From Tubulanus polymorphus (taxonomy: Eukaryota; Nemertea; Palaeonemertea; Tubulaniformes; Tubulanidae), in the NCBI RefSeq assembly GCF_964204645.1, contig NW_027437456.1, forward strand, positions 1 to 64,000: 64,000 nt of DNA, written 5' to 3'. Shown in pieces: positions 1-64,000 of the stretch. Each line of letters starts with the position of its first letter. The stretch's first letter is position 1. Below the pieces are notes generated by a model. It was not told the origin of the DNA and made no database searches. It saw only the letters and a program-made list of their open reading frames with translations. A program made the translations under genes and the position numbers.

Positions 1-155
1 CGTCGACAATGTCTACAACCCCGATTGTCGACCGATTCTACTCGTCGACAATGTCTACAATCCTGATTGTCGACCGATTCTACTTGTCAACAATGTCTAC
101 AACCCCGATTGTTGACCGATTCTACTCGTCGACAATGTCTACAATCTTGATTGTG
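1..155. repeat. 42-bp minisatellite, left arm of a foldback-like structure
   Basis: About 3.7 copies of a 42-bp unit; copies begin near 1, 43, 85 and 127, and each contains GTCGACAATGTCTACAA. The reverse complement of the same unit forms a longer array at 633-1052, so the two arrays face each other. The window starts inside the array, so its true length is unknown. No coding function is evident. Confidence 0.9.
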
Positions 156-171
156 AAAATCAACTGATGGA

Positions 172-620
172 AGCACGCAGCTCCTCGATCCCAGCCACTT
201 TATATAAGGGTAATCCACGCACACAATCCACGCACACACGCGGCCCCTCGATCCCAGCCACTCTATATAAGGGTAAACCACGCACACACGCAGCCCCTCG
301 ATCCCAGCCACTCATAATAAAGGGTCATCCACGCACACACTCAGCCCCTCGAAAGCAGCCACTCTATATAAGGGTAATCCACGCACACACCACACCTCGA
401 TCCCAGCCACTTTATATAATGGTGATCCACGCATACACGCGGCCCCTCGATCCCGGCCACTCTATATAAGGGTAATCCACGCACACACGCAGCCCCTCGA
501 TCCCGGCCACTATATAAGGGTAATCCACGCAGACACGCAGCCCCTCGATCCCGGCCACTCTACATAAGCGTAATCCACGCACAGACGCAGCCCCTCGATC
601 CCAGCCACTCTATATAAGAT
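172..620. repeat. 50-bp tandem array between inverted 42-bp arms
   Basis: About nine copies of a 49-51-bp unit with the core CAGCCCCTCGATCCCAGCCA followed by a TATATAAGG-like box and CCACGCACACA. Unit starts lie near 241, 291, 342, 391, 440, 490, 538 and 588. Short open frames across it are by-products of the repeat. The recurring TATATAAGG resembles a TATA box, but nothing shows promoter activity. Confidence 0.88.
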
Positions 621-632
621 TGTATAAACATG

Positions 633-1052
633 ATTGTAGACATTGTCGACGAGTAAAATCGGTCGACAATCGGGGTTGTAGACTTTGTCGACGAGTATAA
701 TTGGTTACAATCGGGGTTGTAGACATTGTCGACGAGTAGAATCGGACGACAATCAGGGTTGTAGACATTGTCGACGAGTAGAATCGGACAACAATCGGGG
801 TTGTAGACATTGTCGATGAGTAGAATCGGACGACAATCGGGGTTGTAGACATTGTCGACGAGTAGAATCGGACGACAATCGGGGTTGTAGACATTGTCGA
901 CGAGTAGAATCGGACGACAATCGGGGTTGTAGACATTGTCGACGAGTAGAATCGGACGAAAATCGAGGTTGTAGACATTGTCGACGAGTAGAATCGGACG
1001 ACAATCGGGGTTGTAGACATTGTCGACGAGTAGAATCGGCCGACATTTAGGA
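633..1052. repeat. 42-bp minisatellite, inverted right arm
   Basis: About ten copies of the reverse complement of the unit at 1-155 (core CATTGTCGACGAGTAGAATC), with an exact 42-bp period and a few substitutions. Because 42 is a multiple of three, stop-free units give long artefactual frames on the minus strand. Together with the left arm it forms a stem able to fold over the 50-bp array. Confidence 0.9.
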
Positions 1053-1055
1053 TTG

Positions 1056-1550
1056 ATAGATCTCTACTTTTACCTGTTCTGGAGTTGAGCCGCACGTCCT
1101 ATGGCGTAATGTCGTAAGATTCAATCAGTCCAATATTGGCGGATTAATTCCAAATACCAGTCCAATGTGATAATTCTCTGCTGGAACTATTTAATGCTAT
1201 AATGGACTTGAGCCCATATTTTTAGGTAAAACCGACGATTTTTTGCCCCGAACAAAAATTTATATCGTCCGATCGAACAGAATTTTTTCATTTGAACAAA
1301 ATTTTCTATATGGAAGCGTTCTTCATTCCAAAGAACTTCGTGGAACTAAATAGTCTTTTCATTATAACGAGTTTTCGTCATTTGAACAAAATAGTCTAAT
1401 TTGAACCTGGGTTTTCTTCATATCAATATCCATATCATATAAAAACTGACAGTAGTTCTATGGAAACAGTTTATTTCCTAACAGTTCACTATAGTCATCC
1501 ATAGCATGCCTTTTCAGGTTAAGTTTTCTGGCCTTTTCGTCTTCCATGTT
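1056..1550. other. No gene seen; AT-rich with GAACAAAA-like repeats
   Basis: No open frame of note. The part from 1225 to 1400 contains loose repeats of TTTGAACAAAAT-like text, resembling 33460-33970. In both places this text lies just before a LINE reverse-transcriptase scrap, so it is probably part of the same repeat family. Confidence 0.5.
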
Positions 1551-1554
1551 TCTG

Positions 1555-1800
1555 ACTATGTACGGAACACAGTTTATGTAGGTCGTTTTGGAAATTTACT
1601 CGGTCCCTGTACATTCTGGAATTATTCTGTATATCATTTATACGGAAAGTGAAGAGAAGACGACTTAGGATACTACCTTGCGTGACTCCACTAGTTAGAC
1701 CTACCGGTATTCATACATGTACAAAGATGAGACAGTTCCGTCGACTCGCCAGAGTCACATAACCATCTGGTCCAGTCATCCATGGTTTTAAGTAGGTCTA
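1555..1800 (-). pseudogene. LINE reverse-transcriptase fragment
   Basis: The minus strand near 1670-1696 encodes SGVTQGSIL, matching the SGVPQGS motif of non-LTR retrotransposon reverse transcriptases. The DNA is closely similar to segments at 30846-31075 and 33972-34262, which carry the same motif in the same orientation. No full reverse transcriptase, endonuclease or poly-A tail is present, so it is a dead fragment. The clade cannot be assigned from so short a piece. Confidence 0.65.
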
Positions 1801-3284
<1,484 letters not shown>

Positions 3285-3460
3285 TTGAAAGATGTCACTG
3301 AGGGTCTTGCTGTAGAAAACCGATTAATTTGAACATTTTCTTACATATTTCAATGAAATGTTACTGAAAAAATTTCTCCATTTGAATGTTACTTTCAATT
3401 TGTTACTGATAGGCCTAGCAATTTTCAGAGGTTGGCAGCCCTGGAAACTGTGCGCATAAT
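3285..3460. repeat. Dispersed repeat, second copy inverted at about 37085-37290
   Basis: Shared text includes AATTTGAACATTTTCTT, AATGAAACGTTACAG-like sequence and GCAGCCCTGG/GGCAACCCTG at the end. The other copy lies directly downstream of the truncated Helitron helicase. The family is not recognised; it may be a Helitron tail or an unrelated repeat. Confidence 0.5.
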
Positions 3461-3841
3461 GCCCCCCCCCTTTAAATAAAGCTCGAAATTTAAAGATATA
3501 TTACCTCGATTTCACTCTATAGCTATCTAACTGCAGCACGTCTTTTGTCGTTCTGGGTTTTCGCGTTGTTTTCTATGCATGTATTAGCGAATGTCAATGT
3601 AGTTTTAACACACTCACAAGACCAGCAGGATTACAACAGTCCACAGCATTGCACCCGTGAGCCAGTGTACATATCTATCCAGATTTTGTAGATTTACAGG
3701 ATGCCCATTTTGTTGTGACACCAGTTTATGATTATTGCTTATTACCTGCCAAGGTCCAATGGCCCCAACCATACAAAAATGCCAAGGCATGAGTATAGGC
3801 GCTAACGAAGTTGACGGATATATCATCGTAAACCCTGGGAC

Positions 3842-4324
3842 AAGCCACTAACTATAAATATTACGAATAGTGTTGTTAATATTTATCATGAAAAATGCTC
3901 TAAGTGTGAATTAAGTAAACAATCTTCAGAATATTATAAACATAAGTTTTACAAGGATGGTTTACGAAATATATGTAAAACTTGTAGTAAACTATATAAT
4001 AAACAATATCAAGCAAATAATACTGAAAAATGGAAAGAATTGAATAAACAATGGAGAGAAAATCATCCAGATTATATGACAGAATATTATATAGATAATA
4101 TTGGAAAATGCAAAGCTAATTATAAAAAATGGACAGAAAATCATCCAGATTATATGACACAATATATGAGAGAATGGAGGAATGATAATAGAGAACATGT
4201 TAAAGCGTATCGAAATAATTATCATAAAGAAAGGTATAAAACAGATCTTAATTTTAAATTGAAACAATGTTTAGGATCTAGATTATCAAAATTATTCAGT
4301 AAAGAAACGCATTCAGATACACTA
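3842..4324 (+). pseudogene. HNH-endonuclease-like gene, 5' half, cut by a transposon
   Basis: This frame aligns with the first two thirds of the protein at 62906-63574. Both have an N-terminal NIT-rich start, a CSKCEL motif and a CKTC motif (a probable zinc ribbon), then lysine/asparagine-rich PDYMTEY-type repeats and the shared segment TDLNF. This copy has an extra PDYM repeat. No initiator ATG is visible, so the start is lost or upstream. The frame stops making sense at 4324, exactly where a 20-bp inverted repeat begins, and the missing HNH catalytic third resumes at 19810. Such AT-rich HNH proteins are common in large DNA viruses and their genomic relics; a viral origin here is inference only. 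Confidence 0.75.
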
Positions 4325-4424
4325 TGGTACAGCCTAGATAAAACTTTTCACAAAACGCATTTAAACCGTGGTTAAAACAAGATTATTTTACACGCAGTTG
4401 CAACTTTGTTGCACGCTTGTTCCA

Positions 4425-4515
4425 GGCGCGATTAAACGCGAGTGCGTATAAGACGCGCCTAAATCGCGTGTTAAAAGTCGCGACTATTTTGCCCTCTCGC
4501 GTTTAATCGCGATGA
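4425..4515. repeat. Left subterminal repeats of the 15.5-kb element
   Basis: Several variants of a CG-rich motif built from TCGCG and TTTAA or TTAAA: GCGCGATTAAACGCG, CGCGCCTAAATCGCG, AAAGTCGCGAC, CGCGTTTAATCGCGA. Matching motifs occur at the other end (19625-19775). Repeats of this kind inside terminal inverted repeats are typical transposase-binding regions; that role is inferred. Confidence 0.6.
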
Positions 4516-5315
4516 ACAAATTATCAATTAAATTATAATCAGTATCATCATACGTAAGTGCCACCTGCGGCAAGTGTAGTCGTCAATAATGTTCAATTCA
4601 ATTCAAGGTCGTCGTTAAATCTTGTGGATCCGGAAATAAAATTTACAATCAAAGGTGGTATGATGGCAGAAATACGTAATATATGATATGAATTCATAGT
4701 GTTGTAGGAAACATATGTTAACCCTGACTATTTGTTACAACAACGGCTAATAAAAGCGGATCTGCAGTTTTACCAGCAGGTATCTACAGGTAAGGTAACT
4801 TTCACGTGTTGATGTTAGTTAGGGCTGTTGCTTTTTTATGTTGGTTTCCTCATGATGTCGATCGGATACTTTCACACACATCCGATTATAATATAAGCTT
4901 ACCACCAAAATACCATGATGAGGTAACTAACTACGAAACAGGCTGCCTACACATTTATTTTTGTTTGTGATCAATACCATTTTAATATTGGATAGGGCCT
5001 CCTCGCTTGCCAGGGTTCGATGCCAACTACAACTACGTGGTAAAACCCTGACAATCAGCAATTATTTCCATTGCCTGAGCTTAGGCAATATATTTTTGCA
5101 ATAGGCCTATCCTATTTGAAAATGTGAATTCATAACCCCTATTGCCCCCCCCCCCGTGTATTGTCTTAAGGCAGCTACGTAACAAGAGCCCCAAGGGGCA
5201 CAATGGCCAGCCTGTCAGATTTGCTTTTTATAAATGATGTAATCTGTGGGTTATATTTATCAATATACACTCCCTGCTCAATATCATTTACATAGTAAAA
5301 TCGTGTGTTAACACA

Positions 5316-6200
5316 GACAGCAGGAACGAATGTAATATAGAAATACTAAGTTATTGTATTGTTCAACGCCCCTGGTGGCCATATACAAAAGCCAATGAGC
5401 TTGAAACTCACCAAGATCATAGACCATGTCATGAGCTACAACTTTCCAATTGATTGTGGTAGCAAAATATGCATAGGTACGAATGTAATATAGAAATACT
5501 AAGTTATTGTATTGTTCAACGCCCCCTGGTGGCCATAAACAAAAACCAATGAGCTTGAAACTCATCTCGATCATAGAACATGTCATGAGCTACAACTTTC
5601 CAATTGATTATAGTAGCAAAATATGCTTAAGTATCATTTATGATGTGGAAAAACTTTTTTTCCACCTACGAATGAGTACTGATGACCCCAAGATGGCCAC
5701 CAAGTGGGTCATAATTGCCTGGTCAAAAATACCCTCTCGGATATAAAAGATCCCTTTCCAAAGAATACCCATTACAAATTGCAATGAAACATGGCACACC
5801 ATTAGAAAGCTACAGTACTCAGAATTCAGGCCAAAATTGACATTTTTGGGAACAAAAAAAGGTTACAGTACGGCCATCTTGAGTCCGATCGACCCAATTT
5901 TTCTCATGCCGATGGGCCCTCGGGGGGATACAAATATATACGAATGATCAAGGTTATTTATAAAAGTGTCTTCAAAATTTCCCTCGAAAACTTCAAAAAT
6001 GTGTAAAAAGTGCTGATTTTGGCGAACAACAATGGCTGCCAGTCGGCCATCTTGAATCTGACAGGGCCTGAAGTTTTTGGCCTGAAGATGTGTCTAGGGT
6101 AGATACACGTATAAACCAAATATCAAGACATTACCTTGAAGCGTCTTCAAAACTTTGGAACTCTCAAGAACTATCTAGATGGTTATCTCTCGACCTAAAT
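5316..6200. repeat. Interspersed repeat, copy 1, starting with a 163-bp tandem duplication
   Basis: Two adjacent copies (5316-5478, 5479-5640) of a unit containing TTCAACGCCCCTGGTGGCCA and GTCATGAGCTACAACTTTCC. They are followed by a tail with ACGGCCATCTTGA and GCGAACAACAATGGCTG. A diverged copy of the whole arrangement, also with the head doubled, lies at 14235-15270. No coding capacity. The GCCCCCTGGTGG motif is widespread in invertebrate repeats; the family is not named here. Confidence 0.75.
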
Positions 6201-6989
6201 AGCTTCAAGACCCATCTCAAAACAACTTCGTTCCATGCAGCATACCATTAACTCTCGGAAAGCGAATTGTATTTAACATTTTTTTGGCAGAATAAAATTT
6301 GATTGAATTTTCTATTCGGGCACATGGCTAATTAGCATATCAAGGTCATACACCCGATTTAGTAAAACCTTTTTTTTCGCGAACCTTGCGCAATTGTCAA
6401 GGATTAATTTTCTGTAGAGCAAATAAAAATTCCTCCCAGACACCAAATCAATGAAAGATTTCATAGAAATCGATCTTGAAATACAATTTTAAATCTTAAA
6501 ATAAAACCCGGAAGTAAAACAGTAGATGATACCGCGGGTTCACGTGAACACCTGATTTCTGTAAACGAAATAGGTTTTAGGTGGTAATAAGTACGGAAAC
6601 GTAACAACCATGGTCGACTTATTCGATGAAATCAGGCCTATGTGATATCCAAATTTTGACTTTTTTATCTCCAGACCTCCCTGATATAGAAATAAAAAAT
6701 TTTGGTGGTACGAAAGTGCAATCACAGCGCCGACGGGGACAGAGCCGTGTCAGAGATCGGCGGAGTGAAAATTGAGGTGGACGAACACGAAGAAGTAGGC
6801 TATTGCGCTACTTGAATCACGAAAACTCCTGGCGCGGCCCCCGACGCTTTTCGTTGATTAAGTAATACAAATATCATGCAATGGGTTTTCACAATCTACC
6901 GCTGGTATTTACCGGATTTCAATATCACTCCAAAATTCAAAGAAACCTCGAAATATCGAACCGGAATACTTCCGGTAGATATCCGTGGC

Positions 6990-7250
6990 TGCCCAACCGG
7001 GAAACTTATTAGTTTCAATAGATATTGATACGATCCATCATCTTCACCCGTCAAGGGATTTGAACCCACTAAGCTAAAGCCATGCCAGAATCGGGTCGGG
7101 CCAATCACAGCGCTTGTAACAAACCACATTAGGCTTCTGTGGAATTTCCCAGTAAATGGGCCAATCAGCGAACACGTAGCGAACGCGGAAGTATTGTCGC
7201 GTGTTGATACATGAAGTCATGCGCAAAAGCGCCAGTAATGAAACCGCGAT
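6990..7250 (-). mobile_element. SINE-like repeat with tRNA-type internal boxes
   Basis: On the minus strand GGCTTTAGCTTAGTGGGTTC resembles an A box and runs directly into GGTTCAAATCCC, a B-box-like sequence. The flanks (GCGCTTTTGCGCATGA, GATTGGCCCG, TGATTGGCCC) recur in the opposite orientation at 16975-17190, and GGCTTTAGCTTAGTGG recurs at 58340-58356. The boxes are abnormally close together, so this is a SINE relic rather than a tRNA gene. Confidence 0.5.
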
Positions 7251-7798
7251 AATTCACGTGAACAGCTGCTGATATTTTCAGATAAACCAATCACAGGGAA
7301 GACACAACTTCCTGATTGGCTGATAAAAATTGAAATTTTCCTGATTTAACTTTCGTGAAAAATGCAGAAAACATTTTTATGAGACCCTATTTCAAAATTC
7401 TGCTCGCTACGATTCCGAGAATGGATTACGCTTAAATACGTGATTTGTTCGAATATGCCCTCACTTGGCAAGCAAAAGAGCCTTTTGTGTGGAAACCATG
7501 TCATTTAAATTCGCTCCATTTGTATAGTAATAGGCTCAGCCTACGGCTGGCCTAATAAACTGGTGGGCCACACAGGCCTCAATCAGCTCGCACTCGTAGG
7601 TGGCGTAATAGAAGGAACTGCAATGAATCAAACCCTGGCAACCATGGATGATACATAAGTGCGATAAGTCAATCAACTTCAACACAAATTAGTTTTATTC
7701 CTCATTCTTTTTTGTGGTATCATTTCTTCAATTGTTGATCTTGGATAGTCATTCATCATATTCTTTTACTCACTTTCAGTTTTGCAACCAGACTGCCG

Positions 7799-9588
7799 AT
7801 GCTTGTTAGAATGGGTAGGCTGTCTTTATATGAGCGACAAAGAGCTAGTACTCTTTGGGAACTACCAAATTCAACACTGTCTACAGTTCATAGTGCCCTA
7901 GCTCAGGAAGAAATAGTGATTAGCAAGGAAGGATTGCGGCAATTGATCCAGAAAATTCAAACTACCAATAGTGTTTTGGATCTACTGGTAGAAAACCAAA
8001 ATTAGGATTACATCATTTAAGTTTTATTGACCGGTTTATGAGACAGGATCCTGAGCGTACTGCAAGGGATGTTCAACGTGCACTTCAACTGAATTACGAC
8101 ATTCAATTTTCGATTTCTAGCATCGAATGTGTCAGAAGAAATCTCGGATGGCGCTATACTGGAACGAGATATTGCCAATTGGTCAGGCATGTCAACACTA
8201 TTGTGAGACATACTTTTGCTGTACAGTGCTTGGCAGTTAATGAGACCTTTTCAGATGTAATCTTCACCGATGAATGTAGTGTTCCTCTAGGACAGAATGT
8301 TGGCAAATGTTTTCGAAAAGTTGGCGAACCCAGGCAACTAATCCCTCGACCAAAGCATCCGCTTAAAGTAAGTGATTTAAGGGGCAAACACATTATTGTA
8401 TTCGAATAAATTCTTAGATTTCATACCGAAGTTCAGAGTGTTCGCTCATCTGATTGCAATATTCACAATCGTTTAATAGAGCCAATCGCTGGCGAGCTTT
8501 AAATAATGTTTATTTGACGATCAATACTTGATTTTCTGGATACAACTTGATTGTCTTTAGTCTGTTAGCGGGTTATTGCGTTCAATTTAGCTGATAGGTG
8601 GCAAGTGTGTGCAGAATTGAGTTAAAGTAGCATTTTAATCTTTGATTTTTCAGCTTCATGTTTGGGCTGGTATTTCCATGCGAGGATGTACAAATATCTG
8701 CATATTTGAAGGTATAATGGATTCAGACTTCTACCAACACATACTCGAAACCCATCTCATACCATTCATTCAGAGGGAGTATCCTGAACACCATAGGTTC
8801 CAGCAAGACAATGATCCTAAGCACACATCCAGGTACGTACATATTTATTCAGTATCATAGGCCTACAAACAATGGGGTACCTGCAAAACCAGCCCTGCCA
8901 GATGGTGTGATAAGCAGAAGGTCGTCACCAATCTATATATTATCACAGCACCCACCAAATAAACAATACTTTCATTCCTCTACTCGGATATCGGTAGGCT
9001 ATAGTTTTCATGAATAATTGATTCAGAGAAAAGTTCATTTAAATTCAATTGAAATGTAGAAGAAATCGAACGCGGACGACTAATTATCTACTAGCAAACC
9101 TGGCGGATCATCGCCTGCCCTACAGTAGCACTGTGGGTCCCCCATTTCACCACGCGCCATTCATCTTGTATCTTGTCCGCATTAATACATTGCCTTCATA
9201 CCACCTCCCAATGTAGTGTTTGTATGTCTTTCAATAATTCTATTAATTCAAATGTTGCTAGTCACTAATAATTCCAGTATCTCCTTGTGTAATAAACTTA
9301 TTTTTCTCTTGATTTAGAGCGACCGCTCAGTGGCTCAGAGACAACGACATCCACCATTGGCCGACCCCACCGGAATCTCCAGACCTTAACCCGATTGAGC
9401 TAATGTGGGCAGCACTAAAACAACACGTGAATCGACATGTTAAACCCACCACGAAAGAGCAATTGGTTGCAGGTATATGTCAGTTTTGGAGAACAGTGAG
9501 CGCAGAAACCTGTCAAAAATATATTAGACACTTACACAAAGTACTTCCAGTTGTTGTTGCTAATTACGGCAGAGCATCAGGTTATTAA
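7799..9588 (+). CDS. Tc1/mariner-type DD34E transposase, three exons, one frameshift
   Basis: Likely transposase of the surrounding 15.5-kb element. Exon 1 runs from about 7799 to 8367 and begins with a helix-turn-helix region (GRLSLYERQRA). Exon 2 is 8654-8832 and exon 3 is 9318-9588. Introns 8368-8653 and 8833-9317 have GTAAGT and GTACGT donors and TTTCAG and TTTAG acceptors, and both junctions keep the frame. The DDE residues are D in IFTDECSV, D in QQDNDPKHTS and E in SPDLNPIELMW, with 34 residues between the last two. Within exon 1 a single-base shift near 7983 separates the DNA-binding part from the catalytic part, so this copy is inactive unless the shift is an assembly error. The true start may lie in an upstream exon. 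Confidence 0.85.
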
Positions 9589-9631
9589 ACATGATGAAGT
9601 ACTGGTAAATGTATTTTGTAGGCAGTTGCCC

Positions 9632-9935
9632 ATGTATGTACATAAAGGAGCATCTCAAAATTTCAATTGTTTTGTCAATTAGAGTTACTGTCTTATTTTG
9701 TCATACCCCCCACCGCACCATACGATTATAAATATGCCAAAGAAAACGTTGGAACAATTGGTTTTCTAATGAGAACAAAGACAATGTATGTACATAAAGG
9801 AGCATCTCAAAATTTCAATTGTTTTGTCAATTAGAGTTACTGTCTTATTTTGTCATACCCCCAACCGCACCATACGATTATAAACATGCCAAAGAAAACG
9901 TTGGAACAATTGGTTTTCTAATGAGAACAAAGACA
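9632..9935. repeat. 152-bp tandem duplication
   Basis: Two nearly identical copies, 9632-9783 and 9784-9935, starting ATGTATGTACATAAAGGAGC, directly after the transposase stop codon. An inverted partial match to the GGAGCATCTCAAAATTTC part lies at 11079-11110, which may mark the end of a smaller nested element. Confidence 0.8.
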
Positions 9936-10548
9936 AAAGTCTGGCGAAGACGGGCGATTTTTTCGTGCGATTTTAGTGTGATTCAAGAAATAGGATGTTT
10001 AATACATGATTCCCACAGTTATATGAATTCAAAATTCCCAAGTTTTCCCCAAGTATTTCATGGGTGACTTTTCAATTTTCCCAAATGCAAATGAACACAT
10101 ATTGTCATGCTACAGTCAACATTTTAGTGGTGACTGGTTGATAAAGGTGATTTTCAAGGGAAACTGCTGAAGAAAGTTGCCCTTGGCAAATGCAATACGT
10201 GAAATGTAATGAATTTCCCAAATATTTCCCTGATATGAGAATTTTTCAAATTCCCAAATATTTCCAAACCGGGAATTATTATTTCAAAATTCCCAAGTTT
10301 TTCCCAATTTCCCTGTTCTGTGGGAACCATGTTAATATTGTGCGACGGAAAATCGCGACGTCGCAGTGAAATCGCTCATCAGTCGTGGGAGCTAGCGACA
10401 TGATGGAAAAATAATTTTAAGCCAATCAGCGACCACCGATACATCACGTGGTACTTCCAATATAGGATACGCTATCTTCCAGCTCATTTATGAGATTGTT
10501 ATGAAGCTAAGATTCATTGACTTTATTTTCATGGAACATAATTACATG

Positions 10549-10740
10549 TTATTGAATATTTTCTCTTACAAAAATATGCCACACAGCCCATAACGCCCAC
10601 GGCTGTGCCTGCTTGATATCCAACTTCGAACCCAAGTATTTAGAGCGTTCGTCTGAACACAACAAAATCAAATAAGCTCCCAACAAAGCATGGAAGGAAT
10701 CATCCTCGATGTCCGCCATTTTGTTATCAATCGCTCTCAT
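10549..10740 (-). CDS. Small exon of unknown function (possible Harbinger-type first exon)
   Basis: A 63-codon frame with a true ATG at 10738-10740 in good context (GGCGATGAGAG). It begins MRAIDNKMADIEDDSF and ends at a stop. It sits inside sequence rich in TCGCGAC/GCGATCG motifs (10330-10400 and 10800-10860), which may be the ends of a small element. The acidic start loosely resembles first exons of Harbinger elements, but I cannot confirm this. It may be non-coding. Confidence 0.25.
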   Translation of the reverse strand: MRAIDNKMADIEDDSFHALLGAYLILLCSDERSKYLGSKLDIKQAQPWALWAVWHIFVRENIQ

Positions 10741-10869
10741 CGCCGCTCGCTAGTGGCATGCACGTGCACACAGTCGCTGGTTTTACCCATCATTGGATAA
10801 TCGCACGCGATTGCTAATCGCTGCGACCGGCGATCGATCGTCACTCATCTGCGCTCCGCTAAGGATAAG

Positions 10870-12284
10870 TTCTCATGAATGTATTTTGGTAACAACTTTT
10901 TATTGAAAATGGAATAGAAAAATTAATTTGAAAAACCTATCAAATTCTAATTGATTTTATTAAAACAATTTGATATGAAGTCGCCCGTTATGAGAGCGGG
11001 TTCGAATCCTATAGTAGTGATCAATCAATGGGAAACCTTCAACCCTACACCCCCTTCTGCGAGTTAGTCTCTAATTGAAGCAACCATCGAAATTTTGAGA
11101 TGCTCTACCCGCTATGCAAACAAGTCAAAATAAATTAACTACCAACATTGTCATTTAATCATGTTTAGATTAATTTCTTGCTTTTGACTTTCGATGTACA
11201 TCAGACTCTTCTCAAACTAGGTCCATTTAAGAATAAGTATTCCTTCACCTACATCGGCCATATAGTCCAACTCGGATAAGTCGTATTCTAGTTTAATTTA
11301 CTCAGTTCTATGTCATTTGGATTACTCGCTAACGTAATGATCGTCCCAGCTATTGACAACTTAAGCGACTTTGACTTTACAGGACCCTCTTGTTTTGAAA
11401 AAAAAATATTCAAGTTACTCTTTGGTTCAAAAACTATATATTTCATTACATTTGTCCTCTAGTCTCTTCTGCAGTTGGAATTAACCCTTTTGTCATCTCT
11501 GACTGTACATGCACAACAGTAACTATGGATCCCAGCTGTTTCTTAAGACTCAAAGGACCTGAATAAATATGTTACTGACTTGAAATCCATGTACAGTCGA
11601 CTCAATCCAATGGAAACTTCTTTCAATGCTTCCGACATTTGTGATACAGTATAACTCACTTTTTTCTGATGTCTAGGGACTGTCCAGATTTCTCTGAATA
11701 ATGAACATTAGTTTACATAGTTTCTGATTGAAAGTACCAATAATTTCATCCCGACTAAGTAAAAATCTGGATTTCAATATCAGAATTAAGTGAGTTATAC
11801 TGCATTTCAGAATTGAATTCTACAAATCCTTGATAAGGTTACTGAGGTTATATTAAACCTCATCAAATTTTGACAGCCAATAATCGATCAGGATGCCATC
11901 TATTGCACGGAATAGGATCAGAACAAATGGACAAATTCATAGAAATACTATGGAAATTGTCAATTTACCTGGAGGTAAACATGGGATGAACCTATTTCAG
12001 CTGGATTCAACTACCCGCTTTTTGAACATGGGATGTTAGAATTTTAAAATTTTGAGTGGCATTAGTTATAAGAAAATAAGAGTTTTTGGATCTAGACCAA
12101 AATTTCTGGCAGGCAATTTGAGAAACAGCTCCTTTCCACATTTCTATTACAAACACGCTTTATCTAGATTTTGACCTGATTTGGATACTGATTGTGGTTC
12201 ACCTATAAGTAAAATATTCAATTCTAAATTTCTCAAAAGAAGACTGATTCTATGATCCAAATTAACCTGGCTTTGACTATACAA
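10870..12284. other. No gene seen
   Basis: AT-rich sequence with no open frame of interest. GCGGGTTCGAATCC at about 10997 is a lone B-box-like match without a tRNA around it. Confidence 0.5.
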
Positions 12285-12578
12285 TAGTACTTAAAGGTTG
12301 AATCAGTAACTAATTCAGGCAAATCCACAAGTTTAAGACACCAGTATCAAGATTATATTCAACATCAGAAAACCATGTATTTTCAAAATTATGGATCCGT
12401 AAAAACAGAACTTTATTTGGAAAAAACAGTTAGTACTTAAAGGTTGAATCAGTAACTAATTCAGGCAAATCCACAAGTTTAAGACACCAGTATCAAGATT
12501 ATATTCAACATCAGAAAACCATGTATTTTCAAAATTATAGATCCGTAAAAACAGAACTTTATTTGGAAAAAACAGTTG
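12285..12578. repeat. 147-bp tandem duplication
   Basis: Two almost identical copies (12285-12431, 12432-12578) starting AGTACTTAAAGGTTGAATCA; one visible substitution is ATGGATCC against ATAGATCC. The duplication is recent. It lies downstream of the BEN gene and is non-coding. Confidence 0.85.
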
Positions 12579-12649
12579 ACATAATGACAAATAAAAGTTC
12601 ATTGTTACTTTTATATTTATCCGCCGGTTATCTTTAACCAACCTATGAG

Positions 12650-12740
12650 CGCTGACGATTTGTTCGATCGATAGCTTTTACACACTCTTTCCTCACTATT
12701 TCCATAGTAGCTGGTGGACATGGGAAGTAAGTAGAACGAT
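12650..12740 (-). pseudogene. Duplicate of the BEN-domain C-terminal coding segment
   Basis: The reverse strand repeats, with a few substitutions, the sequence at 13125-13205 that encodes the end of a BEN domain (YFPCPPATMEI, then KECVKAIDRTN). It ends beside a GTAAGT-like sequence and is separated from the main copy by two repeats. It is a partial duplication, not a separate gene. Confidence 0.6.
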
Positions 12741-12764
12741 GATAATTAATTTCATAAGGCAATA

Positions 12765-12899
12765 CCTGGGGCCATTTGTTCAAAAGTTGGTTAAAGCTAA
12801 CAAGTGGACTTTTGACATAATGACAAATTAAAGTTTATTGTTACTTTTTTGTTTATGTGCCGGTTATCTTTAACCAACTTTTGAGCAACTGGCCCCTGG
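12765..12899. mobile_element. 135-bp MITE with inverted termini
   Basis: The ends are inverted copies of CCTGGGGCCATTTGTTCAAA and CCAGGGGCCAGTTGCTCAAA, followed by AGTTGGTTAAAG. The element folds into a near-complete hairpin. Similar GGGGCCAGTTGCTCAAAAG ends are common in aquatic invertebrate genomes (recollection, not checked). Confidence 0.75.
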
Positions 12900-12930
12900 A
12901 TGTATATAAAAACCTCATATGAAAGAGAAC

Positions 12931-12999
12931 TAAAATATCAAAAAGCTTTTTACTAAAATATCAAAAAGCTTTTTACTAAAATATCAAAAAGCTTTTTAC
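12931..12999. repeat. Three copies of a 23-bp unit
   Basis: TAAAATATCAAAAAGCTTTT repeats with a 23-bp period, three copies. No coding role. Confidence 0.85.
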
Positions 13000-13119
13000 T
13001 AAAACAAGCAGCCCTTGGCTGATAACTCTATTCATCTATGTTGTTGACCCATTCAGGCACACTATCTGAAAGTCTTCACTTCACATTTAAATGGAAAGTT
13101 TAACATTTTACCAAATTTC

Positions 13120-14058
13120 TCAAACGCTGACGATTTGTTCCATCGATAGCTTTTACACATTCTTTCCACACTATCTCCATAGTAGCTGGTGGACATGGGA
13201 AGTAAAACATTTTTCTTTGATGTATGCTATTTTTCTATCATCTAATTTTGCCTTACGCTGTAAGCCATTTACATTTCTATTGACGATATTACTGACATCT
13301 GGAAATATAATTGTTTTCAGTTTAGCAACAAATGTCGTTCTAGAATGTTTACTTTTGTCGAACATAATCTTCAAAATTTCAGGTGAAATATATTCATAAT
13401 TCGAATCTAAACTTTTGATTATTGACGAATGATTTGGCGTATAAGAGATCATCCCGATATTGAAATGATTTTCTTCATTAGGACCAGATCTATCGATTGT
13501 TGATGATGACTCACTCAGAGATTCTAAGAAAACTTCCGAATTATTGCTATCATTTATGTGTAATGGTGCAAATGGTGTGCTCGCGTGACAATAGTTTGGG
13601 GAAGAAAAATTAATACAACTACCGAGATACTGCGTCGGGATACTACTTGTATGAGTAGTTGAAGTTGATGGCTTTGTGGTTATAGATAGGCAAGGCGGAA
13701 TACCTAAGAGGGAGTCACCAAAATCGAAATCTGATCCTAAATCGGACTCTACAGATGGTTCATCTGCTGATTGATTTCTTGGATCTGGCAACGATATATT
13801 TTTAGAATTAGACACAATATCCAGACATTTTTGCCCAATTTCCAGTAATAAATCCATTTTTGAGTTGGTGACCTTAAGTTGATTTAATATCTGCACGTCA
13901 TTGCTCTTGTTTTGGAAATCCTCAACTTAAGTTTTTACTTGTTTTAGCTCCGTTTCTGAGAGATTAACTTTAAGGGGGCTATCTTGCAGTATCATCTTCT
14001 TGATATCTTCTTCTGTAACAGATGAAGTATCAGCACTGCCACTTGCGACAATCGACAC
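13120..14058 (-). pseudogene. BEN-domain protein, broken
   Basis: A long minus-strand exon starting after a plausible acceptor (TTTTTAG at 14059-14065). It reads an N-terminal helical, glutamine/serine-rich part, then a BEN domain: SPEILKIMF, NIVNRNVNGLQRKAKLDD, KIAYIKEK, and in the next frame MFYFPCPPATMEIVWKECV. BEN domains bind DNA and occur in animal chromatin regulators and in some viruses and transposons. A TAA at 13927-13929 interrupts the N-terminal part, and a one-base shift lies between IKEK and MFYFPC, so this copy should not make a full protein. No upstream exon or ATG was found. It lies inside the 15.5-kb element on the strand opposite the transposase, so it is either cargo or an accessory gene. 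Confidence 0.7.
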
Positions 14059-14234
14059 CTAAAAATAACACAGACGCAATGATATAATATAGATCATTAA
14101 TTACGGGTGCAGGGTCACTGTGTCCACTTGGGAAGTTGATTAAAATGATATGCTAAGGATCCAATGTACATGTATATCCATTGCAAATTTAAATAACTAT
14201 GGTTTCAAGGACGCCGAGTCCATGGAAGTGGTTT

Positions 14235-15270
14235 GAAATGCTAAACAATCAGAAACTTGGTGAATATTTCAATATTCTACGCCCCCTGGTGATTATATTA
14301 AGAAAGCAATGACCTTACAACTCACCACAATCATAGAAAATGTCATGAGCTACAATTTAAAAATTCATTATGGTTACGAAATATGTCTGGGTACCAATAT
14401 AATAGGAAGATACTAAGTTATTCGCTATTCAACGCCCCCTGGTTACCATATACAAAAACCATCAACCTTGAAACTCAAACACAATCATACAACATGCTAT
14501 GAGCTACAACTTTGCAATTGATTGTAGTTACAAAATATCCAGGTAACAATATAAATAGGCAAATTGTATAAAATTCAATATTCAACTCCCCTGGTGGTGA
14601 GAACAACAACCTGGGTAACCCCAATTCCACGTGCGGAGATGAATACTACAACAGTCATACTATTTATTCAATATCAAGACTATAAACTTGTCGATAATTT
14701 CCTCCAAAAACCTTTTCGTGAGGACTGATGACACTAAGATGGCTGTCGATTGCGTCACGCTTGACTGATCAAAGAATCTGTTTGACATGTTGACATGTTT
14801 AAGAGCCCTTCTCCTTAGGTATAACCATCGCGAATTTCAATGAAAAAAATGGCAAATCATTCGGAAGATACAGAACTTGGAATTCAGGGCAAAAATGACC
14901 TTTTTGGGCACAAAAAAGGTCACAGGACGGCCATCTTGGCATCATAGAGGGAAACAAACATGAAAGATCAAGATAAATGCTCAAAGCGTTTTCAATATTT
15001 CCCTTGAAAACTTCAAAATGTGTAAAAAGTGCTGATTTTGGCGAACAACAATGGCTGGCAGTCGGTCATCTTCTGATTGGCCCGATTCTGATCGGGCCAG
15101 TTTTCGGGCAGAAGATGTATCTAGGGTAGATACCTGTATAAACCAAGAAGATCCATTGAAGGGTCTTCAAAACTTCCCAAAATAACTGGATTCCGTCTAC
15201 GGACGGACAGACGAACGGACGAAAAGTGAACGCAATAGCCCGCTGGGACTTAAGTCCCAAGTGGGCTAAA
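14235..15270. repeat. Interspersed repeat, copy 2, ending in a palindrome
   Basis: A diverged copy of 5316-6200. The head with CGCCCCCTGGT and GTCATGAGCTACAA is again doubled (about 14270-14410, 14430-14540), followed by the GGCCATCTTGG and GCGAACAACAATGGCTGGCA tail. It ends near 15225-15270 with GCCCGCTGGGACTTAAGTCC, an inverted repeat of about 12 bp per arm. The palindromic end suggests a non-autonomous DNA element. Confidence 0.7.
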
Positions 15271-15474
15271 AAGAGGCTTTGTTTAGCAATTGGTAAAATA
15301 TCCGAATATTTTTTTTAGCTTAAATTTCTGAAAAATTATATAAATTATGCTAATTAGGTCACGTGATGCACATAATTAGAATGAAAATTGATTTTTATAT
15401 TACCAAAATGTTTGCCCACTACATTGCCCTCTGTGGTATAGTACCCCTTTCATAACACTTACTGTATCTGTATA

Positions 15475-15590
15475 CCAGGGCTCGGTTTTATAGAGTGGTA
15501 TCAACTTTAACAAGGGGGTTAACTCATTGTAAATGAATTGAGTAAACCCCCGGGTTATAGTTAATACAAGTCTATAAAACTTGCCCCTGG
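15475..15590. mobile_element. 116-bp MITE with imperfect inverted repeats
   Basis: Left end CCAGGGCTCGGTTTTATAGA; the right end read in reverse is CCAGGGGCAAGTTTTATAGA. The arms are about 40 bp with mismatches and enclose a TTAACTCATTGTAAATGAAT-like core. Non-coding. Confidence 0.7.
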
Positions 15591-15823
15591 GGTTTTAGTG
15601 AAATTACCAAAAATTTCTATTTCTGCTAAGTATGGTGGGTGGGTATATGGTCAGTACTGAAAGGATTAAGATTAAGATTAAGATTAATAATTGTAAGACC
15701 AGTGGTATTATAAAGATTTTATGTCCCACCTTACAGCGCGCCCTAAAGGTCAAGTGGGGAAAACGGCTCTATAACTCAGAGATACTAGGGCCAAAGTACC
15801 AAAATTGCGGAATTTAGAACGGG

Positions 15824-16204
15824 GTGTCAGAAAAATTCTCCCCCAGGGAAAATTTTGCGTTTTTGCATCGCCGGAGATGCAGTATCACGATCGGCATCTT
15901 TCATCTGAAAATACGACGGCAGGCATTCGTTGTGCTTCACATCCCTCGCTGCCTTCTTAAGCCGCGCGCTATCCGGGTGACGAAGAATATCTTTTTTCCC
16001 GCCACTACCGTATTTGACCTGGTCTTTACAAACGACGCAGTACGCCACGCCAGCTAAGTCTAACTTACGAATGTAGTTCGATAAGTAGTCCCCGTTACTG
16101 TCCTTACACTCTAGCCAGTGCCAGTTAAATTTATTTTTTATACCGCTGTCAATTGCCTTTATATCGGCCAACTCCCGACTGACAATCTCTCCGTGCGTGC
16201 TCAT
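15824..16204 (-). CDS. BED/TTF-like zinc-finger exon, transposase N-terminal fragment
   Basis: An open frame of about 125 codons with a real ATG at 16202-16204. It contains FNWHWLECKDSNGDYLSNYI and YCVVCKDQVKYGSGGKKDI followed by LRHPDSARL. A C-x2-C pair followed by histidine is typical of the zinc-finger exons at the start of hAT-like transposases and of related domesticated proteins. The second zinc histidine seems missing. No DDE part follows, so it is a truncated first exon or a captured one. Confidence 0.5.
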
Positions 16205-16209
16205 TTTGC

Positions 16210-16829
16210 AGACCGTCCCGCTTGACAGCTGCAGGCAAAAAGAAAGTTACAAAGCTGCGTGCCTCAGGACACAGCACGCGCATGGTTATAATTAAGATGA
16301 TATTTATTAAATATCATCTTAATTATTACCACGTGCATCTTCACATTGTTGGCCATCAGCGGGACGATGTACAACGGCGCGTAAAGATAATTGGAAATGG
16401 CGTCACAACAGTGGCGCTCCACCTACGCACGCACAGATACCACCACAAGCACACATATATACATTGTAGCAGAACATCCTCGGAAACGGAGACCGAGATA
16501 AAATAACACAGAAGCGACGATGAGTACAAGCAAACGAACGCTTTTACAGTCCGTGCCATTACTGGTCGCCGCGAGGAATTCTCACCAAATTTCCGGAATT
16601 GACATCGGCGATCCTAAATTTCCGGAATTCCGGATATTTCCGGACAACTAGCATCTCTGATTACTACTTAGTGCTTGGCCTATTTTAGCTTCATACAGTT
16701 TGATCAAGATCAGAAAAGAACTGTAGCACTAGTACCAAATTGAAGCAAAAGTTGACGGACGGACGACAACGGATGATCTACCAAACCCATCAGCTCCACT
16801 GAACTTCAGTTGCAGCGGCGCTAAAAGTT
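16210..16829. other. No gene seen; short palindromes
   Basis: Contains a perfect palindrome AAGATGATATTTATTAAATA (16292-16320, arms of about 13 bp) and clustered TTCCGGAA boxes at 16585-16650. No coding signal. Confidence 0.5.
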
Positions 16830-17340
16830 TTAAGAATGGACAAATGACCTTGAAACTCACAACAACGAGAGAATATGTCATGCGCTACCATTTTGCAACT
16901 GATTTTTGTTACATAATTAATACAAATATCAATAAATAAATTCTATATAATTCAATACATTCACTCCACGAACTCGCTTCCACCAGCCCCCTGGCCTCCC
17001 GACGAATGATTTCATTACTGGCGCTTTTGCGCATGACGTCATATATCGATTTGCAAAATACTTTGTTGTTTGGTTAAATGTTCGCTGATTGGTCCATTTA
17101 ACGGGAATTCCAACAGAAGCTTATGTCGTTTGTAAGGCCTACAAGCACTGTGATTGGCCCGAACTGATTCTGGTCTGCTAGTAACGACTCCAACGACTCC
17201 TGAGGTCAAGGAGTTCGGGGAATGGCTAAACTAAATCAAGCCGATCCATTGAAGCGTCAACAAAACTTCGGAAAAGAACTGGAATTCCGTCTGCACAGAT
17301 GAACGGACGAAAAGTGAACGCAATGCCCCGCTGCGACTTA
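16830..17340. repeat. Compound of two repeat fragments
   Basis: 16830-16960 matches the head of the family at 5316 (TGACCTTGAAACTCACAA, TATGTCATGCGCTACCATTT). 16975-17190 is the inverse of the SINE-like repeat at 6990-7250. 17255-17340 matches the tail near 15150-15250 (GGACGAAAAGTGAACGCAAT). Nested relics, non-coding. Confidence 0.6.
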
Positions 17341-17388
17341 GGTGGTCTAATCAGCAATAAATTCATTGAGATGAAAAACACGTGCCTT

Positions 17389-17907
17389 TTAACTTAAGCA
17401 GCATCCTACCTTCTTCTTCTTTTTGGGGGGTTGATTTAGTTTTGCAATGCTTGTGTAAAGTGCATCCTCTTCATCGATGGTGTAGAAATCATTATATCTG
17501 CTGTTAGTCTTTGTTGTCCCAGACTTTCCGACAATAGTTTTTATTCGTTCGTAAGGGACTGATTCCCTGATTGAAGAAGCAAGAATTACTTCACCTTTAA
17601 ACGGATCGTTTGATATAATTTTGTCGTGCATATCGTGCGAATCATCCTCCTGGCGGTAGGTGATGCCATCATCTTTGAGGAGTCTTGCCAGGTCTAATCT
17701 ATTCACTTTAAGTGTATTCCTTGCGATCAGTCTTTCTTCTTCTGGCTCTCTAATGTGATCTAAAAGTAAATGAGAAATTCCGTAGTTGTACTTCTGATTG
17801 GCTAAGTTTTCATTTCTAACCGCCACAAACACCGATTTATAACACAGGGGCTTGTAAACTGGCTTAGATTTTACTTTGGGGTTGTTGATAATCTCGCGAG
17901 AATGGCA
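17389..17907 (-). CDS. Terminal exon with polybasic CaaX-like C terminus
   Basis: A 172-codon open frame that begins right after a strong acceptor (TTTAAATTTTAG at 17908-17919) and ends at a TAA. Its last residues are KKKKKVGCCLS: five lysines and then CCLS, which fits a farnesylation CaaX box with a polybasic membrane anchor as in Ras-like GTPases. The rest is hydrophilic and shows no G-box motifs or other domain I recognise. No upstream exon could be joined in phase; the exon at 19130 does not fit. It is intact, unlike its neighbours. It lies inside the 15.5-kb element, so it may be cargo or a captured host exon. Function unknown. Confidence 0.45.
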   Translation of the reverse strand, partial: CHSREIINNPKVKSKPVYKPLCYKSVFVAVRNENLANQKYNYGISHLLLDHIREPEEERLIARNTLKVNRLDLARLLKDDGITYRQEDDSHDMHDKIISNDPFKGEVILASSIRESVPYERIKTIVGKSGTTKTNSRYNDFYTIDEEDALYTSIAKLNQPPKKKKKVGCCLS

Positions 17908-17952
17908 CTAAAATTTAAACAGCAAATAAATTTGAAATAATACAGAAATACC

Positions 17953-18170
17953 TTGCTGCATGCGCAGCAACTTTCCGAAGTTCATGATCAGTTCAAGTTC
18001 AATTGATTTTTCATTTTAAAAATTATGTGACACGAATACAATTAGTAGAATTACATAGATAAGAAAATCAGCAATTTTTGTATTGACAGCTGTAAGAAAA
18101 CTATAATATCTGCTACATACTTTGATTGACAGCTCACGAGAGCTCAGAAAGTTGCTGCGCATGCGCAGTG
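17953..18170. mobile_element. 218-bp foldback MITE with GCGCATGCGC ends
   Basis: The arms GCTGCATGCGCAGCAACTTT (17955-17974) and, inverted, AAAGTTGCTGCGCATGCGCA (18148-18167) form a stem of about 20 bp. The right arm holds CTGCGCATGCGCAG, a perfect 14-bp palindrome matching the known NRF1 consensus. Non-coding. Confidence 0.65.
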
Positions 18171-18384
18171 GTATCCACCGCATCAATACACTCACAGGCA
18201 AATACGTTTCATGCCTTGTTATTTTTATATAGTAAAGCGTCACGCCCGCCAATACTGGTCCTTAATGGCCAATTGTTTATCGGAACTTTATAAGTTAAAA
18301 AAAGAATACCTCATCCAGTTAAAAAAAGTTCACACAGGTTCATTTCAGCAGCGTACTAACATGACCCACTTTTGAAAAACTGAC

Positions 18385-18560
18385 ATTCAATGACATGTAG
18401 TGACGCCTGCGCACTCGACTGCTTTCTGGACTTTGAGAATTTCAGAGAATTTTCCCAACACATACATCATGCGCATGCGTTAAAAATGGAGACATTGGAA
18501 ACATTACGGTTTTTGCCCTCAATGCTGCCATGTTTGTCACTTCAACAGTTTTTTGAGGCG
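18385..18560. repeat. Diverged dispersed repeat, partner at 57905-58085
   Basis: Shared text includes ACATGTAGTGACGC(C/A)TGCGC, the ATGCGCATGCGTTA / ACATGCGTCAGCTA region, GGAGACTTGG-like text and ACGGTTTTTGC. Both copies are in the same orientation. No coding evidence; short frames across it are accidental. Confidence 0.5.
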
Positions 18561-18659
18561 ACTAGCCAAATGTTTTTAGTTACTACTGTCATCAAAACAT
18601 ACTTTGGATTATAAATGTATGCCAAAACAACAGTCAACATCCATCGGATTACAGAACAG

Positions 18660-19110
18660 TAAGTTTGAGGGAGGTTGATTGTGTTTTAAGGGCTGAAATA
18701 GATGCTCAAAGCTTCAGTCGTCCAAGTAAAAATTCGGGACAAAAATTAACCTCTTTATGACACTTTGCCTGGCCCTAGACGTTGTTTCAGGAACAATGGC
18801 TAGATACTAGACTAAGAAATACCTTGTGTTTATATTCTTTAGCCAATTTATCCGCTAAAAAAACTAAAATTACCCGGTTATTGGTCATTTCCTGAAATTT
18901 TCAAAAACAAATCAAATCGTCGGAAGGAAAGCCTCGAGCGAATACCAGTGCCCTCTACAGGGAATTCCCACGAAGTAACAATAAACGTACGTAGTACCAC
19001 AGGCACTCGCCGATGGGCTTGGAATACAGTTTCTGGGGTTTTTGATAGTGTATTTGTGTTTTCATTCGTTATTCTGCAATAAATCCTGAACCGTGACGAG
19101 TAGGTCTACG
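18660..19110. other. No gene seen
   Basis: No open frame, palindrome or repeat of note. Confidence 0.4.
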
Positions 19111-19129
19111 ATTATACCCATGACTTACT

Positions 19130-19378
19130 TTTTTCGAGAATCGCTTCACTGTGTTTCCCTTTAAATCCTGAGAATTTAACCGCAAACAAACCATCGGAGT
19201 TATCTTTGGGGGTGGCGAGTGCCGAATACCATACCCCAGTTACCGGATCCCAGGCCTGTATAATATTCTTCATTCTTTTTTTCTGCGTGCGCGTCCTCGC
19301 CCTACTGCGTAACTCTAACAAGTGTGCGCGGTAAGCGGCCAATGCAACAGGAGCGTTAAGGCAAACAAATGTTACTAA
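19130..19378 (-). CDS. Possible internal exon, unknown protein
   Basis: The minus strand reads an open frame with a basic helix (RSRARTRTQKKRMKN), then QAWDPVTGVWYSALATPKD and VKFSGFKGKHSEAILEK. It ends one base into a codon at a good donor (GTAAGT at 19124-19129). The acceptor is uncertain. I do not recognise the protein. It is inside the 15.5-kb element. Confidence 0.35.
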
Positions 19379-19624
19379 TTGTTTCTCCTACTCGGCCGGG
19401 TACGTGTACATCTATTAAGTATGAACTGTAATCAAATTTGCTGTCAGTTAATTTCTATATTTCAGGTCTGTTTTTTGTTGTTCCGACGACAGGCCTACGT
19501 ATAGGGAAGCTAGATCACGGTTATATAAGGTATGGGGTAGTTCCTACGTGGGCGACCGGAAGCCCAGAAATGAGAAACAAGGAATTAATTATCTTTCGCC
19601 TTAACAACGTCGTGTACTCTGATT

Positions 19625-19775
19625 CGCTCGCCAGAACGAAACGCGCAAAATCGCGAACGCGTCTTTGTGCAGAACGCGTTTAAGTCGCGATTTTTGCAGC
19701 GAGAGACGCGCTTAAGGCGCGTCTCTTGTTAGCTTTGGGGATGCACCAAAAATACTTAGTCGCGATTTAGTCGCA
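19625..19775. repeat. Right subterminal repeats of the 15.5-kb element
   Basis: Variants of the left-end motif: CGCGCAAAATCGCGAACGCG, ACGCGTTTAAGTCGCGA, GACGCGCTTAAGGCGCG, AGTCGCGATTTAGTCGC. Their presence at both ends supports 4325 and 19807 being the two ends of one element. Confidence 0.6.
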
Positions 19776-19807
19776 GCCACAAGGGAGGTTTTATCTAGGC
19801 TGTACCG

Positions 19808-19947
19808 TATCTAATTTGTTAGATTGTTCAGATGAATTCTTAAAATCATGGATTATATAATCAGTTCGATGATAAAATGAACACAAATAATTACGGAGAT
19901 TTTTTCCATATAGATCACGTATTGCCGATATTTAAATTTAACGTGAA
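19808..19947 (+). pseudogene. HNH-endonuclease-like gene, 3' part after the insertion
   Basis: This continues the protein begun at 3842. The codons after TA read SNLLDCSDEFLKSWII and, after a one-base insertion near 19858, NYGDFFHIDHVLPIFKF, which carries the HNH signature HIDHVLP. The same order is seen in one piece at 63240-63372. Homology stops near 19947, where other repeat sequence begins, so the last third (the NLRPLEKKEN region in the intact copy) is missing here. Confidence 0.75.
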
Positions 19948-20335
19948 ATATAGCTGCTAAGGGATGAAAATCTTCCGACCATAGTCGGATTTCCGACCTT
20001 TTCTAACATTTTCTTTATTCCTGAGAACAGTCTAAATCACCTCAATCGCTTTGATCACCTAAATCGCGGGCGTCACATTGGAGCGCTCCGTAGTTAGGAG
20101 TGCTCCTTAAGACGGTTTTCGGCAGTTGTTGGCACAACTGTGGAGTCGGAGAAACCAATATGGCGTCTCATTCAAAAAGCGGCTCTAATTCAGGCCCAAA
20201 CTATTAACATTTTTACCAAAAGGAAGTAAGTTTTTTGACTCAAAGTTACTGATTTTTGTTCCCCCAAAAAATTCTTTTTTTGAAAATATTCAGGTATATA
20301 ATAGTCACTAAATTGACAAGTTACTCGGGCACTTG

Positions 20336-20545
20336 CTCGGCCGAGGATAATTGAAGAAGGTATTTGCTCGGCCGAGTGAGTGGTTAAATTCGGCGGTCTA
20401 CTCGGCCGAGCTAACAGTATAGTAATTCCTTTACTCGGCCGAGTAAACGATAGAATTCGGCGGTCCACTCGGCCGAGCATCATTTTAAAAAGTGGTTTAC
20501 TCGATCGAGTGACAGATCCAATTTTGCAATCTCACTCGACCGAGT
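20336..20545. repeat. Phased palindrome array, left end
   Basis: Seven copies of the palindrome CTCGGCCGAG or close variants start at 20336, 20367, 20401, 20434, 20468, 20500 and 20536, giving spacings of 31-36 bp. The sequence between is less conserved (TAAATTCGGCGGT recurs). It mirrors 28672-28849. Likely binding sites for the element's own protein; that role is inference. Confidence 0.85.
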
Positions 20546-21074
20546 AATTGAAATCTACTCACCAAGAGTTAGAATATGTTTTGCGCTATATACGGTGCAT
20601 GGGAAAAACCTATATATTTCGTGACAAAATCAATGATACGATACATTATGTAGGTTGCGCTGTACTACGTTTTGCGTTTTTTTTAACGAATTGACGTGAC
20701 CTATATTTGCCGTTTTAACGTGAGCAAATCGAGACTACTAGTATTTATTCTGAAAACCTTTTAAGAAAACGCAGTGCTTACGGCGAGACGGTGTCGGTCT
20801 TGATAACAGACAGCCACAAAATAGGTCTACTGACGCAACGTTTTTAAAGCTATATTTTCATACAATAATGACCCTCTCGTGACTGGTTTTGAATAGCAGT
20901 TACGTACGAGCAGTTCAGTTCTAATAAATGAATACGGGTTTTAATCATTTCTATCTTTTCTAAAGAAAGGGTCGTATAAATATTAAGCTTCTTATTTTGC
21001 GTGGCCTTTTATTCAATTATCCGGTCCATGTACGTAGCAAATTGTTGCATCATCACAATTTGTATTAAATAACG
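20546..21074. other. No gene seen; interior of the KDZ-type element
   Basis: No reading frame or recognisable motif. It would adjoin 25418 in the element before the hAT insertion. Confidence 0.4.
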
Positions 21075-21103
21075 AACGATTATAATATAATATTATAATC
21101 GTT
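21075..21103. repeat. Perfect palindrome abutting the hAT left end
   Basis: 29 bases with 14-bp arms around one central base, starting AACGATTATAATAT. It ends one base before the hAT terminus at 21105. It could have been the insertion target or a cruciform site. Confidence 0.7.
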
Positions 21104-22232
21104 GCAGGGGCGGATCCAGGGGCATATTTTGACTGCCTTCTAAGAGAAATGAGGGCACCCAAAGGGGGAGCGCGGGGTAACCCCCTCGCCGGTGGGGGTT
21201 TGTGGGGTCTGCCCCAAGAAAATTTTTAATTTTCATGTCCTCAGATGCATTTTCCCAACATCTAGGACATATTTTTCTCAATCCTCACAATCCAAAATAA
21301 AGCCTTAAACACTGATGTAAGCAAAGTCTCCAACCAAAAATCCAAAATGCAGAAAGACATATGTTCAAGATTTATATATATATATATTTATTTTCAGTTT
21401 CATTTTCAGCATTTTTATGGTATGGTTACAACTTACATAATATTACAAGATTGCATAAAGTGAATATTTGTAATACATACTGGAAACAACATTTATGAAA
21501 ATGGCAATTTAAATATTTCCTTATTTAATATTGCATTTTGAGATAATTATCTCAATTATATTATTATATGAGTACATTGCACTAGGATCCTGTTATATAA
21601 TGTACAATGTATGCATAAAATACTATTTTCAATACCGATTTATTGCTTAAATACATATTTGAACTTTATATTTTTCAGTTAAAACACACAGACTCTCATA
21701 AATTTCAAATGAGACATACCCAGATACCAACAAATTGCACCATATTTCCACTATTTTTCAGTTAGCTCACACATTGCAAATGAGACATTTATGAAAGAAA
21801 ATAAAACTACTATATACACTACAAAATAAACATTTATCTCATAAAGTTATCAATATCCAATGTTATTTTTATCAAAATAACTTTAATCTACTGATACTGA
21901 ACTATATTATACTATATAATAATACTGATTGATTCAGCTCTGAATTACAATGCTGAGTAAATCATTCCAGCAAATAAATTCCAAATAATACTTTTCATAA
22001 TCTGACATAATCAACCATATATTTCAAAACATTTTACCACAAACAGCTATTAAAACTTGTAATTTCTGATATTTAACGGTTTATACTGTACACAAAACCA
22101 CAAGCAATAAGAATAAATTCATTAAAAAATTCCCATTAATACATATTTTGTCCTGACAGCAGTAAACCAGTCACAAAGGCAAACAACAATATCTGCTGAA
22201 CACAAAACTCAATCATGTCATGAATACCAGTT

Positions 22233-24465
22233 CTAGTTTATTATATCTAGCAGCGCCATCTTTCTAGGATGCTGACGGGCAAATATATCAATCACTGCCT
22301 GAATGTCAATTTTCTGGGAACTATAGACTGAAAGGAGAGCTAAGCCATTCATGCGGCTTTGATTCATGGTGCTTCGCAAATAAGTTTTGAGACGTCTCAG
22401 AAGTGAGACAGAGCGTTCACACTCACATGATGTAACGGGCATAGTCCCCAGTAACACTAATGCTGCCCTGATATTGGGAAACAAGTCAGCATCTACAATG
22501 GGTAGGAGTTGTGTAAGATGTTTTGGAACTTCTTTCTTGCTTTCAGCTGTCTTTTTCCAGTAAGATTCCCAAAGATGCAGTTCAACATTCAAAGAACTAG
22601 GTGATGGCAGGTCATCAATGTACTCCATACAGAATTCTTTGAATGGCTTCGCCCATTCTTTCTTAGCTAAAACCGTTGCTGGCAACACGGAGAATGCAGA
22701 AAGAATAGTTTCCTGACCACTGAAAAAACGATCATTTATCTCGAAATACAAATGATCCAGTATTGGTATAGCAATAGCACGTTTGAAGTACTGTTCTACT
22801 GACTCAGCTGGGATGTTGCTTCGCTGAGTCTGACGACCACATGTTCGGGGTTTTTGAATGTCAACTTCAAGCAAACTGGCTAAAGCGGTAGCCTGTTGAA
22901 ACCATAATAGGTAGTAGGAGTCGAGATTTGATCGATATTTCTCGATAGTATCACGGACAGCTTTTAAGCACAAATATGCACGATTGGAATCCTGGTTCGC
23001 GTACTGCAACTTTACGGTCAGACTAGTAGTCACACTCAGACATTCACGTGTCAAGATATAAGCGGCAATGAACGGAAAATTGGTAATCGCATGGTAGAGC
23101 CCATTTGCTTTTACCACAGAATCTGGATTCCAATGCTTTTCTGCATTCATTCTTATCAAATCCAGGGTTTCAACGACAGCCACCACTATATCCGAAAACA
23201 CCTCCATTACATCTAGGCGTTGGACCCATCTAGTTTGACAAATGTACAACAGCTTTGAGCGCTTACTTTCAGGGCACAGTACCTTGATCTTTTCAGAGAG
23301 TGCACCTTGTCGTTTTGGGGAATTTGAAAAAAATCTCGACAATTCCCCCAAAGTGTCCATCATGTTTTTCACCTGTGCAACTGATGCAGTTTTCGTGACG
23401 CAGAGATTAAGACGATGAGATGCACAGTGTACATATTTCACTTTGGGATACTGTGTTTTAATGCGAGTTGACGCACCCTTACATACACCAGACATATTTC
23501 CAGCCCCGTCAAAACATTGTCCTCTACAATCTTTCGTGTCAAGGCCAAGGCCTTCAACTGTTTCTATCAATAGTCGGGCTATTTCTTCCCCTGATGTACC
23601 AGAATCACACCAAATAAACTGCAGGAAAGATTCGTGAACTTCACCATTCGAATCAACATATCTCAGAATGAGAGGCATCTGTTCTATGTTGCTGCAATCC
23701 GATGCCTCATCAGCTAAAATTGAGAAGTAACGGTTCATTTTTATGTCATCTATAATTGTTTTTTGAATCCATTCTTTCAAACAGTCAATCAGTTCATTCT
23801 GAATGGTTTTAGAACGATATGTACTTGTTTTTGAACATTTTTTAAAATGTTCCATCAGTGTTGCATCACCAGCATCGCATCGAAACTCCAATAACTTTTG
23901 AAAATTACCAGAATTACTTTCTAAATCCAGATGTTTCGAGTCATCACGGTGTCCACGCAATGGGATATTTTGATTCCCAAGAAATATGACAGTTTTCAAA
24001 ATGGATTTCAGAATTTTGCGATTTTCAGCAATTCGTTTTTGATTTGTTGTACTCGTTAAATTGTTGACTCCAAGGGTTTGGGATTCCATTACACTGGGAA
24101 ACATTTTCTCACAGCAAACTGCATCATGATGTACTTTAGAGTTATCCCTATGGGATGTAAATCTAGAACTTGCGCATGTCCAGTCAATAAAGGGAGTCGA
24201 AACTAAACGTTCTAACTTGGCATCGTTTTTTTCTAATGTGCGACCAAAGAAAACACATGGTCGACAGAAAGCACCTGATAGTTCCTCGGAATATGCCAAC
24301 CAATGGAATTGTTTGAGCCAATCAGCATTAAATGAGCGGTTTTTAAGCCATATATGTCCGTTTTGGGAAATTTATACTTTTCTGTCGGCACCCACAAGTT
24401 ACATAAAGCATTGTACTTTTCAGCATCTTTCATTGTCCTTGTTTTGCCAATTAACAATCCAATAT
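22233..24465 (-). CDS. hAT transposase, ZMYM1/DUF4371-like, main exon
   Basis: The exon starts after an acceptor (TTTTCAG at 24466-24472) and runs to a TAA at 22233, about 740 codons. In order: NIGLLIGK-type start, FPKTDIYG, a TTF-type zinc finger (FCRPCVFFGRT), a DUF4371-like RNase-H core with ILADEASD, CFDGAGNMSG and YVHCASHRLNL, and a C-terminal hAT dimerisation region with SCECERSVSLLRRLKTYLRS. These are the usual landmarks of this branch of hAT and of domesticated ZMYM1/THAP12-like genes. A one-base deletion in an A run near 24333 puts the first 44 codons out of frame with the rest; otherwise the frame is intact, so the copy is young or the shift is an assembly error. Confidence 0.85.
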
Positions 24466-24744
24466 CTGAAAACAAAACAACAGATAAAGTCAAATTCTGT
24501 ACATGCACACATTCAAACAAGCAAAACAGAACTTACAAATATTCCTGGAAAGCTCCATAACACGCAATATTTGGCAACCATTCATTGGCCTATAAAAGTT
24601 ATAACTTAATCCAGGGGCGGATTAAGGGGATACGCCGCAATCTTGCCAAATAATTTCTCCAAATGTTTCTTCAGAATAGATAATGGATCCCCCTGTTGAC
24701 ACATGCAGAGAATTAAATAAGAAAATTATCGCATACAAACGTAC

Positions 24745-25083
24745 TCATCATATTATTATTATTTGTGTCACGATTCTCATAGGCAGACATGATTTGATGA
24801 TGATCATTCGATGAAATCTGGGGTACCGGTACACTATCAGTTGGTACAATTACTGGAGTTTCAATCATCACTGCATTAGATGGTGGTGTAATTGATTCCC
24901 TGTCCATGATGTCAGAACTGGATGTCGTGGTTGTTTCGACGATATCATGTGGGTGGTCACCGGCTTCAGCACTCTCCGTGATGTCAGAACTGGATGTCGT
25001 GGTTGTTTCGACGATATCATGCGGATGGTCACCAGTGGCAGCATTAGAGTGATTAACTGGTTCCGCTGAACCACCATTGAAAA
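24745..25083 (-). CDS. hAT transposase N-terminal exon with internal repeat
   Basis: An upstream exon of the hAT gene. It lies between a TTCTAG acceptor (25084-25089) and a GTACGT donor (24739-24744), and its one-base overhang joins the main exon in frame at NIGLL. It encodes an acidic, serine/threonine-rich segment with two 24-residue direct repeats containing GDHPHDIVETTTTSSSDI (a 72-bp duplication). It would be a disordered tail. The initiator was not located. Confidence 0.5.
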
Positions 25084-25736
25084 CTAGAATACCGTAACTG
25101 CGGACATCGGCAACGGAAAACTGCGGACATCGGCATCGGAAGTTTTGATAACGACTCTCAGTTCATGCGGGTTGTAATGTGCCGGCCTGGGGTTACAGAT
25201 CGTTATCTCCAGTGCCCGACTCCCCCCCCCCCCCCCCCACACGAAAACTCATCGGAAAAGGTTCACTTCGAATCACGATTATAATCTATATGCTACTTTG
25301 CTATTGTAGATTTTTTACTATCACTTAAAAATAAAAAATGCGTTCCTTTAAGAGGGACGCTTGGGATTTTTTGACTGCCTTCCGGAAGGCATGGAAGGCA
25401 CCCTGGATCCGCCCCTGTATTACATTAAAGTTTGTTTCTTTTTCAAAAATCATTAATAGCATGCACTAAAGTTATTGTTCATATGATTCACGAGATATAA
25501 AAGTTACCCCTTCTTTGTTATGATGTTTGAAGGAAGAGTGCAGATGAGTGAAAATGTGTCTACGTTGAATAGTTGTAGTAACCCCTAGTTTGTCATGCAT
25601 GTAGCTTAGTAGGTAGATTTCCCCTAGTTCGCCTGCCGTACGTATTGTCCCTGCGCCCTTATACAATTATATAAATAGCCTACTGCCAGAACATCTTAAA
25701 CATTATTGAGATAAAACAACGAGACACACCAACAAA

Positions 25737-27863
25737 ATGAATTCTGCCAGCCTCAAAGCATGGAAATCCGTCGAAAAAGCGATAAAACGGTATACCGAAA
25801 TATCGAAAGAAGAGGCGGTAGCCGTAGTTATCTACAGGAACGTGAAAACTAAAGATCGAGGAGTTGCGATAACGGGGAGCAATGTTTTAAAAGAGTCGTT
25901 GAAAACACGGATATTGGATATTTGTGATGGAGTTACACCTGACGAGCAACCAGGAATAGTTGAAAGTGAAAACTTGATCACTTCGAATCAGTTTCCAAAT
26001 ATAACTGAGGTATACGGCAGAAGTTTAAATTCTCTGCCTAGTGATGACGCCAGAGTCCTGCTCACTAAATAAGTTTATTTGAGCAAAGTTTTAAGTGGAA
26101 TGAGTTCTACCAGCCCACACTGGGGAGATGAATCATGTCGTGTTCAGTGGTGGCCTGAAAACCTACCGTGGAGGAATCCCCGATGTGATATTCGTCCCGT
26201 CGAGGCGCGCTCGGAACCTTACGCAGATGTTGTAAGGAGAATTTTTCAGATCGGCCTATGTTTTTCATAAGTGTGAAAACTTGACAGGTACGCAAAAATA
26301 AATTTAATTCTAACCACTAATAAAATTGTTCTAAAGCAAAAATCAAGCAATTAAGAGTATAATGCAACCGCAAAAATGTCCTTTAAGGTAGAAAAAATGG
26401 CCTTGTCTATCATTTCATCACTAATACAGTAAATTTACCATAAAAAATACCAAAGAACAAACTTGGGAATTGTGTTAATAAATTGCACACTAACCATCGA
26501 AGAGAATTCATTAGGTGACCATGAGCGGGCCTAGAATTTTGGGCATTAACTAATTTTGCCTTTTGAAAACATGTGAACTCAAGCATGATACGTCAAATTT
26601 AAGGTTTTAAATGAATAATACAAATAATTAAATCAAAGTAGAGCCATTATTTGTTATCAAATTTTACAGATTTTCCGGAAATGTGAGCTACTGGTTTGAG
26701 ATAATAAAAACATATGGGTTGCGTCTATTCTTTTTTGAGAGAATTTATCTTTGTTGTTATAAAGATAAATCCTCTCAAACAGTATTATTTTATTTTCAGG
26801 AGACCCTGTACATGGTACTGAAGAAGTAGTCAATCAACCTGCAGCAACCACCTATATTACTGAATCAGGTAGTCTAAAATGAAAAATGAATTCAAGTTAA
26901 TACCCTTAATAATTGAACTAAATTGATTAGCCATCAGAAATATTGTTAACCTGTTACAAATTGTAGTGTTGTTCACTTGTAAATTGTGAACACCAGCCCA
27001 TTATACCTTAAATGTCAGTTTTCATGCATCAACACTTTTTATATCCAGTTTCTAGCATCGGTGAACTCGAGCAGCCAAACATTTAATATTTCTTAATCAA
27101 ATTGTTCATTAATTTGTGATTGCTTCGTTTCTTATATTGTAGAAGCTTTAGGTTCATCTCTACCAGCATTTGTCCGAGTCAGTGATCATGAATGCTATCG
27201 AGAATGGAGGAATTTCAGATGTCATTGCATTCAACATCACTGGATACCCTGGTATGTACATGTTTAACAATTATTTCATTTATTCATTAGGCCACACCAG
27301 AAGAAAACCGTTTCTCAGCCCGACCAACCCGATATTTAGTCGTTTCAAATAATCATTTCAAATTTGTTTTCTATAGAAAAAAATCCCTACCTACCTACCT
27401 ACCAATTTCTGTGATTGCCCCGCCTGAGAAAAGTTTTTTTCTTATGTGGCCTTACATGTAGCCTCATCCAATATCATTGACTGCATGAAAAAGGGCCAAA
27501 TAATAACATTATTCCTTTTCCGTCCACATGATGAAGTTTTTTTACCTCTTCCTCTGGAAGATTTGATTTTTGTGGGCAGACAATCTAATTAATGAAAAAG
27601 CCTCATTGTTATGATTATGCATGTACTTTAATTGTGAATGTCATACCATATCAATTTCAGATTTAGATGTCTCGGCACTCCACTCTACTGAAATGTCAGA
27701 AGAAACGGGCAATAAGACGTATGTCTTGGAAGAGAAGATGGAGAGGACCAAAAGGAAGAGGAAATTGACAGAAAAAAAAGCAGGATTACAGCCAGAAGAA
27801 AAAACGAATTCACTAAACCAAATTATTATCATTAACCATATTATTATTAATCATTTATTTTAA
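25737..27863 (+). CDS. NRF1-like DNA-binding-domain gene, multi-exon, mutated
   Basis: It starts at an ATG in strong context (ACAAAATGA). Exon 1 is 25737-26287. Its first 111 codons are unrecognised; after an in-frame TAA at 26070-26072 the same frame reads PHWGDESCRVQWWPENLPW and RNPRCDIRPVEA. The spacing of WG.ESC...WWPE..PW.N.R.D.R matches the core of animal NRF1 (nuclear respiratory factor 1), which binds GCGCATGCGC palindromes. A one-base shift near 26250 leads to HKCENLTG and a GTACGC donor. Further exons: 26800-26868 (joins in frame), about 27143-27251 (frame unresolved), 27661-27863 (ends after a KRKRKLTEKK nuclear-signal-like patch). Two lesions make this copy a probable pseudogene. 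Confidence 0.65.
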
Positions 27864-27927
27864 TAAAATTCAATTTATAGATTCAGATATCAAATTTATT
27901 ATACTTTCGTTCTTTTATCTCGGTTTT

Positions 27928-28640
27928 TTATTGCGAGGAACAAAGAAAGTGACGCATAAAGGTCTCAGGCTTCATATATGCTAACTGTGATTCTAACTGT
28001 TCGTTGACTTGGCTGTTGATATTTGTGACATCCACATTCGCTTTGTACAAGTCGAGAGAATATCCATCGCACCTGTAATTATAGTAGATTCAACATATCA
28101 AAAATGTTTCAATACAGTATGAACTCTTTACAATGATACTGCTTTAACCACAAAGGATTGATACTCCCAAACTAAAATGAAAAGACGTATTCAATTTATT
28201 TAGACTCCACTCTGGAATTGTGGGGGACCAAAAATGTGTGTTTATATGAGGATACTATAAATGGCGGAAAAGTGACACCAACTTTATATATCTGTACGAA
28301 TCAGGCGCAGTAACATAATATTTACCCTGTGTGATTTTTCCAGTGTAAGCGGTCATCACAGAACATTGTATTTCTGAAGAATTCTGGTTCTCTACAAAAT
28401 AATCAAAACAAGAAAGATGATTCACTCGATTTTTCATATCTATGAATAAGTTTCTTACGGACAATTTGTCAACTGAAGTGAAAACACTTACCTATTTAAA
28501 CAGTACTGATGTAGTTTACAAGCATTGTCGTACACGATAAGGTTAGGAGGTTTCGAAAACCTTGTCTTGAAGATGCTGAATGGGTGCTTCGGCGATTCGT
28601 GGCACCCACGGACATTTTCGAACCAATTGTTTGCTCGACT
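27928..28640 (-). pseudogene. KDZ-family transposase, C-terminal exons only
   Basis: Three minus-strand exons: about 28640-28492, 28391-28326 and 28072-27928, with donors GTAAGT and GTAAAT and acceptors TTTTGTAG and ATTACAG; all junctions keep the frame. They read CHESPKHPFSIFKTRFSKPP then IVYDNACKLHQYCLNR, EPEFFRNTMFCDDRLHWKNH, GCDGYSLDLYKANVD, NSQVNEQLESQL and a stop. These are the characteristic C-terminal motifs of Kyakuja-Dileera-Zisupton (KDZ) transposases (aspartate in IVYDN, the HW/DR.H segment, the CS.GYSLD region). The N-terminal zinc clusters and first catalytic residues are gone. The first exon runs into the palindromic terminal array. Confidence 0.8.
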
Positions 28641-28671
28641 GACAGGGTCAGAACGAACGAACTACTGATAT

Positions 28672-28849
28672 ATTGGCCGAGTGTGACTGCAGAATTTAAT
28701 AAGTCACTCGGCCGAGTAGATTGGCGAATTCTATCGTTTACTCGGCCGAGTAAAGAACTTAAGTTTTACTGAGCTCGGCCGAGTGGATCGTCGAATTCGA
28801 ACAATCACTCGGCCGAGTAAACAACTTTCTGACATAATGCTCGGTCGAG
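28672..28849. repeat. Phased palindrome array, right end (inverted copy)
   Basis: Six palindromes CTCGGCCGAG or variants start at 28672, 28707, 28741, 28774, 28808 and 28840; spacings are 32-35 bp. It is the inverted counterpart of 20336-20545; the text continues as AAATGCCCGGGTAACTTGTC, the reverse of the left end. Confidence 0.85.
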
Positions 28850-28905
28850 CAAATGCCCGGGTAACTTGTCAATTGGGACCGTATTTTATAGCTCAAATAT
28901 TTTCA

Positions 28906-29729
28906 GACTTTTTCAATATGGGCCGTTTTCATCCCTGAGATGACGGGTTTTCTGCAAAGCCATTGAGAATGATGGGAATTGAAATAAAAAATGAAATGAA
29001 ATGAGTAGTAAATTGAAATACCGATACATAGAATAAAATGCATTGACAGATTCGAACCTAATATGCCACCACTGTGTAAACGTCAAATATGATTCAGCTT
29101 TGAAACCGAACATACGCGGACGTATAATCAACAAATATGAATTTATTTGACCAGGCATTTATTTTGGCATTCAAACATCATGATACTGTATCATCACCAT
29201 GCTTAAAAATGGATCCGTCCTATTAAGAACTCATCTTAAGCACCTGCTGAGTCGATCGATTGAGTGAATTTACAGATAAGGACGTATTATGATTTTGAAT
29301 AGATTTAAGAAGTTAATCTATTTATTGAAATATTTGAATAAATACATATGGTGTAGTGTAGATTCAATCAATAATTTATGAATTGATTTGGTCTGGGTTT
29401 CCCGCTGATGTTGATTTCGGCTTTTATGGATTGCAAATTCTATAGTGATAAACAATTTATACCTGCAACATGTGTGTAAATCAAACCTATTCCACTAGTT
29501 GCGCGTGTTTCCTTATAAACAGGTGAGTCACTCATGATCTGAGTAATTATGAAAATAATGTTCATTTAGTTATAGAAATTCATTGCCTTTTTGAAAATTC
29601 TATAATATTTGTTCCGTCCTAATTTTTATGACTGTATGAACCAATGATATGCTTTGTAAATATTATGTAATAAAATAAATTTGAATTTGAGTTAAATTTG
29701 AATATGAGAATCCAGCATAACTTGTGTTT
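28906..29729. other. No gene seen
   Basis: AT-rich; no coding frame or repeat of note. Confidence 0.4.
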
Positions 29730-29960
29730 TTAGGGTTTTCTGTTTCTTCACAGAAAACCCTATCGAAATTCGCGTGATTATTATTAGGGTTTTCTGACTT
29801 TCGTCGAAAACCCTCTTGTAATTCTGTTGATTATTATTATTAGGGTTTTCTGTTACATCACAGAAAACCCTATTGAGATTCGCGTGTTTCTTATTATTAG
29901 GGTTTTCTGTTATTTCACAGAAAACCCGATTGATATCCGCGTGATTATTATTATTATTAT
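29730..29960. repeat. Four tandem hairpins AGGGTTTTCTG...CAGAAAACCCT
   Basis: Four units of about 55-65 bp, each an inverted repeat of AGGGTTTTCTG around a short loop, followed by ATTCGCGTGATTATTATT. The second hairpin has compensating changes (GACTTTCGTCGAAAACCC). A single unit heads the related element at 60680. The stems could form in RNA or DNA. Confidence 0.85.
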
Positions 29961-30702
29961 TTTCTTCCACACTATTTTTACCAAAAGAACATAGGCTTTG
30001 TTACCTTACCGCTGTTTCATATACAATCCATATAATATCGTTCAGCTCACTGAGATCTACAAATAGCCCGCGTGTTTTTTCACGAATCATCGTTACGAAA
30101 GCGCTGTCGGGCCGTAAACATCGAAAATTTAGCCCCATTCAATGGGGCGACATGTTTTTCGAGTCGTCATCCCGAAATCAACCCGCAGGCCGACTGTCAC
30201 TTCGATTATCAATTCAAGTATAAATGAACTCATTTATTGCCGCAGACTTCACATTCAGTCGCGGTCTTCAAACAGTGATTTTAACAATAGCCCATTTTCC
30301 TCATCAAATCATATTACCGATATACAGGAAATTTACTACTTTAGATTTTAAAAGCACTGTCGAGCCGTTAACATCGACGAATCGACGTGTGGCACTACAT
30401 CGTCGTTCCGGGGATCAGCTGCGAGTTTCACCTCATCATGAGAATCAAATCGAGTACAAATTAATTTATTACTACCAGTGATTTGGCTGCGGGCGTCAAG
30501 CAGTTAGTTTAGCAATACCTATTTTTCTATATCAAATTAACCGTGTAGCCTATTCAATAAGATAAATCATAAGTGTACCGGGGAGTCGTAGGCCTAAACG
30601 AAATACGCCGAAGAGATATAGCGGAGAAAAGCTGTTATGTCGACGAGGTATCAAAATAAAAGAATATATTACTTTATTCGGCCGCGGGCTTCAACCTCTA
30701 AT
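29961..30702. repeat. Dispersed repeat family with hairpin head, copy 1
   Basis: Text from CACACTATTTTTACCAAAAG to TTCGGCCGCGGGCTTCAACC. Other copies: 31080-32250 (head missing), 34322-34535 (head only) and 60675-61900 (most complete). The part 30326-30702 is almost identical to 31357-31741, about 1.03 kb downstream, showing a recent local duplication. No protein is recognised; the family is probably a non-autonomous element. Confidence 0.75.
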
Positions 30703-30845
30703 TCAATATTTTGGTTTTATCGCCCGCGACAATTCATTATTTTGGTTTTATCGCCCGCGACAATTTTTTTTTCTTTTTGTCGCGGTTTTATCGCCTGCGA
30801 CACTTCAATATTTTGGTTTTATCGCCTGCGACAATTCATTATTTT
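30690..30845. repeat. 31-bp minisatellite, short array
   Basis: About five units of TTTTGGTTTTATCGCCCGCG followed by ACAATTCATTA, interrupted by a variant TTTTTCTTTTTGTCGCGG. The same unit forms the long array at 32330-33235. Confidence 0.9.
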
Positions 30846-31075
30846 GGTATTTGGAAATTTACTCGGTCTGGTATATGTTGGATTACTGTGTATGCCATTT
30901 GTCAGGACAATAAACAGAAGACAACTTAGGATACTACCTTGCGTGACTCCACTAGTTTGACAGACTTATTCCAAGATGAGGCGTTCCGTTGATTTTAGCT
31001 ACAAGTTTTCGTTCAGAGATAACTGCTGAGCCATTTGGGCGACCTATCATTGATACTGTTTCCTAATAGCCTTGC
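30846..31075 (-). pseudogene. LINE reverse-transcriptase fragment
   Basis: Nearly identical to 33975-34205. The minus strand encodes SGVTQGSIL near 30925-30955 followed by a LLF-like context. Truncated at both sides and set between minisatellite and repeat DNA. Inactive. Confidence 0.65.
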
Positions 31076-31079
31076 CACT

Positions 31080-32250
31080 GTTGTCGATACAATTCGTCTG
31101 ATATCATTCAGCTCACTTCGATCTACAAATACCCCGTGCGTATTTTGAAGAATCATCGTTACAAAAGCACTGTCGGGCCCCATTCAACGAGCCGACATGT
31201 TTTTCTAAGTCCTCTTTCCGAAATCTACCGCACGTTTCTTGTCACATCAATTATCAATTCAAGCATAAATTAACAAATTTATTACCCAAATATTGCACAT
31301 TCTGTCGCGGTTTTTAAAAACTGATTTTAACAATAGCCCATTTTCCTCATCAAATCGTATTACCGATATACAGGAAATTTACTACTTTAGATTTTAAAAG
31401 CACTGTCGAGCCGTTAACATCGACGAATCGACGTGTGGCACTACATCGTCGTTCCGGGGATCAGCTGCGAGTTTCACCTCATCATGAGAATCAAATCGAG
31501 TACAAATTAATTTATTACTACCAGTGATTTGGCTGCGGGCGTCAAGCAGTTAGTTTAGCAATACCTATTTTTCTATATCAAATTAACCGTGTAGCCTATT
31601 CAATAAGATAAATCATAAGTGTACCGGGGAGTCGTAGGCCTAAACGAAATACGCCGAAGAGATATAGCGGAGAAAAGCTGTTAGACGAGGTATCAAAATA
31701 AAAGAATATATTACTTTATTCGGCCGCGGGCTTCAACCTCTATATCAATACCATCAATACTCTATATTTCCTACAGTACATACCGATCATTGTCAAATGC
31801 ACAAGGTATTTACTAAATACAAGTATATAACACACTCCTATCCGTATGCTGGACTCACACTTGACATTCGGAGTAAGCGTTCGCTGTGGGGGAAAGGGAT
31901 CGTTCGCTGTGTCGCTTGAAGTGTTTATCGAGTTTGACGCGGCTTTAGGCCTACCGGTACTGAGCTTTACTGTATCAAACAAACACTACAATTGTTGCGT
32001 TTATTAACGGACTCATTGGATTGAACTTCAAAACAAAATTTACGATATTTAGGTGGGTTGTTAAATTCAATAGGCCTACGACCAATCTGTCCGGATGTTA
32101 GGCCTACGCATATACATAGGCCTACATAGGCTAGTAGCCTCTACTAGGTTAAGCGTTCGCTGTGGGGGAAAGGAGATCGTTCGCTGTGTCGCTTGAAGTG
32201 TTTATCGAGTTTTACGCGACCTTAAGGCTTTAGTATGGTGGCTGATAAGG
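31080..32250. repeat. Dispersed repeat family, copy 2
   Basis: Matches 60790-61900, including GCTTCAACCTCTATATCAAT, GACATTCGGAGTAAGCGTTC and TAGGCCTACGCATATACATA. Its end (AAGCGTTCGCTGTGGGGGAA) is duplicated at 31878 and 32150. Non-coding. Confidence 0.75.
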
Positions 32251-32329
32251 GCCATGCGTAAAAAAACACGTATATGCAAATGAGGGCGACATGATGACAA
32301 AACGACAAAACTAAAATAACGCGACAAAA

Positions 32330-33235
32330 CAATAATTTTGGTTTTGTCGCCCGCGACAATTCATTATTTTGGTTTCATCGCCCGCGACAATTCATTATTT
32401 TGGTTTTATCGCCAGCGACAATTCATTATTTTGGTTTTATCGCCCGCAACAATTCATTAGTTTGGTTTTATCGCCCGCGACAATTCATTATTTTGGTTTT
32501 GTCGCACGCGACAATTCTTGATTTTGGTTTTATCGCCCGCGACATTTTGGTTTTATCACCAACGACAATTCATTATTTTGGTTTTATCGCCCGCGACAAT
32601 TCATTATTTTGGTTTTATCGCCCGCGACAATTCATTAGTTTGGTTTTGTCGCCCACGACAATTCAATATTTTGGTTTTGTCCCACGCGACAATTCAATAT
32701 TTTGGTTTTATCGCCCGCGACAATTCATTTTTTTGGTTTTGTCGCCCGCGACAATTCAATATTTTGGTTTTATCGCCGCAACAATTCATTATTTTGGTTT
32801 TATCGCCCGCGACAATTTTCTTTCTTTTTGTCGCGGTTTTATCGCCTGCGACACTTCAATATTTTGGTTTTATCGCCTGCAACAATTCATTATTTTGGTT
32901 TTATCGCCCGCGACAATTTTTATTTTGTCGGGGTTTGATCGCACGCGACAATTCATTATTTTGGTTTTATCGCCCGCAACAATTCATTATTTTGGTTTTG
33001 TCGCCCGCGACAATTCAAGATTTTGGTTTTTCTGCCGCGACAATTCATTTTTTGGATTTGTCGCCCGCGACAATACAATATTTTGGTTTTATCGCCAGCG
33101 ACAATTCATTATTTTGGTTTTATCGCCCGCGACAATTCATTATTTTGGTTTTATCGCCCGCGACAATTTTTTTTCTTTTTGTTGCGGTTTTAGCGCCTGC
33201 GACACTTCAATATTTTGGTTTTATCACTGGCGTCC
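32330..33235. repeat. 31-bp minisatellite, about 28 units
   Basis: Tandem units TTTTGGTTTTATCGCCCGCG plus ACAATTCATTA, exact period 31 bp in most units. Because 31 is not a multiple of three, the array cycles through all three frames, and no frame of the consensus has a stop. This creates two overlapping plus-strand frames of more than 300 codons that repeat the same 31-residue block (IHYFGFIARDNS, FWFYRPRQF, IILVLSPAT). These are by-products of the repeat; there is no start context, splice signal or domain. Confidence 0.92.
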
Positions 33236-33237
33236 TC

Positions 33238-33412
33238 ATCTTTCAGCAACGCCAGTCACATGGATTCGTACGTGTTCTACTTTCTGCGACGCGACCAACC
33301 GACGCGCTCTTGCCACTGGCAGAAACTAGTCGCACACAATCGTATTGCAAGCGACTTGCATCGAAACTTGCGATGCAACGCGAGGATCGCATCGTGTCAC
33401 AAGAACAACCTA
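33238..33412. repeat. Dispersed repeat with GCGAC motifs, partner at 62260-62450
   Basis: Shares CAGCAACGCCAGTCACA, TGTTCTACTTTCTGCG and ACTTGCATCGAAACTTGCGA with 62265-62450. Rich in GCGAC/GTCGC. A non-autonomous DNA element is likely. Confidence 0.65.
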
Positions 33413-33459
33413 CGTCTGGCTTTAAGTTACTGTGGAGCACCAGAAATATCTTTTTTTTC

Positions 33460-33970
33460 GTTCAAAAGACCTTTCGCTTGAAAATTCTTTCGTCGGAACA
33501 AAATTTATTTCGTTCGAACCAATAATATTCTATACAATTGAACCAATTTGAAAAAATCGTTAGAACAAAGTTGAACAAACTTTTTTTTGTCCAAACGAAA
33601 GGTTTTTTGTTCGAACAATCATTCAATTGAACAGAATCGTTTTAATTTGAACAGAATTTTCTTGTCAGAACATTAAGTTTTTCGTTCGAACAAGTATATT
33701 GAAAAAAGTTTTTTCTCCGAACCGAAAGTATTAAGTATTTCGTTCAATCGAACAGAATTGTTTTCATTCAAACATTCGTTCGAAAAAAATTGTTTTCGCT
33801 CAACCAATTTTTTTTTCATTTCAACAATAACATAGCTTTTTATTCGAACACATTTTTGTCAGAATGAAGAAAATTTTTGGTTCATGCAAAAAGCGTATTG
33901 TTCGATCAAACAGAATTATTTTGATTGGAACAAGATTTTCTTGTTGGAACATTAAGTTTTTTGGTCGAAC
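33460..33970. repeat. Degenerate GTTCGAACAA-type repeats
   Basis: Many loosely spaced copies of TTCGTTCGAACAA, TTGAACAGAATTTTCTTG and similar text. Resembles 1225-1400. Non-coding, adjacent to a reverse-transcriptase fragment in both cases. Confidence 0.6.
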
Positions 33971-33971
33971 A

Positions 33972-34262
33972 GCATGTTAAGGTCGATTTGGAAATTTACT
34001 CGGTCTGGTATATGTTGGATTACTGTGTATGCCATTTGTCAGGACAATAAACAGAAGACAACTTAGGATACTACCTTGCGTGACTCCACTAGTTTGACCG
34101 ACTCATTCCAAGATGAGGCGTTCCGTTGATTTTAGCTACAAGTTTTCGTTCAGAGATAACTGCTGAGCCATTTGGGCGACCTATCATTGATACTGTTTCC
34201 TAATAGCCTGTTTAGTAACGGCTGATGTTGTGCCTTATCAAATGCTTCGTCGAAATCCACCG
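33972..34262 (-). pseudogene. LINE reverse-transcriptase fragment with two motifs
   Basis: The minus strand encodes VDFDEAFDKAQHQPLL (motif A; typical form D.SKAFD...H..LL) near 34210-34260 and SGVTQGSIL near 34065-34092. The order is right for a non-LTR reverse transcriptase. The YxDD region and all flanking domains are missing. Confidence 0.75.
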
Positions 34263-34321
34263 TTGAACAGGATTCTTAGACTGTGCAGAAAACCCGTTAT
34301 CGCTGCTTTGCAGCTATATTT

Positions 34322-34535
34322 ATTATTATTTTCTTCCACACTATTTTTACCAAAAGAACATAGGCTTTGTTACCTTACCGCTGTTTCATATACAATCCAT
34401 ATAATATCGTTCAGCTCACTGAGATCTACAAATAGCCCGCGTGTTTTTTCACGAATCATCGTTACAAAAGCGCTGTCGGGCCGTTAACATCGAAAATTTA
34501 GCCCCATTCAATGGGGCGACATGTTTTTCGAGTCT
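34322..34535. repeat. Dispersed repeat family, head fragment
   Basis: Nearly identical to 29965-30165 (CACACTATTTTTACCAAAAG to GGGGCGACATGTTTTTCGAG). Joined abruptly to reverse-transcriptase relic DNA on its left. Confidence 0.8.
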
Positions 34536-35130
34536 ACTTTCTCTTTCGACTTGCCGGAGACTACTATCTGCAATGTATTGCACGCTTTGATTTGTCTGGC
34601 CTATAGGAGTCGAACGATATTTTCCCATACACAGGCTTGGCTTTAGTGTAGATGAAGGCTAGGCACTGCACATTGTGGATTGACTGGAACTCTTAACTCA
34701 CAAAATTAAACGAGTCAACAATAAAGATCCAATAATTGGACGTTTGTCTTACTATATTATTTAACAGCTTGAAATAATACATAACACATTCTGCAAGAGT
34801 ACACAAAGGAAATCAGTTCTTACATTATATCAGAATCAATAGTTCGCTTAACTCTGGCTAGAATTCTGGTTCCATTGCTTCATATTCTAATGAAATCCAC
34901 TAGCATACCTTAGAATATCGCTTAGGTTAAGACTAAAAATTAGGTACCAGGAAAGACGGGGAAGTAAAGTGGGTGTACTGTACATCCGCAATTGACTTAT
35001 TTCTCTCTGGTTGAATCAAGTTATTACTGAAATAGCATTCGAATAGCCATTTTATTTTTAAAAATTGTGTCGTTCAGCTATCCTGCTGCAAATTTCGCAG
35101 ATGAAGTTTACTGGTGCCATCTGATTTCTC
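34536..35130. other. No gene seen
   Basis: No convincing frame. It lies downstream of the minus-strand gene at 35136-36027 and may contain its 3' untranslated region. Confidence 0.4.
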
Positions 35131-35135
35131 AGTAT

Positions 35136-36027
35136 CTAAAAATATTTGCACATTCTTACCCCGAGTCTAAAAATAGAAAAGGGTGCAATTAAGTAGGAAA
35201 TAAAAGAATAGTGGCTAATACACCCTGGACTATATAGCCTATGGGGTGGGTGGGCCTAGTTTGAGGTCCGAGGGAACAGCACTTTGTAAATAAATACTGA
35301 AATTAAACTTACAAAACACCCAGTACTTGAGATGATGTACTTGACAAGAAGTGTGTCCAGCTAAGCAAATCAACTTTGTCTATGATTCCTCCTTTTATAG
35401 ATACAGTAGCAGTCTAAAAATAAGAATCGGTACATTTTTCTAACAGTTGGTATGTCATTTCTTCAAAAAAAACTAATTATTATCACACCACAGCAAATGA
35501 ATTATTCACAGTTGTTGAATGGTTTGCCCGATTTAGATTAATTGGTTGACGCTAATTAGTATGACCCATACGTAGGGGCCTAATGCATGCCATTGGCGTC
35601 AATCCATTCCATTCCACGGTGAATTAGAAAGAAATTTAATTAGATCCCTTTTGTCCAAAAGCTGCATCATTTATATAACTAGCTGTCAAATTTAATTTAC
35701 CTCCTTCAGAGAATACCATAGTCCGTCGCCCGTGTTGACAAAAGAAAAGTTGCTCGTGACGTAATCATGTTTTATACATGAACGGTCAGATAAGATTTTT
35801 TGCGTCTTGCAGAAGTAAACCATATTCTTGGAATATTGAGCATAGTGTTTAAGTTGGCTTGCACGGCTTGTGAATGGGTTTTCCTCATTATGCTGCCTGA
35901 ATGCATTTAAACATCCGGATTTCAAGCGAATTAATTTGTCCAACAAATGGCCCTCTAGAAGTATGCTCCATACATACTGTCCATGCATGTCTCTGTAACC
36001 GAAGGTAGAGACTAAAACACGGTTCAA
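35136..36027 (-). CDS. Possible three-exon gene, unknown function
   Basis: Exon 1 ends at 35701 (donor GTAAAT) and is open back past 36027; an ATG lies at 35986-35988 (MHGQYVWSILLEG). Exon 2 is 35413-35313 (acceptor TTTTTAG, donor GTAAGT) and joins in frame, reading TATVSIKGGIIDKVDLLSWT. Exon 3 starts at 35166 after TTTTTAG and reaches a stop within about 30 bases. The protein of roughly 150-165 residues has no lesions, uniform GT..AG signals and no domain I recognise. It is one of the few stretches here not obviously from a transposon, so it may be a host gene or part of one. Start and last exon are uncertain. Confidence 0.4.
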
Positions 36028-36029
36028 GA

Positions 36030-37084
36030 CTCGGCAGCGGACACCGGCGCGGAAAATATTTCAAAACGTGTATTGAAGGTACCTAGCACGATTTCAGCGT
36101 TTTTCGGGAATTCCCTGAAATTTCGGCGTTGTTCGGAAATTCCCTGAAATTTCAGCGTTTTTATTTCAGTGTTTCAGCTTTTTCAGCGAAGTTCAGGAAC
36201 CGGTAGGAATGACCGTCATTAGTTAATGTTATTTTTCCCGCACGGCTGTATCATTTTCGATACTTATAGGTAGTGTTTCATTGTCTAAGCGATAGCTGAA
36301 AAATAAGCAATTCTACACAATTTGTGCCTTTGAAGGAATGGGAATCTTATTAGCATGAATCAAAAAGGATTGAAGAAAGAGATTTATTGTATACACCCGA
36401 TAGATTCTATCACAATACAATAATATACCCCGTGCGGAATTATTTCACTAGTGAAATGGACCCTCACATGGTGAGTACTAATTGAGTTCAAATTATTGTT
36501 GATATGTCATAAAGATGATGTGATGCAGCTGGGATTACTGTACGGGAGAGACTCAATACAGATGTATCGTCAGAAATGAGACCAAAAAGAATTATGCAAA
36601 AACCTTTTTGAAGGAAGCAACATAAACAATTTCTAAAAACGCTGCTTTTACTCTCATGGTTTAGAATTAGTTAGACTGAAACCCAGGGGATGGCAGCACC
36701 AGCTGGATAGTGCCTCTCGGTGGAATAAAGCTGTCTTATCTATATCTATAGCCAAGCTTCGACGGTAATCCACAGGCAGTCAAGTAGATTTACGAAGACA
36801 TTGATTGACCCATCACTAGGCACCACAGTCTAAATTCAAGAATTGATCGCTTTTGTTCCAAAGATGAGGCACAATTAGTGTTTTTAGGCAAGAGCACGGG
36901 AGATTAAAATGCATATAGGTAATCCTCATGAAAACATGTACGGCCCAGTTTCTTGATGAGTACAACTGCAAAAATGGATAGAAAATCAAGGCATATAACT
37001 GAAAAAATGTTCTTTCATAGATAGACAAGATCTGTTTATTGTAACATATCTAAAAAATTACAAGCTCATAATTTTCTTGCTTGA
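36030..37084. other. No gene seen; short TTTCAGCG repeats
   Basis: 36090-36190 has loose repeats of GGAATTCCCTGAAATTTC and TTTCAGCGTTT. The rest has no reading frame or structure of note. Confidence 0.45.
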
Positions 37085-37304
37085 GAAATGTATGACTTAT
37101 GCTTGGAAATGAATACAGGGTTGCCAATCTCTGAAATGTGCTATCAGTAATAATTTTTTTTCTGTAACGTTTCATTGAAAAATGAAAGAAAATGTTCAAA
37201 TTAATCAGTAATCAACAGCAAGCTCCCCAGTAACATCTCTCACATTTCTGTTAAAATCAATCAATAATCAACAGTGAGATCATCAGTAACATCCTTCAAC
37301 AACT

Positions 37305-38100
37305 TTATGCATCAAACAAATCAAATGGGATCATTATATCTTTCAATTCTACAATTTTAAATATATCAGTCCATAAATCAACAGTGTTATTAGGGGCAGA
37401 GTAGAGCGGTTTACCTTTCACAGGTGGATAGAAATCGCCGACAGCTATTATACTGACATTACCAAATGGTGAATAATCTGCGCACTGTTTAATCTGTCGC
37501 AATCTTCCATGCACATACCCAAGCATTTTATGATCAACCATTGAAATTTCATCAATTATAACAATTCGAAGACTGTTGAATTTCATTCGTAATTCTGATA
37601 TTTTTTCATCACCTAGAGGAACATATGGTAATTTTGCCCCTATGTTTATAGCAAAAGGTGTTGTGTATAGTTGTAGCCCCTATGTTGTAGGCAGCAACAC
37701 CTGTTGGTGCGATCAGGCAAACAGTTACATCATCAGGGTTTGTAGCAGTCTTAGCAAGTATTCGTGATGCCTCATAATTAATAGCCTTAATAAGGTGTGA
37801 TTTTCCTGTACCAGCGCCTCCAGTTAAAAATAAATGAAATGGTTGCGGATTCCTTCCGTTTACAAAATCGATACACCACTGTCTGACTCTGTAAAATACC
37901 TCTTTCTGCTGAATGTTTAAAGAGCGAATTGTTTTCCAGGCAGAGTATTTGTTCATTGAATTTGATTTTTCAATTGCATAGTTTCGTGTAGATATTTGTC
38001 CATCGGGGTCTTGTAAATCTGGAATATCATTAGGGTCACTTTCATCATCATCTATAGAAGAACGAGATGTAGATTCATCATTAGTCTCAAGTCGTTCATG
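37305..38100 (-). pseudogene. Helitron PIF1-type helicase, truncated
   Basis: The last part of the Helitron protein, following the Rep region in frame after a TAA at 38101-38103. Motif I is FLTGGAGTGKSHLIKAI, motif Ia region [20 protein letters not shown], motif [13 protein letters not shown], then [14 protein letters not shown] one-base insertion in a T run near 37662 shifts the frame between motifs Ia and II. After VELKDIM the frame ends at 37305, so helicase motifs IV-VI are absent: the 3' end is truncated or diverged. Next to it lies the repeat shared with 3285-3460. Confidence 0.85.
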
Positions 38101-39147
38101 TTAAGATTCAGGTGCAATTTGGGCCCATGCATCTTCATATTCATCACACATGTTCAACATTTCATAGGCCATGTCAAATGTGTCAATATCTGCTTCAAAC
38201 CAACTGCGATGTTCATTGACAATTTCTTTGACACTTACTAACGGCCCTAATCCTATACGCACATGTCCTGTTTCATAGAAATTTTCATAAGTTTCAAATC
38301 CTGGGGGTTTCAATTGTATATCCTGTCGATACGGCAGAAATAATTGTAGACTGGTTTGAAAGTGTTTTTCTGGTTGTTTCGTTTGAGAAAATCGGGCATA
38401 TCTGACAACTGCAGGGGCTGTGTTTGTTCGCTCTCTGATATATCCAGTGTCATTTTTCAATGCTATGCTGCTTTCATTCACTTGTGATTTGGCTAAAATT
38501 CTGTATTTAGAGCAAAACTGTGCGAGACACATTTTTTCCTCATCATCAGGGCGATTTTGATAGCGTTCTACAATACCTGTCATCCATACGTCATCATCAT
38601 TCAAATCATGATCAGCGTTACGTGATTGCAATACACTCAAGGGTTTGCTCAATTTAATGATATTGTCACCAGTTGGAATAAACTGAACTTTTCTTGAACC
38701 TTCTTTCATTATTAAATTACATACGCGATACACTGCTTCTTGTGCAGAGACTTCACGATTATGTAGGGAGGTTGACCCAAGAGATTTAATGGCTTGTTTA
38801 GCGCTTTGATTATCCTCTGCAGCCTCCGCCCTGGTGTGTTCTAACAAAAGACCCATTTCTCGCTCACTCTTTGAGATATATGACACAATAAATACTACGC
38901 ATGCGAATGCATCAGTCACATATTGGATGTCCATATTTGCTTGCCAGGCTCTCAATAATGCAGGATTGTATTGATTTACCCAACATTCATTTGGTTCTCT
39001 TTTCAACACAACACCATTTTTACGCGATAGACAACGATAAGCTTCTTCAAACATATCTTGTGTGATACCAATTGATCTGAATAATGATTCTGTTGTTGTT
39101 AACTCAGTTAACTCTGTATTCATTATTTTCCACACAGTACCAAGTAT
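38101..39147 (-). pseudogene. Helitron polyprotein, Rep C-terminal and linker region
   Basis: It continues the Rep domain in the same frame after a TAG at 39148-39150. Contains [16 protein letters not shown], the tyrosine motif region of Helitron Rep, then [19 protein letters not shown], typical of the segment between Rep and helicase. Open for 344 codons. An in-frame TAA ends it at 38101, after which the helicase continues in the same frame. Confidence 0.85.
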
Positions 39148-40440
39148 CTATTTTGCTCTAGCTGGGCTCATTGCATTCATAGCTGCATCATGTTGTATTT
39201 TCTGAATTTCTTCATCTGGTTCATTGCTTGTTGGAGGGGCTTCATATTTCATTTGAGTTAGAAATGTTTGTAGGGATGGATTTCTGGGGAAATTGAACCT
39301 GCATACAGTACCTTTTTTACGACATGTCTTAGAATGTCTTTTACTATGCATTTGGACACTGGTGGCAACCTCATGCAATTCAGGATCTTTGGATTCTTCA
39401 GGCAATCTGCAGGTTATGTATCTATCTACAAACTCAGTGACATCAACGTCATCATCGATTCCTGACTTAGGTGCATCTTTCACCCATATCAAAGCATGAA
39501 CATGTGGGCTGCCGCGCATCTGGAATTCTACACGATAAAAGTAGTCCTGTATTTCACCAATCGGTTGTGCAGGGGACTTGATAACAGTGTTGAGGAACGT
39601 ACGAAATCTATGATCAAACATCCTGGCTGCAGTTACTGGGTTTCGTCTCAATATACCACATTTCACGGACCATGACATGTCTCTCACAGGCTTATCACAA
39701 CCATCAACTCCAATTATAGCCTCTAAATGGTCCTCCCATCTCATTTCAGCTGCAGAGAATGACACAAAGAATGTTGGCACACCTAATTGTCTTACCATAG
39801 CCAGCAAGTCTTTTTGAGCAGCTTCCCAGAACGGAGGTGTTCCTCTGATAGGTTTTAAAAACTTATAACCGTCATTATGTTTCAACAATTCGTTCATATT
39901 TTCAATGTTTTTCAAAGTATTCAAGTCAATATTCAAACTTTTCTTACCATCTTTCACTCCTTTCCGCAATGCAATTGAGACATTTGAGTTGACCTGGTTG
40001 ATTTCAGACAAACACTGTGCATAAATTATGTAATCCGTGTTTCTCGAGAATCTAGGGTCGGCATTCATTAAACGTGTGTGTAAGTAGCGTGATAAAGTAA
40101 TCCTGTGTCCTCGAATATCATGATATGTAAATCTACCTGTCGGAAAGAGAGTGGGGAAACACCTGGCCTCCTCATTCTCAGTACCAGTCAAAATGTTTAT
40201 TGGGCTATTATCTTCAGCAGGAGCCACACACAAAATGTCGTCGAAATGTGCGTCAAGAATTTCCTGGCCGATATTAATTGGTTGCAGGCAGGATTTCATG
40301 TACATTCCATGCAGATTTTCAGCATCAGTTTCTTCCTGGTAGTTGACATCATTTTGTCCTTGTGCTGTGGAATTATTGTCAAGATTGGGCAGTTCTTCAT
40401 TTTCAATTGTTTCTGTATCTAATATCTCATCCTCAAGGGA
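39148..40440 (-). pseudogene. Helitron Rep (HUH) domain
   Basis: Helitron_like_N domain. CFPTLFPTGRF and IYAQCLSEINQVNS are the usual start; RGSPHVHALIWV carries the paired metal-binding histidines (HxH) of HUH endonucleases; CRFNFPRNP follows. Rolling-circle Helitron transposition uses this domain to nick and join single strands. The frame is open from 40440 to 39151 and is separated from the upstream cysteine-rich segment only by a TGA at 40441-40443. Confidence 0.9.
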
Positions 40441-41220
40441 TCATCTCTCAGATACTTCATTGACTTCTTCAAGCGGGTTATTCCACTCATAGTTTAATTT
40501 CACATCTCGATAATGCGGATTAATTGATTTCAATGTACACAACGCGTCCATTATCTTTTTCTGCTCAACGAATTGATACTTGTAATGTCCTTTGAATGTA
40601 AGTTTTCGTTTCAATTTTACCTTCATTATTTGATCATCAGAAGAATTTCGTGGTAATATGTCTGTTGTTTTTTTTACATTGCTCGGAACACATACGACTG
40701 GCCCATGAGATCCGTGCTGACCTTGTTTCGGTAAAGCTATCATTTTAATGAATGGTATGTTTATTGAAACGAGATGAACTTCTAGCGAATTCAGTTGTGT
40801 GAGCATATCGGGAATACTTTCTAATTGCAAGTTATTTACAGCAGCTTCACAAGGTACAGTAGCTGACAGTAATTTACTGTGACAACAATGACATATCCAT
40901 GATTTTCCACAGGGTTGATCTTTCAAGATACATGACTGAGAGCAAGTATTGCTACATGTATGTAGATAGGTATCTGTTATGCATTCTCGCGCAACAGCTT
41001 GTGTTTGGAACGTGTTTGGAACTGCGAGTACTATACATGCTAACATCCAATCTTTTCACCTGATTATGAAAAAGTAAACGTTGACAAACAGCACATACAT
41101 ATTCAGGGCCTCTCTTTGCTGTGTCCCGAAATATTGATATCACATAATTGAAATCCAATTTCTTCACCTTTTCATTTTCCCGCCTAAAATTATTTTGGCC
41201 TTTGATAAAATTTTTGAATA
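40441..41220 (-). pseudogene. Helitron N-terminal cysteine-rich (DUF6570-like) segment
   Basis: Starts with a lysine-rich linker, then PEYVCAVCQRLLFHNQV, CSNTCSQSC, SWICHCCHSKLL, then ALPKQGQHGSHGPVVCVPSN. This is the zinc-binding segment before the Rep domain in animal Helitrons. One frameshift near 41030 and one near 41225 break the frame. Confidence 0.75.
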
Positions 41221-41237
41221 TCGGGTCGTGTGCATAC

Positions 41238-41885
41238 CTATCTATACTGTGGGTTATTCACAATATGTTGATGGTCCAAATTAGTTTTGTATTTGTCAAT
41301 GCTGTAGCATTTGACCCTTTCTTGATGCTGAATGTCCTTTCGATATTTCCCAATACTGTATGTCTTAACGTGGTCTCGATGCTCAATGTCGTTCCGATAT
41401 TTCTCAATACTGTATGTCTTAACTTGGTCTCGATGCTCAGTGTCGTTCTGATATTTCTCAATACTGCATGTCTTAACTTGGTTTCGATGCTCAGTGTCCT
41501 TTCGATATTTCTCAATAATGTATGTCTTAACTTGGTCTCGATGCTCAGTGTCGTTCTGATATTTCACAATACTGTATGTCTTTACTTGGTCTCGATGCTC
41601 AGTGTCATACTGATATTTTGCAAAACTGCATTTCCTGACTTGTTCTCGATGCTGAGAGTCACTTTTATATTTCTGTATACTGTACGCTTTCACCTGATTT
41701 CGAAATACATCATCCTGTTTATAGTTCATAGCGGCTTTCCTTTTCAGATTATTACAATAGTTACGATCATCGTGGTATTTCTTAACAGTATTTAATTTAA
41801 TCTGCTGGCGGAATTCCAAACTGTTGCTGTACTTCATTTTTTTTCCCTGTGTTTTGGTTTTGGCGATAAGATTCATCGTTCTCAT
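41238..41885 (-). pseudogene. Helitron polyprotein repeat tract (18-residue units)
   Basis: About ten units of 18 residues of the type KY.ND.EHRDQVKTYSIE, 54 bp each, nearly identical at DNA level between about 41330 and 41620. They are highly charged and likely helical. A frameshift near 41855 separates the tract from the OTU part, and a stop at 41238 ends it. Tandem near-identity suggests recent unit expansion. Role unknown; possibly a flexible or DNA-binding linker. Confidence 0.75.
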
Positions 41886-43089
41886 ATTTTAGAGATGCAT
41901 ACGTTATCATCTTGTTGCGATACAGTTTATCCTGCCGATAGTGCTGATTATCGTAACGCCTTTTGACTGCTTTCCTGTTCCTGATTTGATCTTCACGTTT
42001 GTTATTGGTGGCATAATTTATTGAATTATACTCGTTCCCGCACCATGCGCATATTTTATCATATACATCAGAACAGTTTACGCACACAACAACCTCATAG
42101 TGCATACCACTACTGTTTCTAAGATAAATATTACCATTGGATTCATATTGATGTTTAACAGTGGCTAAAACTGAACCTGAAAATTGTTGCCATTGGTCAT
42201 CTATATGCGTATAGATATCTATATGCAGTAAATCAGCTGTGGCCAATGTTTCAACTTCAGTCGCCCATGTCTGTACGTATTTCAACCGGGATGCTTCAAT
42301 ATATTGATCTACAGTAATATCTGGATTTCTCAAATGCGGTTGAAACCTCTTTGCGTTGTGTTTCATGTGGTTTACTACTTTTGTACGTATGACCCTGTGA
42401 TAGTTTTCAGTTCCACAGATAGAATAAGAGATAGCTCTGAAAAAACAGTTACCATCACCTTTTATCTTATGGGTACTGCATGGTGAGCCGAGCGGTCCAG
42501 TATATGCAGGCATACAGTCATATCCTAGTTCAGCCATTGGAATACCTACAACAGATCGTGCTGGTATATCTAGAATAGAGCATAATGACAAACACTGCAC
42601 TTTTTCTAGAGGTCTGTATACTAGTGAGGTGTGATGTATGGAGCTACCCACAACTATAACATCATCATCAAAGACTTCATTTAAATGGGACGGTTTTGGT
42701 CGATTGAGGCTGCGTGTGGTTAATGTTTCTCCTGTAAGATCCTTTTGATCACAGCAGTTTATATCAACACCTGTTATTTCATATTGCATCGGTTCAATTA
42801 AATTCATAGAGGCGGTAAGTCTGTGACAATGTTTTTCTAATTCATTTAAACTTCTATGACTTACTATCACGGCAAATCCATCAGCAGTCATCATTCCATT
42901 TGAGTCACGTGAATGAGAGTCGAATACCCAGTACACACCATCCTGATTCAAAACACAAAATGTATTACCAGCAAATGTAACAAAGCAAGCATCATATTCA
43001 TCTAGTATTGTGTGTAAACATTCAGACAATTCCATAATTACACCAAACTTTCCGGCTTTCTTATGCAGAAGGCAGTTTGAATAGGCCAC
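41797..43089 (-). pseudogene. Helitron N-terminal protease-like and OTU domains
   Basis: Residues about 1-120 (SECLHTILDEYDACFV, VYWVFDSHSRDSNGM, DGFAVIV) resemble the papain-fold deubiquitinase-like segment seen at the start of some animal Helitron and virus proteins; the expected N-terminal cysteine part is missing. Residues about 200-340 form an OTU cysteine protease (GDGNCFFRAISYSICG with catalytic Asp/Cys, and HYEVVV with the histidine). A C-x2-C pair and the start of the charged repeats follow. OTU domains are known in animal Helitrons/Helentrons. The upstream frame continues across a MITE (43094-43249), reading KYPLTS before an earlier stop. Confidence 0.8.
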
Positions 43090-43093
43090 TGAA

Positions 43094-43249
43094 CAGTGTT
43101 TTCAATAAGAGCCAGGTCCCAGACCTGTCTGTTGTTTGTAAAGGACCTGCCTGTTTTTCAAACCAGCTTTCATTTCAGGGACTGTGACAAATGGGACCCT
43201 CCTCTTTTACAAAGGGACCTGGCTTGTTAATTTCTTAATGAAAACACTA
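43094..43249. mobile_element. 156-bp MITE inserted in the Helitron gene
   Basis: Inverted ends CAGTGTTTTCAATAAGAGCC and, read from the right, TAGTGTTTTCATTAAGAAAT, then CAGGTCCC. CTGAA is present on both sides (43089-43093, 43250-43254), a likely 5-bp target duplication. Joining the flanks lengthens the Helitron frame by eleven codons. Confidence 0.75.
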
Positions 43250-43523
43250 CTGAAGTAAGTGGATATTTTGCTGCTGCAACATTATTTTAGTAATTACAAC
43301 AAAAATTACAGCAAAATGTACCTGTAAATGCTAACTGGAATATTCAGTTTTCAGTAAAATATCCACTACTTGCTCGTAGGGCTGGCAGGCGATGCCTATA
43401 GGACATGCATGATCGTTAGAATAAAGCGTTCATAATAATTAGTGTCAACAAGCGTCATCCAGCGTCAACCGATCAGAATTCAACGTCAAGGGGTTGATTT
43501 AGGAACCCAAGTCTATCTAAAGT

Positions 43524-43943
43524 TAGGGACATACGAGTGTATTTTTTCGCCTGATCGCGACGATTAAATTCGCCAGCGAATTAGTACGTCTGATACGAGT
43601 GGGTACAGGTAGCGATCAAACCAAAATTCAGTCAGTGACTGCCACTTAGTGCGAGAGAGTTAACAAATCACATGATATCAACAATGCATCCTAGTGGTTG
43701 ATAAAAATGCCATTTTATGGATCGCTCGGCGAAATTCGCCGAGTGCGGGCAGACGAGCTAATTTGCGGACCATTCGATCGGCGTAAATATCAAACAAGTT
43801 TGTTTGATACGGGCGATTCGCCGGGCAATAGTCGGCCGACGAAATCATCATCATCATCACCGTGAGTGGTGACACGAGCGATTTTTTTAGTCGATTTATA
43901 AAGTTGCCGTGATCGGGCAAAAAAATACGCTTGTGTGTCCCTA
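43524..43943. mobile_element. 420-bp MITE with 35-bp inverted repeats
   Basis: Left TAGGGACATACGAGTGTATT; right end in reverse TAGGGACACACAAGCGTATT; both continue with TTTTCGCCTGATC-like text. Interior rich in TCGCC/GGCGA. Outermost TA on both sides could be the target duplication. No gene. Confidence 0.75.
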
Positions 43944-44449
43944 CAGCAACATGAATTAAAATTAAAACTGACCAAAATAAGTAATTCGTGGAAAATGACT
44001 AACGAACTGCAAGATAAGCCTAATTTGTCAATTGACTTAGGCCTGGTATTGTCATTCCCGGCAGAAAATTTATTTAGAAATGCTAATAAGTTATTAATTT
44101 GTCGCTTGTTGACGTTTTTAAATCTTGACACAAAACGTTGAAACTTGGGTTGTTGACGCGCCGCTAATTTAGTAATTAGCATACCCAAAATAAAGTACTA
44201 TTTTCTGATTAACCTACCTATCAAATTCGAAGGCCCTAATGCGGAGAAAATCTGATGCCAGGTTTATTAACACACGGCGAAGTTAGAACTGCCGAGTTAG
44301 ACGAGACTAGTTAGTAGAGGATTATATAAGATTAAGATGCCTGCCTTCTCTCTCCAAATTTCGTCGATAACAATTTACCGACTCAGTGGGCCTAGCTGCG
44401 GCGCTCGTGCGCGTGTAGTTTACCAGTTTACTGGAAGCTCAGTGAAACG
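43944..44449. other. No gene seen
   Basis: Short frames only; no repeat or domain recognised. Confidence 0.4.
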
Positions 44450-45800
44450 ACACGATTGTTCACAGCGACGCTTCGCGCAATCCACAGGGACTTGTCACGA
44501 TTGATAATGGATGAGACCAATGATGGGGGTACCAGTATCCCTGCTACTGTATAATAAAATAACAAGGGTGGCAACAAATTTTCAATCTGACAATGACTTC
44601 TCCACTTCAATCGACTGTAATTCCAAAAATTCTGAACCGATTCACATGAAATAAGCTTTAATACAACCTAGAAGACTTTCTGCTTCGAACGAGCCTTCAA
44701 CCACCACTCTTGGACAATTATCTCACAACGAAATCACCTTTTTTTGACGAGAGATAGCTCAAAATGGAGGTCTACCGATTCTATGGTGGACAGCAAAATG
44801 GTCGTTTTTTTCACTTCAAACGATGATTTCTATGTGAGATCTTAGAGAAAACCCCAACAAACCATACATTTTTTAAAACTACGCGGTCATACTTGTACGC
44901 TTATTTCATTTATTTGTATAATCCACGCGATGGGTGAGCTCACAAGCTCAAAATCGAAAATGAGGACGAACACGGCGTTCAACTTGTCATCAACTGGGCG
45001 GCCATTTATCACGTGATATCGTAGTAACGGGCTAAATATTTCACGCGCACTGATTGGCTTAGAGATTTCGAAAAACATTACAAAATTTATTAAAAGTTCT
45101 GTTAATTAATAAAATATCCGTATTATGAAAATATAGTGCAACATTCGTCTGAGGGGTGGTATTATTAGTAAATATTTCCTTTTTTCAAGTCTACAGACGT
45201 AGACTTGTCGCGGTTCTATTAACATAGCCCGAACCTATTCACGTCACGTGATTAATGGCCGTCAGCGCGATAGTGCGAGGTGACTTTTTCGTATATTTGT
45301 TCGATTTTGAGCTTGTGAGCTCACCCATCGCGTGGATTATACAAATAAATGAGATAAGCGTACAGGTATGACCGCGTAGTTTTAAAAAATGTATGGTTTG
45401 TTGGGGTTATCTCTAAGATTTCACATAGAAATCATCGTTTGAAGTGAAAAATACGACCATTTTGCTGTCCACCATAGAATCGGTACACCTCCAATTTGAG
45501 CTATCTCTCGTCCAAAAACGGAGATTTCGTTGTGAGATAATTGTCCTAGAGTGGAAGTTAAAGGCTCGTTCGAAGCAGAAAGTCTTCTAGGTTGTATTAA
45601 AGCTTATTTCATGTGAATCGGTTGAGAATTTTTGGAATTACAGTCGATTGAAGTGGAGAAGTCATTGTCAGATTGACAATTTGTTGCCACCCTAGTTTTT
45701 TATATTATACAGGGATAGTGGACCTGGTCATTGATATTGGTTTTATTCATTCACTATCAATTGTGACAAGTCCCTGTGTCGCAATCAAACAGAAAGTTAG
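44450..45800. mobile_element. Long inverted repeat, arms about 500 bp
   Basis: 44450-44965 and 45302-45800 are inverted copies (for example GAGCTCACAAGCTCAAAATC against GATTTTGAGCTTGTGAGCTC, and CACAGGGACTTGTCAC against its reverse). They are separated by about 340 bp containing GGGCTAAATATTTCACGCGC. It resembles a foldback or long-TIR element. No gene is inside. The right arm and what follows were copied again at 46671-47068. Confidence 0.75.
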
Positions 45801-46017
45801 CATCAGAAGGATGGATCACTTTCAACGTACACAAAATGGCGATCGCCCTTCCGTTGAATTGAATTGCCGTTGTAGGGAATCGGCATACGAAACGGACGGC
45901 ACTCGGACGATAGTCCGATCCGCGCAACAATCCGACGACCATCGTAACACCCCGAAATTGTTTATAGCATTGCAAACACTATTTTATTTAATAACGTATC
46001 ATGAATAAAATTTAAAG
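45606..46017. repeat. Segment A, direct copy at 46671-47068
   Basis: Nearly identical from CGGTTGAGAATTTTTGGAAT to TATCATGAATAAAATTT. The first copy overlaps the right arm of the 44450-45800 inverted repeat. The second is inserted directly after GTAATACA at the end of segment B1 (compare GTAATACAATGATATG after B2), which suggests it moved as a unit. Open frames across it (45673-46008) have no domain. Confidence 0.75.
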
Positions 46018-46032
46018 ATTGGGCTTCATGTA

Positions 46033-46662
46033 TCAGGTAGGCTGTATGAATTTTTTTTCAGTTAAAAATGTAGCAAAATTGAAATTCTTGTTGTTGATAT
46101 AATTCATTTGTTATATAGGCATTTCATTGATCAAATGAATATGAAGATCAGGAGAGCTAATCAGCTGCTTGAAGAAGTTTGTCAGGTAGGGCCTAAATTG
46201 TCATTGTTGTTGTGATGACATATTCTATGTCTTCAACATTTTTTAACAGAAATCACTTTTATTCACTGGTATTTTCTGTTTTAGGTTTATGGTTTTACAA
46301 CATTTATCAGTCATGATGACTTTGATGAATATCTAAATGACTTTTTGTGTGCCGATGGATTTCATTTTAGTCGGCTTGGTATCAAGAAGATGGCGGCTTC
46401 TTTATTTGAAAACATGAGATGGTAAGCAGAATAGTATTTAATTGTAACCGCAAACATGGAGTTTTTCATTAAGACCTTTATCTCATGTGTGACCTGTTAC
46501 TCGGGTTGGTTTTCTATAAGATCAATAAGCAGTAGTGTTTGCAGCTTTCGTTATCTGACTATATGGGTTATTGTGGTTGACAATTCTTCGAAAATACTGT
46601 TTGCTAATTATCTACCAACCGACCAACCAGTAGTTTGACCTAATAAAAAACATGCATTTTGT
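46033..46662 (+). pseudogene. Duplicated SGNH exons, upstream copy (B1)
   Basis: Nearly identical to 47804-48432, 1771 bp downstream. Contains exons 46119-46185 and 46285-46421 with intact GTAGGG and GTAAGC donors, encoding MNMKIRRANQLLEEVCQ and the SGNH C-terminal block with DGFHFSRLGIKKMA. No exon matching 47718-47808 lies upstream, so this copy is probably a partial duplication. It could still act as an alternative exon set. Confidence 0.65.
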
Positions 46663-47717
46663 AATACATCGGTTGAGAATTTTTGGAATTACAGTCGATT
46701 GAAGTGGAGAAGTCATTGTCAGATTGACAATTTGTTGCCACCCTTGTTTTTTATATTATACAGGGATAGTGGACCTGGTCATTGATATTGGTTTTATTCA
46801 TTCACTATCAATTGTGACAAGTCCCTGTGGCGCAATCAAACAGAAAGTTAGCATCAGAAGGATGGATCACTTTCAACGTACACAAAATGGCGATCGCCCT
46901 TCCGTTGAATTGAATTGCCGTTGTAGGGAATCGGCATACGAAACGGACGGCACTCGGACGATAGTCCGATCCGCGCAACAATCCGACGACCATCGTAACA
47001 CCCCGAAATTGTTTATAGCATTGCAAACACTATTTTATTTAATAACGTATCATGAATAAAATTTGAAGATTGGGATTCGCTTGGAAATATGACACATATA
47101 TTTCATGTAAATCGGTCACTTGAAAGAAGAAACAATTAATTAGACCGTTTGAATTTGATTTGTATTTATTTAATTCCGGGATTATAGACTGGTTGCCTGT
47201 CCCATTCAAATTGAAGATAGATACCGGTAACCAGTCTACCTGGATTAAAGCTGTATAGGCAACAAACTCCACATTCACGAATTACGTGGCTGTCAGATTG
47301 CAAAAACCGTTTAATAAACAGACCGCATTCAAGCAAAAAATGGATGCTGAAACCGATTTTTCAAAATGTACGCCCCTAGTGGTTAAAATAGGAACTAATC
47401 ATGTGAGGGGTTCGTTCCATTTAGTAACCAGGTACATGTGAATGAATTTTTATAGAAATCCATTGATACTCCTAGTCGATATAGATGAAAATGCGTTTTC
47501 CAGGGTATTTATAACTGCTTAAGATAAAGTAATGAAATATCGAATGCTTTCATCTTTTGTCTCTCCAAATAAGAAAATTATCATTTTGCCGTAATCTGGC
47601 CAATATTAACACTTGGTGAGAAAATACTTGTGAAAAGATAGTTGGATTTATGCTAACAACTTTTTTATTAACCTTGAATAATGTAACCGAAATAACTGAT
47701 ATTGATTTTCATTACAG

Positions 47718-48677
47718 GGCCGAAGTCCAGTGAATGTGCGGGATGAGATGGTGTGCCTTTTCAGCAGACTACGATCATTCAACCCACAGTGCCTGATATA
47801 TGTATCAGGTAGGCTGTATGAATTTTTTTCAGTTAAAAATGTAGCAAAATTGAAATTCTTGTTGTTGATATAATTCATTTGTTATATAGGCATTTCATTG
47901 ATCAAATGAATATGAAGATCAGGAGAGCTAATCAGCTGCTTGAAGAAGTTTGTCAGGTAGGGCCTAAATTGTCATTGTTGTTGTGATGACATATTCTATG
48001 TCTTCAACATTTTTTAACAGAAATCACTTTTATTCACTGGTATTTTCTGTTTTAGGTTTATGGTTTTACAACATTTATCAGTCATGATGACTTTGATGAA
48101 TATCTAAATGACTTTTTGTGTGCCGATGGATTTCATTTTAGTCGGCTTGGTATCAAGAAGATGGCGGCTTCTTTATTTGAAAACATGAGATGGTAAGCAG
48201 AATAGTATTTAATTGTAACCGCAAACATGGAGTTTTTCATTAAGACCTTTATCTCATGTGTGACCAGTTACTCGGGTTGGTTTTCTATAAGATCAATAAG
48301 CAGTTGTGTTTGCAGCTTTCGTTATCTGACTATATGGGTTATTGTGGTTGACAATTCTTCGAAAATACTGTTTGCTAATTATCTACCAACCGACCAACCA
48401 GTAGTTTGACCTAATAGAAAACATGCATTTTGTAATACAATGATATGTATGTTGTCAACTTTTCAGGAATTTACATGATTGCTATTGAACTGCTGGATGT
48501 TTAATTTTTTTTAAATTACTATCTAAAGGAAACCGATGCAAGTGTGTGAGGAGAATTTTGCTGCAGATGACTATGACTTCAACTATCCTCCCTTATCTAA
48601 TTTCACACGTCCAGTGGAAGTAACCAATGAATTTCCACGTTCATACTCGAGTGTTTGTGCTTTGCAGCCAGCATTAT
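47718..48677 (+). CDS. SGNH-hydrolase-like domain exons
   Basis: Exons 47718-47808, 47890-47956, 48056-48192 and 48529-48677, all with GT..AG borders. They encode FSRLRSFNPQCLIYVSG (the strand before the oxyanion region), NMKIRRANQLLEEVCQ, then FLCADGFHFSRLGIKKMAA, which carries the D-x2-H block V of SGNH/GDSL hydrolases. The N-terminal serine block was not found, so catalysis is uncertain. The join between the first two exons is out of frame by one base, and both duplicate copies share this, so the lesion predates the duplication. Later exons join in frame towards the protease domain downstream. Confidence 0.6.
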
Positions 48678-48770
48678 GTAAGTATAAGAATGATACTTAA
48701 AATGGCATTTTCAGTTTAACGCATTGGAACATGTAATGAAAAATATTGGATTATTTTCATTGATTTCAAG

Positions 48771-49518
48771 CTGAACCAAAATCTGAAAGTGTAGTGATCT
48801 CATGTAGACGAACGAGAATCATTTCAAGGGTTAAAACTGACAAATCAACGAGTACCCGACAATCTAAGAAGAAACATCTCAGAAGACGACATGTGAGGAA
48901 ACAGACAACAGTGAAGAACACTGATTTTAGGACTACAAACCGGTAAATAATCATGATTCCAGATACCATTTCTTCAGAATATTCAATGTACCGCAATGTA
49001 ACCTTTCTATTTTTCAGGTGTGATTGTTTAACTGTGGAGAAAGTAAAGAAGGATATTTGGATTGGTGAGCAGTCTTCAACATATGCAGCTGTTCGTCAAC
49101 CTGCTAAGAGACTGGAGTGTTGGTGCAACAAATTTCATTATGAAAATGACATGGAATTGTTAGATCATGTGATAGATCACCATGTATCAAGGTAAAAACA
49201 TTGTAAAGCAAAGCTGAAATTATTTCTAAAACTTATTACTGTATTTTCAATGAATATGAGTATCTTACTTATATTCATTGCCTTACTAAGGCAGAATACG
49301 CAACAGCTGCACTAATGAATTACGGAATAATAAGTTATTAGGCTCTTAATAATCTTTTTGGTCATTTTACTGTTAGTATGATGTTGTTTGACTTGTCTAC
49401 TTATGAAGTTGTGAATATAATTAATGCGAGATTTTAAATTTCCTTTCAGAGAAAAATTGCTGATAGGAAATATAGAACAGAATTGTAGGAGCAAGAAACC
49501 TAATGACATTACATCAAG
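48771..49518 (+). CDS. Basic and cysteine-containing linker exons of the composite gene
   Basis: Exons 48771-48942, 49018-49191 and 49450-49518 join in phase with each other, with the SGNH part and with the large exon at 49591. The first is strongly basic (RQSKKKHLRRRHVRKQ), a likely nuclear-localisation or DNA-binding patch. The second has cysteines and histidines (CDCLTVEK, RLECWCNKFHYEN, HVIDHHVSR) that might bind zinc. No named domain. Confidence 0.65.
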
Positions 49519-49590
49519 GTAAATATCAATTTGGGTGGTCATGAAACAATAACATTTCCCTGATTGATACTGATGGAAATTATTTTTAAG

Positions 49591-50880
49591 GTCAAGCGGT
49601 GGTGGATATGAAGAGGAAGTTATATTGATCAGCGATGATGAAACCAGCGACGTGAATGCAGAGACTACAACTAATGAGACAACAACACTCAGCGATGGAC
49701 TTGAGCATTTTTCAACATTCAATATTCCAGAAACCAGATCATCAACTAGTGTCGATTTTGTTATTTGTTCTGAAGAGTGCGAGAAAGCAGATCAGTCAAG
49801 ATACACACCACCTTTAAACCAGCTAAACCACATCAAAACTCAACTTCAAGATAGACTGACAAGTGGAACAGGGCACGCACATGTAAAACTTGATTATGGA
49901 TGCTTTAGTTTGGGTGAGATAAACAGGTTTATTTATATTTTAACTATTGTCAAAGCAAAGACAAATGAATTTAAGAAAGTATGTGACTGGTTTAATTCTG
50001 AGCCCTCCAACCACCCTCTTACAGAAACAGTCACCAGTGTTAATAATTTAAGATATTTCTTTGAGTGTGTAACTAAAATGGCCGATGAAAGATTCATTCA
50101 ACTTATGAATTACAGTGCTCAAGTTGATGAATTGCAAACTATGTATTTAGATAAATGGTATGAAGGTTCGATTATGCATGGCTTTGCCAGTTTGATTAAT
50201 CATACCTCTCCCCATGTGTTTGCTGATATTATGAATCAGACATTTTCCCTGTTAATTTCTGACCGTCTTTTAAAAAGGTTTGGAACTATTGAACAATGTG
50301 ATAGAATGATTCTTTTCCTTCATGTTGGTTGCATTAATATTACTGTTTTAAATGCTCACAATGCTAATCATTGGGCCCTTGCGGTTTATGATAAGGCTAA
50401 CAACAAGCTTTTTTATTTGGACACATTGGGATGGTCCTGTCCAATAGCATTAGTGGCTAATATCAATGAATTATGTTCAAATTTAAAACTACCATTGCCC
50501 ACTCTAATTTGTTGCCATGATGCTGAACAGCATAATACAAGCCGCCCAACTGTCAATTGTGGTAGGTGATGTGCACCTCTTTATCGGATTCAAACATGTG
50601 GTTCTGTCTGCGGTCCATCTGCTGTTCTCATTGGATGTCTTGCTGACCAGGATATTGAGGAATTTTCAAACCTAACTAGTTTCAGTCCTGTATCTTCAAA
50701 ACTTGCGTATTTACGTGATATAAGCAAACATTCACATTTTATACGCAAAGTTCTTATTGACTGGATAATTGGACAATCAATTCAGTTGAGTCATATTTTT
50801 TCGACTGAATCTCCAGTGATGCGAACAGAGAATCGTTTAGCATCTAAACTGAAGCGGAAATGTACGAAAATAATCTCAAT
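49591..50880 (+). CDS. Ulp1/C48-like cysteine protease domain
   Basis: A large exon after a TTTTTAAG acceptor. An acidic start (VILISDDETSD, like a SUMO-interacting motif) and a helical middle lead to the protease: LHVGCINITVLNAHNANHWA with the catalytic histidine, KLFYLDTLGW with the aspartate, and QTCGSVCGPSAVLIGCLA with the nucleophile cysteine. These fit the Ulp1/adenain clan that cleaves ubiquitin-like proteins. An in-frame TGA at 50567-50569 lies just before the catalytic cysteine. The frame runs into a GAT/GGT microsatellite at 50885-50980. Confidence 0.75.
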
Positions 50881-50883
50881 TCC

Positions 50884-50884
<1 letters not shown>

Positions 50885-50921
<37 letters not shown>

Positions 50922-50980
50922 GTGATGGTGATGGTGATGGTGATGGTGATGGTGATGGTGATGGTGATGGTGATGGTGAG
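50885..50980. repeat. Coding microsatellite (GAT)n(GATGGT)n
   Basis: About 12 GAT followed by 9 GATGGT units. In the protease frame it reads an Asp run then Asp-Gly repeats. The frame before it (ending at 51001) and the frame after it (51000 onward, KTSFKDDDKITPV) differ, so a frameshift lies in or next to the repeat. Confidence 0.85.
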
Positions 50981-50989
50981 AAAAACGTC

Positions 50990-53819
50990 ATTCAAAGATG
51001 ATGATAAAATTACTCCAGTATGCCATAATATGTCCACAGTAAGTCATTCAGAATATACACACATTGACCTCAAGAAATCTCAAGGCCCTACTAGAAACAG
51101 CCCTGTAGTAGATGGAAAATGTTTTAACAAGGTAAGTGACTTGATAAGAGGGAAACCAATGATTCATCATCGATACAGGTACAATAAGCATACATTGGAA
51201 TTGAAAGTCACTTTGAAAACTGGAAAGCGGTTGCATAAGACATTCTTATGTACAGATGCTGGTAATGATGATAAAGTTTCAATGGATAAAATCAATGAGT
51301 TTTTGAACAATGGGGAGGCTTGTAATTGGATTCTAGAATCAAATAAAATTCAGTGGTAAGAAGATGGTGTATTAGAAACTGGTGTAGAAACCAAAAATTA
51401 TTTCAGTAAATTTACATTTGATATCACCAAAAAAGTAAAAATGTTTGACAATAAAAATGTGCGTGCTGTTTATCCAGGGAATCAAACAGCTATGAAGGTA
51501 TCGGTTACAGAAAAGGCTGGATGGGGGAAAACTCATAGATTTGATGAAAAATATGAGTTCATATCAGGAATCAATGAAAAACCTGATGGAAAAATTGTTG
51601 AATTGATCATAAAATGTTCATCGAAATCAAATGATTGTCGCTCCGCATGTGGTGAATTACTTAGTAGTTTAGACAGATCAACAAAAGCTATGAACTGTAC
51701 TGCATGTGGTCTAAACTTAGAATTGCCTAATAACATTTGTGAACACTGTGCATCTACGTCGAGTCAGAAATGGATTTTAGATGTTAATGGTAGAAAACTT
51801 TGTAGTACTTGCTACAATTATAAATTGAGAACAAACAGGGATCGGCCAGCCCAGATAAGATTAAATAATCAATCAAAACGCTTTCATCACCCTCATCTAG
51901 TTTGCGATTGGAAATTAAAGCTTGTCTTATATGGTGATAACCTTTCAATGTGGAAGGTATATAAACATTGCGATAATGATAAATATCATAAGAATGTTCC
52001 TGTACAATTAAATAAGCGTCCATCCCTGGCAACCAGAGATAAATGGGATCAACAACGAATTGTACTTAAAGCTACTCCAAAACAAGTTCTTTCTGCTACA
52101 AACAATCAACAGAAAGTCCATTTGTCAAATGAAAATGAGGAAAGCTCCTCATCAAATCATACATTAAAGCAAGTAAGTGATCGATTGCGTTATATCGATA
52201 GGGAGGCTGTTAGAAAAAGTATGCGAAGCCAAGATGATATCCCTTTGATTGGCTCAGATTGGCGCAATACTGAAAAACTATTAGAGACTGAAGTAGAATC
52301 GGTGATTTTATTTCAAAGAGGAGATCGCAGTTTTAAAAGAAATTATCATTTTGTATTAGCTCCTGAAAAAAATCTTTCATATTTATCAAAGTTTGGGCGT
52401 TCGGTTATAGGAATGGATGTTAAACATGATTTCAATGCAGTTAGATTTAAAACAAGCTTTATTACATTTACTGATAGTTTAAATGAAGGTCGTATAGCAG
52501 CAGCTTCAGTGAGCAATTCCGATGATGCAGATTCGCATGCTCTGTCGCTTCAGATTTTATGTGCTAATACACCTTGTCAAAGAAAAGAATGTCAACATCC
52601 TAGAAAGTTCTATATATACAATGATGGCTGTGGTTTTTTCTCAATCCGTCCATGTTCTTTCATTCAAGCCCTTTCTCCTCTGGTTCAACATGACAAAGAT
52701 ACTGCCCTTAAAAGGGGAGCATCATTAAATGGTTTGCTGTCTGTACTGTGTAATTTTCATGCTTTACAGTGAATTCGACGTACTTTGAATGACAATTCAC
52801 AATTGAAATTGCTTATCAGGCCATTAGAGAAAGGATTTAAATGTGTTATGCGCTCATGGGATGAACCTTCTCGCAATATCCTTGCTAAAGAATTTCTTAA
52901 ATTTATAAAGAATAATATCCCTTCAAATTTACTAAGCGATGACTCAAAAAAAAAATTTGATAAATTATCTTGAGACAAATAGGTTTTCATCCGAAACATG
53001 GTCAGACATATTTAATGCTGCGCCATTATATCGTACCATAGCTACTGAACGTCACAATCCCCTTCTTATGACAGACAATGTTACTGAACGAAAATTCAAA
53101 GATATAGATTCAACGTATTTAAGCAATCATCTCAACCGTTTGATTTCAATTTTTGTAGTAAAAATACTCCGTTATGTATTTGATAATGATTTAAAAGCGG
53201 CCAATTTAAATTACCAAAAATCTTCAGAGAAGATTCGAACTATACGAAAGAAGACATAAGTGCGAGAAACCTGTGATAGAGCACTTGAATTAGTAAAGGG
53301 TGGATTTTTGGTTGCGTGTGATGGAGATGGTTGGGGTGTTTTTGAAAGTCCTCGTAGAAAGTCGAATAGAAATAAATGCGGGTCTGAAGATCTATCAGAT
53401 GAGCCGCTGCCTGATCAATTTTTGAAAGTGTCAGAATGTTAGAAGATAGATTACCATCAAGTACACCTATAAGTAGTCAGTTTCTCTCCTCCTGTGATTT
53501 TAATCAGATCTCTAATGAACACAGTTATGATATGATCAGCAAATGTCGCAGTTATGTTGGAGACTTAGATTCACTTGCTGCGAGACTTTATTTTAAGTAT
53601 TTATTCACCTTGGTTCCGGATGCAATACAAGAGAAAATAGGCGATAATTCTCATATAGTTAATCTTCAACTAGGTATTTGTAGCAGCGAAGCATTTATTA
53701 TGAAGGGTCAACCTTACTTCTGCAAACATCTATTTGCCCTAATGGCTCACAACAAGAAACTAAACAGTGTTGAAGCAATCATTTTTTTCTCAGAGTTTAA
53801 AAAAAATCATATACTTTGA
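50990..53819 (+). pseudogene. MULE-like transposase with GATA-type finger and SWIM-like motif
   Basis: Continues the composite gene. Residues after 51660: CEHCASTSSQKW to LCSTC, with spacing C-x2-C-x17-C-x2-C, a GATA-type finger. Near 52400: SVIGMDVKHDFNAVRFKTSF, resembling the first catalytic block of Mutator-like (MULE) transposases, then LLSVLCNFHALQ, like the C.WHV block. Near 53680: SEAFIMKGQPYFCKHLFAL, SWIM-like. In-frame stops: TAA 51357-51359, TGA 52770-52772, TAA 53257-53259. Frameshifts: near 52972 and 53436. Between lesions the frame is long and clean, so decay is recent. The MULE assignment rests on motifs read by eye; other DDE families are possible. Confidence 0.65.
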
Positions 53820-53837
53820 TAGTTCATTTAAAAATGT

Positions 53838-53883
53838 TGACTGCCTTCCGGAAGTCATGGAAGGCAACCTGGATCCGCCCCTG
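53838..53883. mobile_element. Lone right end of the hAT family
   Basis: TGACTGCCTTCCGGAAGTCA then CCTGGATCCGCCCCTG matches the right end of the hAT element (25372-25417) base for base except for a few changes. It is a very short internally deleted copy or fragment between the SWIM and zinc-finger parts of the composite gene. Confidence 0.75.
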
Positions 53884-54063
53884 ATAAATTAGGAAAAACG
53901 GTACTCGATGAAAAGATTGACTTGTCACAAAATGTAATTAGTGAACCAAAATAAACCAGCTGAAAGTGAATTGCAAGTGAATCATAATAAAGAAAACCCC
54001 GACTTAGGTATTGATAATGAAGATGATATTGGTAATGATGACTCGACTGTAGATAAAAAAAAC

Positions 54064-54718
54064 ATGTGAAGTTACTTCAGACCTAAAAGAAACAAATAAA
54101 AGTGTTCCTGTCAACACAAATAAGACAGTTCTATGTTCGTTATGCGTAAAAAATAATTCTGAATCTCCTTATATTTGTTCAAGTCGTCCGGAGCTTGATA
54201 AACATATATCTGTTGTCCATGACCTAAAACTTATCATGTGCTCAATATGTTGGGCATCGGGTGTTACTTTATCTTTTCCTAGTATACCACATTTAGAAAA
54301 ACATGTTAAACTTGTACATAAATTCAATAGAGTTAAAAGAGTTAAATACTCAAAGACTAGAAATAAGAATGTCACAGAAAAAATATCAGAGGTAAATAAA
54401 TGTAACAATGAAGTCGATTTGGAGAAATTAACAAACAATATTGGTTCCCCTGGTATTCGAAATATTGCTAAGTTAAAACTAAAAGATGTCTGTAAAGATA
54501 AGAAAGAGAAAAGTCCATCTGAGATTATGGCAGAAACAAAAATACAAACACAATGGAGGTGTCCTGTATGCAAACAGAATTGTAGCTCTAACCCAAGTAA
54601 ACATCAATCAATTGGGTGCGATACATGTGACCAATGGTTTCACTGGAAATATGTTGGTTTGACTGATGAACCATTGACTGAGAAATGGTTTTGTCTTTGC
54701 TGTGACCCGAACATGTAA
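54064..54718 (+). CDS. C2H2-like fingers and PHD finger, composite gene C terminus
   Basis: Open frame from about 54064 to the TAA at 54716-54718. Two C2H2-like fingers (LCSLCVKNN to HISVVH; MCSICWASG to HVKLVH) are followed by a lysine-rich linker and a PHD finger: WRCPVCKQNC, IGCDTCDQWFHWKYVGL, EKWFCLCC (C4-H-C3). PHD fingers read histone tails; in a transposon one could guide insertion, but that is inference. An acidic frame at 53955-54069 leads in with a one-base shift near 54065. No other lesions here. Confidence 0.7.
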
Positions 54719-54756
54719 ATTCCTTCGATTTTGCTTTGAGAAAGTTGCGGAGCGAG

Positions 54757-54792
54757 TACCTGGGAATAAAAACGTGGGAAGGGTGATTTCTC
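54757..54792. repeat. Direct repeat with 57176-57210
   Basis: GAGTACCTGGGAATAAAAAC followed by GTGGGAAGGGT recurs 2.4 kb downstream with one change (GGGAACTAAAAC) and similar following text (TTTCTCTGTGACTT against TTTCTTCATGACTT). They may mark the two ends of an inserted or duplicated block. Confidence 0.6.
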
Positions 54793-54884
54793 TGTGACTT
54801 TTTTGAAGTGCAGCAATTCTCTTACAAGAAAAACAAGAAATCAAAGTCTGTCACTCCAGGGCTGACGTTTTCTTTTTTTACCGC

Positions 54885-55213
54885 ATTATGTGATAGTAGA
54901 TTTCATTGAGTGAAAATTGTTATGTGATAGTAGATTTCATTGAATGAGAGTGGTTAAGTGATAGTAGATTTCATTGAGTGAGAGTTGTTATGTGATAGTA
55001 GATTTCATTGAGTGAGAGTTGTTATGTGATAGATTTCATTGAGTGAGAGTTGTTATGTGATAGTAGATTTCATTGAGTGAAAATTGTTATGTGATAGTAG
55101 ATTTAATTGAGTGAGAGTTGTTATGTGATAGTAGATTTCATTGAGTGAGAGTTGTTATGTGATAGTAGATTTCATTGAGTGAGAGTTGTTATGTGATAGT
55201 AGATTTCATTGAG
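54885..55213. repeat. 34-bp minisatellite, about ten copies
   Basis: Unit TTATGTGATAGTAGATTTCA plus TTGAGTGAGAGTTG, period 34 bp, with one unit shortened by three bases near 55030. Non-coding, downstream of the PHD exon. Confidence 0.9.
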
Positions 55214-55644
55214 ATCTAATGTTTAATACAAACTTGTGGATTCATCAACATCTTTCTTTTTTCAGATGGATTTATCTGCATGTGGGTTTATTTATCCCTT
55301 TTCTTATTCTGCCCATCCCTCTCAACATGTACCCTCATGTATTTACATTCCATCACATTGTGTTGCGTAATAGTTATTGAAATAAATATACAGCTGTACA
55401 ATTTAAACTTTCATCTCTTTTAGCTTTATATGGTATTGTATATTGTATAACAATTATCAAAATTAATATTCAATTTAAACTTTTATCTTTTAGCTTTATA
55501 TGAAAAGGTAATGAAATTCATGTTTTAACTATATACATGTACTACACATTCACTTGTAAACATTCTTGCACGCGTACAATATTCTTCGTGCTGGTTTCTT
55601 ACTGGTGCTTTTGTTGCTTAGGTTTAATATCTCACATCTCTATG
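55214..55644. other. No gene seen
   Basis: AT-rich; CAATTTAAACTTT..TTTTAGCTTTATATG is repeated at about 55400 and 55470. Confidence 0.45.
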
Positions 55645-55646
55645 TA

Positions 55647-55835
55647 CAGTCAACCCCCCTCCTCGATATACTGCGCCCAAATCGGTGCAGGACAATTTTC
55701 GCTGTGTAAAGAGTATGGCAGTATATCGGCGTGTGTTTTACTATATATTTGTATGGAGTAATACATAGAGCAAACCTGGTCGTAGGCATGTGTGGCGGTA
55801 TATGGGAGGGCGGGGCGGTATATAGGGGTAGACTG
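55647..55835. mobile_element. 189-bp MITE, Tc1/mariner-pogo type ends
   Basis: Inverted ends CAGTCAACCCCCCTCCTCGA and, from the right, CAGTCTACCCCTATATACCG, each flanked by TA. The CAGTC.ACCCC start is typical of pogo/Tigger-like MITEs. Non-coding. Confidence 0.75.
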
Positions 55836-56078
55836 TACTTCTTTCACTTTAATATTATTTATATGATTTATTCCAGTGGTATTGTTTTCTCTTTACATCT
55901 TTGTTGTTCTTGTTTTACTTTGATTATAGACGTATTGTTTTTCTATACATCTGTGTTGTACTTTTTCTACTTTGATATATTATTTATTATAGATGTATTG
56001 TTTTTCCCTACAATTTTGTTGTACTTGTTTAAGTTATGTATTGTTTTTATAAATCCTCGGTAGAGAGTCGAGTTAAAT

Positions 56079-56271
56079 AACCATAAAAGCGTAAACATGA
56101 TGCATCTCATTTTCAAATGAGGAAATAAGTTTATAAATAATGAACGTTTTCATAAAACAAGTGACTACAAATGGATAACAAGATACCTTGTTCCTGAAAA
56201 CGTTCTTTATTAATGAACTTATTTACTCGATTGAAAATGAGATTCATCGTGTTTATACTTTTATGGTTATT
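56079..56271. mobile_element. 193-bp near-perfect hairpin (MITE)
   Basis: Arms of about 73 bp (56080-56152, 56198-56270): TAACCATAAAAGCGTAAACA against, in reverse, TAACCATAAAAGTATAAACA, through GAACGTTTT. The loop is about 45 bp. It may be a MITE or a hairpin-RNA source. Confidence 0.75.
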
Positions 56272-56403
56272 GTTTTTATACTTACATCTTCGGTGTACTT
56301 TCTCACTTCAATGCATAAATTGATTCAAGATGTATTGTTTTTTTACATTGTCAGTGTACTGTTGACTTGAATGTATGTATGTTTTCTACGTGTATGTTTT
56401 TTA

Positions 56404-56553
56404 GATGCCCCAAAAGACATGTGTACTTTAAGATCATGTAAATCAAATGATCTTCAACCTTGTAATTATGGCTATTTCCAAAATCTCGATGTATTAATTA
56501 GGCAGCCAAGAAAATTCACCCCAATCAGTCGCTTGCCGGTTCAGACTGACTGA
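56404..56553 (+). CDS. Possible terminal exon, unknown
   Basis: After a TTTTTTAG at 56396-56403 the frame reads CTLRSCKSNDLQPCNYGYF and ends at a TGA. Three cysteines with regular spacing. No partner exon was found, so this may be chance. Confidence 0.2.
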   Translation, partial: DAPKDMCTLRSCKSNDLQPCNYGYFQNLDVLIRQPRKFTPISRLPVQTD

Positions 56554-57239
56554 AGATTGTTTCGAATGAACCGGAACCGAATTTCCCAATTATGTACTTC
56601 GATTTAAACAAAAAATTCTGTAAACTCGACCGCCGATCACACAACTATATCTGTACTTCGATTTCCGATTTCGAAATTAAACCCCCTGTTTCGCTCCCGG
56701 CAGGTGTGGTGGGTTTGTCTCAATCGAAAGATCGAACGAAATTTACCAACCAAATAAATAACAGGGACAATCCCTATTTTAAGATAAAAAAATATCATGT
56801 AAATCAAAAAATAATCTAAAACCAATTGCTTAAATGATGTGTTTTGGTTTTGCATCAGTGTCTTTGTACACTATAGATAGGTAAACATTGAAGTTACTGG
56901 TATTGCTGTTAGCATTTATGTTGACAAAACTATAATGGTATCCCCTAACTATTTTCTAATGTACATGTACTAGAAGTTAAGCTAGAATAATTTTGGAGCT
57001 TGGTGCATTATTTTCCACAGATAACTTAGTAGATCATTGTGCAGTATTATGAGAATAAGTTGGTATTATTGCATTCACAATTAATTATGATTAAAATTAA
57101 TTACAATTTATTAATATTGGTATTATTGCAATCACAGAGGTACTTTTATTTCACTGCTTTTGTGGCTGTTGTGGGGTGAGTACCTGGGAACTAAAACGTG
57201 GGAAGGGTACTTTCTTCATGACTTCCTAGAGGTAGTGGT

Positions 57240-58250
57240 TTAATTTTTACCACTAGAAACTTGTTTGATAAAAACATTCTGTCAACTATATGTCTAGATA
57301 ATCTCATCTTATGTTTATACGAACAAGTGAATTATTAAAATAAATTGATTCCATTCATATTATATATTTCTCTAGTTATTCAATCAATCAGGAGCCTAGT
57401 TCCATAGGTGTGAGTTATGATTCGACCAATTTTAACCCACAACCAACACAACAGGATCACAGCATTCTACGATTTTGCCAATAATTGCTTAAGAGGATCA
57501 TTTGTATTTTTGAGGATGACAGGTGTTCAAGTGGGCTTCCTGTAAGCTGAAGATATAGGTCTATACCGGTACATTGAAAAAAATGATGTATTTTTCTGTT
57601 ACTCATTCGGGATTCGAACCTTGCACATACATACACCCTGGGTTTATCAAAGTTTATTATTTCATATTCGGGATGCTATAACATTTTTACACGGCAAACA
57701 ATAAACCAGTGACACTTACATCATTAAAGTTCATGTCGAAACGGTTTGAAATACGATGGGTAATTTTCGGGATTCGAACCTAATAGCGCCACTTAAAAGA
57801 TGAACCAGCGCAATAAGATCAATATTTCATCAATATTTTACGGGATTCGAACCTAATAGAAATTGCGTAGAAACTACAGCGACTTATAGTCATTAAAGTT
57901 CACATGCTGTTCACATGTAGTGACGCATGCGCCCTCTGCCGATTTCTCGACTTAGAGCAATTTCCTGCACTGACTAATGCACATGCGTCAGCTAGAAACG
58001 GAGACTTGGGGAACTTTACGGTTTTTGCGATAACTATAAGATTACGCAGAGCAAAACAGTTCCGTCGGTTCCGCGATGTTTATAGTTCCACTTGATAGTA
58101 GTGTAAATTTTATTTGTTTCACAGCTATGATTTTCTAATATTTAACATTAAAAATTTAAAAAAGTAGTTTCACAATAGATGATTTGATAGCAAAGGTAAA
58201 GGGAGTAAAAATTCAGTTAGCGTAAGGATACGCAACAGAGTGATGACGCC
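57240..58250. other. No supported gene; repeated GGGATTCGAACC
   Basis: GGGATTCGAACCT occurs at about 57608, 57770 and 57842. It is B-box-like on the minus strand, but no tRNA cloverleaf surrounds any copy. 57905-58085 is the partner of the repeat at 18385-18560. Confidence 0.45.
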
Positions 58251-58253
58251 TTT

Positions 58254-58400
58254 AGACTGGTTACCTGTCCTATTCAATATCATACTCGCTTGCCAGTGGT
58301 CCAGTATGGCTCTCCGAACGAACTCGCTTCCACCAGCAGAATGGCTTTAGCTTAGTGGCCGGCTATTTATACTGTGCTCAAATGTATTTGTAAAATACGT
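58254..58400. repeat. SINE-like and LINE-like scraps
   Basis: GGCTTTAGCTTAGTGG (A-box-like) and ACGAACTCGCTTCCACCAGC match the SINE-like repeats at 6990 and 16975. ACTGGTTACCTGTCC also occurs, inverted, near 47190-47240. Confidence 0.45.
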
Positions 58401-59699
58401 ATGGAGGACGATTTTGAATGTCGACCAGTCACTGTCTGAGAGGAATTAAATGTCTTTGCACAGATATTATTGCTATTAGTATTAAACTACCAGTAGCAAT
58501 TATCAAAAGAAATATACTGTTTCAGGTGGTTTTGCAAAATCATTGAAGACATCATTGAAATCATTTAAAGCCTCTAGAAATATTATTTCTTGAGTTATAG
58601 AGGTACCAGTTATAAAGAATGCATACGCCATATATATTAAGGAGTAAAAAGTAAACAAAAAACATTTTCTTTATTTTGAAAAGAAAACATTGCAATATGA
58701 AATAAAGTACATGTAGATGTAAATTATAACATAGAATCATGGATGATGAAAAATTGAATTACAATAAATAAATTGTACAGTCATCATGTAATCAAATATC
58801 AAACATCACAGTGTTAAAATAGGACAATTTTTACACAAACCAAATTTAGCTAAAGCAACATTCGTGAATCATATAATTAGAACAATTAAATTTGTACGGT
58901 AACAGAAATGACATAATGAGTCATAGTCATGTTGAACAATTTCATGTAAAATCAGAGCGGAGTGAAGTAAACATAAACTTACATGTAAAATGAAGAGATT
59001 AAAAGTTTAGGAATTTTCAATTTTGCATGTATAAGTCAAAATTGTTTCTATAGAACTTAGAAATTAAGATTGATTTGAAGTTAGAAATTGTGTTACGGTT
59101 TCACAAGTCGCAGTTTGGGTTTTTTATACGTTAAGCGTTGTAGTAGGGCAACCAAAAAGAATAACAGTAATAAGCAAGTTTTCAATAATACTTTTGAAGT
59201 ATAATACAGGTCTTTCTAAAGATAAAGTTTGGACTAAATTGTGTTCTGGCAACCATTTTTTGGTTCATGTGCCTTTTGCATAAGTATAGGTCAGACACAA
59301 GCCTAGAAGCAACCAATTGACGTAACAGCTTGTCCTCAGAAAGTAATGTTGATAAATAACGACGGCAAAAATGATTATCACATATCTGCAACTGTTATTT
59401 AGTAGGATGCAACATCTTTTTAAATAAATACATATATTACTAAAGGAAATACACACGGAGTAGGAAATGAAAGTGTTGACAATATATAAATTATACAGAC
59501 ACACTATCTAATGAGAATATATATGAATAAAGAAATATATTTGATTAAATATATTTCAATGATGCTAATATTTGATTCTAGCGTATCGACATATTCTTTG
59601 TTTTACATAAACTTCTTGTCAGTTGGATTCCTGTGTTCGATGAATAGTTGCAAGAAGTGGCATATTCAGAATACAACAACGAGTCTATAACAGTATTTA
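58401..59699. other. No gene seen; AT-rich
   Basis: No frame or repeat of note. Confidence 0.45.
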
Positions 59700-60673
59700 A
59701 GTAATGCTTCTTAAATGTATATTGTTGAGTGAGCGTTGCAGCTTGTTAATTGCTGAAATGATAAAACATTTTTGTAAATAAATTAGGAATTATAAGGCTA
59801 ACTAAATCACATAAGTGCATATTAATGTTACATGAATGCAATGACAATTACCTGATTTATAGTCAATTCAGACACATGACTCGAATGAACTCATCTTAGG
59901 GATGCGAGCAACATCCCATTTATACAGGAATGCAACAGTTGTTTGTTGAGTTGTAGGTATAGTTGTGTTAAGTTGTTGCAGCAAGTTGTACTTCCACAGT
60001 ACCAGACAGCGGAGTCAAGCTGGTTGAATCAATTTAAGACCAGCATATATAATTAAAGAAAGCTGTCTCTACATGTATTTCCTGAAAGTTAGCAAGATAT
60101 TGAAATGAGTAATCATTGAGATAGAAAAATGGAAACTTCTTTATATGCACAGGACTATTTTACCTCTTTTTACCTCTTGAACCATGAGTTAAATATCATT
60201 ATAGATGTAAATGGTATGTTTTGAAATAACTGTTTCAAGTAATGTTTCTTATGTTTTCTTTTGTTGGGTCTGCATTGCAGCTTGTTAATTGCGAAAATGA
60301 TCAATATAAAAGTTAACAATTTTTGCAAATAAATTGAGATTTATAAGGAAAAGTAAGAGTATATCAATGAGTAATGAATGAATAAACATTACAAGTACCT
60401 GATTTAAATTCAATTCAGACATATGACTCTAATGGGTTGTTAAGAATATGAGCAACATCACATTTATACAAAGCAACAGTACTTTACGGCTGTAGAGTTG
60501 TTGGTATACTAGTTGTGTAAACTTGTTGCAGCCTTTGTAGTTCGACAGGAATAGATTGCGGACTCAAGCTGGTTAGAGTAATTGAGAACTGGCAAGTAGA
60601 ATAATAGGAAGTTATATCTAATTCTTAAAAGTTAGCAAGATACCGAAAATCACTAACAAATGAAATTGAAACA
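59700..60673. repeat. Diverged tandem duplication, about 440 bp per copy
   Basis: 59700-60140 and 60238-60673 share TTGCAGCTTGTTAATTGC, TTACCTGATTTA / GTACCTGATTTA, CAATTCAGACA.ATGACTC, GAGCAACATC and AAGCTGGTT. On the minus strand each copy has a donor-like AAATCAGGTA. Both minus strands read SLTPL/SLSPQ-type short frames that do not stay open, so these may be old duplicated exons or non-coding. Confidence 0.6.
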
Positions 60674-60674
60674 T

Positions 60675-61900
60675 GCTAATTAGGGTTTTCTGTTACATCA
60701 CAGAAAACCCTATTGAGATTCGCGTGTTTCTTCTTATTATTATTTTATGTCACACTATTTTCACTAAAAGAACTAAGGCTTTGTTACCTTGCCGATGTTG
60801 TCGATACAATCCGTATGATATCGTTCAGCTTACTGAGATCTACAAATACTCCGCGTGTTTTTTCACGAATCATCGTTATAAAAGCACTGTCGGGCCGTAA
60901 ACATCGAAAATTTAGCCCCATTCAATGGGCGACATGTTTTTCGAGTCGTCATCCCGAAATCAACCCGCAGGCCGATATTCACTTCGAATATCAATTCAAG
61001 TATAAATGAACTAATTTATTGCCGCAGACTTCACATTCCGCCGCGGTCTTCAAACAGTAATTTTAACAATAGCTCATTTTCTTCATCAAATAATTTTACC
61101 GATACACTGGAAATTTACTACTTTAGATTTTAAAAGCACTGTCGAGCCGTAAACATCGACGAATCGACGTGTGTCACTACATCGTCGTTCCGTGGATCAG
61201 CTGCGAGTTTCTCCTCATCATGAGAATCAAATCGAGTGCTAATTAATTTATTACTACCAGTGATTTGGCTGCGGGTTTCAAGGAGTTAGTTTAACAATAC
61301 CTATTTTTCATTACCGAATTAACTGTGTATTTACTAAGATAAATCTTTAGTGTACTGGGGAGTCGTAGGCCTAAACTAAACACGCCGAAGAGATATAACA
61401 GAGAAAAGTTGTTATGTCGACGAGGTATCAAAATAAAAGAATAATTACTTTATTCGGCCGCGGGCTTCAACCTCTATATCAATACCATCAATACTCTATA
61501 TTTCCTACAGTACATACCGATCATTGTCAAATGCACAAGCTTTTTACTAAATACAAGTATATAACACACTCCTATCCGTATGCTGGACTCACACTTGACA
61601 TTCGGAGTAAGCGTTCGCTGTGGGGGAAAGGAGATCGTTCGCTGTGTCGCTTGAAGATTGAGTTTTACGCGACCTTAAGGTTTTAGGCCTACCGGAAATG
61701 ACCTTTAATGTCTCAAACAAACACAGTATAATTGTTGCGTTTATAAACGGACTCATTGGATTGAACTTCAAAACAAAATTTACGATATCTAGGAGGGTTG
61801 TTATTCAATAGGCCTACGACCAATCTGTCCGGATGTTAGGCCTACGCATATACATAGGCCTACGTAGGCTGGTAGCCTCTACTAGGTTAAAGCTAAGTTC
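60675..61900. repeat. Dispersed repeat family with hairpin head, most complete copy
   Basis: Starts with one AGGGTTTTCTG hairpin (60683-60713) and ends near TAGCCTCTACTAGGTTAA. About 1.2 kb. Related to 29730-32250 and 34322-34535. No long reading frame, so non-autonomous. The single hairpin here, against four in tandem at 29730, suggests head expansion there. Confidence 0.75.
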
Positions 61901-62149
61901 ACTGTAAATGAGGAATCAGATTTATTAAAATGCATGTGTAATTAGTGAGTAACTGGTTCTGACTTGCAACGATCAATCACCATTATCAAATTTATTGGCA
62001 AAAATGAAGATTTTTTTTAAATTCCGTCTGAGCAGACAGCTTTATAAGCCAATGATGAAAAAACTAAAATGAAAAGTCTGGCTTATAAAGCTGAGTTTTT
62101 TCATCATAAATGAAACTGGTATTTCATTAATTCCTTATAACTTAAGCCG

Positions 62150-62449
62150 GACGTAGGTCGGCTTTGCGACGGCTTGTGACTCACTGGGACGCCATTCACG
62201 GCAACCGCCAGCGACGATTGTGTCGCAACTACTCATCGACCTACGCTCCCTTGCGACGGGTTGCGACTGTCAGCAACGCCAGTCACAAGGAGTCGCACCT
62301 GTTCTACTTTCTGCGCCGCGACGCGACTGTCACAACCGACCTACGCGCTCTTGCGATTGGCAGAAACTATAGTCGAAAAAAGTTACTGACAATCGTATCG
62401 CAACCGACTTGCATCGAAACTTGCGATGCAACGCAATGATCGCATCGCA
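62150..62449. repeat. GCGAC-rich dispersed repeat, copy 2
   Basis: Contains repeated TTGCGAC, GGTTGCGACTGTCA and GACCTACGC(G/T)C. 62265-62445 matches 33238-33412. Confidence 0.65.
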
Positions 62450-62654
62450 GTAATAGGGATAATAGGCTTTCAAGCCAAAGGTCGAACGGTCGAGCTCGTA
62501 AAAAATGAAAAACATGAAAATAATAACAATTTCTACTTGAATTACTCGCGAAACTCATAAAAATGAAAAATAAATTCTCACACGCTCGAATTTATTTTTC
62601 ATTTACTCACCCGCCCGTTCAACCTTTAGCTTGAAAGCCTATTATCCCTATTAC
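62450..62654. mobile_element. 205-bp MITE with 26-bp perfect termini
   Basis: Left arm 62450-62475 starts GTAATAGGGATAATAGGCTT; right arm 62629-62654 is its exact reverse. The similarity continues inward (AAAGGT.GAACGG). It lies 250 bp upstream of the HNH gene start. Confidence 0.8.
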
Positions 62655-62905
62655 TCTTAAAATATTTATATACATAAATAAAATATATATGAATAACATA
62701 TAAATTGATAGATTATTCAATATAAAAGTGTGAGCTCTTATTGAATAGATATAAAAGTATATATTTACAACATTATTTCAATATTCATATTTGTGTGAGT
62801 TAGATTTTTAAACATTAAAAGTGTTAGTAAAGTGTGATTGAAATAATGCATAATATAAATCATTGAACTTCTAAAATCAATTTAGTAAAAAAATATGTAT
62901 AATAA

Positions 62906-63574
62906 ATGGAACCAGAACAACCACAAATTATCAATATTACAAATAACAATGGTGTCATAAATATATGTTACAAGAAGTGTTCTAAATGTGAATTAGATAA
63001 ATTAGCTATAACAGAATTTAATAAGCGTAAGATTAGCAAAGATGGTTTTCAATATTGCTGTAAAACTTGTTTTAAACTATATACCAAACAATATTGAGAA
63101 GATAATAGAGAAGCTTATAATGATTATATGACAGAATATATGAGAGAAAGATATCAAACAGATCTTAATTTTAGATTAAAACAATGTTTAAGATCTAGAT
63201 TAACACAATTATTCAACAAAGAAACACATTCAGAAACACTATCTAGTTTATTGGGTTGTTCAGATGAATTCTTAGAATCATGGATAATATATCAATTCGA
63301 TGATAAAATGAATATAGATAATTATGGTGAATACTTTCATATTGATCACGTGTTGCCGATTTCTAAATTTGACATGAGTGATGATTATAATAAGAAGCTA
63401 ATATGGAACTGGAAAAATTTAAGGCCTTTAGAAAAGAAGGAAAACATAATTAAATCTAATAAACTAGATTTACAGTTATATTTAGATCAACTGGATAAAG
63501 CAAAGACATTTGTTGAATTATGGAATAGTATTTCACAGAATCAACCGCATTCTGAGGTTTTGATCAGTGGTTAG
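62906..63574 (+). pseudogene. HNH-endonuclease-like gene, one internal stop
   Basis: A 222-codon frame with ATG at 62906, a TGA at 63095-63097 and otherwise open to a TAG at 63572-63574. N-terminal zinc-ribbon-like CSKCEL..CKTC, a charged middle (DYMTEYMRERYQTDLNF), then CSDEFLESWIIYQF and the HNH block EYFHIDHVLPISKFD followed by WNWKNLRPLEKKENI, the usual asparagine/histidine end of the motif. Such proteins cut DNA and are common as selfish genes in large DNA viruses and algae-infecting viruses. AT content is higher than in the preceding repeats. The paralogue at 3842/19808 lacks this stop, having CAA near the aligned place. Confidence 0.8.
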
Positions 63575-64000
63575 AAAGCTGGCAATTCTATTTGAGCTTT
63601 GTATGTATATAATACATAGCTTTTGCTTACTACTAAAACATATGTTGCCAAATATATCTTGTTTTCAATTCTAAAGAATTAATTAACTTCATCATAAAGA
63701 ACATCTGTGCAGAAGTAATTAGTTTGGTCAGGGAAGTGTCATCACACTTCCCTGGTTTGGTCAAACGTGCGCCACGTCGGCAGTTAGAAATCAACTTTCA
63801 CATAAATAGTACGTATTGGATATTCTCTCTCAAAACACAGTTTACAGTTCTAAATCTAAATATTAGTACATATATTATGAAGTAGGGAAACCTTTAAACA
63901 TATTTAAGTACAGGAATTCATTTTCACAACATCTTTTAGATTAAAATGGAATACAGAGATCAACCAGAAATTCTAAGCCAACCAACGTATGAGGAACCAG
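63575..64000. other. No gene seen; one small hairpin
   Basis: CAGGGAAGTGTCATCACACTTCCCTG-like hairpin at 63729-63754 (stem 11 bp). The end of the window (ATGGAATACAGAGATCAACC at about 63946) may begin a further reading frame that is cut off. Confidence 0.4.

Follow-up and report, generated by a model that had tools for sequence, protein, structure and literature searches.

A dispersed transposon family carrying a KDZ-type transposase gene and an NRF1-like gene between terminal arrays of palindromes

A transposon family dispersed in this genome carries two convergent genes, one for an NRF1-like protein and one for a KDZ-type transposase, and its termini, duplications and terminal arrays, the convergent gene pair, and the homology of both proteins are all established here. 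A transcription-factor domain that is well known thus stands beside a transposase in a transposon family that has diversified, and the arrays of this family supply a ready sequence-level prediction of the target of the NRF1-like protein. Two questions become testable: whether an NRF1-type dimer recognises the ends of a transposon, and in which direction NRF1 has moved between host and transposon. Annotators should also be warned that an NRF1-like gene copy in a genome of this kind can belong to a transposon.

The family was recognised through one copy in the window, by which we mean the whole 64-kb stretch of DNA analysed. The initial annotation had placed KDZ motifs and an NRF1-like core in one unit bounded by inverted arrays, a claim that held for the arrays and both homologies, while its span of 20281-28905 is corrected here. 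The unit is a DNA transposon with exact ends at 20291 and 28894, lying between two AAATATT copies (Table 1), and its ends are mutually inverted over 133 nt at 78%. Between them lie the NRF1-like gene on the plus strand and remnants of the KDZ-type transposase gene, whose motifs occupy 27905-28640 on the minus strand. This copy is dead, as the NRF1-like exon has an in-frame stop and no 5' part was found for the KDZ gene; only three KDZ exons were found, none of them upstream of the 28491..28601 exon.

Table 1. Features of the element in the window (positions in the window)
Feature	Position	Strand	Remarks
TSD, left copy, AAATATT (7 bp)	20284..20290	.	identical to 28895-28901
Left terminus, 5'-CAGGTATATAATAG...	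20291..20330	+	
Left array, seven CTCGGCCGAG-type palindromes	20336..20544	.	sites at 20336, 20367, 20401, 20434, 20468, 20500, 20535
Nested hAT transposon (DUF4371 type), ORF 22233-24371	21105..25417	-	foreign to the KDZ/NRF1 element
NRF1-like gene, first coding exon	25737..26267	+	one in-frame stop; broken in window copy
Possible NRF1-like 3' exon, basic tail	27663..27790	+	similar in L001; inferred
KDZ-like exon remnant, NSQxNEQ motif (last catalytic-type motif)	27905..28071	-	
KDZ-like exon, REPEFF...DRLHWKNHTG	28325..28393	-	
KDZ-like exon, HESPKHPF...IVYDNACKLHQYCLNR	28491..28601	-	junction about 28601
Right array of palindromes	28673..28849	.	sites at 28673 (degenerate), 28707, 28741, 28774, 28808, 28840
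Right terminus, ...TTTTATAGCTC-3'	28850..28894	+	common to subfamilies B, C, D, G
TSD, right copy, AAATATT (7 bp)	28895..28901	.	identical to 20284-20290

The long open reading frame inside the element was considered as the KDZ gene and rejected, its Pfam matches being those of hAT transposons (PF14291, 1.2e-21; PF05699, 9.4e-7). This nested hAT element has perfect 17-bp terminal repeats at 21105-21121 and 25401-25417, and a sister copy that lacks the insert (L023) shows the empty site. The left hAT junction has a 29-bp palindrome (21075-21103) in place of the plain 8-bp duplication expected there. Elsewhere in the window, 39151-40440 and 41800-43101 belong to a Helitron (Helitron_like_N, 6.3e-29, with an OTU protease domain upstream on the same strand, 8.8e-10). 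Two further ORFs, 51360-52772 and 54053-54718, gave weak GATA and PHD finger matches under the Pfam cut-offs and perhaps represent another mobile element, and the long overlapping ORFs at 32298-33525 repeat a single short peptide (about ATIHYFGFIARDNS) and probably reflect tandemly repeated DNA.

A whole-genome search (267.8 Mb) with the Pfam NRF1 profile gave 21 matches, five of which are exons of the host NRF1 gene, and a search with the window protein gave three further loci. By DNA alignment of the fetched NRF1-like loci, subfamilies were assigned as follows: A, the window copy, L001, L002, and the C7 copy L019/L020; B, L003 and L004; C, L005, L006, and L007; D, L010, L012, and L014; E, L011, L013, and L017; F, L008; and G, L009, L015, and L016. 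The fragment at L018 could be placed in no subfamily. DNA matches between subfamilies are short. When 36 stretches were tested with NRF1-like and KDZ-like proteins, 20 were found to contain NRF1-like sequence, and KDZ-like exons are present at 14 of these, convergent and on the opposite strand in 14/14 and spanning the six subfamilies A-F. At the other six NRF1-like loci (L009, L011, L013, L015, L016, and L018) no KDZ-like exon was found. KDZ-like sequence without NRF1-like sequence occurs at L022 and L027, and the ordinary KDZ copies L048 and L050 gave a weak KDZ-like match near 8e-5.

The 36 stretches were mostly picked by NRF1 or end matches, and a genome-wide search with a single KDZ exon served as an independent test. 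It gave 13 matches at 12 loci, which is a lower bound, as copies without that exon, such as the one in the window, cannot show. NRF1-like sequence accompanies all 12, in convergent orientation within 10 kb at 11 of them and as a fragment at the twelfth. By both counts, then, the check for co-occurrence of the two genes was passed. No NRF1-like genome match lies within 100 kb of any of 13 ordinary KDZ loci, and three of these (L048-L050) have no NRF1-like sequence in the 9.9 kb read at each, the ends of which were not fully reached. In these same three ordinary copies, a long internal-repeat stretch adjoins the transposase exon.

Both ends could be read in 11 elements: the window copy, L002, L003+34, L004+35, L006+36, L007+37, L010+38, L012+39, L015, L016, and L022. 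Their 7-bp duplications are exact in ten, and that of L004+35 agrees at six of seven bases. The left terminus is CAGGTATA or a near form of it in subfamilies A, B, C, D, E, and G and CAGATATA in F, and the right terminus across elements is TATAGCTC. The sequence examined revealed no right end for E, F, or L009, and that of L014 lies outside it. The two-gene reading would have been refuted had intact copies never contained both genes; in fact, the first eight of the 11 have sequence of both, while L015 and L016 carry the NRF1-like gene only and L022 a KDZ remnant only. The last, a 1.16-kb derivative, still has site-bearing sequence at each end and is flanked by an exact duplication of its own. 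Subfamily G has the common left terminus, exact 7-bp duplications (L015, L016), and many TGCGC half-sites as in NRF1; in its three copies (L009, L015, and L016) the NRF1-like gene and the end sites were found and no KDZ exon was. Beside the NRF1-like copy at L013 there is an inverted repeat of ~1.3 kb (1-1295 against 2312-3603 of that locus) with 99.5% identity.

The NRF1-like gene is a member of the PF10491 family, as demonstrated by profile matches and base-contact residues. Its first coding exon encodes a dimerisation-like part followed, at about 26073-26267, by a DNA-binding part. The WWPE segment (65 aa), whose failure to match NRF1 profiles would have been the other ground for refutation, matches Pfam PF10491 (Nrf1_DNA-bind) at 1.8e-8, over the cut-off, and the window exon translated through its stop does so at 1.2e-8. 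Sister copies gave stronger matches, with 1.4e-13 for the C2 exon (positions 47-208 of 213) and 5.4e-12 for a second one, and the B1 exon matches the DNA-binding part of the solved human NRF1 structure 8k3d at 2e-7. In human NRF1 the bases are contacted by R206, N242, and R244 (PMC10810270), and these residues are largely kept in the element proteins: of 14 aligned sequences, 13 have the R206 equivalent, D2 alone having lost it. The A2 row stops before the other two positions, and the remaining 13 all keep the N242 equivalent and have at the R244 position either R (11) or K (two, E2 and F1). That the protein binds GCGC-type palindromes as a dimer is an inference from the site pattern. A fold model of the window exon alone was poor (mean pLDDT 51); its predicted helix-strand-strand-helix start resembles the NRF1 dimerisation core described in PMC10810270. 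A structure search with this model returned nothing, NRF1 included, at E <= 0.001.

The transposase belongs to the KDZ superfamily, as shown by PF18758 matches in two of three exon-joined models together with a profile comparison, the Pfam scores themselves being marginal. The D and E models match PF18758 at 3.4e-6 and 1.8e-6, barely over the cut-off (27.3 and 28.3 bits; cut-off 26.6), and the copy B model gave no match at E up to 1; trimmed, copy B matched only with an E limit of 10 (3/3 members). The comparison by hhalign with two ordinary KDZ proteins encoded in this genome gave a probability of 94.6 and an E of 6.9e-8 over 143 columns, which include the YDxACxLH, VD..H...H, and NT..EQ motifs. 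The KDZ-associated cysteine cluster CxC4 (PF18717) scored 5.7e-4 and 0.025 in exon-joined models, both under the cut-off. Nine single exon stretches, taken from the window copy, L001, and L002, all failed to match Pfam KDZ, and a genome-wide Pfam KDZ search listed none of the 12 KDZ-exon loci.

The terminal arrays are regular. The seven sites of the left array are spaced by 31, 34, 33, 34, 32, and 35 bp, and the six of the right array, one of them degenerate, by 34, 34, 33, 34, and 32 bp. Allowing at most one mismatch, CTCGGCCGAG has 12 occurrences in the window, 11 inside the two arrays, against a chance expectation of 0.20 in 64 kb and with 0/100 shuffles reaching 12. The palindrome closest to the left end reads GCTC-GGCC-GAGC in A (L001 and L002; the window copy has G as the last base), ACTC-GCGC-GAGC in B, ACGC-GGCC-GAGC in C, GCTC-AT-GAGC in D (GCTC-GT-GAGC in D2), GCGC-GAC-GAGC in F, and ACGC-GATC-GCGT in G; at the left end of E no such palindrome was found, only repeated TGCTCA. 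The pattern RCKC-N2-4-GMGY fits the near-end palindromes of six of the seven subfamilies, with the window copy deviating at the last base, though it was derived from the same data and no comparison with chance was made. End sites were found in every subfamily whose ends were read. GCTC tops the 4-mers enriched at the ends of C3 and D1 and at the left end of E1; it ranks sixth in the window element, seventh in L002, and fifth in B1, and falls outside the top six at the left end of G.

These near-end palindromes appear close to the best site of NRF1, GCGC-N2-GCGC, a likeness inferred from sequence alone and without binding data. Human NRF1 tolerates half-sites 0-7 bp apart with binding 2-14-fold weaker than at 2 bp, and with a 4-bp palindromic spacer the value is 0.91 uM compared with 0.31 uM (PMC10810270). 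The element sites nevertheless differ from the NRF1 target in several respects. NRF1 prefers a central AT, which the A, B, C, and G sites lack; the G that R244 contacts through a main-chain group is replaced by T; and the outer base is often changed from G to A. B, F, and G do carry half-sites of the TGCGC type. Most half-sites of A, the window copy included, are ACTC and so lack the G expected to be contacted by the N242 equivalent. Human NRF1 has only weak binding to the site in its double GCTC form, ATGCtCATGaGCAT (PMC10810270), so the element proteins of A, C, D, and E must have changed in specificity.

We consider it likely that in this KDZ-kind two-gene transposon, of which the window has a dead copy, an NRF1-like dimer acts as an end-binding accessory protein; dimerisation, binding, pairing of the ends, and control of the genes are all inferred. 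The gene reading inward from the right end encodes a multi-exon transposase with cysteine-rich stretches, and the gene reading inward from the left end encodes a protein with dimerisation-like and DNA-binding parts. According to this proposal, a dimer of the latter would bind the arrayed RCKC half-sites at both ends and thereby mark or pair the ends for the transposase. It may also control the two inward-reading genes, because each array sits upstream of one of them. The G copies, with the NRF1-like gene and end sites and no KDZ exon found, fit a part that serves the ends. The suggestion of the initial annotation that the encoded protein may bind the arrays remains an inference, as no binding or transposition data stand behind it, and it is possible that the cysteine clusters of the KDZ protein bind the arrays instead.

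Three rival explanations were weighed. The one that survives best, although it is unlikely, holds that the NRF1-like protein is merely the transcription factor of the element, with the arrays serving only as promoter elements through which both genes are switched on or off, and with no role in a transposition complex. The position of each array upstream of one gene and the fact that NRF1 itself is a transcription factor (PMC10810270) speak for it. Against it, end sites occur in every subfamily with ends read, and L022 keeps site-bearing ends and an exact duplication of its own with nothing but a KDZ remnant, so that the ends seem needed for movement, beyond gene control. The second rival, which we regard as very unlikely, is that the KDZ cysteine clusters bind the arrays and the NRF1-like gene is a passenger that acts, for example, on host genes. 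In its favour, recognition of DNA sequences or of chromatin proteins has been hypothesised as a role of the zinc-chelating KDZ cluster CxC7 (PMC12062965, citing Iyer et al. 2014), and transposons of the same group carry passengers such as TET/JBP genes (PMC12730594). However, the end sites look like the NRF1 site, and the three G copies, in which no KDZ exon was found, retain the NRF1-like gene and the end sites, contrary to what would be predicted for a dispensable passenger. A chance neighbourhood of an NRF1 pseudogene and a KDZ remnant in one repeat, which the two broken genes of the window copy alone might suggest, is all but excluded by the recurrence of the convergent pair at 14 loci in six subfamilies with only short DNA matches between them.

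Evidence of selection on the two genes is mixed. For the KDZ gene, dS and dN are 0.031 and 0.027 for B1-B2, 0.021 and 0.022 for D1-D2, and 0.064 and 0.006 for C2-C3 (3/6 exons); for the NRF1-like gene they are 0.046 and 0.016 for B1-B2, and C2-C3 shows six nonsynonymous and no synonymous changes. Within subfamilies dN/dS is therefore not clearly low, with KDZ C2-C3 and NRF1 B1-B2 in favour of selection. That both proteins once mattered is better indicated by their conservation across subfamilies with only short DNA matches between them. Gene trees of six subfamilies concur in joining D with E (100/99 and 100/100), the sole firmly supported branch of the KDZ tree; the rest is unresolved, and full co-descent of the two genes beyond D with E is not shown by the trees.

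The origin of the NRF1-like gene is less clear. One host NRF1 gene was found; it matches human NRF1 at 4.5e-100, which suggests an animal genome, and lies on a very long branch (2.55) of an unrooted tree. Three introns, on our reading of the splice sites, interrupt the corresponding part of the host gene, and all three are absent from the first coding exon of the element. Because of this absence, and because the proteins are far apart, a recent capture of the host gene by the transposon is unlikely. Neither capture by the transposon nor domestication by the host can be excluded, and so the idea that the element could show how NRF1-like factors spread or arose is unresolved. A bolder reading, which we think improbable, is that NRF1/EWG/P3A2 and the transposon proteins share one origin in mobile DNA, NRF1 being a KDZ end-binding accessory protein that was domesticated early in animal evolution and carried its GC-rich palindromic target along. 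Scans of viral contigs with NRF1-like and KDZ-like alignments confirmed no relative.

The initial annotation knew of no described pairing of KDZ and NRF1, and we found no paper to the contrary. In the literature searched, none joins KDZ or Zisupton with NRF1 and none links NRF1 or its Pfam name with transposons, and the three hits for P3A2 with a transposable element are unrelated by their titles; a mention in Iyer et al. 2014 or in Repbase is not excluded. A KDZ element with a second gene is already known in kind, that gene being TET/JBP in fungal KDZ elements (PMC12730594) and NRF1-like here, a pairing apparently undescribed in the literature searched.

Among known systems, the KDZ transposons (Kyakuja, Dileera, and Zisupton) resemble the family in their transposase, as judged by PF18758 and the comparison with ordinary KDZ proteins. 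Two fungal Kyakuja families have a 7-bp duplication and a 5' CA (PMC12730594), and both features recur in the window family. On the other hand, the Kyakuja yardstick of CA..TG without terminal inverted repeats (PMC12730594) is not met, since the element ends 3' in ..GCTC and has inverted repeats in A-D; its right end is ...TATAGCTC rather than ...TG, and its ends bear arrays of RCKC sites. The 8-bp duplications of Zisupton and of one Dileera element (PMC12730594) differ from the 7 bp, exact in 10/11, seen here. With NRF1/EWG/P3A2 the second protein shares the order of dimerisation-like and DNA-binding parts, the WWP core, and three largely kept contact positions. It differs in being encoded inside a transposon, far from the host gene and without the three host introns, and the identity of one element protein to six others is 24-54%. 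A system that works alike is En/Spm (CACTA), in which the transposase TnpD is accompanied by TnpA, a DNA-binding protein for many short subterminal motifs. The proteins and termini of En/Spm are unrelated to those of the window family, and it is by analogy that TnpA beside TnpD would illustrate the role proposed for the NRF1-like protein beside the KDZ transposase.
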